A DNA stretch of 39,229 nucleotides, taken from positions 1 through 39,229 of the forward strand of contig CALHXU010000118.1 in the NCBI GenBank assembly GCA_938040365.1, written 5' to 3'. The stretch is from an uncultured Acidimicrobiales bacterium. Lineage in GTDB: Bacteria > Actinomycetota > Acidimicrobiia > Acidimicrobiales > SHLQ01. The position numbers and the translations under genes are program-made. Shown here one piece after another: positions 1 through 39,229 of the stretch. The notes under the pieces are model-generated. The model did no database searches and was not told the origin of the DNA. It saw nothing but the letters and a program-made list of their open reading frames with translations. Each line of letters starts with the position of its first letter. Position 1 is the first letter of the stretch.

Positions 1-1
1 T

Positions 2-250
2 GCCTGGCCGTCGGTTCTTCATCGGGTGGTGCCAATGTCGGCTGGGGCCGCGCCGGTCAAACGATCGCTCGCGTTCTTTCACTATCCAAACCTCGATGTC
101 GAAGTGGCGACGCTTCCGGGCTTCATCACCAATGAGCACCCAGAGAAATACGCTGCGGTCACCGTCGAGGCACACCTCACCGACAAGCTGTTGGCCCCCA
201 AGGAACGAATCGAGTCGACCGGAATTTCAACCACGGGCGGGCGCATCTAG
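2..250 (+). CDS. 2OG-Fe(II) oxygenase (isopenicillin N synthase-like), C-terminal fragment
   Basis: The frame is open from the left edge, so only the last 82 residues are visible. They contain LHRVVP, then RSLAFFHYPN and a short acidic tail. In isopenicillin N synthase-type dioxygenases the last iron-binding His lies in a similar HRV context and is followed by an R-x-S motif that binds 2-oxoglutarate. Here His7 and the Arg-Ser of RSLAFF fit those roles. The catalytic HxD and the N-terminal DIOX_N region would lie outside the window. The substrate cannot be judged. It ends 29 bases before the stop of the convergent membrane gene, with no clear terminator between them. Family call good, function open. 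Confidence 0.7.
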   Translation, partial: AWPSVLHRVVPMSAGAAPVKRSLAFFHYPNLDVEVATLPGFITNEHPEKYAAVTVEAHLTDKLLAPKERIESTGISTTGGRI

Positions 251-279
251 TCCGGCGAGGGTTCGGTCGTGTTGTGAAC

Positions 280-1677
280 CTAGGCCGAGAACAGCAGCCA
301 GAGGCCAGCAACCGAGTAGAGGACCATCACAAAGAGCATCGTCTGCTGGCTCTTCGCTGCGTTCTTGTGGTCGAATCGGGTCACGGCGAGGTCGTGGGCG
401 TAGAGGACGGCGAGTACATGGCCGCCGACGATCGAGAGTGCTTGGACCCACGCGATCAGGTCGACGTTGATGAGATTGAGGTTTACCTCGCCGCTGGCGG
501 TCCCAAACCAATCGGTGAGCGGATTGCCTTCGGCGTCGAAGTTTCCAAACGGGTTCGAGAGCCGGAAGACGAAGCTTTGGACCTGGTCGACGAAGAGCTG
601 GGCGTAGTGGGCAATGTGATAGGCCCAAACGATCGGTATCAGTGACGGAGCGAAGCTGTCTGCAGCTTCATCTTGGGTGATTCCGGTGACGTTGGCCGTC
701 GATCGTGATCCCGTCCAGTAGATGACCGCCGCGACAAGGATCATGAGCACGAGCCCAATCGTGAGCGCCGGTACGGCTTCCCATCCGTTCTGTCGGCCGA
801 CGAGGTCGGTGAAGATGGGGCTCTCGCTGAAGCCATCGAACGACGTGCCGCCGAGGACGGTCAGGATCAAAAGCATGGTCGCTGGGCGAACTTGCACTGT
901 CGACAAACCAGAGAGCGGCAGTCGAAGGCGGAGGTTGCTGTCTTTGTCGACCCACAACGGAGAGATTGCGGCGATCAGCGAGAAGGTAATGCCAAAGGCG
1001 TCAGCCCGATCGAGCCACACCCGTCCGAAGCGAAACAGGCCAGCGACGATAACGGAGGTGTAAACCAGCATGGCGTAGCCGAGGATTCGGGGGCTATCTC
1101 CAGCGGGGTGGGCGAGTTCGAGAAACAGAAAGCCAAAGGCAAGGGCGACCGCGACCCATTGGTGGTTTGGAGGGCTGGTGTCGCAGCCTTCAGGGCTGGT
1201 GTCGCAGCCTTCGTCGAAGAGGAGGCCGATTGTTTGGAAGGGGTTGAACGCTTTCCAGATGTCGCCGGTGAACGCCGAGAGGATCGGCACGATGACCCAG
1301 AGGGCGACATAGATCGACACCGGGGCGAGGTTGACGGTCTCGCCACCGATGTCGGTGCCGAACAATGCAGCGGCGAGTGTGAGCACGAAGATGGCCATGC
1401 CCACGACCCGGGCTACGACGGTTGCCGCTTTCACGAAAACCGCCGAGCCTGGGACGATGCGCCCGCTCGTATTTGCGCTCAGCTTCGGTGTCTTCCACAG
1501 TGCGCCCAAACCAACGAACGACAAGCCAAGCGCGGCAATTGCCGCCCAGCTGAACTGCCACAGTGGAAGCGGGAGGGTTCCCCTCGAGCCAATGCCGTGG
1601 GCAAAAAGTAGTTCGGGAATGACGAGCATTTCGGGAAGGGCCGAATCGATGAGGGCCGATATGGCTGGTGCGCTCAT
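280..1677 (-). CDS. Polytopic membrane protein of unknown function
   Basis: The product has 465 residues with about ten hydrophobic segments spread along the whole length, no signal peptide and no recognised soluble domain. A conserved-looking GDIWKAFNPFQTI segment follows the early helices. Proteins of this shape with an NP-W/F-x-T motif in actinobacteria are, as I recall, sometimes annotated as fenitrothion hydrolase-like; I hold this loosely. I chose the ATG at 1677, which lies 4 bases after the stop of the upstream lipoprotein gene; a TTG 27 bases upstream would overlap that gene. The tight spacing suggests co-translation with the lipoprotein. An in-frame tandem duplication writes EGCDTSP twice in a loop after the NPFQT segment. 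Function unknown. Confidence 0.8.
   Translation of the reverse strand: MSAPAISALIDSALPEMLVIPELLFAHGIGSRGTLPLPLWQFSWAAIAALGLSFVGLGALWKTPKLSANTSGRIVPGSAVFVKAATVVARVVGMAIFVLTLAAALFGTDIGGETVNLAPVSIYVALWVIVPILSAFTGDIWKAFNPFQTIGLLFDEGCDTSPEGCDTSPPNHQWVAVALAFGFLFLELAHPAGDSPRILGYAMLVYTSVIVAGLFRFGRVWLDRADAFGITFSLIAAISPLWVDKDSNLRLRLPLSGLSTVQVRPATMLLILTVLGGTSFDGFSESPIFTDLVGRQNGWEAVPALTIGLVLMILVAAVIYWTGSRSTANVTGITQDEAADSFAPSLIPIVWAYHIAHYAQLFVDQVQSFVFRLSNPFGNFDAEGNPLTDWFGTASGEVNLNLINVDLIAWVQALSIVGGHVLAVLYAHDLAVTRFDHKNAAKSQQTMLFVMVLYSVAGLWLLFSA
1171..1212. repeat. 21-bp perfect tandem duplication inside the membrane protein gene
   Basis: Two identical 21-base units, 1171-1191 and 1192-1212, sit head to tail. 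The unit length is a multiple of three, so the reading frame is kept and the heptapeptide EGCDTSP is duplicated on the minus strand. The perfect identity suggests recent slippage. Confidence 0.9.
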
Positions 1678-1681
1678 GTCG

Positions 1682-2572
1682 TTAGGAAACGACGAGCTCG
1701 GCAATGAACAGGCCCGACGCTTCGAATTCGATTTCGAAGCGTCCGGGAATGTCTGCGGTGAACACGATCATGGCGTCGTCGTCGGCTGAGACGTTTGCAA
1801 AGATGTCATAGCCGTGGACGTGAACTTCTTCGGCGGTGTCCGACGTGACCGTCACCATCACAACTTCACCTTGCTCAATTTCGATCCGGTCGTCACCATC
1901 GACGGTTACCGCGCCTCCGGTGAAGGACGCGGTCAGCGTGGCTGTTGCCTCAGTAGCCGAGACCCCGCTCGATTCTTCGCCCGAGCCAGTAACGGTCGCT
2001 TGCGCGCGAATTGGCGAACCATCGAGGGTGTACGCCCTATGGTCGTTCGCGCTCAGTTCGACTTCGACGACGTGTTCGCCATCGGGAACGGTGATCTCAT
2101 GGTCGAGTGCAAAGAAGCGTTCGACACGCTCGCCGTCGAGGTAGAGGTGCATGTGCCCCTCATTGTCGACCGGCTCGCCATCGAGAGCATCTTCGGTGAT
2201 CGTGAAGTTGTCGAGCGAAACCGAGATCGCGAAGACTCCCGCGTTGTCGGTCTCGGTCAGTGCAATGTCGACCGCTGGAATTGGCAGCGATGCGTCGACT
2301 TCAATGCCCGAGTCATGGTCGTGGGCATGGCCATCGTTACCAGCGCTGTGGTCTTCGTCGGCGGCGTCGGCACCGTGGTCAGCGACAGACCCTTCGGTGG
2401 TGTCGCCGGCGTCATCGACGTCGTTGACGACGGGCAATTCTTCTTCGGCCTGTTCGGCCGTCTCGATTGTTGCTTGGGCAGTGTTGGTCTCGCTCCCACT
2501 GCCACATGCCGTTGCGGTCAGCGCAACAGCAAATAGTGCACCGAACAGGCGCACCACGGTGGACTTCCACAT
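1682..2572 (-). CDS. His-rich lipoprotein with a C-terminal cupredoxin-like domain
   Basis: The product has 296 residues. It begins MWKSTVVRLFGALFAVALTA and reaches a lipobox-type TAC|GSG at about residue 23, so it should be a lipoprotein on the outer face of the membrane. A long acidic linker contains the His-rich HAHDHD stretch. A central beta domain carries GHMHLYLDG and later ANDHRAY. The last 85 residues contain EVHVHGYD and end in a cupredoxin-like strand pattern (FEIEFEASGLFIAELVV). The abundant His suggests metal binding, possibly copper; this is inference. The start is the ATG at 2572 with AAAGGA about 8 bases upstream. A longer frame to 2704 lacks a signal peptide and is rejected. 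It lies between two membrane-protein genes in one minus-strand module. Confidence 0.82.
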   Translation of the reverse strand: MWKSTVVRLFGALFAVALTATACGSGSETNTAQATIETAEQAEEELPVVNDVDDAGDTTEGSVADHGADAADEDHSAGNDGHAHDHDSGIEVDASLPIPAVDIALTETDNAGVFAISVSLDNFTITEDALDGEPVDNEGHMHLYLDGERVERFFALDHEITVPDGEHVVEVELSANDHRAYTLDGSPIRAQATVTGSGEESSGVSATEATATLTASFTGGAVTVDGDDRIEIEQGEVVMVTVTSDTAEEVHVHGYDIFANVSADDDAMIVFTADIPGRFEIEFEASGLFIAELVVS

Positions 2573-2627
2573 GGGTGTGGTCCTTTCGTTTGGATTTAGG
2601 GATTGTTCGAATTGGGTGCCCGGAGGG

Positions 2628-3176
2628 CTATGAAAATTCGAGTCCCATAGGTGGCCCTCGTCGGGCGACCACAAACGAAAGCGGTGCAAGGAGAAACACG
2701 TCAACCGAGGTTGTGGCGAGCGAGCTGTTCGAGACTGGCGGCGAGGGTCGTTGCTCGCGGCGCATCTCGATCAGGTTGGACACGGCCTGTTCGATCGAAG
2801 CCAGCAGCCACGACAAGACGATGGCGACCAGCGGCGCTGCGGCGAGTCCGAACCAGAAAACCGGTTCGCTAAAGAGGGTGAGGGCTCCGTAGCCGTCGAC
2901 CACTCGTTCGACTTGTTCCATCAGGAAATATCCGCCGCCGATCGCCGCGGCGAGGTGGATGGGATTGCCACCGTTGTGGTGACGTCGCCGAAGGCTCACG
3001 ATAATCGAGCGACCGAGTGCGGTGAGCAACGCCGCCGATCCGAAGAGCCACGCCGTTTTCATATGGCCGTGGGCGACCGAGTTCTCGTAGCCGACCATCG
3101 AGGAGGTGAGGTAGGCAATCTGATGCGCGATCAGCACGCCGAGGATGGCGAGAAGTGCTGAATCGAGGCGACGCAT
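2628..3176 (-). CDS. Small four-helix membrane protein, unknown function
   Basis: The product has 182 residues with about four hydrophobic helices: one at the N-terminus, one around WLFGSAALLTALG, one around HLAAAIGGGYFL, and one around FGLAAAPLVAIVLSWLLA. A basic loop with RRRHHNGG lies between the second and third. No family is recognised. The ATG at 3176 is preferred over the GTG at 3194 because a TACGCT -10 box ends 6 bases before it, the leaderless arrangement seen repeatedly in this window. It is the first gene of the minus-strand module, 55 bases before the lipoprotein start, so it may belong to the same metal-handling or envelope function. Confidence 0.7.
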   Translation of the reverse strand: MRRLDSALLAILGVLIAHQIAYLTSSMVGYENSVAHGHMKTAWLFGSAALLTALGRSIIVSLRRRHHNGGNPIHLAAAIGGGYFLMEQVERVVDGYGALTLFSEPVFWFGLAAAPLVAIVLSWLLASIEQAVSNLIEMRREQRPSPPVSNSSLATTSVDVFLLAPLSFVVARRGPPMGLEFS

Positions 3177-3182
3177 AATTCC

Positions 3183-3188
3183 AGCGTA
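3183..3188 (-). promoter_or_regulatory. -10 box (TACGCT), leaderless type
   Basis: Read on the minus strand, TACGCT is followed by GGAATT and then the ATG at 3176. A 6-base spacer puts the transcription start at or next to the start codon, and no Shine-Dalgarno sequence is present. Confidence 0.5.
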
Positions 3189-3327
3189 GGGCACGCGTAC
3201 CGTTCAGGTGTGCCGGGTCATGCGTTGCAATGCACCTCTTAACGTGAGGGTGTAACCACTAAAAACGGTCGCATAGACAACACGAACAACTCTGGCCACA
3301 GCGCATGTCGATTGCACTACGCCGAGC

Positions 3328-3355
3328 TTGAAAATGAAACAAATCAACCGATAGT
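3328..3355 (+). promoter_or_regulatory. Promoter for the fasciclin-domain protein gene
   Basis: TTGAAA (3328-3333) and GATAGT (3350-3355) are separated by 16 bases in a locally AT-rich stretch. The predicted start near 3362 leaves a leader of about 35 nt that carries a strong AGAGAGGGG ribosome-binding site before the ATG at 3397. The rest of the 3195-3396 divergent spacer shows nothing else I can name. Confidence 0.5.
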
Positions 3356-3396
3356 AAATGATAGAAAAGAGCTTGTAACACAGAGAGGGGCCACAT

Positions 3397-5358
3397 ATGG
3401 CCATTGATGAGACCATGCATCCATACGGCGCTGGATCGCACGCTCCGCTTGAAGACAAGCGAGAAATGCCAGCCTGCTATCCAATCAAGGGCAACATCGA
3501 TTCGATGTTGTACCACCGTCCGGATTCCCAAAATTACCAAGCGACGGTGGCCGAGGTCTGGTTCGATTCGCCAACCATGGCCGAGAACGCTGGGTTTACG
3601 CTGGCGCCACGGCACTCCAAGGACGGAGTTTCCTCGGACTATGAGCCAGGTGGCGCAGAGCACGAGTGTTCGGCCGCAGCGGTCGAAGCCAACCGTGCAG
3701 CGGTGCTCGGCACCGCTGGAGCGAGCGCTTCGGGGTCCGCGGTCGTCGATGGCGACGCAACGGTTTCGCTCGATGATGTCGCAGCAAATGCAGGCATTGA
3801 CGCCGACATCGATGCTGACGGTTCGGGTATCTCGGGCAAGGCTGCAGCAGCGGGGGCCGCTGGCCTTGCTGGCGCTGCTGGTCTCGCAGGCGGACTCGGC
3901 GATAAGGCCGGCGATGCAAAGGACGCGATCAGCGGATTGATCGGCAAGGGCAAGGGCGACGCGGATGTCGACGTTCCCGAAATCCCTGACATGGAAAAGA
4001 CGATCGATGCGTCGATCGACGCTCCAGATGTTGACGTTCCTGACGTTGACCTCAAGGCAGACATGCCCGATGTTGATATCAAGGCAGACATGCCCGACGT
4101 TGATATCAAGGCAGACATGCCCGACGTTCCAGACGTCGAGGTCCCAGATGTCGAGGTTGAAGGCTCGGGAATTTCGGGCAAGGCCGCAGCTGCAGGCGCA
4201 GCAGGTCTTGCAGGCGCTGCCGCCCTCGGCGGCGGGCTTGGCGACAAGCTCGGCGATGCAAAGGACTCTGTTGCCGGCAAGATCGGCAAACCCGATGTTG
4301 ATCTTCCTGATGTCGATGCGCCCGATGTCGACCTGCCCGACATCGATACGCCCGATGTCAAGGCTCCGAAGGTCGCAAAGCCTGACGTTGACCTCAACAA
4401 GCCCAAGGTCACCAAGCCCGATGTAAACCTCAACAAGCCCGACGTAAAGGCGCCAAAGGTAACCAAGCCAGACGTTGATCTTTCGGCTGGCAAGAAGCTC
4501 ACCGGCAAGACCGCAGCAGTTGGCGCTGCAGGCGTTGCTGGAGCAGCTGGGCTCGCCGCATCTGCTGGCGATGGCATAAAGGGTGCCGCGAGCGGCGCTG
4601 CTGGCGCCGTCAACACGACTGTCCGTAACGAAGAAGACGACGACGATCGCGGTGGATTCCCATGGTGGCTACTCGCTGCCGCAGCGATCATCGGCGCTGT
4701 CGTGATCGGCGCTCTGCTTCTCAGCGGTGGCGACGATGATGACGTTGCTTCGGCGGGGGACGATAACTCAGCAGCGGTTGTCGATGAGGTCGAAGAAGAA
4801 CCAGAGGTCGTGCAAACCGAAGAAGAACCTGTCGAGGAAGAGGTGGTCGAGGAAGAGCCTGTCGAAACCACGACCACCACGACCGAGGCTCCTGAAGAGG
4901 AGACCACGACCACGACGACCGAAGCTCCCGAGCCACAGGAACAGAACCTCGCGGCCGTCGCCGGCGAGGCTGCACCTACCGTCGTTGGATTCCTCGGCCC
5001 ACTCGGCCTGACCGAGTTGCTCGAGAGCGAAGGCCCATTCACGGTCTTCCTGCCAACCGATGCTGCAGGTATTGCGGCTTCGGCGAGCCCCGAGGTGCTC
5101 GCCGCGGTGGGCGATCCTGACGTCGCCGCCTCGCTACTTGGCTATCACGTCGTGCCAGGCGTCTTCACAGCAGCCGATCTTGCAGACGGCGCATCGCTCA
5201 CGACAGCGACCGGCCTCGTCCTCGAAGTCGGTGCCGACGGAACCGTCGGTGGCATCACGATCAACACCACCGATCTCGGTGGCAGCAATGGTGTGATCCA
5301 CCTGATCGACGGCGTGCTCATGCCGCCGGCAAGCCCACAGCTTGCTGTAACCGGCTAG
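3397..5358 (+). CDS. Repeat-rich single-pass membrane protein with C-terminal fasciclin (FAS1) domain
   Basis: The product has 653 residues in a modular layout. Residues 28-73 (YPIKGNIDSMLYH onward, with VWFDS and AENAGF) resemble the small domain that public annotation calls a sunset domain. Three Ala/Gly cassettes follow at about 142-178, 256-291 and 363-400, two of them starting GSGISGKAAAAGAAGLAGA. Between them lie PDVD-type tracts: acidic at 191-253 with a 9-residue KADMPDVDI unit repeated, and Lys-rich at 297-362 (KPDVDLNKPKVTK). A single transmembrane helix lies near 420-442 (PWWLLAAAAIIGAVVIGALL), flanked by acidic runs. A Glu/Thr-rich linker leads to a FAS1 domain at about 516-645. 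FAS1 domains are usually extracytoplasmic adhesion modules, so the repeat half is probably inside the cell. The start is supported by AGAGAGGGG 6-14 bases upstream. Function unknown. Confidence 0.88.
   Translation: MAIDETMHPYGAGSHAPLEDKREMPACYPIKGNIDSMLYHRPDSQNYQATVAEVWFDSPTMAENAGFTLAPRHSKDGVSSDYEPGGAEHECSAAAVEANRAAVLGTAGASASGSAVVDGDATVSLDDVAANAGIDADIDADGSGISGKAAAAGAAGLAGAAGLAGGLGDKAGDAKDAISGLIGKGKGDADVDVPEIPDMEKTIDASIDAPDVDVPDVDLKADMPDVDIKADMPDVDIKADMPDVPDVEVPDVEVEGSGISGKAAAAGAAGLAGAAALGGGLGDKLGDAKDSVAGKIGKPDVDLPDVDAPDVDLPDIDTPDVKAPKVAKPDVDLNKPKVTKPDVNLNKPDVKAPKVTKPDVDLSAGKKLTGKTAAVGAAGVAGAAGLAASAGDGIKGAASGAAGAVNTTVRNEEDDDDRGGFPWWLLAAAAIIGAVVIGALLLSGGDDDDVASAGDDNSAAVVDEVEEEPEVVQTEEEPVEEEVVEEEPVETTTTTTEAPEEETTTTTTEAPEPQEQNLAAVAGEAAPTVVGFLGPLGLTELLESEGPFTVFLPTDAAGIAASASPEVLAAVGDPDVAASLLGYHVVPGVFTAADLADGASLTTATGLVLEVGADGTVGGITINTTDLGGSNGVIHLIDGVLMPPASPQLAVTG
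4045..4122 (+). repeat. 27-bp tandem repeats encoding KADMPDVDI
   Basis: Three head-to-tail units of 27 bases differ only at a few positions and encode the nonapeptide KADMPDVDI or a close variant. They lie inside the acidic PDVD tract of the fasciclin-domain protein and are followed by shorter, more diverged PDVE units. Confidence 0.75.
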
Positions 5359-5379
5359 GGCCAACGCAAAAACGCTGGG

Positions 5380-5422
5380 AAGAACCCGTCGAGATTCGTC
5401 TCGGCGGGTTCTTCTACGTTTT
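5380..5422. terminator. Bidirectional terminator with a UUCG tetraloop
   Basis: A 15-bp stem (5380-5394 with 5399-5413, one G-T wobble) closes a TTCG loop. It lies 21 bases after the stop of the fasciclin-domain gene and ends one base before the stop of the convergent transporter gene. On the plus strand TTTT follows at 5419-5422. On the minus strand TTTTT follows a few bases after the stem. It should end both transcripts. Confidence 0.85.
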
Positions 5423-6595
5423 GGGGAGTGGTACTGGACGAGCGCTGGGACGCCGGTCACCGTCGCGCCTTCCAATGTTCCACCGGGCGAACAGCAACAT
5501 CAGCCCAGCAAAGGTTCCGCTCATGCCGAATGAACCAAGTGGGCCATTCGTCAGGTCATAGGCAATAGGAGCGACCAGCGCAGAGACCGCGGCGGCGAGG
5601 TTGCCGGCCGCGTCGAGGAGCCCGGTGCCGGTCGCTGATTCCTCGGCGCCGGTCTCATTGACGATGACCCGCGCGGACGCGGGAAAGATGGCGCTCTCGA
5701 GTGCAGTCTGGACGAATGCGAGGGAAACAAAGACCACAACGCCAGTCCAAAGGCCAAGCGTGATTACGATCGGCACAAAGAAGAAGAGCGCGAGCAACAT
5801 GATGTCGGCGGGGCGTGGGCTCTTGTCGACGAACCGTCCAACGATGGCGGGGATGAACAAGAGCGGGGATCCAACGATCACGATCACAACGCCGACGCCC
5901 GCGTTTGAGACACCGAGGTCGGTGAGGTACTCGTCGACGGTTGCATCGAAGACGCCGATGTTGAAGAACACGGCGACCTGGGTGAAGAGCGCGGCTCGCA
6001 CACCGGGCTTCTTCACGAGGTGGCGAGCTGTGCTGAGGCCGACGACCGCAGATGTTGCGACCGGGGTGGATCGAATCCAGTGCATTGTCGGCGCTGCGAT
6101 CAGCGCGAGGAGGACCGAGAGGACATAGTACGGGGTTCCGATTCCGCCGAATTCGGAAAGGAACGAACCAATTGCAGGGCCCCCAATAAATCCGGCGACC
6201 GCAGCCGAGATGAGCATCCCGAGTTTCTCCCCGCTGTCATCGGTCGCTTCGCCAATCAATGCCTTGCGGGCCACGACGGCGAAGATTCCGGCACCGATGC
6301 CGGTGAGTGCACGACTGCCTGCGAGGGTCCAGAGGTCGCCGGCGAGTGCAAAGGTAATGTTGCCGAGAATCGACGTGATGAACCCCGCTACGCCGAGCCC
6401 GGTGAGGTTGCCTCGGTCGCCGATCGGCGAAATCACGATCGCGGAGATCACTGCGGTGAGGAATCCGAGTGACGCAATGAGGCCCACACCCCAGGAGGGA
6501 AGCCCGAACTGGGTCTCGACATCTTCGAGGAACACAAAGGTCACGCCCGCAGATGCGACCATCAACATGTAGGCGAGATAGACGAACCGGTGCAT
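5414..6595 (-). CDS. Major facilitator superfamily transporter
   Basis: The product has 393 residues with twelve predicted hydrophobic helices. The loop between helices 2 and 3 reads ISPIGDRGNLTGLG, a fit to MFS motif A (G-x-x-x-D-R-x-G). Helix 4 carries RALTGIGAGIFAVVARKAL, typical of drug or metabolite exporters. The second half repeats the pattern after a short central loop around RHLVKKPGVR. The substrate cannot be inferred. The ATG at 6595 has no Shine-Dalgarno sequence but follows a TAGGCT -10 box by 6 bases. It stands alone between a strong convergent terminator and the diiron gene, so it is probably transcribed by itself. Confidence 0.88.
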   Translation of the reverse strand: MHRFVYLAYMLMVASAGVTFVFLEDVETQFGLPSWGVGLIASLGFLTAVISAIVISPIGDRGNLTGLGVAGFITSILGNITFALAGDLWTLAGSRALTGIGAGIFAVVARKALIGEATDDSGEKLGMLISAAVAGFIGGPAIGSFLSEFGGIGTPYYVLSVLLALIAAPTMHWIRSTPVATSAVVGLSTARHLVKKPGVRAALFTQVAVFFNIGVFDATVDEYLTDLGVSNAGVGVVIVIVGSPLLFIPAIVGRFVDKSPRPADIMLLALFFFVPIVITLGLWTGVVVFVSLAFVQTALESAIFPASARVIVNETGAEESATGTGLLDAAGNLAAAVSALVAPIAYDLTNGPLGSFGMSGTFAGLMLLFARWNIGRRDGDRRPSARPVPLPKT

Positions 6596-6601
6596 CGACC
6601 A

Positions 6602-6607
6602 AGCCTA
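6602..6607 (-). promoter_or_regulatory. -10 box (TAGGCT), leaderless type
   Basis: TAGGCT on the minus strand, then TGGTCG, then the ATG of the MFS gene at 6595. The short spacer implies a leaderless transcript. Confidence 0.5.
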
Positions 6608-6684
6608 CGTACCGATGACAGAAGCCGACGCGAGTCGTGGGGTGAGCCGCGTGGCTTGGGACGAATTGTGTGGGGGCGGGTCGG

Positions 6685-7491
6685 TTATGAGGAGAAGAGC
6701 GCGTCGGCCCGGCGACCGATCTCGCGCACGAGCGACCGCACAAATCGTAACTGGCTGCTCGCACAGCTAGACAGGAGTCGTCGTTGTTCGATCGACACTG
6801 CGATCGCAGCGGCGATCGCAGTTGCCTTCCATGCCGACTTTACGAACGGACGAGTAGACGGGGCGATTTGTTCGAGATGGTCCGGAAGGGTTGCTTCGTG
6901 AAAGTCGAGGTGTCGCAGCTCGTCGTCGTGGAGTCGGGTAAAGATGCGCGACAGCGTCGGGTCGCCGACACCGTGTGCGATCGTCTTGTAGATCTCCGAT
7001 GAGACCATCCCGCCGATAACGACTGCGAGCATCTCGGTGCGAAAGCCGCGCAGGTGCCGCGTCTTTCTGAAGAGTCGCTCGGTCCAGTGCTCTTCGAGCA
7101 TCTCGATGTCGAGCTCGGCGCAGACGAGGGCCAAGATGCGGGCATGTTCTTGGCTTTCGATGATGAAGTAGCGAAGCGCTTGGAGATGATCTTCGCTCGT
7201 GACGCCGACAGCGGTATCGAGGAGGTGTCGGCCGGCGCCGATCTCGCCGAGCTGGAAGATCGGAAGCGTGACCTTGAGCGCGTCCTCGACGACGGGTGCA
7301 AGGACCCACATTCCCGAAAGGGTGAGGTTGGCGTGCTGATCGGCATGGATGGCAAAGTCGGCGCGCCAGAGCGAAGCAGGGGAGCGGTCCGTGAGTGAAG
7401 GTGGGGTTGAATCTGCGGTCCACGTCGATGGGTGGCGGCGCCTCGATCGGGACAAAGCCCAAGCTCGAAAGTCGAGCACATTGTCTGCCAT
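6685..7491 (-). CDS. Ferritin-like diiron protein
   Basis: The product has 268 residues. Four helices carry carboxylate and His residues in the order expected for a diiron four-helix bundle: a Glu in FQLGEIGAGRH, an ExxH in ESQEHARIL, a Glu in GGMVSSEIYKTI and an ExxH in DDELRHLDFH. This is the pattern of ferritin-like oxidases and desaturases (AurF-like N-oxygenases, acyl-ACP desaturase-like enzymes, class I RNR small subunits). A hydrophobic stretch, WKATAIAAAIAVSI, near the C-terminus might touch a membrane. The ATG at 7491 has AAGGTGAT about 7 bases upstream. The gene is divergent from recA across a 200-bp spacer. Enzymatic role unknown; the diiron call is firm, the reaction is not. Confidence 0.75.
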   Translation of the reverse strand: MADNVLDFRAWALSRSRRRHPSTWTADSTPPSLTDRSPASLWRADFAIHADQHANLTLSGMWVLAPVVEDALKVTLPIFQLGEIGAGRHLLDTAVGVTSEDHLQALRYFIIESQEHARILALVCAELDIEMLEEHWTERLFRKTRHLRGFRTEMLAVVIGGMVSSEIYKTIAHGVGDPTLSRIFTRLHDDELRHLDFHEATLPDHLEQIAPSTRPFVKSAWKATAIAAAIAVSIEQRRLLSSCASSQLRFVRSLVREIGRRADALFSS

Positions 7492-7534
7492 AGGAGATCA
7501 CCTTGCAGGAAAGAGGAGAAAAGACGGGTAAAGC

Positions 7535-7564
7535 TTGACCCGAACAGTTGTTCGCAATTACATT
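7535..7564 (+). promoter_or_regulatory. recA promoter
   Basis: TTGACC (7535-7540) and TACATT (7559-7564) are separated by 18 bases, and the spacer holds a perfect SOS box. The predicted start near 7571 leaves a leader of about 120 nt before recA. Confidence 0.7.
7541..7554. promoter_or_regulatory. LexA-binding SOS box of recA
   Basis: CGAACAGTTGTTCG is a perfect match to the actinobacterial SOS box CGAAC-N4-GTTCG. It fills the spacer between the recA -35 and -10 elements, so bound LexA would block RNA polymerase. Confidence 0.92.
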
Positions 7565-7692
7565 CGTGTCGTTCGAGAACCGTAGCACTTAGACGGGGTG
7601 CGAGACCGTGACACAGACACAGTGTCACACCCCATCCGTAGTGTCTGCACTACATCAACAACTCGCCGTGAGGCATTCGAAGGAGAAAACAC

Positions 7693-8769
7693 ATGGATCG
7701 CGACAAAGCACTCGATATGGCACTTGGTCAGATCGAGAAGCAGTTTGGCAAGGGTTCGGTTATGCGGATGGGCGAGAAGGGTTCGTTGGCGATCGAATCG
7801 GTCCCGACCGGAGCGCTTGCACTCGATCTCGCGCTCGGTATAGGCGGCCTTCCTCGCGGTCGTGTCACCGAGATTTACGGCCCAGAGTCTTCGGGTAAGT
7901 CGACGTTGGCTACCCACGTCGTTGCCGAAGCGCAGCGTAATGGTGGCCAGTGTGCGTACATCGACGCAGAGCATGCAATGGATCCGGTGTATGCCCGGGC
8001 GATCGGTGTCGATACCGACAGCCTGCTGATCTCACAGCCCGATACTGGTGAGCAGGCCTTGGAGATCACCGACATGCTGGTTCGTTCTGGTGCGCTCGAC
8101 GTCATCGTGATCGACTCGGTTGCGGCGCTTACGCCAAAGGACGAGATCGAGGGCGATATGGGTGATCATCACGTTGGCGCTCAGGCTCGACTGATGTCCC
8201 AGGCGCTGCGCAAGCTGACGGCAAATCTCAACAAGACCGACACGATCTGCATCTTCATCAACCAGTTGCGTGAAAAGATTGGCGTGATGTTTGGTTCCCC
8301 CGAGACGACTCCAGGTGGGCGTGCGCTCAAGTTCTACTCGTCGGTTCGTCTCGACATTCGTCGTATCGAGTCCATTAAGCAGGGCGCTGAGGTCGTTGGA
8401 AACCGCACTCGTGTAAAGGTCGTGAAGAACAAGGTTGCGCCTCCGTTCCGCCAGGCCGAGTTCGACATCATGTACGGCCACGGCATTAGCCGGGAGGGTT
8501 CGGTGCTCGATCTTGCTGCTGAACATGATGTCGTGAAGAAATCGGGGGCTTGGTACACCTATGAAGGCGAGCAGTTGGGTCAGGGCCGGGAGAAGGCGAA
8601 GGATTTCCTTACGGCAAACCCCGAGATCATGGTCGAGATTACCGATCGGGTAACCAAGCTCGTCATGCCAGACCGTGAGGAGCTCGAGGTTGATGAAACT
8701 TCTGACCTCGACCTCACCGAAGACGGCTTTACCGTTGCTGACGACGAGCCAATTCTGCTCGATGACTGA
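7693..8769 (+). CDS. recA: Recombinase RecA
   Basis: RecA forms ATP-dependent filaments on single-stranded DNA for homologous recombination and activates LexA self-cleavage. The 358-residue product has the Walker A loop GPESSGKST at 63-71, Walker B-type [10 protein letters not shown], and the MAW-like [19 protein letters not shown] loop with [13 protein letters not shown]. It ends with the usual acidic tail ([16 protein letters not shown]). The length is normal and no intein is present. The ATG has AAGGAG 8-13 bases upstream. A perfect SOS box lies in the promoter. The TGA stop is already part of the first unit of a palindromic repeat array. No recX follows on the same strand. Confidence 0.98.
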
Positions 8770-8927
8770 GCGAAGCTCAGGGTGATCCTGAGCGAAGCTC
8801 AGGGTGATCCTGAGCGAAGCTCAGGGTGATCCTGAGCGAAGCTCAGCGTGATTCTGAGCGAAGCTCAGCGTGATTCTGAGCGAAGCTCAGCGTGATTCTG
8901 AGCGAAGCTCAGCGTGATCCAGCGAAG
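8767..8927. repeat. Tandem array of 22-bp palindromic units downstream of recA
   Basis: Seven exact copies of the 14-base core TGAGCGAAGCTCAG start at 8767, 8789, 8811, 8833, 8855, 8877 and 8899, giving a 22-bp period. A degenerate eighth copy follows at about 8921-8927. Each core with its preceding C can fold as CTGAGC-GAA-GCTCAG. The 8-base linkers fall into groups: GGTGATCC after copies 1-3, CGTGATTC after copies 4-6, CGTGATCC after copy 7. The recA stop codon is the first TGA of copy 1. Confidence 0.95.
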
Positions 8928-8960
8928 TGAGTAGGACTTGAGGTGGAAGCCTCGAGGGTA

Positions 8961-9008
8961 GACAGTGTGCCACCCAGAACCGTTGCGGCGGGGATGGGTG
9001 GCGCTGTC
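8961..9008 (+). terminator. Possible hairpin terminator after the recA repeat array
   Basis: GACAG and GCCACCC (8961-8975) can pair with GGGTGGC and CTGTC (8996-9008) around a 20-nt loop, and GGTTTTGG follows. The T run is short, so this is a weak terminator call. It may simply be a hairpin. Confidence 0.35.
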
Positions 9009-9092
9009 GGTTTTGGTGGTGGCGACAGATGTAGTGGTGTTGTCCCCGTCGAAATTACATGTTTGTAACACGGAGAGTGTGGGTAAATACAC

Positions 9093-9106
9093 CATTCGCG
9101 CGAATG
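9093..9106. promoter_or_regulatory. 14-bp perfect palindrome, possible operator
   Basis: CATTCGCGCGAATG reads the same on both strands. It lies 9 bases before a TAGCGT -10-like box (9115-9120), the best promoter candidate for the small membrane peptide and PH-domain pair, so a dimeric regulator could act here. Confidence 0.45.
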
Positions 9107-9195
9107 AGGAGTGCTAGCGTAGTCAACGGCAGGTGGAGACCAGCAGCCTTTGGCGACGCTGGGCGGCCCTCAGTGACCCCTGGGAGGACCCCACC

Positions 9196-9393
9196 ATGAC
9201 GAAACGATACGGATACCCACTACTGGGCTTATTCGTCCTCTATTTGATCTCGCTCAACGCTACCGAGACGGGCAACCGCGGTAACGAGTTTCTGGCCATC
9301 GTTGCCGGAGTGTTCGGCGCGCTCCTCGATTTCATGCGAGGCCTTGCCGGCGATGGGGCTGTGACACAAGTATTGGGTATTGCTGGGCTGTGA
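9196..9393 (+). CDS. Small membrane protein, 65 residues
   Basis: The product begins MTKRYGYPLLGLFVLYLISL, a single N-terminal membrane helix, followed by a polar turn with ETGNRGNEF and a second hydrophobic stretch (FLAIVAGVFGALLDFMRGLAG). I do not recognise a family. The ATG at 9196 has GGAGGA 7-12 bases upstream; the longer frame to 9133 adds a Trp-rich, non-conserved-looking head and has no ribosome-binding site. Its TGA stop overlaps the GTG start of the PH-domain gene in a GTGA motif, which points to translational coupling and a shared function at the membrane. Confidence 0.7.
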   Translation: MTKRYGYPLLGLFVLYLISLNATETGNRGNEFLAIVAGVFGALLDFMRGLAGDGAVTQVLGIAGL

Positions 9394-10136
9394 ATGCCCC
9401 TGCCCGAGGGAGCGCTCCAACCGCGGGTTGGGTAGCGCCCAAGCGAGGCCCGCTCGATCATCTTCGAGTGTTGCTTGCGCCTCCAAATGACAAAGACGTA
9501 TTGGTGCCAGATGAGGTTGTCTACTACCGCGCGCCCAAACATGTCATGAGCTTGCTCGAACCAACGGTGGAGACGTTCGCTGTCCTGGTCATCGTGCTCG
9601 CCATACTTGTCGAGCCGAACTACGACGGCTTAAGTCTCGGCGTTTTGCTGTTTGTGCTGTCGTTGTTGGTGATGGTGCGTTATATCCGTAGCCGCGAGTG
9701 GGGTTGGGGGACCGCTGCGGTAGCGATGGTCGTGGCCTATGTCATGATCACCAATCAGATCGAACCGTTCGTGCTCGTTCCCGGTGTTGGGTTGTGGTTC
9801 CTTGCGCGCTTGGGGCTTGTGACCCTGCGTTGGTACGCCTATGAAGTTCGTTATCTCACGAGTCGTCGGATTATCGAGACGACCGGCTTTTTTGGTTTGC
9901 GGGTGGCGTCGATGCCGGTGACGCGTGTGACCGACCTCGTGCTTTCTCACACAGCGGTGGGGGAGATCTTTAAGTATGGCGAGCTTCGAATCGAGTCTGC
10001 GGGCGAGGATCAGGCGCTGTCGAGAATCAGGTTCTTGGTCGAACCGGGGAGCTTTCATCGCATAGCTGTTCGGCTCGCAACCAAACCCTCGAAGATTGAG
10101 GCCAAAAGGTTTATCGATATCGACCCGAACCGATAG
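9390..10136 (+). CDS. Bacterial PH-domain (DUF304/YdbS-like) membrane protein
   Basis: The product has 248 residues. A cytoplasmic head with PDEVVYYRAPKH leads to about four membrane helices (ETFAVLVIVLAILVEP, LGVLLFVLSLLVMV, TAAVAMVVAYVMI, FVLVPGVGLWFLARLG). A bacterial PH-like domain follows: YEVRYLTSRRIIETTGFFGLR, MPVTRVTDLVLSH, IFKYGELRIESAGEDQ. This layout is that of DUF304/bPH2 proteins, whose molecular role is not well defined. The GTG start overlaps the stop of the 65-residue protein. A strong terminator lies 47 bases downstream, so the two genes make a bicistronic unit. Confidence 0.85.
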   Translation: MNAPARGSAPTAGWVAPKRGPLDHLRVLLAPPNDKDVLVPDEVVYYRAPKHVMSLLEPTVETFAVLVIVLAILVEPNYDGLSLGVLLFVLSLLVMVRYIRSREWGWGTAAVAMVVAYVMITNQIEPFVLVPGVGLWFLARLGLVTLRWYAYEVRYLTSRRIIETTGFFGLRVASMPVTRVTDLVLSHTAVGEIFKYGELRIESAGEDQALSRIRFLVEPGSFHRIAVRLATKPSKIEAKRFIDIDPNR

Positions 10137-10182
10137 GCAATTATTCGAGCGACCATGGTCCTCGGATTCTCCCTCCAAGATG

Positions 10183-10218
10183 TCTGGCGCCCGAGTTAAG
10201 GGCGCCAGATATTTTTTT
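10183..10218 (+). terminator. Intrinsic terminator after the PH-domain gene
   Basis: TCTGGCGCC (10183-10191) pairs perfectly with GGCGCCAGA (10201-10209) around a 9-nt loop and is followed by TATTTTTTT. This is the strongest terminator in the window. It sits only 22 bases before the miaB start. Confidence 0.93.
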
Positions 10219-10227
10219 GTTGACGAG

Positions 10228-10233
10228 TACACT
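10228..10233 (+). promoter_or_regulatory. miaB -10 box (TACACT), leaderless type
   Basis: TACACT is followed by exactly 7 bases and then the GTG at 10241. Because the preceding terminator ends at 10218, miaB needs its own promoter here, and a leaderless start fits the space. Confidence 0.6.
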
Positions 10234-10240
10234 CCGTGAG

Positions 10241-11698
10241 GTGACGCGCAAGTACTTGTTAAACACCTACGGGTGTCAGATGAACGAACATGATTCAGAG
10301 CGGATTGCGGGTCTGCTCGAGTCGGAGGGTTACGAGGCGACTAGCGACGTTTCAGAGGCCGATGTCGTGATGCTGAACACGTGCTGCATCCGGGAGAATG
10401 CAGACAACAAGCTCTATGCCGTCTTGGGCGATCTCAAGGTCGAGAAGGCAAAGCGGCCCGACCTACAAATCGCGGTCGGCGGCTGTCTTGCCCAAAAAGA
10501 CAAAGAACTGGTCGCCGAGCGGGCTGGTCATGTCGATGTGGTCTTTGGAACGCACAATGTGCATCGTGCCGCCGAGTTATTGGTGGAAAGTCGTGAGCAT
10601 GGTCAGATCGTCGAGATTCTCGAGGCGGCGGTCGATGCCGAGCACGCAGCGTTCCCGTCGGCGCTACCGGAAAGGCGCGAGGTCGATCACGCGGCGTGGG
10701 TCACGATCCAGATCGGCTGTGACAACAGTTGTGCGTTCTGTATCGTCCCGTCGGTTCGTGGTCCTGAGATCTCCCGTCCCCTCGGCGACTTGGTGACCGA
10801 GGTCGAGCTGTTAGCTCGTGATGGAGTCAGCGAGATCACCCTGCTCGGGCAGAACGTGAACAGCTACGGGCGAGATATTACGCTCAAGCTCGGTGGCCAG
10901 GAGTTGACCGATCGTGATGTCGCTCGCGCTGGTGAACGTTGGGTCAACGATGGACGGCGCCGCGGACGCACCCTATTTTCGGACCTGCTTCGCGAGGTCG
11001 GCGCCGTGAAAGGAATCGAGCGGGTTCGCTTCACCAGTCCCCATCCGAAAGATCTGCGCGAAGACACGGTTCTTGCGATGTCCGAAGTAGACACGGTCTG
11101 CAATCATCTGCACTTCCCGCTCCAGGCTGGCAGCGATGCAATTTTGCAGCGTATGCATCGGGGGTACACCGCACAGCGCTACCTGGAGAAAATCGAACTC
11201 GCCCGTGAGGGGGTCCCCGACCTCGCGGTCACGACCGACATCATCATCGGGTTTCCCGGCGAGACCGATGCCGACTTTGTCGAGACGCTCGAGGTGGCTG
11301 CAGCTGCGCAATTCGACTCGGCGTACACCTACGTTTTTTCTCCCAGAGAAGGCACCGAAGCTGCCGAGTTCACCGAGGATTTCGTGCCCAAGGAGGTTAC
11401 GAAGGACCGGATGGAGCGGTTGCGTCACGTCGTTGAGCGGTCGGCGGAGCTAAAGCACGCTGCCCGACTCGGAAGGATCGAAGAAGTACTCGTCGAGGGG
11501 CCATCTCGTCGCAACGCTGGCATCGTGTCTGGGCGCACCACACAAAACAAGATCGTGCACTTTGAAAGCGACTTGTCCGCCGGGGCGCTGGCAACGGTCG
11601 AGATCACCGAAACAAAGCGGCACTACCTCGTGGGCGAATGCAAAGAGGTCCTTCGAGGCCCACGGACCCGCACGAAGATTCCGGTCATCGCCGGATGA
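10241..11698 (+). CDS. miaB: tRNA-2-methylthio-N6-dimethylallyladenosine synthase MiaB
   Basis: MiaB is a radical-SAM methylthiotransferase that adds the 2-methylthio group to i6A37 in tRNAs reading UNN codons. The 485-residue product has the N-terminal UPF0004 domain with its three cluster cysteines (NTYGCQMN, NTCCIREN, GGCLAQKD), the radical-SAM motif CDNSCAFCIVP (Cys160, 164, 167) and a C-terminal TRAM domain ending HYLVGEC. An insert rich in Arg and Gly after GQNVNSYGRD is common in actinobacterial MiaB. I chose the GTG at 10241 because a TTG start at 10217 would overlap the upstream terminator T run. Its TGA overlaps the next ATG. miaA, which makes its i6A substrate, lies one gene downstream. 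Confidence 0.95.
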   Translation: MTRKYLLNTYGCQMNEHDSERIAGLLESEGYEATSDVSEADVVMLNTCCIRENADNKLYAVLGDLKVEKAKRPDLQIAVGGCLAQKDKELVAERAGHVDVVFGTHNVHRAAELLVESREHGQIVEILEAAVDAEHAAFPSALPERREVDHAAWVTIQIGCDNSCAFCIVPSVRGPEISRPLGDLVTEVELLARDGVSEITLLGQNVNSYGRDITLKLGGQELTDRDVARAGERWVNDGRRRGRTLFSDLLREVGAVKGIERVRFTSPHPKDLREDTVLAMSEVDTVCNHLHFPLQAGSDAILQRMHRGYTAQRYLEKIELAREGVPDLAVTTDIIIGFPGETDADFVETLEVAAAAQFDSAYTYVFSPREGTEAAEFTEDFVPKEVTKDRMERLRHVVERSAELKHAARLGRIEEVLVEGPSRRNAGIVSGRTTQNKIVHFESDLSAGALATVEITETKRHYLVGECKEVLRGPRTRTKIPVIAG

Positions 11699-12216
11699 GT
11701 GAGGTGCGTCTTGTCAATGGGCGTGCGAGCGACAGTCAGTTCGCGCAGAACCCGTTACCGATCGCGAACGCGATGGGTCTGAGCCTCGGACGACTCCATC
11801 GGGAACCCGTGACCGGCTTAGTGTCCAAGACCCAAGCCGAGGTCGACAGCGCCATAGCTGTACTGGACGACCTCGGTGCCGGTGAACGGCCTCCGGCGCC
11901 CTTTGGTCAGGTCCGCCCGCACATCTTGCGAACCATGCTCGAGACCCCTCCCGTCGACCGGCCGCTCGTTCGGACTCATGGCTCGCCGATCGTCGCTGCT
12001 GCCGTCGTCATCGACTCGGTCGTGATCTTCGAGTCTGCCGAAACCGAAGGCCTCGACCCGCCCGAACGAGACCTCGCAATCGTCTTTCGTTCAATCGCCG
12101 AGACGTTTACCGCCGAGGTGTGCACGGCATTCCTCGATGGGTACCTCGAGGAAGGTGGAGCGCTGCCGCACGCCCTAACGCTCGACTGGTACGCCTTGGT
12201 GGCTGCATTCCGGTGA
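11695..12216 (+). CDS. Degenerate, truncated aminoglycoside phosphotransferase-like protein
   Basis: The product has 173 residues and matches only the C-lobe pattern of the APH/choline kinase family. NAMGLSLGRLHREPV resembles the LGR-LARLH helix; RTHGSPI sits where the catalytic HGD is expected; VVIDSVVIFES sits where the IDF/DWE metal motif is expected; PPERDLAIVF resembles the D-P-x-x-DLA helix; FLDGYLEEGG resembles the final helix. The catalytic Asp of HGD is Ser here and no N-lobe is present, so phosphotransfer is unlikely. The ATG overlaps the miaB stop (ATGA), and its own stop lies 5 bases before the miaA ATG, so it is embedded in the mia operon. It could be a pseudokinase-like adaptor. 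Family call by pattern only. Confidence 0.6.
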   Translation: MSEVRLVNGRASDSQFAQNPLPIANAMGLSLGRLHREPVTGLVSKTQAEVDSAIAVLDDLGAGERPPAPFGQVRPHILRTMLETPPVDRPLVRTHGSPIVAAAVVIDSVVIFESAETEGLDPPERDLAIVFRSIAETFTAEVCTAFLDGYLEEGGALPHALTLDWYALVAAFR

Positions 12217-12221
12217 TTGGA

Positions 12222-13175
12222 ATGGATGCCATGCGCGAACTCTTCGCGAAACCTCCCCTCTGCATCCTCGGTCCGACCGCGTCGGGAAAGTCCGGAGTTG
12301 CGATGGCTGTGGCCGAAACGTTGGGAAACGTCGAGCTGGTCTCGATCGATTCGATGCAGGTCTACCGGGAGATGAATATCGGAACGGCAAAGCCAACCGC
12401 CGATGAACAGGCTCGGGTCGTGCACCACCTCATCGACCTCTCTGACCCGGCCGACGATTTTGCGGTCTCGATGTTTCAACAGGCGTGGCGTACGGTCGCC
12501 GCCGACATTGCCGAGCGAGGTTGTACGCCGCTCTTGGTAGGCGGTACCGGCTTGTACCTGCGTTCGGTGATCGACGCCTTCGAGTTGCCCGGGGTTTACC
12601 CCGAGGTGCGCGCCGATCTCGATGCTCGCGCACACGATTTGCCCGCGCTGTTCGCCGAACTTCTTCGGCTCGATCCGCTGGCTGCATCTCGAATGGATCC
12701 CAACAATGATCGACGGGTGCTTCGAGCGCTCGAGGTTACGCTCGGGTCGGGTCGACCGTTCTCCTCGTTTGGACCCGGGATGGAGGACTACCCCGACGTT
12801 CCGTTCAAACTGCTCGGCCTACGCCTCGACCGAGACGTGATGATCGAGCGAATAAACGCCCGCTACGAAGTGCAAATGCACAATGGGTTTCTCGACGAGG
12901 TCCGATCGCTCACCGAACGCGACCGCCCGATCGGACGGACGGCTCGCCAAGCCCTCGGCTATCGGGAGTTGCTCAGTCACCTCGAAGATGGCGTACCGCT
13001 CGACGATGCGCTCGAGACAGCACGGGTACGCACACGCCGCTTTGCTCGCCGGCAGATGAAGTGGTTCGAGCGAGATCCTCGAATCGAATGGATCGACATC
13101 GACCAATCTGGCGAGGTTAACCACGACGCCGCAATCTCGCGGGCGCTCGCGTTGTTACGCAGCGAGGGTGTCTGA
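12222..13175 (+). CDS. miaA: tRNA dimethylallyltransferase MiaA
   Basis: MiaA transfers a dimethylallyl group to N6 of A37 in tRNA, the step before MiaB. The 317-residue product has the P-loop GPTASGKS at 17-24, the substrate loop SIDSMQVYREMNIGTAKPT, LVGGTGLYLRSV, and the C-terminal RTRRFARRQMKWFERD motif. Starts possible in this frame are GTG 12213 (overlapping the previous stop), ATG 12222 and ATG 12231; I give the first ATG. The last 21 bases overlap the 3' end of the convergent GGDEF-EAL gene. In many actinobacteria dapF follows miaA directly; here the two are split by that inverted gene. Confidence 0.95.
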   Translation: MDAMRELFAKPPLCILGPTASGKSGVAMAVAETLGNVELVSIDSMQVYREMNIGTAKPTADEQARVVHHLIDLSDPADDFAVSMFQQAWRTVAADIAERGCTPLLVGGTGLYLRSVIDAFELPGVYPEVRADLDARAHDLPALFAELLRLDPLAASRMDPNNDRRVLRALEVTLGSGRPFSSFGPGMEDYPDVPFKLLGLRLDRDVMIERINARYEVQMHNGFLDEVRSLTERDRPIGRTARQALGYRELLSHLEDGVPLDDALETARVRTRRFARRQMKWFERDPRIEWIDIDQSGEVNHDAAISRALALLRSEGV

Positions 13176-15452
13176 TGGGCCAGTCGTGATGTTTGGGAGC
13201 GTCCAGGTGCTCAAGTTGGGCGAGGGGAGCGCGAGGTGAAACCCCTGGCCCATTTCGCAGCCGAGCGACGCCAAGACCTCGAGTTCTTGCTGGGTTTCAA
13301 TACCTTCAGCCACCGATCGCAAGCCGAGCGCATTCAAGATGTCGAGGATTGATTTCACGGTTTGGCGGGTCGCCGCGTCGGTGTCGATTCCTCGCACGAA
13401 CTCGCCATCGATCTTCACCACGTCGATCGGGAGCGTCCGCAGCATCGACAGGGCGGAAAAGCCGCTTCCGAAGTCGTCGAGGGCAATGGTGCAGCCAATC
13501 TCTCGAAGTCGTTCAAGATTGGAAATGGCTTGATCGGTGGTGAGCGCGTGGTGCTCGATGACCTCGATCCACACGTCGTTTGGCGAAACGCCGCCCATCA
13601 TCATCTCTTCGCGTAGCCGCTCAGCAAACATTGCTTGGCGGAGCTGGAGGTCGCTGATGTTGATCGAAATGGCAGGCTGGTGGTTGCCCACCGCTGGCCG
13701 GTTGGCAAAGGCGGACCGCATGACCATCTCATCGACCTGGGGCATGAGCCCAGCTTCTTCGGCAATTTGGCAGAACTCGCTTGCACTGCGAACACCGTCG
13801 GGACTTTCCCAGCGAGCGAGCGTCTCGACGGCCTCGATGTGGCCGGTTTCGAGGGCCACGATTGGTTGAAAGTGGGCTCGAATGGTGTGATCGGTGAGCG
13901 CTTGGCGGATACCTAGCTCTACCTCGTGGCGTTCGCGAACGTCTCGTCGCAACTCGTCGTCGAGCACCACATACCCGCCGCGGCCATCGTTCTTTGCGCG
14001 ATGGAGCGCAATGTCGGCCTCGCGCAGCAACGTGTCGGTCGAAGTCCCGTTTTGGCCGAGGCCAATACCGATGGTCATTCCGACGTGGAGCTCTCGGCCT
14101 TCTATGACGTGTGCCTCTCGGCCGTGGGCCAGGATGCGCGAAGCCAGTTCGTGGGCGTCCTTCTCTGACTCGATCGGGGAACCAATGACCATGAATTCGT
14201 CGCCGCCGACGCGAGTCAAGACGTCGAGGGGGCGTATCGATTGTCGAATGCGTTGGGCGACCGAGGTAAGGAGGAGGTCCCCGACCGTGTGGCCAAGGCT
14301 GTCGTTGATCACCTTGAAGTTGTCGAGGTCGACCATGAGCGCAGCAACGAGATGGCCGGGTTTTTGCCGGCGCATCGCGGCTTTAATCAGGCTCGGTACC
14401 GCCGAACGGTTGAGGACCCCGGTGAGTTCGTCTCGGGTAGCTCGTGCGGTGAGCTCGGTCGTTTGGAGGGCGACGGTGAGTTGCTGCTCAGCTTGCTGGA
14501 GGCCATAGCTTGAGCCGCGGACGAAGTCCCGGTAGGCCAATTCGCCCCGTCGAACCCGGTCGACGTGTGAGCGGAGCTTGCCCATTGCGAGCACGGTTGC
14601 AGAGATTGCCTCGGAAACGTCGTAGTCGCTGTGGTCGGCGCTCGGTACTTCCACAGGTAGTTGATCGAGCCGGTCGAAGTATTGGTCTTCGAGTTCTTTG
14701 AGAAGATCGATTCGAGCTGTCGTCTGCTCAAACCACGACTCAGGATCGATGCCGAGGTCTTTCACACCGTTCACTAGAGCGACGTTCTCGAACTCGATGA
14801 CCCGCTGTGATGACGTGCTTGCGTTTACCCGGGCCAGGTCGCCTGCAAAGGTTTCGTCCGCTCCGCTCGCAGCAATGCGCAACAGAATTTCCTGCGCTGA
14901 AATGAGCGCGATTGTCCAGAGGTAGGTTCCGTCGGTGAAGCGGTCTTCGGCAAACACCTGGGCCAAGATGGCTCGCTCGGCACCGCTCAACTCTTTGGTT
15001 CGAAGCAGGGCGAGCAGTGAGAGCATTTCAGCACGCTCTGCAGTTCCGGGCACCTGTTCGATGAGGGCCCCGCAGAAACTGAGCAGCGTTTCGTTGAGGT
15101 CGGCGAAGTACTCGATGGCCTCTCGGGCTGTGGTGGTCATTTTGTCGACCCCGCTGCGAATCGGGGCAAGGCGGGCCAACATCCGCATCGAACTGGCGTG
15201 CTCGGCTCCGAGCAAGAGCGGTTGAGAACTCTCGAGCGTGCAGCTTTGAAGAAACTCTTCGACGTAGTGGTCTGATTCGGCGCGTAGGTCCGCGAGCTCG
15301 CTTTCGAACTTTGTTCCGGAACTGCCGAGGAACACACTCGACCCGCCGCGTTCTCTCTGCGTGCAGTGGAGGAGGTCACCCGTGGCGCGAATGAGGCGCA
15401 GCACGTCGCGAGTCTTAGCGACGACATCACTTGTGTCTCGTGCCTCTTCCAC
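13155..15452 (-). CDS. Cytosolic NIT-GGDEF-EAL cyclic-di-GMP enzyme
   Basis: The product has about 765 residues. The N-terminal ~270 residues look like a nitrate/nitrite-sensing (NIT) domain: LLHCTQRERGGSSVFLG, YFADLNETLLSFCGALIEQ, LSGAERAILAQVFAE and WTIALISAQ. No transmembrane helix is visible, unlike most NIT receptors. A GGDEF domain follows with an intact GGDEF at 416-420, suggesting diguanylate cyclase activity. The EAL domain carries ETL at 543-545, with ISINIS, LDDFGSGFS, VVKIDGEF and AEGIET kept, so phosphodiesterase activity is possible. I place the start at GTG 15452; a TAGAAT -10 box lies 26 bases upstream of it. Longer starts would overlap the divergent dapF promoter. The 3' end overlaps miaA by 21 bases. 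Confidence 0.88.
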   Translation of the reverse strand: MEEARDTSDVVAKTRDVLRLIRATGDLLHCTQRERGGSSVFLGSSGTKFESELADLRAESDHYVEEFLQSCTLESSQPLLLGAEHASSMRMLARLAPIRSGVDKMTTTAREAIEYFADLNETLLSFCGALIEQVPGTAERAEMLSLLALLRTKELSGAERAILAQVFAEDRFTDGTYLWTIALISAQEILLRIAASGADETFAGDLARVNASTSSQRVIEFENVALVNGVKDLGIDPESWFEQTTARIDLLKELEDQYFDRLDQLPVEVPSADHSDYDVSEAISATVLAMGKLRSHVDRVRRGELAYRDFVRGSSYGLQQAEQQLTVALQTTELTARATRDELTGVLNRSAVPSLIKAAMRRQKPGHLVAALMVDLDNFKVINDSLGHTVGDLLLTSVAQRIRQSIRPLDVLTRVGGDEFMVIGSPIESEKDAHELASRILAHGREAHVIEGRELHVGMTIGIGLGQNGTSTDTLLREADIALHRAKNDGRGGYVVLDDELRRDVRERHEVELGIRQALTDHTIRAHFQPIVALETGHIEAVETLARWESPDGVRSASEFCQIAEEAGLMPQVDEMVMRSAFANRPAVGNHQPAISINISDLQLRQAMFAERLREEMMMGGVSPNDVWIEVIEHHALTTDQAISNLERLREIGCTIALDDFGSGFSALSMLRTLPIDVVKIDGEFVRGIDTDAATRQTVKSILDILNALGLRSVAEGIETQQELEVLASLGCEMGQGFHLALPSPNLSTWTLPNITTGPSDTLAA

Positions 15453-15478
15453 ATCCCTACTTCGGCAAAAGACCCGTG

Positions 15479-15484
15479 ATTCTA
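15479..15484 (-). promoter_or_regulatory. -10 box (TAGAAT) for the GGDEF-EAL gene
   Basis: TAGAAT on the minus strand lies 26 bases before the proposed GTG. This would leave a leader of about 20 nt containing a weak AGGGA just before the start. Confidence 0.35.
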
Positions 15485-15517
15485 AAGCCGCGAGTGATGA
15501 AATTCGAACTCGTCGTA

Positions 15518-15523
15518 CATACT
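15518..15523 (+). promoter_or_regulatory. dapF -10 box (CATACT), leaderless type
   Basis: CATACT keeps the A at position 2 and T at position 6 of a -10 box and is followed by 7 bases and the ATG at 15531. GAAGGTG directly touches the ATG, too close to work as a normal ribosome-binding site. Confidence 0.4.
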
Positions 15524-15530
15524 GAAGGTG

Positions 15531-16358
15531 ATGGATTTGACCAAACACCACGGTCTCGGAAACGACTTTCTGGTGACCTTTGTGGATGAGGTGCCGGCAC
15601 ACGCGTCCGACCTTGCAATCGATCTTTGTAACCGGTCGACCGGTATTGGCGCTGACGGTCTGATATTTGGGATCGATTCAGGGTTGGTTCCGATAATGGC
15701 GCTGTTTAACAACGACGGCTCCTCCGCCGAGATCTCAGGTAACGGATTGCGGTGCTTTGTGCAGGCGGTAGCGATGCGCCGAGGTGTAACCACGCTCGAC
15801 ATCGAGATCGAAACCGCCGCTGGACGTCGAGCCTGCGAACTCGAGGCAACTAACGATCCTGCGGTGTGTTTTGCCTCCACCGATATGGGCGAAGTGACGG
15901 TCGGCGATTCTCCTGACTCTGAGGACTTCTTGTCGACTATCGACGGCTTGGACGGCGTGAAACAGTGGGCGATCGGTGCGGTTGGCAATCCTCACGTCGT
16001 TATCGAGGTCGACGATCCTGCAAAGATCGAGCTCGCTCGAGTTGGCCCACAAATCGAGACGCACTTTCCTCACGGCGTGAACGCACACTTCGTGTCCCCG
16101 GCCACCGGCGCAGACAGCGAGCCAGATGAGATTATTCTCGCCGTTTGGGAACGCGGCGCCGGGATAACTCAGGCGTGCGGTTCGGGAGCGACCGTTTCAG
16201 CCCAACGCATGCACGAGTGGGGCCTCGTTGGTGAGCGAGTCAAGGTGACGATGCCCGGCGGTTCAGCATTTGTTGATGTGGCCACAGCTGGCCGGGCATC
16301 TGCGGTATTGAGTGGCGAGGCCACCTTCGTCGGAAGCGTGCAGGTCCCGCGTGGGTGA
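15531..16358 (+). CDS. dapF: Diaminopimelate epimerase DapF
   Basis: DapF converts LL-diaminopimelate to meso-diaminopimelate for lysine and peptidoglycan synthesis. The 275-residue product starts MDLTKHHGLGNDFLV, the standard family opening. Both catalytic cysteines are present, in SGNGLRCFVQ and TQACGSGATVS. GNPHVVI and PHGVNAHFV match conserved substrate-binding segments. The ATG at 15531 is preferred to the GTG three bases upstream. Its stop overlaps the hflX start, and dapC and dapE follow hflX, giving a lysine-branch cluster on one strand. It is divergent from the NIT-GGDEF-EAL gene across 78 bp. Confidence 0.95.
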   Translation: MDLTKHHGLGNDFLVTFVDEVPAHASDLAIDLCNRSTGIGADGLIFGIDSGLVPIMALFNNDGSSAEISGNGLRCFVQAVAMRRGVTTLDIEIETAAGRRACELEATNDPAVCFASTDMGEVTVGDSPDSEDFLSTIDGLDGVKQWAIGAVGNPHVVIEVDDPAKIELARVGPQIETHFPHGVNAHFVSPATGADSEPDEIILAVWERGAGITQACGSGATVSAQRMHEWGLVGERVKVTMPGGSAFVDVATAGRASAVLSGEATFVGSVQVPRG

Positions 16359-17727
16359 TGGTCCGAACGAACATGATCAGCACCGGTCAGATCACCGCGG
16401 CGCGTTTGGTGAGTTTGGTGGTGAAAGCTCAGGCCTCATCGACCGGACGTTCCGTGAGCGCATTGTTCTCGTCGGCGTAACCATGCCCGAGGGCAGCGCA
16501 GACGAGACCGACGCTTCCCTCGACGAACTTGCGCTACTCGTCGATACGGCAGGGGCTGACGAGGTGGGCCGTATCCATCAGCGCCGGAACTCACCTGACC
16601 CAGCGACCTTTGTCGGCAAGGGCAAGGCTCAAGAGATCAAAGACATGTCGCTTGCGACCGACAGCGACACCGTCGTGTTCGACGATGAATTGTCTCCCGC
16701 ACAGCAGGGCAATCTCGAGAAGATCTTGGGCCGTTCGGCGCTCGATCGGACGGCGGTCATCCTCGATATCTTCGCTCAGAATGCGTCGAGTACCGAAGGT
16801 AAAGCACAGGTTGAACTCGCCCAGTTGAAATATCGCTTGCCGCGCCTTCGGTCGTCGAGCCGAACATTTTCCCAACAGGGCGGAGGCATTGGTACTCGCG
16901 GTCCCGGCGAAACTCAGCTCGAGGTCGACCGTCGGCGCCTCGTGCGCCGAGTCCACAAACTCGAAGAAGACCTTCGCAAGCTGGCCAAGAACCGTGAAGT
17001 GCAGTCGAAGGCGCGCCGTCGGACATCGAACCGTCGAGTTGCGCTCGTTGGTTATACCAACGCCGGAAAATCCAGCGTGCTCAACCGGCTTACCGCCGCC
17101 GATGTGCTCGCCGAGGATCGGCTTTTTGCCACGCTCGATGCAACGACGCGAAAGCTATCGCTCCCCGGCGGCGAGATGCTCTTCCTTACCGACACCGTCG
17201 GGTTTGTTCGCAAGCTTCCGACCCAGCTGGTCGAAGCGTTCAAGAGCACCCTCGATGTCGTGATCGACGCCGATCTCTTGCTCCATGTGGTGGACGCGTC
17301 CGCCCCCGACGTCGCCGGAAATATCGACGCAGTCCGCAGAACGCTGCACGCCATTGGCGCTCAGGACGTTCCCGAGGTGATGGTCTTCAACAAGGTCGAC
17401 CTCAACCCAGACGTCGAGGGTTTGCTCGCTCGATTCCCGGGCTCGGTCGCCGTCTCGGCAGCTGAGGGCACCGGAATCGACGGCCTGCTCGAGACGCTCA
17501 GCGACCGACTGCGCTCCATGACCGAACTGGTCGAGCTGACCATTCCCTATGACCGGGGCGATGTCCTCGCAAAGATTCACCGCGAGGGCCAGGTCCTGAG
17601 CGAAACGGCGAATGAAGTGGGGATCGTGGTCCGTGCTCGTCTCGACCCCGACTCCAAGGGCCGGCTCGCCGAGTGGCTCTCGGGTTCCGACAAGGTTTCT
17701 CCGGCCGTGCCCGAACCCTGGGAGTAG
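16351..17727 (+). CDS. hflX: Ribosome-associated GTPase HflX
   Basis: HflX binds the 50S subunit and splits stalled or stressed ribosomes. The 458-residue product has the N-terminal HflX domain (VDTAGADEVGRIHQRRNSPD, TFVGKGKAQEI), the linker motif GTRGPGETQLEVDRRR with a coiled coil after it, then the G domain with GYTNAGKS at 234-241, DTVGF, NKVD and SAAEG. The GTG at 16351 overlaps the dapF stop; the first conserved residues begin about 35 residues later, so an internal start cannot be excluded. It is the second gene of the dapF-hflX pair, an arrangement common in actinobacteria. Confidence 0.93.
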   Translation: MGDGPNEHDQHRSDHRGAFGEFGGESSGLIDRTFRERIVLVGVTMPEGSADETDASLDELALLVDTAGADEVGRIHQRRNSPDPATFVGKGKAQEIKDMSLATDSDTVVFDDELSPAQQGNLEKILGRSALDRTAVILDIFAQNASSTEGKAQVELAQLKYRLPRLRSSSRTFSQQGGGIGTRGPGETQLEVDRRRLVRRVHKLEEDLRKLAKNREVQSKARRRTSNRRVALVGYTNAGKSSVLNRLTAADVLAEDRLFATLDATTRKLSLPGGEMLFLTDTVGFVRKLPTQLVEAFKSTLDVVIDADLLLHVVDASAPDVAGNIDAVRRTLHAIGAQDVPEVMVFNKVDLNPDVEGLLARFPGSVAVSAAEGTGIDGLLETLSDRLRSMTELVELTIPYDRGDVLAKIHREGQVLSETANEVGIVVRARLDPDSKGRLAEWLSGSDKVSPAVPEPWE

Positions 17728-17733
17728 CCCTCC

Positions 17734-17739
17734 TACACT
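17734..17739 (+). promoter_or_regulatory. dapC -10 box (TACACT)
   Basis: TACACT, identical to the miaB box, lies 9 bases before the ATG at 17749. The transcript would have no leader or one of about two bases. It lies just after the hflX stop, so dapC-dapE may be transcribed separately from dapF-hflX. Confidence 0.45.
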
Positions 17740-17748
17740 CTGTTGGCT

Positions 17749-18855
17749 ATGAAGCCATTCGAGTTGCCGCCCTACCCCTATGACCGTCTCAACGATCTTC
17801 GGGCGATCGCAAACGAACGGCACGCGTACCCAGTAGATATGTCGATCGGCGCGCCGTTCGATCCGCCGCCACCGTCGGTCGTCGAAGCGTTGTCGGCATC
17901 TGGACTTGAACGTGGCTATCCCGCGTCGAACGGTATTGCGCCTTTCCGTGAAGCCGCCCGCGACTGGATGGCCTCACAGTTCGACGCTCACGTGGATGCA
18001 ACGACACAGATCGGAGCGACCGTCGGCCTAAAGGAGTTCGTTGCTGGTATCCCGCACTGGCTTCGCCTGCGCGACCCAGACAAGGACACGGTGCTCTATC
18101 CCGCCATCAGCTATCCGAGTTATGCAATGGGCGCCGAACTCGCTCATGGCCGTGCGGTACCGGTTCCGCTCGATGAGAACTGGAATATGGTTCTCGATGC
18201 CATCGACCCGGCCGATGTTGCGCGGGCGTCGATGTTGTGGGTGAACAGCCCGGGCAATCCAACCGGTGCAATCAGTAACCTCGCCGACACCGCCGAGTGG
18301 GGTCGGAGCCACGGTGTCCCGGTGATTTCTGATGAGTGCTACATCGAATTCACCTGGGATGGACCTGCCGATACGATCGTGAAATACGGGACCGAAGGCG
18401 TGCTTGCAGTGCACAGTCTTTCAAAACGGTCGAACCTCGCCGGAGTGCGAGCAGGCTTCTATGCCGGCGATGACGAGCTGGTGCGTTGGTGTCAGGAGAT
18501 GCGGAAGCACACCGGAATGATGATGGCCGGACCTTCACAGCACGCTGCAGCCGTAGCGCTTCGCGACCAACACCATGTTGAGGTACAGCGAGAGATTTAC
18601 CGCGACCGCCTCGCACTCATGATCACGTTTCTCGCAGAGGTAGGCGTGACTGCGCCAATGCCCGGTGGCGGCTTCTATCTGTGGGCGCCGGCGCCTGAAG
18701 GTGCGTGGAACCTTGCGACACGACTTGCGACCGATGTTGGGCTCATCGTCTCTCCAGGCGAGTTCTATGGCGCAGATGGCAGCGAATACATCCGTATCGC
18801 CGTCGTGCAATCGAACGAAGCCATTGCCGATCTGAGCAATAGGCTGGCGTCATGA
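17749..18855 (+). CDS. dapC: Succinyldiaminopimelate aminotransferase (DapC type)
   Basis: A class I/II PLP aminotransferase of 368 residues. Visible motifs are YPASNGIAPFREAARDWM, the NSPGNPTGAISN segment that binds PLP, SDECYIEF with the ring-stacking Asp, and the PLP lysine in SLSKRSNLAGVRAG. The final Arg of YIRIAVV would bind the substrate carboxylate. The DapC assignment relies on the directly overlapping dapE gene and on nearby dapF; the family alone also covers other aminotransferases. The ATG at 17749 is preferred to the TTG two codons upstream. Its stop overlaps the dapE ATG (ATGA), so the two are coupled. Confidence 0.85.
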   Translation: MKPFELPPYPYDRLNDLRAIANERHAYPVDMSIGAPFDPPPPSVVEALSASGLERGYPASNGIAPFREAARDWMASQFDAHVDATTQIGATVGLKEFVAGIPHWLRLRDPDKDTVLYPAISYPSYAMGAELAHGRAVPVPLDENWNMVLDAIDPADVARASMLWVNSPGNPTGAISNLADTAEWGRSHGVPVISDECYIEFTWDGPADTIVKYGTEGVLAVHSLSKRSNLAGVRAGFYAGDDELVRWCQEMRKHTGMMMAGPSQHAAAVALRDQHHVEVQREIYRDRLALMITFLAEVGVTAPMPGGGFYLWAPAPEGAWNLATRLATDVGLIVSPGEFYGADGSEYIRIAVVQSNEAIADLSNRLAS

Positions 18856-19922
18856 CCCATCCACTCATGGCCCTCACCGCGGATCTCATCGACTACCCGT
18901 CGGAGAGTTTCAACGAAGCAGGGCTTGCCCATTGGCTACACGGCGAGCTGTCAGGCATTCCGGGTCTCGAGGTCATTCGGATTGGGGACAACGTCGTCGC
19001 TCGAACAAACCTTGGTCGCAAATACCGCGTTGCGCTCGGTGGTCATCTCGACACGGTGCCGGCGAACGACAACGCCACCGCCCGGTTCGAAGGCAAGGAG
19101 TTGCTCTACGGGCTTGGGGCGTCGGACATGAAGGGCGGGCTAGCGGTCATGATCGAGCTTGCTCGCACAATCACCGAACCAGCGGTCGACGTCACCTACG
19201 TGTTCTACGCTCGGGAGGAAGTGGCGCTCGAGCACAATGGCCTTCGTGAACTCTTCGCCGAGATTCCCGAGTACCTCGAAGCCGATGTCGCCATCTTGGG
19301 CGAACCCACGGGCGCAGTTGTCGAAGCGGGCTGTCAGGGCACGATGCGTGCGGTAGTCACGCTGATGGGCCAGCGAGCACACACCGCCCGACCGTGGATG
19401 GGGCGTAACGCGATCCACCGGCTCGGCGGGCTGCTCGAGGCTCTGTCCGCCTATGAACATCGCGAGCCGGTCATCGACGGTTGTACCTATCGTGAGGCAA
19501 TGCAGGCGGTATTTGTCGATGGTGGTGTTGCGGGCAACGTCGTTCCCGATAAGGCGGCGGTCACGATCAATCACCGTTTCGCCCCCGACCGCAGCAGCGA
19601 GGAGGCCGAGGCACATATGCGTTCGGTCATCGAACCATTCATGGAGGACGGCGACACCTTCGAAATCGTGGATCTATCGCCTGCAGCAAAGCCCGATCTA
19701 CGCCATCCTTTGATGGCGTCGCTCACCGGTCGCAACAACCTCATCGTGCGCGCCAAGCTCGGCTGGACCGATGTGGCCTTCTTTTCCGAGAAGGGCATTC
19801 CCGCGGTGAACTTTGGTCCGGGCGAAGCAACGCTCGCGCACACAAAGAATGAGAACATCGAGGCGTCGAAGCTCATCAGCACCTACGCAGCGCTCGAAGA
19901 CCTGCTCACGGTTGGCGTCTAG
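18852..19922 (+). CDS. dapE: Succinyl-diaminopimelate desuccinylase DapE
   Basis: A zinc peptidase of the M20 family that removes succinate from N-succinyl-LL-diaminopimelate. In the 356-residue product the metal ligands and catalytic residues are visible in order: GGHLDTVP, GASDMKGG, AREEVAL, LGEPTGAVVEAGCQG and, near the end, ATLAHTKNE. The dimerisation domain in the middle begins with GQRAHTARPWMGRNAIHRL. The length is normal. It overlaps dapC by four bases, and with dapC and dapF it completes the last steps of the succinylase branch to meso-DAP. It converges with the molybdopterin gene, with only 10 bases between the two stops. Confidence 0.92.
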   Translation: MTHPLMALTADLIDYPSESFNEAGLAHWLHGELSGIPGLEVIRIGDNVVARTNLGRKYRVALGGHLDTVPANDNATARFEGKELLYGLGASDMKGGLAVMIELARTITEPAVDVTYVFYAREEVALEHNGLRELFAEIPEYLEADVAILGEPTGAVVEAGCQGTMRAVVTLMGQRAHTARPWMGRNAIHRLGGLLEALSAYEHREPVIDGCTYREAMQAVFVDGGVAGNVVPDKAAVTINHRFAPDRSSEEAEAHMRSVIEPFMEDGDTFEIVDLSPAAKPDLRHPLMASLTGRNNLIVRAKLGWTDVAFFSEKGIPAVNFGPGEATLAHTKNENIEASKLISTYAALEDLLTVGV

Positions 19923-19932
19923 AACTCGACTC

Positions 19933-22227
19933 TTAGCTGACCGCTTCGAGTTTTGCTGGCACGTGCTTGTGCCACGGTGTTCCCGCAATCGGGTCCTTCC
20001 AGCCTGCGCTGGTGAGTTCGTTTGGCGCAACACCGGTCAGCTCTGGTTCACCGCCGGCGGGGGAGTAGCCGAGGCCGAGCCCATTGGGCAGCGAGATATG
20101 CCCAGCCTGCATCGTGTCGTTCACTTCGGCGACGGCAACCGCGCTGCCAGCAGCGGTCGTGATCCGGACGCGATCGCCGGTCGCAATGCCCAGATCTGAT
20201 GCATCGTCGGTGCTGAGCCGCAGCGCCCCTTCAGCATCCTTTTTACGCCATGACGGGTCACGCATGATCGTGTTTGCGGTGAAGCTCCGGCGCTCGCCAG
20301 CCGAGAGCACGTAGGGGAACTCATCATCTGTCTTCAATGGATCGTCGTTCACGAGGGATTGAAGTTCTTCGAACATCTCGGGTAGGTCAAGGTTGATCTT
20401 CTGTTCAGGAGTGCGCAATAGATCGAAGCTGTCACCATGTTCGTGCTGGGTGATGGCTATTCCGTCTCGGCTCGCTACCAGCGCATCGAACACGGCGTTG
20501 CCGAGCGCACTACCTTCGCCTTCGTAGCCCGCAGCGCGTACCTGGTCGGGATAGCGCATGGCCAGTTGTTGGCAGCTAAACCACATCGGTGCTGCCATTG
20601 CCATGCCGTCTGGCAAGGTGGCGCCGATGGTCTCGTACAGGACGACGGCGCCAAGAGCGCCAAGCGCTGGCTTTTCCGCTGCAGCGTTCATGTAGGCGGC
20701 TGCGAACTCGTCGTAGCCAGCGACCGCTGCCTCCCGGAGTGGAACGAGGTCCTCTTCGGTGACAAAGCCCATCGCCTTTGCGAGGCGCGAGTAGATCTCG
20801 GCTTCGGGAAGGGTGCCTTCGAGTGGTTCGAGCAGCGGTGCTCGCAGCGTTGCGTGGTTGGTCGGAAAGCCTGCGCTGAAGAAGGTCATCTCGGCCTTCT
20901 CGTATTGCGATGCAGCGGGGAAGACATAGTCGGCCTCGGCTGCAGTTTCGGTCATAACCACGTCGGTCACGATCGACACATCGACCGAACGCATTGCCTG
21001 GCGGAACTTCTCGGACTCGGCGAGCGAGTGGACCGGGTTCGCGCTCTCTATGAACAGGGCCCGTGTTCGGTCGGGGTGGTCGCTGAGAATGCCTTCGGCA
21101 ATCTCGTTGCACGGCACAAGCCCCGAGATGATCGCACCGCCAGTAACGGGGTCGAGTGGTTCACGGCCAGTTGCTCCGTACGAGAACAGTGGTACGAGGG
21201 AAGTGTGGGCGGTCATTCCACCAGGGACGCCGTAGCTCCCGACGAGCGTCGATAGGGCTCGCTGGAGATAGGAGATCAGCGTCGAGTGCGGCGCCATTTC
21301 GACACCGAGGTCCTCATAGACCGACACACTGTTCGCTCGTGCAATTCGACGGGCGGCGGCGCGGACGTCGTCTTCGGAAACTCCGGCCTTCTCGCAGTGA
21401 TTGGCGATCGGAACGTCGCTGAACGCGGCGATGGCAGCTTCGGTGCCAACGACGTTCTCGGCGAGCCAGTCGTTGGCCACAAGGTCTTCTTCGATGATGA
21501 TCGCCAAGATCGCGGCGAGGAGGAACGCGTCTCCACCTGGGGTGACTTGCAGGAAGTAGTCGGCAAGGTCGGCGGTCTCGGTTCGGCGAACGTCGATGAC
21601 GACCATCGATCGGTCGTCGTCCTTTGCGATTTCCTTGAGGACCCGCCGTGTCTCATCGAATCCGTGACTGTGCCACGGGTTCTTGCCCAGGAAGATCGAT
21701 ACTTCGGCTTCGGCGAACTCGCCGTGGGTGTGGGTGCCATACATGCGGCCCTCGACCCAGGCTTCGCCGGTCTTTTCTTGGGCGAGGGCATTCGACTTGC
21801 GAGTGATCCCAAGGACCGATCGCAATGCTGCGCCATAGGTGCCGACGAGATGGTTGCCTTGCCCGCCACCTCCGTAGTACATGATCTTGCCTTCACCATG
21901 GGTGGCGTTCACGCCCAAGAGTGCGTCGGCAACTTCGGAAATTGCGGTGTCCCAATCGAGTTCGATGTAGCTGCCGTCATCGAGTCGCTTGAGCGGCGAG
22001 GTTAGACGGGTCGCAGCATTCTGATAGTGGTTTAGCCGGAGCGCCTTCTCGCACGTGTACCCCTTCGAGGTGACGTGTTCTTTGTTGCCACGCACCCGGG
22101 TGATCTCACGCTCGTCGATCCGCACCTCGACCCCGCAGTTGTTGCTGCACAAGATGCACACGTTCTTGTGCCACTCAAGCGTTGTATCAGTCTCAGCTGC
22201 TGGAATCGTTGACTCGGTAGTCGTCAT
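19933..22227 (-). CDS. Molybdopterin (DMSO reductase family) oxidoreductase
   Basis: The product has 764 residues. The N-terminus binds a [4Fe-4S] cluster through CILCSNNCG and a fourth Cys in KGYTCEKALRLNHYQ. The body carries family segments such as YYGGGGQGNHLVGTYG, IFLGKNPWHSHG, FIESANPVHSLAES, VVMTETAAEADYVFPAAS and a C-terminal guanine-dinucleotide-binding domain (HISLPNGLGLGYSPAGG). No signal peptide is seen, so it is cytoplasmic. I see no Sec codon, and a clear Cys molybdenum ligand is not obvious. The substrate is unknown; formate dehydrogenase- or nitrate reductase-like annotations would be guesses. No partner subunit or cofactor gene is adjacent. The ATG at 22227 is preferred to a start at 22266, which adds an uncharacteristic head. 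Confidence 0.88.
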   Translation of the reverse strand: MTTTESTIPAAETDTTLEWHKNVCILCSNNCGVEVRIDEREITRVRGNKEHVTSKGYTCEKALRLNHYQNAATRLTSPLKRLDDGSYIELDWDTAISEVADALLGVNATHGEGKIMYYGGGGQGNHLVGTYGAALRSVLGITRKSNALAQEKTGEAWVEGRMYGTHTHGEFAEAEVSIFLGKNPWHSHGFDETRRVLKEIAKDDDRSMVVIDVRRTETADLADYFLQVTPGGDAFLLAAILAIIIEEDLVANDWLAENVVGTEAAIAAFSDVPIANHCEKAGVSEDDVRAAARRIARANSVSVYEDLGVEMAPHSTLISYLQRALSTLVGSYGVPGGMTAHTSLVPLFSYGATGREPLDPVTGGAIISGLVPCNEIAEGILSDHPDRTRALFIESANPVHSLAESEKFRQAMRSVDVSIVTDVVMTETAAEADYVFPAASQYEKAEMTFFSAGFPTNHATLRAPLLEPLEGTLPEAEIYSRLAKAMGFVTEEDLVPLREAAVAGYDEFAAAYMNAAAEKPALGALGAVVLYETIGATLPDGMAMAAPMWFSCQQLAMRYPDQVRAAGYEGEGSALGNAVFDALVASRDGIAITQHEHGDSFDLLRTPEQKINLDLPEMFEELQSLVNDDPLKTDDEFPYVLSAGERRSFTANTIMRDPSWRKKDAEGALRLSTDDASDLGIATGDRVRITTAAGSAVAVAEVNDTMQAGHISLPNGLGLGYSPAGGEPELTGVAPNELTSAGWKDPIAGTPWHKHVPAKLEAVS

Positions 22228-22243
22228 GTTGCCCCCAAAATCG

Positions 22244-22271
22244 AACGTACTACTGTTCGGTCGCAACAGTA
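22244..22271 (-). promoter_or_regulatory. Promoter with inverted repeat before the molybdopterin oxidoreductase
   Basis: On the minus strand, TACTGTT (22271-22265), seven bases, AACAGTA (22257-22251) and then TACGTT (22249-22244) stand in a row. TACGTT fits a -10 box; the perfect 7-bp inverted repeat covers the -35 region, where a dimeric regulator could bind. The ATG follows 16 bases after the -10. Confidence 0.5.
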
Positions 22272-22325
22272 CACGCCGCTGTCGTGGGGGTGCCTCGGTT
22301 TCGAGCGCAAAGCACCGCGTTTAGT

Positions 22326-22354
22326 AGCGGCGAAGGGCCGCTCTCAATAGCGGC
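22326..22354 (-). terminator. Possible lexA terminator hairpins
   Basis: AGCGGC (22326), GCCGCT (22337-22342) and AGCGGC (22349-22354) can form two mutually exclusive 6-bp hairpins just beyond the lexA stop. No good T run follows on the minus strand, so this is a weak call. Confidence 0.25.
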
Positions 22355-22357
22355 AGC

Positions 22358-22990
22358 TCAGTAACGACGGAGCACCGTGACGACCTTGCCGAAGACCTGA
22401 ACCTCGCCGGCATTAAAGACCATTGGTTCGAGGTCGTCGTTTGCGGGCAGGAGGGTCACCTTGTTGCCCTTGGCGCTGTAGGTCTTGACGGTCGCTTCTT
22501 CGCCAGGGATACCTGCGATGACGATCTCGCCGTTTGAGGCGGTGTCTCGCTTTGACACGACGACGTAGTCGCCATCGTGGATCCCGGCGTTGATCATCGA
22601 TTCGCCACGAACACGAAGCATGTAGAGCTCGCCGTCGCCGGTGAACTCGGTCGGCAGTGGCATGAGCTCTTCGACGTTTTCATGTGCGAGAACATCGGTG
22701 CCCGCAGCGACGTCGCCAACGAGGGGGACGTGGGTGACCGCAGCGCGCTCGATGACCGCGCCGGAATTCGGATCGTAACGAACTTCGATCGCCCGTGGCT
22801 TCGAGGGGTCACGTCGCAGGTAGCCGAGCTTTTGCAGCGTATTGAGGTGGCTGTGCACCGTCGATGGAGACGTGAGGCCGACCGCTTGGCCGATCTCGCG
22901 AACCGAGGGAGGGTAGCCCTGCTCGCGGTTCTGGGTGTCGATGAAATCGAGAATGCCCTGCTGGCGTTCGGTGAGGTTAGTGCCGCTCAT
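22358..22990 (-). CDS. lexA: SOS repressor LexA
   Basis: LexA represses DNA-damage genes until RecA filaments trigger its self-cleavage. The 210-residue product has the winged-helix domain at 1-65 (LTERQQGILDFI, PPSVREIGQAVGLTSPSTVHSHL), the scissile Ala96-Gly97 in GDVAAGTDV, and the Ser131 (GESMINAG) and Lys169 (EATVKTY) dyad of the S24 peptidase domain. The ATG at 22990 is chosen over the longer frame to 23170, which runs through the promoter and SOS boxes. A GAAAGAG lies about 8 bases upstream of the ATG. It is divergent from the LysM gene, the arrangement also known for mycobacterial lexA and Rv2719c. Confidence 0.97.
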   Translation of the reverse strand: MSGTNLTERQQGILDFIDTQNREQGYPPSVREIGQAVGLTSPSTVHSHLNTLQKLGYLRRDPSKPRAIEVRYDPNSGAVIERAAVTHVPLVGDVAAGTDVLAHENVEELMPLPTEFTGDGELYMLRVRGESMINAGIHDGDYVVVSKRDTASNGEIVIAGIPGEEATVKTYSAKGNKVTLLPANDDLEPMVFNAGEVQVFGKVVTVLRRY

Positions 22991-23052
22991 GTCGTGTCTC
23001 TTTCGTGCTGGTTGGTGCGATGGGGTTGCTTTTGATGCCCTGCAGGTGCAAT

Positions 23053-23136
23053 CGAACAAACTTTCGAATTTAAGGTTGCATCGTACAGATGTTCGCACTA
23101 TAACTGGAGAACGGAAGTTCGCCAAACACATGTTCG
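23053..23136. promoter_or_regulatory. Three near-consensus SOS boxes in the lexA promoter region
   Basis: Reading in the lexA direction, CGAACATGTGTTTG (23136-23123), CGAACATCTGTACG (23095-23082) and CGAAAGTTTGTTCG (23066-23053) each differ from CGAAC-N4-GTTCG at one conserved position. The first touches the -35, the second covers the start site, and the third lies in the leader. Confidence 0.75.
23097..23125 (-). promoter_or_regulatory. lexA promoter
   Basis: On the minus strand, TTGGCG (23125-23120) and TATAGT (23102-23097) are separated by 17 bases. SOS-like boxes overlap the -35 and the start point, as expected for autoregulation. Confidence 0.65.
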
Positions 23137-23184
23137 CCGAACATTCGTACCCGGTCAAGGATCCTCGCAAGATTCCCGGCTTGA

Positions 23185-23232
23185 CCCGCTGATTCCAACG
23201 GAATTTGGCGGGGCGCCGAACGAATCAGCGGG
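23185..23232. repeat. 11-bp inverted repeat upstream of the LysM gene
   Basis: CCCGCTGATTC (23185-23195) pairs perfectly with GAATCAGCGGG (23222-23232) across 26 bases. It lies in the lexA-LysM spacer on the LysM side and could be an operator or part of a transcribed leader. Confidence 0.5.
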
Positions 23233-23288
23233 GAGGGGTGGGACCGGGAAAGTCTCACGTTGCGTCGTTGCGACGGCGCGGTTCGGAC

Positions 23289-23304
23289 GGCTGAGAAATC
23301 AGCC
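23289..23304 (+). promoter_or_regulatory. GNRA-tetraloop hairpin in the LysM gene leader
   Basis: GGCTGA-GAAA-TCAGCC forms a 6-bp stem capped by a GAAA tetraloop, 36 bases before the LysM ATG. The GNRA loop suggests it acts as RNA. A second small hairpin, CGTCG-TTG-CGACG, lies at 23263-23275. Confidence 0.35.
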
Positions 23305-23339
23305 CTCTCGATCCTTTGTCACACCCCAGGAGAATACTG

Positions 23340-23888
23340 ATGACCATGACTACCAACTTCCCAACACCGATAGACGAAGTTCCCTACCACGAGCCGCGGG
23401 AATACCGAGTGCCTCGTAACCATCAGCCGTGGAACCATCAGCCCCGACACCACGAAGCGGGCAGGTACCAACCCCAGCGTGACCGACAGGTAGTGCGCCA
23501 GCAGCGCCGCCAGGTCAGCCTCGGCGCCCTGGTGGTCGGCTCGCTCATCATTGTTGCAGCAGTTATTGGATTCGGAAGCGATGTTGCTGCCACCGGTGCG
23601 ACGGCAACGTCGGCCGAGGACATCGCCACTACCTCGGTAGATACCGAATCCACCACGTTCGACGCTACCGCGTTCGATGGCGCCTCCGCCGACCCGGCCG
23701 TTGCGCCAGATGCGATCACGATCTATGTCGTACAACCCGGCGACACGCTGTGGGATATTGCGTCGAGCATCGCAACACCGGGCGAAGACATCCGTCCACT
23801 CATCGACGAACTTCGTCGCGTCGCTGGCGGGTCCTCGCTCGAGGTTGGGCAACGACTCGTGATCGACCACACGATGATTCGACAGTAG
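23340..23888 (+). CDS. Membrane-anchored LysM protein, possible SOS cell-division inhibitor
   Basis: The product has 182 residues: a His/Pro/Arg-rich cytoplasmic head (NHQPWNHQPRHHEAG), one membrane helix at about 59-80 (LGALVVGSLIIVAAVIGFG), a Thr/Ser/Ala-rich external linker and a LysM domain from about 128 (IYVVQPGDTLWDIASSIATP) that should bind peptidoglycan. Genes with this architecture next to and divergent from lexA are known: yneA in Bacillus and Rv2719c in Mycobacterium, both linked to SOS arrest of division. Functional equivalence here is inference from position and domains. The ATG at 23340 has AGGAG 6-10 bases upstream. The nearest SOS-like boxes are those of lexA, about 200 bp upstream. 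Confidence 0.85.
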   Translation: MTMTTNFPTPIDEVPYHEPREYRVPRNHQPWNHQPRHHEAGRYQPQRDRQVVRQQRRQVSLGALVVGSLIIVAAVIGFGSDVAATGATATSAEDIATTSVDTESTTFDATAFDGASADPAVAPDAITIYVVQPGDTLWDIASSIATPGEDIRPLIDELRRVAGGSSLEVGQRLVIDHTMIRQ

Positions 23889-23897
23889 GTGGCGACG

Positions 23898-23942
23898 TGC
23901 TGTTTAGAGATGTGTTGTTGAGAGATGTGATGTTGAGAAGTC
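23898..23942. repeat. 15-bp imperfect triplicate between the LysM and RibD-like genes
   Basis: Three consecutive 15-base units follow the pattern TG-N-TGTT-N-AGAGATG, with the last unit diverging at its end. They fill much of the 132-bp spacer between the convergent genes. I see no gene here. Confidence 0.6.
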
Positions 23943-24020
23943 GTATATTTCGAATGGTGAGCTTCAGTTCACGGTCATCGAGGGGTCGATCGTCGTGGCC
24001 CCCACCGGTGCCCCTCAGCA

Positions 24021-24776
24021 CTACTCGGTCGCTTCCGAGCGATCTCGCAGGTAGCGGTGAAAGAGAAAGCCATCATCGTGGAGCGTCCGGTCAAGACGGA
24101 ACGCTCGAGGCCGCAAAGTGTTCTTGGAATGGGCGACCCGCGCGCTACTGCCCGAAACGAGGAGGGGTGCAACCGATTGGCACCACTCATCGATTAGGTC
24201 CTCGTCAGCAAAGGCGCCGTTGAGCGTGGGCCCGCCTTCGAGTAGCGCAACCGCCGCGCCATCCAATGCGAGCTGGTGGAGCGCGTCATGAATATCGACC
24301 ACTGTTTCGCCGGCAACCATGACGTCGCAAACCTCGGCGAGTGCGGCGCGTCGATCGATGGGCGAGTTCGCGTGGGTGATCACTATGGGCGGCGTTTCGC
24401 TCTCGAAGACCCGATGGTCGAGGTCGATCGAGAGGCTTCCCGAGAAGATCGCGATTCGGGGGAGCGGCGCTTGGCCTCGAGCCATGCGTTGGGCCCGAAT
24501 CGACGGCGGGGTTTGGGGCTCGCGGTAGTTCTCGGCAATCACCGTCCCAGACGCGACCAAAATGACATCGGCGACCCCACGGATGGCCGAGAAGACCGCC
24601 TTATCGCCCGAGCCGCCAAGGCCTCCCGAGACACCGTCGATGTCGGTCGCTCCATCGATGCTCGAGATCATGTTGGTCAGAACCCACGGACGATCTCCCA
24701 CCCGCCGACGAACATCACTACCAAATTGTCGTACTGGATCGACATCGTCCACAGGGGTAGGGAAAGTTTGCTCCAT
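24021..24776 (-). CDS. Stand-alone RibD C-terminal-type reductase
   Basis: The product has 251 residues and matches the RibD_C/dihydrofolate-reductase-like fold: RPWVLTNMISSIDGATD, GSGDKAVFSAIRGVADVILVASGTVIAENYR, and ALLEGGPTLNGAFADEDLIDEW. In riboflavin synthesis this domain reduces the ribosylamino-pyrimidine phosphate with NADPH. The deaminase half of RibD is absent, as in many actinobacterial pyrimidine reductase family proteins, so the substrate may differ. The ATG at 24776 has no Shine-Dalgarno sequence but follows a TATCGT -10 box by 8 bases. It stands divergently from nrdJ, next to where nrdR is found in several actinobacteria. Confidence 0.85.
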   Translation of the reverse strand: MEQTFPTPVDDVDPVRQFGSDVRRRVGDRPWVLTNMISSIDGATDIDGVSGGLGGSGDKAVFSAIRGVADVILVASGTVIAENYREPQTPPSIRAQRMARGQAPLPRIAIFSGSLSIDLDHRVFESETPPIVITHANSPIDRRAALAEVCDVMVAGETVVDIHDALHQLALDGAAVALLEGGPTLNGAFADEDLIDEWCQSVAPLLVSGSSARVAHSKNTLRPRAFRLDRTLHDDGFLFHRYLRDRSEATE

Positions 24777-24784
24777 GATCCGCA

Positions 24785-24790
24785 ACGATA
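24785..24790 (-). promoter_or_regulatory. -10 box (TATCGT) of the RibD-like gene, leaderless type
   Basis: TATCGT on the minus strand, 8 bases, then the ATG at 24776. No ribosome-binding site is present. Confidence 0.45.
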
Positions 24791-24833
24791 TCGGCCGACT
24801 GCTCAAGCTCGCCGGTGACCACATTGGCAGATG

Positions 24834-24858
24834 TGTGGATAACTGTGGACAAATCCAC
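24834..24858. promoter_or_regulatory. Pair of DnaA boxes between the RibD-like gene and nrdJ
   Basis: TGTGGATAA (24834-24842) is the complement of the classical DnaA box TTATCCACA, and TGTGGACAA (24844-24852) is the complement of the actinobacterial form TTGTCCACA. They stand in tandem one base apart. The inverted half ATCCAC follows. The pair lies about 50 bp upstream of the -10 box proposed for nrdJ. Confidence 0.75.
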
Positions 24859-24882
24859 TCGATATCAACAGCTCATCCCCTT

Positions 24883-24910
24883 TTGTTGCACAGGGCACTG
24901 TCCGTATCAT
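24883..24910 (+). promoter_or_regulatory. Proposed promoter of the nrdJ leader
   Basis: TTGTTG (24883-24888), 16 bases, then TATCAT (24905-24910). The predicted start at about 24917 coincides with the first base of the long leader helix. The -35 is weak; the -10 fits TANNNT. Confidence 0.5.
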
Positions 24911-24916
24911 CTCGGG

Positions 24917-25184
24917 AGCGGCTGGCGCGGGCTCAGGCACGATGGAGTTCTCGCGACCGTGAGGACTGACCCCAGAGCCTTTGCGCCAGCCGCCGATCAG
25001 ACCGTTGGTCCGGCAGTTCGTGCATCGATGCCGTACCCTGAAAGGGCGAGACACGTGTATTTGGGCCGTGAGAGACGAGACTGCGCACGGCGTGCTCTAC
25101 CGCTTCACCAAATACGATCCGGCTCAACCCAGCCAACCGAACCACCGCTGAGTCTCATCTCGCAATGGCAACGATAGGAAATTC
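24917..25184 (+). ncRNA. Structured 5' leader of nrdJ, candidate cis-regulatory RNA
   Basis: This gene-free stretch folds repeatedly by eye. An 11-bp perfect stem (24918-24928 with 24983-24993) continues after a 2-nt bulge into a 6-bp stem (24929-24934 with 24975-24980) and is capped by AGTTCTC/GAGGACT (24946-24952 with 24961-24967). Next come GCCG/GACC hairpin arms (24992-25014), CCCT-GAA-AGGG (25036-25046), and a two-part stem: GTATTTGG (25057-25064) with CCAAATAC (25108-25115), enclosing GCCGTG (25065-25070) with CACGGC (25086-25091). The loop 25072-25082 can pair at 10 of 11 positions with 25151-25161, which ends 12 bases before the ribosome-binding site at 25174-25181. I do not see cobalamin-, c-di-AMP- or T-box consensus motifs. 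Competing idea: a 49-codon frame from 25028 to 25177. Confidence 0.5.
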
Positions 25185-28100
25185 ATGTCACTTACGCCTC
25201 CGTCATTGAGCGCTGCCCTCGGGATTCGTCGCACCTTCACGACTCGCGACACGCCCGTCTATGACATGTTCGACTGGGAGCTTCGTGATGCCAAGATTCA
25301 CGACTGGCGCACCGGCGTTGTTGCCTTTGAACAATCCAATGTCGAGGTTCCGTCCAACTGGTCGATCAACGCGTCGAACATCCTCGCCCAAAAGTACTTT
25401 CGTGGCACGCTCGACACCCCCGAACGCGAATCCTCGCTTCGCCAGGTAACCGACCGTGTCGTCGACACGATCACCCGATGGGGCGTCGAAGGCAACTACT
25501 TCGCCGACGACGCCGAGGCCGAGGTGTTCTCCGACGAGCTGAAATACCTGATCGTCAGCCAGAAGATGGCCTTCAACAGCCCGGTCTGGTTCAACATTGG
25601 CGTCGATGGCGTTCCCCAGCAGGCCTCGGCGTGTTTCATCTTGTCGGTCGAGGACACGATGGAATCGATCCTCAACTGGTACCGAGAGGAGGGCATGATC
25701 TTCAAAGGTGGGTCTGGTGCAGGCGTCAACCTCTCCAAGATCCGCTCGTCGGTCGAAACGCTCAAGGGAGGCGGCACCCCGTCGGGTCCGGTCAGCTTTA
25801 TGCGAGGGGCCGATGCGTCGGCTGGGACGATCAAGAGCGGCGGAAAGACCCGTCGTGCCGCAAAGATGGTCATGCTCGACGTCGACCACCCCGACGTCGA
25901 AGAGTTCGTGTGGTGTAAAGCAAGAGAAGAGAAGAAGGCGCGTGCGTTACGTGATGCCGGGTTCGACATGGACCTCGATGGCGCCGATTCGTTCTCCATC
26001 CAATACCAGAACGCGAACAACTCGGTTCGAGTCACCGACGAGTTCATGGAGGCGGTCGAGAACGGCGATGACTGGCACCTCCGTGCTGTCTCGACCGGCG
26101 AGATCGTAAAGTCGATGCCGGCGCGCGAACTACTGGGCGAGATCGCAACCGCAGCATGGGAGTGCGCAGACCCCGGCGTGCAGTACGACTCGACGATAAA
26201 CCGCTGGCATACCACACCATCGTTCGGCCGAATCAACGGTAGTAATCCATGCTTTACAGGCGATTCGCTCGTGCACACCGATCGAGGGCTCATCTCGTTC
26301 GAAGAGATTGTTCGCCGTACCCAAGAGGGCGAGAGCTTTCAGGTCTACACCCACGACATCACAAACGCCGACGCTCCGAAGAAGGCAACGCTTCTGTCAT
26401 CACCCGAGGCGATCATGATCACCGGGGTGAACCCGATCGTCCGTCTTGAGTTCGCCAATGGCATGACCGTTCGATGCACACCAAACCACAGCTTTTTCAC
26501 GTCGAACCGCGGTTGGGTAGCGGCCGAGGATCTCACCCACGACGATGAGGTAGCGACCCTCGATGTTGCATCGCCTCCGGCTCTCTCGGACTACTCATTG
26601 CCTGTCTCGACGGCTTCAGATGCCTACCGGCTTTCCGGTTACTCAAAGCAGGAGCTTCAACTTCCCGAGAAGTGGACCAGCGATTTCGCTCACTATCTCG
26701 GCTGGGTTGTCGGCGATGGCTGTATTTCGACCAATACCGTGTCTGCCATTTACGGGTCGAAGGTCGAACAGGACGAGTTGCTACCGAAGCATCGTGAGTT
26801 CGTTACCGAAATTTTGAACGGCCAAGCTCCCAAAGTCTCAATTCAGAGCAACGGCACGGCGCAGCTGCGCGTCACTCGAGGAGCGTTTGCACGCTTTATC
26901 GAGTCGCTTGGCGTCAAAGCGGTCCGGTCGGCCGACAAGACCGTTCCTTGGTCTATCGAGCAGGCCCCAGCAGACATCGCTGGTGCGTTCCTTCAGGGTC
27001 TCTTCGACGCCGACGGAACGGTTGTGTTCAACGAATCGAAAGGCCACTACGTCGGGCTCGGTTCAACCTCGAAGGAGCTGCTCCAAGGAGTGCAGCGTTT
27101 GCTCTCCCAGTTCGGTGTGTCCAGTCGCATCTACCGCACCAAGACCGCCAGCGATTCGGGGTTCCACTACCAGCGCGCCGATGGGACCACGGTCGGTTAC
27201 GGCTCGTCACCGATGTTCGACCTTCGAATTTCATCCTCGAGCATCGATGGATTTGCTCAGCACGTGGGATTCGGCCTTGCGAGCAAGCAGGAGCGCCTCG
27301 AATCGGTGTTCGCAGCTCGAAAGAAGAAGCCCTACAACGTCAAGACGTCGACCAGGTTGGTGCTGCGCGAGGCCCAGCCCGCCGAGCTGACCTACAACCT
27401 TTCTGAGCCTCGTAACCATTCCTATGTTGTCAACGGCTTGGTCGTGAAGAATTGCTCGGAATACATGCACGTCGATAACAGCGCGTGCAACTTAGCGAGC
27501 CTCAATTTGTTGGCGTTCCACCGGCCCGAAGAGACTGGGAACTTCTTTGAGGTGAACGAGTTTGTCGCGGCGACCGAACTGGTCTTTGCCGCCCAAGAGA
27601 TCGTCGTTGGTCGGGCTGACTATCCAACCGAGCCCATCGCTCGCAACACGCGCCGTTTCCGCCAGATTGGGCTTGGCTATGCGAATCTCGGCGCTCTGCT
27701 TATGGCTGCGGGCGCTCCATATGACTCCGATCGAGGTCGCGCTCTTGCCGGAGCGGTTACTGCGCTCATGGGTGGGTCGGCGTACAACATGTCGACTCGG
27801 CTCGCCGCACGAGTTGGCCCCTTCGAGGGCTACGAGGACGACGCGGCGAGCGTCGAGCGCGTGCTCGGCATGCATCGGTCTGCGGTCGACGAGATCGATG
27901 CCGACCTCGTTCCCGCAGAGTTGTTGAGCGCAGCACATGCAGCATGGGACGACACCTGCGTTCGGGCCACCGAGCATGGGGTTCGTAACGCTCAGGCGAC
28001 CGTCCTCGCTCCGACCGGAACTATCAGCTTCCTTATGGACTGTGACACCACCGGTATCGAACCCGACCTCGGGTTGGTCAAGATGAAGAAACTCGTCGGC

Positions 28101-29150
28101 GGCGGAACGATGCAGATCGTCAACCAAGGCGTTGGTCGTGCGCTCGGCCAACTCGGTTACGACGAGACAGCGGTCGAAGGGATCGTTGCCCATATTGCAG
28201 ATACGGGCTCGGTGATCGGCGCTCCGGACCTCGCCGAAGAGCACATTGCAGTATTCGCCTGCTCGATGGGCGACAACGTGATCGCTCCAGAAGGCCACAT
28301 CCAGATGATGGCGGCCGTCCAGCCATTCCTGTCGGGAGCGATTTCGAAGACGGTCAACACCCCCGAGTCGACAACGGTCGAGGAATTCGAACAGATCCTG
28401 ATCGACAGCTGGAAACTCGGCCTCAAGGCCGTTGCCCTCTACCGAGACAACTGCAAGGTCGCACAGCCGCTCACGGCCAAGTCGTCGACCTCGGACAACG
28501 ACCAGCCCGGTGCGCTCGCCGGTGCCGGTATCGTCGCTCGAACCCCCGAACGAGAGCGCCTTCCGCGCTCGAGACGGTCACAGACCTTCGAGTTTCGAGT
28601 CGCCGACTGCAAAGGGTTTGTCACCGTTGGCGAGTACGACGATGGGCGCCCCGGAGAACTGTTCATTCGCGTCTCGAAACAGGGGTCGACCCTGGCCGGA
28701 ATTATGGATGCGTTCGCCATCTCGGTGAGCCACGGACTGCAATACGGCGTTCCGCTCGCAGCGTTCGTCGACGCCTTTGTCGGAATGCGCTTCGAGCCTG
28801 CTGGCATGACCGATGATGCCGAGTTGCGCATCGCATCAAGCCTCATGGACTACCTCTTCCGCCGGCTCGCCGTCGAGTACATGACCAACGAAGAACGAAC
28901 AGCACGAAACATCCTCACGACGGGGGAGCGGAGCCAACCAACGCTTCCGGGCGTTGCGGAAGCGGCCATTCCATCGATCCAAGGCGGCGATGTACCGAGC
29001 GACCCGCCGACACGGCAGCTCCACGAAACGATTGCGCCCGACGACAGCGCATCTGATGCACCCTTCTGCGGCCAGTGCGGCACACAGATGGTGCGTGCGG
29101 GTAGCTGTCACGCGTGCCGCGACTGCGGCTCAACCTCGGGCTGCTCATGA
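25185..29150 (+). CDS. nrdJ: Adenosylcobalamin-dependent ribonucleotide reductase NrdJ with an intein
   Basis: Class II RNR reduces ribonucleotides to deoxyribonucleotides using B12. The 1321-residue precursor would give a 920-residue enzyme after removal of a 401-residue intein. Cys150 (QASACFIL) and Cys768 (NSACNLASLNLL) match the disulfide pair. The radical cysteine with its Asn and Glu neighbours is the NP|CSEY motif split by the intein. APTGTIS and GGTMQIVNQG follow. A TSCPD-type domain (RVADCKGFVTVGEYDDGRPGEL) and a Cys-rich tail (FCGQCGTQM, CHACRDCGSTSGCS) complete the actinobacterial type. ATG 25185 has ATAGGAAA just upstream. A structured leader and DnaA boxes precede it; tdk follows after 65 bases. 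Confidence 0.96.
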   Translation: MSLTPPSLSAALGIRRTFTTRDTPVYDMFDWELRDAKIHDWRTGVVAFEQSNVEVPSNWSINASNILAQKYFRGTLDTPERESSLRQVTDRVVDTITRWGVEGNYFADDAEAEVFSDELKYLIVSQKMAFNSPVWFNIGVDGVPQQASACFILSVEDTMESILNWYREEGMIFKGGSGAGVNLSKIRSSVETLKGGGTPSGPVSFMRGADASAGTIKSGGKTRRAAKMVMLDVDHPDVEEFVWCKAREEKKARALRDAGFDMDLDGADSFSIQYQNANNSVRVTDEFMEAVENGDDWHLRAVSTGEIVKSMPARELLGEIATAAWECADPGVQYDSTINRWHTTPSFGRINGSNPCFTGDSLVHTDRGLISFEEIVRRTQEGESFQVYTHDITNADAPKKATLLSSPEAIMITGVNPIVRLEFANGMTVRCTPNHSFFTSNRGWVAAEDLTHDDEVATLDVASPPALSDYSLPVSTASDAYRLSGYSKQELQLPEKWTSDFAHYLGWVVGDGCISTNTVSAIYGSKVEQDELLPKHREFVTEILNGQAPKVSIQSNGTAQLRVTRGAFARFIESLGVKAVRSADKTVPWSIEQAPADIAGAFLQGLFDADGTVVFNESKGHYVGLGSTSKELLQGVQRLLSQFGVSSRIYRTKTASDSGFHYQRADGTTVGYGSSPMFDLRISSSSIDGFAQHVGFGLASKQERLESVFAARKKKPYNVKTSTRLVLREAQPAELTYNLSEPRNHSYVVNGLVVKNCSEYMHVDNSACNLASLNLLAFHRPEETGNFFEVNEFVAATELVFAAQEIVVGRADYPTEPIARNTRRFRQIGLGYANLGALLMAAGAPYDSDRGRALAGAVTALMGGSAYNMSTRLAARVGPFEGYEDDAASVERVLGMHRSAVDEIDADLVPAELLSAAHAAWDDTCVRATEHGVRNAQATVLAPTGTISFLMDCDTTGIEPDLGLVKMKKLVGGGTMQIVNQGVGRALGQLGYDETAVEGIVAHIADTGSVIGAPDLAEEHIAVFACSMGDNVIAPEGHIQMMAAVQPFLSGAISKTVNTPESTTVEEFEQILIDSWKLGLKAVALYRDNCKVAQPLTAKSSTSDNDQPGALAGAGIVARTPERERLPRSRRSQTFEFRVADCKGFVTVGEYDDGRPGELFIRVSKQGSTLAGIMDAFAISVSHGLQYGVPLAAFVDAFVGMRFEPAGMTDDAELRIASSLMDYLFRRLAVEYMTNEERTARNILTTGERSQPTLPGVAEAAIPSIQGGDVPSDPPTRQLHETIAPDDSASDAPFCGQCGTQMVRAGSCHACRDCGSTSGCS
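26250..27452 (+). mobile_element. Intein with LAGLIDADG homing endonuclease inside nrdJ
   Basis: Residues 356-756 of the precursor. The N-terminal splicing block is CFTGDSLVHTDRGLISFEEI with nucleophile Cys1. Block B has the TPNHSF motif. Two dodecapeptides, YLGWVVGDGCIS and AFLQGLFDADGTV, mark a full DOD endonuclease. The C-terminal blocks read RNHSYVVNGLVVKN, ending in Asn, with Cys as the +1 residue. The penultimate residue is Lys instead of the usual His. Its insertion point lies directly before the catalytic radical cysteine of the host enzyme, so the unspliced protein must be inactive. Confidence 0.95.
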
Positions 29151-29202
29151 GCACGTCGATATCTGGAATTTCCGTTCAACAGACCCTGCCCGGCACCCGT
29201 AG

Positions 29203-29208
29203 TAGCCT
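29203..29208 (+). promoter_or_regulatory. tdk -10 box (TAGCCT), leaderless type
   Basis: TAGCCT, exactly 7 bases, then the ATG at 29216, with no Shine-Dalgarno sequence. Confidence 0.55.
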
Positions 29209-29215
29209 CGCGGTC

Positions 29216-29815
29216 ATGGGAATTCTGCGCTTCTCATTCGGGACGATGGGCTCGGGCAAGTCCACGATGGCGCTGCAAATTCATCACAACCTCACCCACG
29301 GCGGCCTCAACGGAGCGCTGTGTACCATGCTCGACCGGACTGGTTCTCGTGTGAGTTCTCGCCTCGGCGTGTCCGCCGACGCGGTCGTCATCGACCCGTC
29401 GGTCAACCTCCTCGACGTCGCGAAGAATGACGGCAGCAAGCTCGACTATCTGGTGTGTGACGAAGCCCAGTTCTACACCCCCGAACAGATCGACCAACTC
29501 GCCGAAGTGGTCGACTCGCTCCGACTCGACGTCTTTGCGTTCGGGCTACTGACCGACTTCCGGGGGAAGCTCTTCCCCGGCACGGCTCGGCTGCTCGAAC
29601 TTGCCGATATCACCGAGGAGATCCAGTGTGAGGCACGCTGCTGGTGTGGTAACCGTGCAACGCACAATGCGCGTCTGATCGATGGCGTTCAGGTTTATGA
29701 GGGCGAGCTCATGATGGTCGACAACCAAGAGATCGAACCACAGGTGAGCTACGAGCTTCGTTGTCGAGCGCACTGGATGTCGGGCGAGGGACGCAGCGAC
29801 ATCCACCTCGACTAA
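29216..29815 (+). CDS. tdk: Thymidine kinase
   Basis: Type II thymidine kinase makes dTMP from thymidine in the salvage pathway. The 199-residue product has the P-loop GTMGSGKS at 9-16, the DEAQFY segment, and the zinc cysteines CEARCWCG and RCRAHW with the lasso region NARLIDGVQVYEGE. The ATG at 29216 is supported by a TAGCCT -10 box 7 bases upstream; the longer frame to 29114 would overlap nrdJ. It lies 65 bases after nrdJ on the same strand, pairing de novo and salvage dNTP supply. It converges with the subtilase gene, with 9 bases between the stops. Confidence 0.92.
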   Translation: MGILRFSFGTMGSGKSTMALQIHHNLTHGGLNGALCTMLDRTGSRVSSRLGVSADAVVIDPSVNLLDVAKNDGSKLDYLVCDEAQFYTPEQIDQLAEVVDSLRLDVFAFGLLTDFRGKLFPGTARLLELADITEEIQCEARCWCGNRATHNARLIDGVQVYEGELMMVDNQEIEPQVSYELRCRAHWMSGEGRSDIHLD

Positions 29816-29824
29816 CCGAGCGCC

Positions 29825-31705
29825 CTAACCGCAGTTGTCGGTGCCGCCGCTTGCGGGCCGGTCGTTGAGTCGCTCGATCAGTTCAGTAAAGACGCGGTTA
29901 CCGCCACCGTTACGCAGCTCGTCTTGACCGCTCGGGCCGATCACCGAGGCGAGCGATGGCGAGCACTCTGGACCAGAGGGAACACCCAAGGCAAGCGGCG
30001 AGGGCATTCGCAGCACGCCGACGCCGTACTTTGGATCCCGGCCGCGAACGTCTTGGTCGATCGCAATTTTCGTCAGTTGCGCATTGACATCGACCGCCCG
30101 GTTGAAGACGCCAGCTCCTCGCAGGATCGCAACGGTGCCGGTGACGACCGGTGCCGATGCACTCGTGCCTGAAAAGCAGAACGAGAAGAACGCTGGGATT
30201 GGAAGACACGACGGCGCAACGATGTCGATTCCAGCGCGACCATCGAGGGTCGGTCCCTGGGAGGAGTACGACGCCAACGTCGTGTTGGTCGGACTGTCTG
30301 CCGCGCCGACGATAACCGCGCCGGGGTTTGCCGAGGTGTTTCCGGGCCCGGTCGCTGAACTTTCGTTGACCCATTCTTCAAGCAAGGTTTGGTTTCCAAG
30401 GATCTGGATCTGATCGACGCCATCGGGTCGACGATCTTCGAAGCGATGGATCGAGATGTAGTCGATGTCGTTGGTGCTTGAACAATTGGTGTTCACATGC
30501 TCGAGCGGAATGTGGTCGACGGTGTTTTGAACGTCATTGCCGCGGAACTCAGTAGAGGTAGCAGTGAGTGTGTCGTAGATCCAGATGTCGTAGTCGGTGG
30601 GGATCACAGCTGGGTCCCAGTCGTCCCAGCGCATGCCGAGCAAGAAGCCACACGTGAATGCCATGCGCTCGGTTCCCGATTCGAAGTTGTGAAATCCGTT
30701 GCCGTCGGGGTCGTTGAACTCCCCAATCCAGTTCTGGCCAGGTTGGACCGCGTCGCCACCGGCATTTCCCGCAGCGGCCACCCACACCATGCCGAGCGCA
30801 ACCGCTCGGTCGATAAGCGAGGCCGTTGGACCCGTGCCGTCCCCAGGGCCGTCGAACTCTGAGGTCTCGGACCGGTTGATGACGCTCACACCCTGAGCGC
30901 CAAACCACTCGATCGCAGCAGCGAGGTCAGCGGTTGTTCGCACGGTTGCGAAGTACAGTTCTGCTTCGGGAGCGACGAGATGGGTGATCTCGGCGACCGC
31001 TACGCCGTGTGCGCCACCGTTCGGAGTTGCAATGCTGCACGACCGTCCATTGATGCGACAAAAGCTTCCGCTCGGTGAAGGAATTCGGTTGTTCGAGATC
31101 GCGAGGATCAGTTCGTTCTGACCAAAGACATCGAGGATCCCAATCTTTTGGCCAGCGCCTCGGTGTCCCGCTGCATGCCACGCCTCAAAGGAAAGTTCAG
31201 CTTCGACGATGCTCGCTAGGTCCGGGTTGTTCGCAAGAGGTGCTCCACCGGCTTCGATAACTTCGGTCACCGGACTCAGACGACGAACCGCTGGTTCTTC
31301 GCCCAAAAGGTCGAGCGCGGTGACTAACACGCGAGCCTCGATAAAGAACCCCGGAACCTCACCGTGGATCACGCCGTCAACGCGATCGATTGCCACGCGA
31401 ACGGCGTTGAGGTCGTTCCCATGGACCTCGACATTGATCGTGGCTCCGGGTGGAGCGGCGTTGAGGTCATTCGCGAGCGCCGAAAGCTCACCATCGGTCA
31501 GCTGGGTTTGGTCGGCAGCGAGCGCGTGTTTCTCTGCGAGCGCGAGCTCGACAGGGCTCAGATCCGAAGCGGTGTTCGCCGACTGGCCCGAGATCGGCCC
31601 GGTCGCCACGATTGGCAACAACAACGCAAGGGCGAAGAATGCTACGAGGCGGGAACGCCACTTGGGGTGGACGCCACCCGTCGGCGCTGCAGGCAACAAA
31701 AACAT
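29825..31705 (-). CDS. Secreted subtilisin-like serine protease (S8 family)
   Basis: The product has 626 residues. A basic start (VHPKWRSR) and hydrophobic core (LVAFFALALLLPIVATG) form a signal peptide. The next 130 residues look like a propeptide (INVEVHGNDLNAVRVAI). The peptidase domain shows the Asp in KIGILDVFG, the His in NGGAHGVAVAEI, the oxyanion Asn in WVAAAGNAGG and the Ser in FSGTSASAPVV, so the triad is intact. A large insert with DIWIYDTLTATSTEF may be a beta domain inside the catalytic region. Two ATG codons stand in tandem; the one at 31705 is 8 bases after a TAGTGT -10 box. The target protein is unknown. Confidence 0.9.
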   Translation of the reverse strand: MFLLPAAPTGGVHPKWRSRLVAFFALALLLPIVATGPISGQSANTASDLSPVELALAEKHALAADQTQLTDGELSALANDLNAAPPGATINVEVHGNDLNAVRVAIDRVDGVIHGEVPGFFIEARVLVTALDLLGEEPAVRRLSPVTEVIEAGGAPLANNPDLASIVEAELSFEAWHAAGHRGAGQKIGILDVFGQNELILAISNNRIPSPSGSFCRINGRSCSIATPNGGAHGVAVAEITHLVAPEAELYFATVRTTADLAAAIEWFGAQGVSVINRSETSEFDGPGDGTGPTASLIDRAVALGMVWVAAAGNAGGDAVQPGQNWIGEFNDPDGNGFHNFESGTERMAFTCGFLLGMRWDDWDPAVIPTDYDIWIYDTLTATSTEFRGNDVQNTVDHIPLEHVNTNCSSTNDIDYISIHRFEDRRPDGVDQIQILGNQTLLEEWVNESSATGPGNTSANPGAVIVGAADSPTNTTLASYSSQGPTLDGRAGIDIVAPSCLPIPAFFSFCFSGTSASAPVVTGTVAILRGAGVFNRAVDVNAQLTKIAIDQDVRGRDPKYGVGVLRMPSPLALGVPSGPECSPSLASVIGPSGQDELRNGGGNRVFTELIERLNDRPASGGTDNCG

Positions 31706-31713
31706 CATCTACA

Positions 31714-31719
31714 ACACTA
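31714..31719 (-). promoter_or_regulatory. -10 box (TAGTGT) of the subtilase gene, leaderless type
   Basis: TAGTGT on the minus strand lies 5 bases before the first ATG (31708) and 8 before the second (31705). The spacer up to citrate synthase (31720-31831) also holds a GGGGC-TAAC-GCCCC hairpin that could end the citrate synthase transcript, though without a T run. Confidence 0.4.
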
Positions 31720-31831
31720 GGCGCTTTAGCTACAACGCCAAAGTCGGCACTTGGTCCGCGGTCGGTAACTGCGCGGCCAGCTTTGCAACGCCACGTTTGT
31801 TCGGTGGGGCTAACGCCCCGGCTTCGTGGGG

Positions 31832-33100
31832 CTAGCGGTCCGACATTGCGACGTAGTCGCGTGTGGCCTCGCCGGTGTAGACCTGACGTGGTCGGGCAAT
31901 GCGGCTGCCTTGCTCGAGCATCTCTTGCCAGTGCGCAAGCCAACCAACGGTGCGTGGGATTGCGAACAGCACGGTAAAGATCTCGACGGGGAATCCCATC
32001 GACTGGTAGATCAGGCCCGAGTAGAAATCGACATTTGGATACAGCTTGCGTTCGACGAAGTACGGGTCGGCAAGCGCTACTTCTTCGAGCTTCAATGCAA
32101 TGTCGAGCAACGGGTTTTGGCCCGTCACCTTGAACACATCGTGGGCCGCTTCTTTGATGATCGCTGCCCGTGGATCGTAGTTCTTGTAGACCCGGTGCCC
32201 AAAGCCCATGAGTCGCTCTTCGCCACCCTTGACTCGCTCCATGTAGGCGGGAACGTTCTCGTAGGTGCCAATCTCGGCCAGCATGCGAAGCACGGCCTCG
32301 TTCGCGCCGCCATGGCGAGGGCCATAGAGCGCAGCACACGCCGCAGCTACCGAGACGTAGGGATCGGCGTGAGCCGACCCGACCACGCGAGCTGCCGTCG
32401 TCGAACAATTCTGTTCATGGTCGGCGTGGAGGATGAAGAGAATCTCCATTGCCTTGCGAAGTGCAGGGTCGGGGACGTAGTCGTCCTCGGCGATCGAGAA
32501 CATCATCGACAGGAAGTTCGATGTGTAGTCAAGGTCGTTGCGTGGGAACACGAAGGGCAATCCTCGGCTGAAGCGGTATGCAGCGGCTGCGAGGGTTGGC
32601 ATCTTCGCGACGAGACGGGTGATCTGGCGCTGCCGGTTCTCGGGGTCTTCGATGTCTTTGGACTCGGGGTAGAACGTCGAAAGCCCTGCGACGCTCGAGG
32701 TGAGCAGGCCCATTGGATGTGCGTTGTAGTGGAACGCATCGTGCACATGACGACGGAAGTTTTCGTGCAGGTAGGTGTGGGTGGTCACGTCTTCGACCCA
32801 CGAGTCGAGTTGTGTTTTATTGGGAAGTTCGCCGTTCAAGAGAAGGTAGGAAACTTCGAGATGGGTCGAGTTCTCGGCGAGTTGATCGATTGGGTAGCCG
32901 CGATACTCGAGCTGGCCAGCGCCACCATCGAGGTACGTGATGGCCGACTCGGTACTCGCCGTGGTGCTAAATGCTGGGTCGGCAAACCAGGTGCCGGGCA
33001 TCAACTTCTTCCACTCGGTGGCATCCACCGCCCCATTCACGATCGGAACTTCAACCGACTCACCAGTTCGGTTGTCAGTGATGGTGATGGTCTCGCTCAC
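31832..33100 (-). CDS. gltA: Citrate synthase
   Basis: Condenses oxaloacetate and acetyl-CoA to citrate in the TCA cycle. The 422-residue product is of the large, hexameric type with an N-terminal beta region (ITITDNRTGESVEVPI) and LEYRGYPIDQLAE. The catalytic His lies in LYGPRHGGANE, a second His in GFGHRVYKNYDPR, and the Asp in NVDFYSGLIY. The start is the GTG at 33100 with CTGGAG 8-13 bases upstream, so this gene uses a normal ribosome-binding site. It is followed by the subtilase on the same strand. Aconitase, the next TCA enzyme, lies 2.4 kb away on the same strand. Confidence 0.95.
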   Translation of the reverse strand: MSETITITDNRTGESVEVPIVNGAVDATEWKKLMPGTWFADPAFSTTASTESAITYLDGGAGQLEYRGYPIDQLAENSTHLEVSYLLLNGELPNKTQLDSWVEDVTTHTYLHENFRRHVHDAFHYNAHPMGLLTSSVAGLSTFYPESKDIEDPENRQRQITRLVAKMPTLAAAAYRFSRGLPFVFPRNDLDYTSNFLSMMFSIAEDDYVPDPALRKAMEILFILHADHEQNCSTTAARVVGSAHADPYVSVAAACAALYGPRHGGANEAVLRMLAEIGTYENVPAYMERVKGGEERLMGFGHRVYKNYDPRAAIIKEAAHDVFKVTGQNPLLDIALKLEEVALADPYFVERKLYPNVDFYSGLIYQSMGFPVEIFTVLFAIPRTVGWLAHWQEMLEQGSRIARPRQVYTGEATRDYVAMSDR

Positions 33101-33210
33101 GGCGTGCTCCAGAGTAGGTTGATGGCGATTCGTTCGACGCTCGCGGCGGGAAGAAGCGTCGCTTTAAATATAGGCCTCTATCGCCAGTTCCGAACAGAAG
33201 ATGTCATGAA

Positions 33211-34557
33211 CTACAGCGGAGTGTTGTCGTGCTTTCGTTTCGGCATGATCTCGCGCTTTGACGAAAGCAGTCGGAGGCTCTCGGCGACCGACTTTCGCGT
33301 ATCTGCTGGTGTGATCACCGCATCGACCGTGCCGCGCTGGGCGGCGATATAGGGGTTGAGGAGGCGTTCTTCATAGGCCTGTTCAAGTTCCACGCGTTCT
33401 TCTGCTGTTGCCTTACGGTGCAGAATCTCGGTCGCCCCCTTCGCTCCCATGACCGCAATCTCCGCACTCGGCCACGCAAACGCCAAATCGTTGCCCATGT
33501 TCTTCGAATCCATCACGATGTATGCGCCGCCATAGCTCTTGCGGAGGGTGACGTTGATCCGAGGTACCGTCGCCCGGGCGTACGCAAACGCCAACTGGGC
33601 GCCGTAGCGGATCATCCCGCGCCACTCGAGGTCTTTGCCGGGATAGAAACCCGAGGTGTCCACCAGTGTGACGATCGGGAGGTTGAACGCATCAGCGAAT
33701 GCAACGAATCGTCCACCCTTCTGTGACGATGGGATGTCGAGGGTGCCTGCGATCGACATTGGCTGGTTTGCGACAATCCCAACCGCAACGCCCCCAATCG
33801 AGGAGAAACCGGTGACGAGATTCGTCGCAAATGTTGGGCGCAGTTCAAGGAACCATTCGTCATCGACGATTTCGCGGATGATCGAGCGGACGTCATAGGC
33901 CCCCGATGCTGTAGTCGGAAGTACGTCTCCAGCCTCTGGAACGGGCCGATCGATCGGGTCGCCGCTTTCGAGAGCAGGCGCTGGCTCCTCATTGTTCGAC
34001 GGCAAGACGCTCAAGAGCTCGTCGACCAGGTCGTAGGCAGTATCGAGGTCAGGAGCGGACAACGAAGCAAGCCCAGCGTTCTGGGCAAGTACCGAGGCGC
34101 CGCCGAGGTCGGTTCGATTGAACTCGACCCCGGTAAATTCGCTCACCATCTGCGGACCGCTTACGAATGCGTGGCTGTGATCGACGACGATGACGTGATC
34201 GACGAGGCCGAGGAGGAGGGAGGGCCCAGCCATTGCGTCGCCGTGGAGTACGCCGATGGTCGGCACCCGGCCCGAGCACTTTGTGAGTTCCCGGGCAGCA
34301 CGGCCAACGGCGAAGGTGACCGCCAATTCTTCGTGGGCGGCGGGGCCGTTCGCACGAAATTCGATCACGAGGGGAAGCCCTTGGTCGAGAGCGCTGGCGG
34401 CACCATCGGCGATGAGCGTCGCATCCCTCGTCGTCAGCGCTGACTCTTCACCCGCAGCGATTCGGACGAGGACCCGCTTGCGTCCATCACCGCCACGCTC
34501 GATCGATCGAACACTCGATTGTGGCGATTCTGGAAAGTCCACGCGGGCTGCTGTCAC
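33211..34557 (-). CDS. Acyl-CoA carboxylase carboxyltransferase-type protein, short form
   Basis: The product has 448 residues with two crotonase-fold halves. The first includes GVLHGDAMAGPSLLLGLVDHVI. The second carries the strongly conserved GIVANQPMSIAGTLDIPSSQ, RFVAFADAFNLPIVTLVDTSGFYPG, KSYGGAYIVMDSKNMGNDLAFAWPSAEIAVMGAKGA and LNPYIAAQRGTVDAVI. These match the beta subunit of acyl-CoA carboxylases (AccD/PccB type), which carboxylates acetyl- or propionyl-CoA with a biotinylated partner. The usual first ~70 residues with the RER-type motif are missing. I set the start at GTG 34557 because TAGACT stands exactly 7 bases upstream; the frame is open further to 34716 but would overlap the LysR gene. 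No biotin carboxylase gene is nearby. Confidence 0.82.
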   Translation of the reverse strand: MTAARVDFPESPQSSVRSIERGGDGRKRVLVRIAAGEESALTTRDATLIADGAASALDQGLPLVIEFRANGPAAHEELAVTFAVGRAARELTKCSGRVPTIGVLHGDAMAGPSLLLGLVDHVIVVDHSHAFVSGPQMVSEFTGVEFNRTDLGGASVLAQNAGLASLSAPDLDTAYDLVDELLSVLPSNNEEPAPALESGDPIDRPVPEAGDVLPTTASGAYDVRSIIREIVDDEWFLELRPTFATNLVTGFSSIGGVAVGIVANQPMSIAGTLDIPSSQKGGRFVAFADAFNLPIVTLVDTSGFYPGKDLEWRGMIRYGAQLAFAYARATVPRINVTLRKSYGGAYIVMDSKNMGNDLAFAWPSAEIAVMGAKGATEILHRKATAEERVELEQAYEERLLNPYIAAQRGTVDAVITPADTRKSVAESLRLLSSKREIMPKRKHDNTPL

Positions 34558-34564
34558 GGCGATC

Positions 34565-34570
34565 AGTCTA
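34565..34570 (-). promoter_or_regulatory. -10 box (TAGACT) of the carboxyltransferase gene, leaderless type
   Basis: TAGACT on the minus strand, 7 bases, then GTG at 34557. It lies between the LysR stop and the carboxyltransferase start and decides the start call. Confidence 0.5.
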
Positions 34571-34592
34571 TGACCAACCTCGCTCTGGCGTA

Positions 34593-35525
34593 CTACTCGC
34601 TCGGCGGGTTGTCGTCCACCGTCACATTGATGCCCGGCTGCAGTTGGCCCTGGGCCGACACAACCTCTCCAATGACCTGTTGAACCGCGCGTGCAGGCGC
34701 TGGGAGCGTGGTCCACCGGCGATACGCGAGCCCGACGCTTCGGGTCGTCATGTCGTCGACGTTCACGATCTTCCAGTCGTCGCCGTGCCCGTAGGGTGCA
34801 GCGCTCGCAGGTACGAGCGCTGGTGCGTATCCCTGGAACGCAAGCGATGCAAGCAGGCGCATTCCATCGAGCTCTGCCGCTGGGGTGAGCGAGATCCCGA
34901 GGGCTTCGGCTTCCTGGTCGACCTCATTGCGAAACTGGGTACCTGGCGGAGGAAGGACGATCTCGTACTTGGCAAGGTCTGCAAGTCCGACTCGATCCTT
35001 CGCTGCGAGCTCGTGAGTCTTGGGCACGATCAGGATTCGTTCCTCATCGAAGAGCGGCTCAGAGGTGAGTTCAGGTTCGCTGAGAGGAAGGTTGAGGACT
35101 GCCATGGTGAGCTGGCCACTCTGCAACTGGGGGAGTAGGCCGGTCGTGGTTGCATCGACCACCACGAGATGAACTCCCGGGTATCCCTCTTTCAGCGCAG
35201 CGAGCAAGGCCGGAACGAGCCACCGGCCGGTCGTTCCGATGATCCCGAAGCGAACCGTGCCCCGAATGTCGTCACGAAGCGCCGATACGTCGGCCGGAAT
35301 TGCCTGCAGCTCGGCTTTGATCCGTAGTGCTCGAAGAACGACGACTTCACCTTCGGCGGTGAGTTCGCCGGTTCGGCGATCGACCAAGATCGCGTCGAGT
35401 TCGCGTTCGAGTCGGGCGACGTGGGTCGAGACGTTGGACTGGACCGTGTGCAGCGCCCGAGCAGCAGCAGAAAAACTGCGGTGCTCAGACACTGCCATGA
35501 TCGCGTTCAACTGGCGAAGGTCCAT
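34593..35525 (-). CDS. LysR-type transcriptional regulator
   Basis: The product has 310 residues. The N-terminal winged helix is typical: MDLRQLNAIMAVSEHRSFSAAARALHTVQSNVSTHVARLE. The effector domain includes GTVRFGIIGTTGRWLVPALLAAL and PLFDEERILIVPKTHELA. The family binds small molecules and regulates nearby or divergent genes. The ATG at 35525 lies 13 bases after the aconitase stop, so it is probably co-transcribed with aconitase, which could be a target; this is inference. It ends 35 bases before the carboxyltransferase start. Confidence 0.92.
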   Translation of the reverse strand: MDLRQLNAIMAVSEHRSFSAAARALHTVQSNVSTHVARLERELDAILVDRRTGELTAEGEVVVLRALRIKAELQAIPADVSALRDDIRGTVRFGIIGTTGRWLVPALLAALKEGYPGVHLVVVDATTTGLLPQLQSGQLTMAVLNLPLSEPELTSEPLFDEERILIVPKTHELAAKDRVGLADLAKYEIVLPPPGTQFRNEVDQEAEALGISLTPAAELDGMRLLASLAFQGYAPALVPASAAPYGHGDDWKIVNVDDMTTRSVGLAYRRWTTLPAPARAVQQVIGEVVSAQGQLQPGINVTVDDNPPSE

Positions 35526-35537
35526 AGCGGTCTGCGC

Positions 35538-37820
35538 CTATCCGGCGGTCTGTTGGCGGATGAGGTTGAGCGCAGAGCCTGCGTGGAACCACTCGATCTG
35601 ATCGTTTGAGAGCGTGTGGTTTGTGTTGAAGTCGACGCTCTCGCCATCGGCCCTGTGCAGGACACAGGCGACCTGCTTGCCGGGCGCAAGTTCGGACAAC
35701 CCAGTGATCGAAATGGTGTCGCCTTCGCCAATCTCGTCCCAGAACGCTGGGTCATCGAAGGTCAGGGCGAGTACACCCTGTTTCTTCAGGTTGGTTTCGT
35801 GGATGCGAGCGAACGACTTTGCAAATACTGCGTGGCAACCGCGGAAGCGTGGCTCCATGGCTGCGTGTTCACGGCTCGATCCCTCGCCGACGTTCTCGTC
35901 GCCGATAAACACCCAGTTGATGCCCTTTTCGTGCAGGCTCTTCGCAATGTTTGGGTAGCTCTTCGTCGCGCCGTCAGATGGGTCGAGGGCGAGTTCGCTC
36001 TCGCCGGTGTACGCGTTGACGACGCCGAGGTAGAGGTTGCCCGAGATGTTCTCGAGGTGCCCACGGTATTTGAGCCATGGGCCAGCCATCGAGATGTGGT
36101 CGGTAGTGACCTTCCCGACGCCCTTTCCAAGGATTGGGAGTTCGAGATAGTCGTTGCCGTCCCAGGCCGGGAATGGGCTTAGCAACTGCAGCCGATCGGA
36201 CTCGGGCGAGACCGATACGTCGACATCTGCACCATCGTCGGGTGGTGCAATAAACATCGAGGTGCCGTCTTCGAATCCGGCGCTTGGAAGCTCGATTGGT
36301 TCGCCGACGGTCAGGCTGACTTCTTCGCCCGCATCGTTGGTGAGCGTGTCGGTCTTGGGATCAAAGTCGAGCCGACCCGCAAGGGCGAGCGCCACGGTCG
36401 TCTCGGGAGAGGTCACAAACGCGAGGGTCGCACCGTCGCCGTCGTTGCGCTTTGGAAAGTTGCGGTTGTACGAGGTCACGATGCTGTTGGCGGTGCCCTC
36501 AGAGCCTTCACGATCGTCGCGCTTCCACTGGCCAATGCACGGGCCACATGCGTTTGCGAGGACCACGCCGCCAATGGCGGTCAGGTCGTCGAGGAACCCG
36601 TCGCGTTCGATGGTGCGCATCGTTGCTTCAGAGCCGGGGGTCACCATGAACGGGACCCGTGCCTTGAGACCTTTCGCTGCGGCATCTCGTGCGATCGAGG
36701 CGGCGCGACTGATGTCTTCATAGGACGAGTTCGTGCAGGACCCGATGAGCGCCGCCGAGATTTCCTTTGGCCAGCCGTTAAGTTCTGCTTCGGACCCGAG
36801 CTTGCTGAGCGGACGCGCAAGGTCGGGTGTGTGTGGCCCGTTGATGAGCGGTTCGAGGGCACCGAGGTCGATCTCGATGACCTGGTCGAAGTAGTCGCTC
36901 GGGTTCGCGTAGACCTCGTCGTCTGCGCGGAGGTGATGGGCAACCTTGCGGGCTGCGTCGTCGATTTCCTCGCGGCCCGTCGCCTTGAGGTAGCGGCTCG
37001 TCGCATCGTCGTAGGCAAAGAGCGAGGTGGTTGCGCCGATCTCGGCACCCATGTTGCAGATCGTCGCTTTGCCCGTCGCAGACATCGACTCGGCGCCTGG
37101 GCCGAAGTATTCGACGATCGCTCCGGTCCCGCCCTTGACGGTGAGGATTTCGGCGACCTTCAAGATGACGTCCTTCGGCGCAGCCCAACCGGACAGCTCG
37201 CCGGTGAGGTGCACACCAATGGCCTTTGGCCAGCGCACGTTCCACGGGAAGCCGGTCATGACATCGACCGCATCGGCACCACCGACACCGACGGCGATCA
37301 TTCCGAGGCCACCAGCGTTTGGGGTGTGGCTATCGGTGCCGAGCATCATGCCGCCAGGGAAGGCGTAGTTCTCGAGGACGACCTGGTGGATAATGCCCGA
37401 ACCAGGAGCCCAAAAGCCGCCGCCGTACTTTGCGCTCACGTCTTGGAGGAACTGGTAGACCTCTTTGTTCGTGTCGGCTGCGACGGCGAGGTCGGTCTCG
37501 CCATCGACGCGAGCCTGAATGAGGTGGTCACAGTGGGTCGTGGTAGGCACCGCGGTTTCGGAAAGGCCAGCGGTCATGAACTGCAACCACGCCATCTGCG
37601 CGGTCGCGTCCTGCATCGCAACTCGATCGGGGCGCAGATCGGTGTAGGACACGCCCCGCTCCATTCCGCCCTCATCGACGTCGTCGAGGTGGTTGATCAG
37701 GATCTTTTCTGTCAGTGTGAGCGCTCGACCGAGGCGCTCGCGGCCTTTAGCGAGACGCTCATCAAAGGTTTCGTAAACAGCGTTGACGAGCTCGATCGGG
37801 GTGTTGGCGAAAACGGCCAC
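35538..37820 (-). CDS. Aconitate hydratase, mitochondrial type
   Basis: Isomerises citrate to isocitrate with a [4Fe-4S] cluster. The 760-residue length and segments such as [59 protein letters not shown] and [15 protein letters not shown] match the mitochondrial-type (ACO2-like) aconitases. Bacterial AcnA and AcnB are about 870-900 residues. The cluster cysteines are in GSCTNSS and ACGPC. The swivelling C-terminal domain is fused in the usual order. The start is the GTG at 37820 with GAGGA 8-12 bases upstream. The LysR gene follows after 12 bases. Upstream, the rnz-like gene is divergent across 116 bp. Confidence 0.93.
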
Positions 37821-37922
37821 GTGTGGTCCTCAATGTGTAGAAATTCGATAGGGCAGGGATGAGTGTATCGGGCGGAGAGATAGACGATCTGAAGAAGTGC
37901 GAACATTGCCAGCCTCGGACGG

Positions 37923-37928
37923 TACTCT
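37923..37928 (+). promoter_or_regulatory. -10 box (TACTCT) of the RNase Z-like gene, leaderless type
   Basis: TACTCT, 8 bases, then the ATG at 37937. No ribosome-binding site is present. Confidence 0.5.
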
Positions 37929-37936
37929 TCGAAAGT

Positions 37937-38911
37937 ATGCAGATCACGTTTCTCGGCACGAGCGCCGGGGCCCCGACCAAAGCGCGGAACGTCTCTGCGG
38001 TAGCGCTTCGCCGAGGTGGCACGTGGGATCTCTTCGACTGCGGCGAGGCCACCCAGCACCGGTTGTTGTCCACGCCGCTCTCCCTGCCGAAGCTTCGTCG
38101 GGTGTTTATCAGTCACCTCCACGGCGACCATTGCTTTGGCCTCTTTGGGTTGTTGGGCAGCCGATCGATGGCCGGCGCCGATACTGCGGTCGACATCTAC
38201 GGGCCCGAGGGCCTCGAAGAAATGGTCCGGCTCGTGCTTTCCACGTCCGACTCACACATCACCTACCCGCTCGAGTTCCATACCGTTCCCGAGGGTGGCG
38301 CTCGGGTTGTCGAAAACGCCGACGAGACGATCGACGCCATCGCGCTCGATCACCGCGTTACGAGCTTTGCATGGAGCATTCGAGAATCGGAGCGCCCAGG
38401 AGCGTTCGACGCCGATCGCGCCACTGCGCTCGGCGTTACGTCGGGCCCCGATTTTGGGCGCCTTCGACAGGGCGAGTCGGTCGAAGGAAGCGCTGGTGAG
38501 GTCCGGCCAACCGACGTCATTGGCCCAAAGCGGCCGGGCCGGAGCCTGATCATCGCTGGTGACAACCGAGACCCCGGCCGTCTGCTGGAGGAGTCTGGCC
38601 CGGTACAGCTGCTCGTCCATGAAGCGACCTTCACTGAAGACGCCGTCGAACGGATCGGCGACGACCGCGGTCACAGCACGGCAGGTCGAGTTGGAAAGGC
38701 AGCCGCGGAACAGGGCGTGGGCAACGTGATCCTCACCCACTTCAGCCCGCGCTACGGACCGAGCGGTAGCTCAGGCCAGACCGTCGACGACCTTAAGACA
38801 GAAGCGCGTGAGCACTACACGGGCAAGCTCTATCTCGCCGAGGACTTCGCCACCTACGAACTCGATCCTGACGGTGCTCTGAGCGCCAACGCCGCAGCGA
38901 ACCGCTCCTAG
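37937..38911 (+). CDS. rnz: RNase Z-like metallo-beta-lactamase-fold hydrolase
   Basis: RNase Z trims the 3' end of tRNA precursors. The 324-residue product begins MQITFLGTSAGAPTKARN and carries DCGEATQHRLL, the zinc motif HLHGDH at 60-65, LLVHEATF, a conserved His in GHSTAGRVGKAA and LTHFSPRY, all in the order known for tRNase Z. The flexible-arm region between them is modest. The ATG at 37937 follows a TACTCT box; the longer frame to 37859 is not family-like. It ends tail to tail with the acyltransferase gene, the two stops sharing CTAG. The rnz symbol is by motif match; other arylsulfatase-like members of the family are possible. Confidence 0.85.
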   Translation: MQITFLGTSAGAPTKARNVSAVALRRGGTWDLFDCGEATQHRLLSTPLSLPKLRRVFISHLHGDHCFGLFGLLGSRSMAGADTAVDIYGPEGLEEMVRLVLSTSDSHITYPLEFHTVPEGGARVVENADETIDAIALDHRVTSFAWSIRESERPGAFDADRATALGVTSGPDFGRLRQGESVEGSAGEVRPTDVIGPKRPGRSLIIAGDNRDPGRLLEESGPVQLLVHEATFTEDAVERIGDDRGHSTAGRVGKAAAEQGVGNVILTHFSPRYGPSGSSGQTVDDLKTEAREHYTGKLYLAEDFATYELDPDGALSANAAANRS

Positions 38912-39228
38912 CCTTTCGGCCAGACCTTCTTTCTTGAGCGGCCGAGGCTCGGCCGTTCGTCGTCGAGTGCCCAGATGCGTCGCCACGATGCGGTCTGGGG
39001 GCCGGTGAGTTCTGGGGTTGTGCCTTCGTGTGAACGTTTCTTTGCCTGCCACCAGTCGGTCATGGCTTCGTCAGCGAGTTCGGCCACGCGGGCCTCAATG
39101 CGGTCGTTGAACGAACGGATATCTTCGTCTTCGCCACAAGCCATGGGTTCGCCAAAGGTGATGGTGGTTCGGCTCGGGCTCGGCAAGGAGTTGCCCTTGC
39201 CGAGGATTCGACCGGTGCCTTCGATGTG
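38908..39228 (-). CDS. 1-acylglycerol-3-phosphate acyltransferase (PlsC-like), C-terminal fragment
   Basis: The frame is open to the right edge, so only the last 106 residues are seen. HIEGTGRILGKGNSLPSPSR followed by TTITFGEPM matches the segment after the P-E-G-T motif in PlsC-type acyltransferases, where a glycine-rich turn leads into a beta strand ending in FGEP. The tail (DIRSFNDRIEARVAELADEA, then a basic WPKG end) is a helical extension. The HX4D active site lies outside the window. Its stop overlaps the rnz stop. Confidence 0.75.
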   Translation of the reverse strand, partial: HIEGTGRILGKGNSLPSPSRTTITFGEPMACGEDEDIRSFNDRIEARVAELADEAMTDWWQAKKRSHEGTTPELTGPQTASWRRIWALDDERPSLGRSRKKVWPKG

Positions 39229-39229
39229 G

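Follow-up and report, generated by a model that had tools for sequence, protein, structure and literature searches.

The locus raises the question of whether the leader of nrdJ, the gene of a class II ribonucleotide reductase (RNR), contains a structured regulatory RNA and, if so, which part of the leader forms it. The window, i.e. the whole stretch of 39,229 nucleotides which was analysed, belongs to an uncultured Acidimicrobiales bacterium with a genome (G000) of 3.63 Mb that is 90.7% complete. The genes and signals around the leader are as follows:

24021 to 24824, minus strand: RibD-like gene, divergent, upstream of nrdJ
25176 to 25179, plus strand: likely Shine-Dalgarno sequence AGGA of nrdJ, assigned from the sequence only
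25185 to 29150, plus strand: nrdJ, class II (B12-dependent) RNR with intein (Pfam PF02867, PF08471, PF14890, PF14528)
29114 to 29815, plus strand: tdk, thymidine kinase gene (Pfam PF00265), overlapping the end of nrdJ

Genes for a LysM protein and lexA are also located upstream of nrdJ in the window, and the region between the start of the RibD-like gene and nrdJ comprises 360 nt. Since the end of nrdJ overlaps with tdk, both genes are probably on one transcript. A tdk match behind nrdJ was also obtained in G004 and G003, and for G016 the adjacency was inferred from the positions; these three genomes are NrdR-less. Within the 1.6-1.8 kb fetched behind nrdJ, tdk was not found in two genomes with NrdR. 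Nine of the 11 genomes of the same genus, G000 included, have an nrdJ match. The intein of the window nrdJ (25185-29150) includes a LAGLIDADG domain; according to match and frame lengths, an intein is probably also present in the nrdJ genes of G005 and G009 and not in that of G004.

Upstream of the leader, the following features were found:

24834 to 24852, minus strand: two DnaA-box-type 9-mers, TTATCCACA (24834-24842) and TTGTCCACA (24844-24852)
24848 to 24910, plus strand: promoter region, conserved, which contains CCAC/CACAG repeats and CCCCTTTT and is recognized by a nucleotide profile built from 32 upstream regions of the order
24905 to 24910, plus strand: -10 hexamer TATCAT (TANNNT), 7 nt before stem P1

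The promoter profile matched 9/9 genus loci directly before the element described below, with E-values between 7e-11 and 7.5e-6 (window, E = 7.5e-6), and no other match was better than E = 1.3. A promoter-core pattern was found in 9/11 genus genomes, at one place per genome and only upstream of nrdJ, and in 0/48 other relatives. The hexamer TANNNT is kept at a spacing of exactly 7 nt before P1 in 9/9 genus leaders, which places the RNA start at the stem (~24917). Thus, the initial annotation was right in positioning the first stem at the predicted +1 of a TANNNT promoter. In G009, G010 and G007, a common sequence TTGACAAA...TCGTTCT is located between element and nrdJ (loci L033, L039 and L040); going by its letters, it might serve as a second promoter, one that lacks NrdR boxes.

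The 9-mer TTRTCCACA occurs only twice in the whole window, both times at 24834-24852 (expected, 0.31; two or more in 4/100 shuffles). These candidates were named after what we take to be the DnaA-box consensus, and TGTGGAYAA sites recur in 6/8 other genus nrdJ leaders. The RNR genes of E. coli are under DnaA control. A replication origin at nrdJ was rejected despite the DnaA-type boxes; nrdJ is found at 0.49-0.63 along the record in three genomes which have nrdJ on one long contig, a weak test that depends on where the records start.

The stem at the predicted RNA start closes a compact element, the parts of which are:

24917 to 24994, plus strand: structured leader RNA element, genus version (z = -5.57, 0/500 shuffles as stable)
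24918 to 24928, plus strand: 5' strand of P1, a perfect stem of 11 bp with 24983-24993
24929 to 24934, plus strand: 5' strand of the inner P1 extension, 6 bp with 24975-24980
24936 to 24945, plus strand: 5' part of the conserved core, GGCACGATGG (GGCACGMTGG in 9/9 genus leaders)
24946 to 24967, plus strand: hairpin P3 between the core parts, 15 to 69 nt within the genus
24968 to 24973, plus strand: 3' part of the conserved core, GACCCC (9/9 genus leaders, preceded by T in 8/9)
24975 to 24980, plus strand: 3' strand of the inner P1 extension, pairing with 24929-24934
24983 to 24993, plus strand: 3' strand of P1, pairing with 24918-24928

The first stem, described earlier as 11 bp plus 6 bp with a 2-nt bulge, is therefore present (24918-24934 with 24975-24993). 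The accompanying claim that the whole 268-nt gap before nrdJ is a chain of helices did not hold, as the full leader has a z of only -1.40, and 15/200 shuffles are as stable. The nrdJ leader does contain a structured RNA, which is smaller than, and other than, the one proposed. The element, i.e. the closing stem with GGCACGMTGG, hairpin and GACCCC, is found at the same place in 9/9 genus genomes with nrdJ, and within the genus no variation is seen at 9/10 bases of the 5' part and 6/6 bases of the 3' part of the core, none of which belongs to P1. A search with the core pattern gave one match before nrdJ in each of 8/11 genus genomes, four of which have one or two additional matches elsewhere; G006 has the element too, with a P3 too long for the pattern. 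In G004, the closest relative, the sequence from the promoter through this first element aligns with the window at 83%. The eight distinct genus versions have z values of -2.5 to -5.8, and of 200 shuffles for each, between 0 and 6 were as stable.

Covariation in P1 was examined for the outer 8 pairs in a hand-made alignment, in which identical rows were merged (9 genomes, 7 rows). Of the cells, 94.6% are paired (0/5000 shuffles as high), two-sided changes were counted for 6 pairs (13/5000 shuffles) and four pair types occur at three positions. It is the compensatory changes that establish the structure. Two other readings of the region were rejected: a coding reading, the frame 24815-25177 spanning promoter and element, with the DNA downstream of the element not kept in G004; and a terminator of the upstream gene, because the RibD-like gene is divergent and points away.

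The nrdJ leaders of other genera of the window's family and of other families begin with a three-way junction (P1, P2, P3). It comprises, in this order, P1 of at least 12 pairs, a GGATGGTGGYTGRCG-like segment, hairpin P2 (loop near CTCGGTGGG), then GACGACTCCTTGG, a variable P3, ACCTG and the 3' strand of P1; junction segments and P2 loop are largely kept. In an alignment of 15 sequences (L053 included), 94.8% of cells are paired and 21/24 pairs are changed on both sides, the alignment having been fitted to the model, which favours the covariation count. For the 7 founding sequences, aligned using MAFFT after the inner part of P3 had been removed, 15/24 pairs were counted. None of 500 shuffles of the 15-sequence alignment reached any of five measures, and slid controls had 37.6-52.0% of cells paired. 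Alignment A3 was made without G017 (a near copy) and without G034, G051 and G037 (too divergent), and alignment A5, the basis of model R2, without L053, which A4 does contain. The three divergent sequences appear to be members by eye, but they were set aside as they have no support from R2.

Model R1 matched 12/297 genomes of the order at one place each, and in 12/12 NrdJ was found downstream (tblastn). Model R2 matched 25/395 genomes of the class, again at one place each, and NrdJ follows directly in 23 of these (tblastn); the two matches without NrdJ downstream rank last (E = 0.084 and 0.097). The association with nrdJ is therefore established, and the members detectable by either model are a minority of the genomes searched. 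When 396 sampled genomes of the phylum were searched with R2, three matches at E ≤ 0.02 were obtained, all from the same order. R2 also matches the AT-rich G044, which is outside the model set (20.3 bits, E = 0.0066 in 11.6 kb). A stretch GAACCTTCGCGA...TGACC before the NrdR promoter is shared by nrdJ leaders of different families (L044, L048, L055, L056, L060, L061, L090). In L044, this stretch corresponds to P3 and 3' core of the order-level element (18.0 bits), so these seven loci may contain further, diverged members. In locus L085 (G030), the Shine-Dalgarno sequence of nrdJ is immediately preceded by TTTTTTCTTT, and this in turn by a GC-rich stem.

Genus and order versions have in common their place and the homologous promoter directly upstream (9/9 genus loci), and by model score the link between them is weak. 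The genus element of G006 was matched by R2 with 18.4 bits (E = 0.15), with GGCACGCUGG aligned to GGAUGGUGG, and it was the top match with the same score (E = 0.044) when 8/9 genus loci were searched, G007 being left out. G004 reached 12.7 bits (E 0.57; opposite strand, 11.3 bits) and the window copy in G000 11.9 bits (E = 0.8; opposite strand, 11.0 bits), and the other genus elements scored below these three; a chance match of R2 inside a gene on the wrong strand gave 14.8 bits (L047). The core is partly different between the two versions. The genus element is likely a reduced descendant of the three-way junction which has lost P2.

To place the RNA among known families, Rfam 15 was used. At the gathering score, no match was obtained in the window or in 20 nrdJ loci, in agreement with the earlier remark that the leader could not be fitted to the riboswitch consensus motifs considered. 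At E ≤ 5, there was no match at the element in 16 loci, and at E ≤ 10, the 20 loci gave three unrelated families only, none of them at the element (E 0.85-5.3). Near the window leader, three sub-threshold matches are at chance level, given their E-values of 1.1-7.2, and no match to Rfam was obtained for the nrdAB region in two genomes. The taxon was not named among the matches listed from the literature on RNA motifs and riboswitch candidates. As far as the literature searched and Rfam 15 go, the leader RNA is uncatalogued and unpublished.

The nrdJ RNA of Streptomyces (RF03034), attributed to Weinberg et al. 2017 (PMC8388888), is alike in being a small structured RNA directly upstream of nrdJ. 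It differs in structure, its 80-nt model comprising two tandem hairpins, an AGACA-containing linker, a GGGAAGA-type loop and no closing stem; tandem hairpins, AGACA linker and GGGAAGA loop were not found in the folds and alignments of leaders from the window's order. As a positive control, 16 Streptomyces loci of 80 fetched were scanned and RF03034 matched 15/16 nrdJ leaders, whereas it matched none of the scanned leaders of the window's order. A match to an already catalogued nrdJ RNA, which had been considered before, can be dropped for these leaders. Conversely, R2 gave nothing credible in the 16 Streptomyces loci: its two matches (best, 12.5 bits) lie downstream of where nrdJ starts, on the opposite strand. 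RF03034 and the order-level RNA are different structures in the same place.

The cobalamin and AdoCbl riboswitch models (RF00174, RF01482) have no match at the nrdJ leader. A standard AdoCbl riboswitch (RF01482, 54.4 bits) was detected elsewhere in G000, on contig C246 (L139, 1060-1220), where it precedes a frame that we take to resemble a periplasmic binding protein and then a FecCD-like permease, presumably a transporter-like operon; the usual class is thus available for B12 in this genome. Riboswitches for 2'-deoxyguanosine are linked to RNR genes, and their architecture is unlike that of the nrdJ leader element. Described from Mesoplasma florum (Kim et al. 2007, in PMC9295807), they would be a precedent for an RNA sensing a deoxynucleoside; they have no Rfam match at the nrdJ leader. 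For cobalamin riboswitches, the likeness is that a B12-sensing leader RNA has been reported for an RNR operon, the class Ia nrdABS of Streptomyces (Borovok et al. 2006, in PMC5962746).

In most relatives outside the window's family, nrdJ is apparently controlled by the NrdR system. This system differs in that NrdR is a protein repressor, the gene of which is absent in 19/19 genomes of the window's family; 16 of these have an nrdJ match, and incompleteness (67-96% complete in this family) affects several genomes scored as NrdR-less. NrdR is also absent in 6/6 genomes of family f35, and it is present in 31/59 relatives (G000-G058). TIGR00244 (NrdR) is absent from G000 (90.7% complete) and no NrdR box was found in the 500 nt before the window nrdJ, so that neither gene nor boxes of an NrdR-regulated nrdJ promoter were detected in this genome. 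A first NrdR-box pattern was too tight (6/33 loci) and a looser one was used for the box counts: NrdR-box-like sites are present in 27/34 leaders outside the window's family, and loose matches in 2/16 leaders within it (G001, G014).

The 33 order-level loci, from which L127 and L128 were left out because no nrdJ is downstream, have two leader architectures, nrdJ starts being set by a simple rule. In 16/33, the element ends 21-110 nt before nrdJ, and no TTGACN-type promoter intervenes by pattern. In the other 17/33, the distance from element to nrdJ is 185-429 nt and a TTGACN-type promoter lies between. NrdR is absent in 15/16 loci with the short gap and present in 17/17 with the intervening promoter; this table of 33 rows was drawn up without the 9 genus genomes and G044, all NrdR-less. 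The exception is G110, which has a short leader together with NrdR; its gap contains TTGACA and TAGAAT at a spacing of 22 nt, excluded by the pattern. Thus, apart from G110, NrdR is lacking where no NrdR-type promoter intervenes. Class I RNR (NrdB) was found in 26/59 relatives, 23 of which are without NrdR, and 28/33 relatives without NrdB have NrdR, weak PF00268 matches in G031 being counted as not NrdB. Across the 59 relatives (G000-G058), NrdB and NrdR are nearly mutually exclusive. Fisher's exact test gave p ~1e-8 for each of the two tables (NrdR/promoter and NrdR/NrdB), values to be read with the caveat that the genomes do not count as independent and that not all of them are complete. 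On an NrdJ tree of 59 rows (without G011, G034, G044 and G051), the label 'no NrdR' needs 4 changes (4-6 in bootstraps), and strongly supported branches force only 1.

With moderate confidence, we regard as the best explanation a compact, cis-acting leader RNA of nrdJ with a signal-binding core, which would do the job that NrdR has in neighbouring families. The nrdJ mRNA would start at ~24917 with the compact element, consisting of the long closing stem P1, the internal core of conserved bases (GGCACGMUGG opposite GACCCC) and the apical P3. This element would be the genus version of the three-way-junction leader (P1, P2, P3). The element would be transcribed into nrdJ and act in cis on this gene, and probably also on tdk behind it. 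Binding of a signal by the conserved core would change P1 or its surroundings, by which ribosome access or RNA survival would be altered, and the leader RNA would take the role of NrdR.

A riboswitch-like, cis-acting leader which controls nrdJ-tdk where NrdR is gone is the most likely reading. Judged by sequence, a covarying structure and a conserved unpaired core occur together in a (short-gap) 5' leader, as might be expected of a riboswitch in general. A putative ligand of the element may be a deoxynucleotide-type signal or coenzyme B12; the coupling to tdk favours the former. Control is probably exerted via translation and not via an intrinsic terminator. The lack of a terminator-like T run in the window leader, reported before, was confirmed, and among the 16 short-gap loci a run of at least five T between element and gene is found in G030 only (1/16), which makes intrinsic termination unlikely in general and favours translational control. 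The order-level segment CTCCTT is complementary to an AAGGAG-type Shine-Dalgarno sequence; this complementarity was not relied on, since the segment is missing from the genus version. Tentative, and in its entirety rather doubtful, is the wider proposal that an RNA switch has replaced NrdR. According to this proposal, the nrdJ-tdk message begins with a riboswitch of a new class. By directly sensing coenzyme B12 or the supply of deoxynucleotides, this riboswitch would adjust class II RNR and thymidine salvage in those lineages of the order which have class I and class II RNR and are without NrdR.

Instead of a small molecule, a protein could bind the leader RNA, e.g. NrdJ itself or another nucleotide-sensing protein, and provide feedback without an aptamer. 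Ribosomal-protein leaders likewise have a conserved internal core within a short stem, and one model match per genome would suit such a target; however, no candidate RNA-binding partner was identified, and we consider this explanation unlikely, if worth keeping in mind. A separate small RNA, 6S-like or otherwise trans-acting, which has its own promoter and only adjoins nrdJ, is quite unlikely. It would explain the conserved promoter of the element, the closed stem beginning near +1 and the further promoter between element and nrdJ in 17/33 loci, and in Rfam the analogous nrdJ RNA of Streptomyces is classed as sRNA. Yet, 23/25 matches in the class are directly upstream of nrdJ, with one match per genome, and in 16/33 loci the gap of 21-110 nt is without another promoter by pattern; the gap of 21 nt in G011 has hardly space for one. 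In addition, 15/16 short-gap loci have no run of five or more T after the element, and Rfam scans of the nrdJ loci gave no 6S match.

That the element only stabilizes or insulates the 5' end as a constitutive stem, with no sensing, appears improbable. The letters of P1 do vary freely while the pairing is kept, and the core differs in part between genus and order versions, but the invariance of 9/10 and 6/6 core bases which are 15 to 69 nt apart speaks against it, as does the fact that the order version, too, has largely kept its junction segments and P2 loop.

The initial annotation had further proposed that a hairpin loop at 25072-25082 forms a pseudoknot with 25151-25161 and gates the ribosome-binding site. 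The pairing concerned is:

25069 to 25164, plus strand: earlier-proposed loop pairing, 25069-25082 with 25151-25164, probably incidental

As letters, the complementarity is real: over 14 nt, the two arms are 86% complementary, and in shuffles of 24995-25184 an equal 14-nt pair occurred in only 2/60 and a 10-of-11 pair in 3/60. The region itself is no more structured than its shuffles, with z = +0.86 for 24995-25184 (399/500 shuffles as stable) and z = +0.15 for 25028-25184 (280/500). G004 lacks most of the DNA that contains the 25057-25115 stem and the two pairing arms, and its remaining 89 nt contain no 11-nt pair better than 7/11, i.e. no analogue. Gating of the ribosome-binding site by this loop is therefore hardly credible, the region being neither unusually structured nor present in the closest relative. 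What stands of the cis-RNA for class II RNR is an uncatalogued, structured RNA which looks cis-acting, and the mechanism via the loop falls; something real had been noticed in the right place, for a partly wrong reason.

Returning to the leader element with a proposed signal-binding core, this conserved and uncatalogued nrdJ leader RNA is linked in an unusual way to the lack of NrdR. How much DNA precursor is supplied depends on RNR, and NrdR is described as controlling RNR genes in most bacteria (PMC9110341); at least two families are without NrdR in every genome tested (19/19 and 6/6). If the leader RNA controls nrdJ there, it would represent a new class of RNA, with few ligands to test and a partner gene that is clear. 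If this is true, the lineages with NrdR, those without it and the one genome with both would form a natural series for the replacement of protein control by an RNA.
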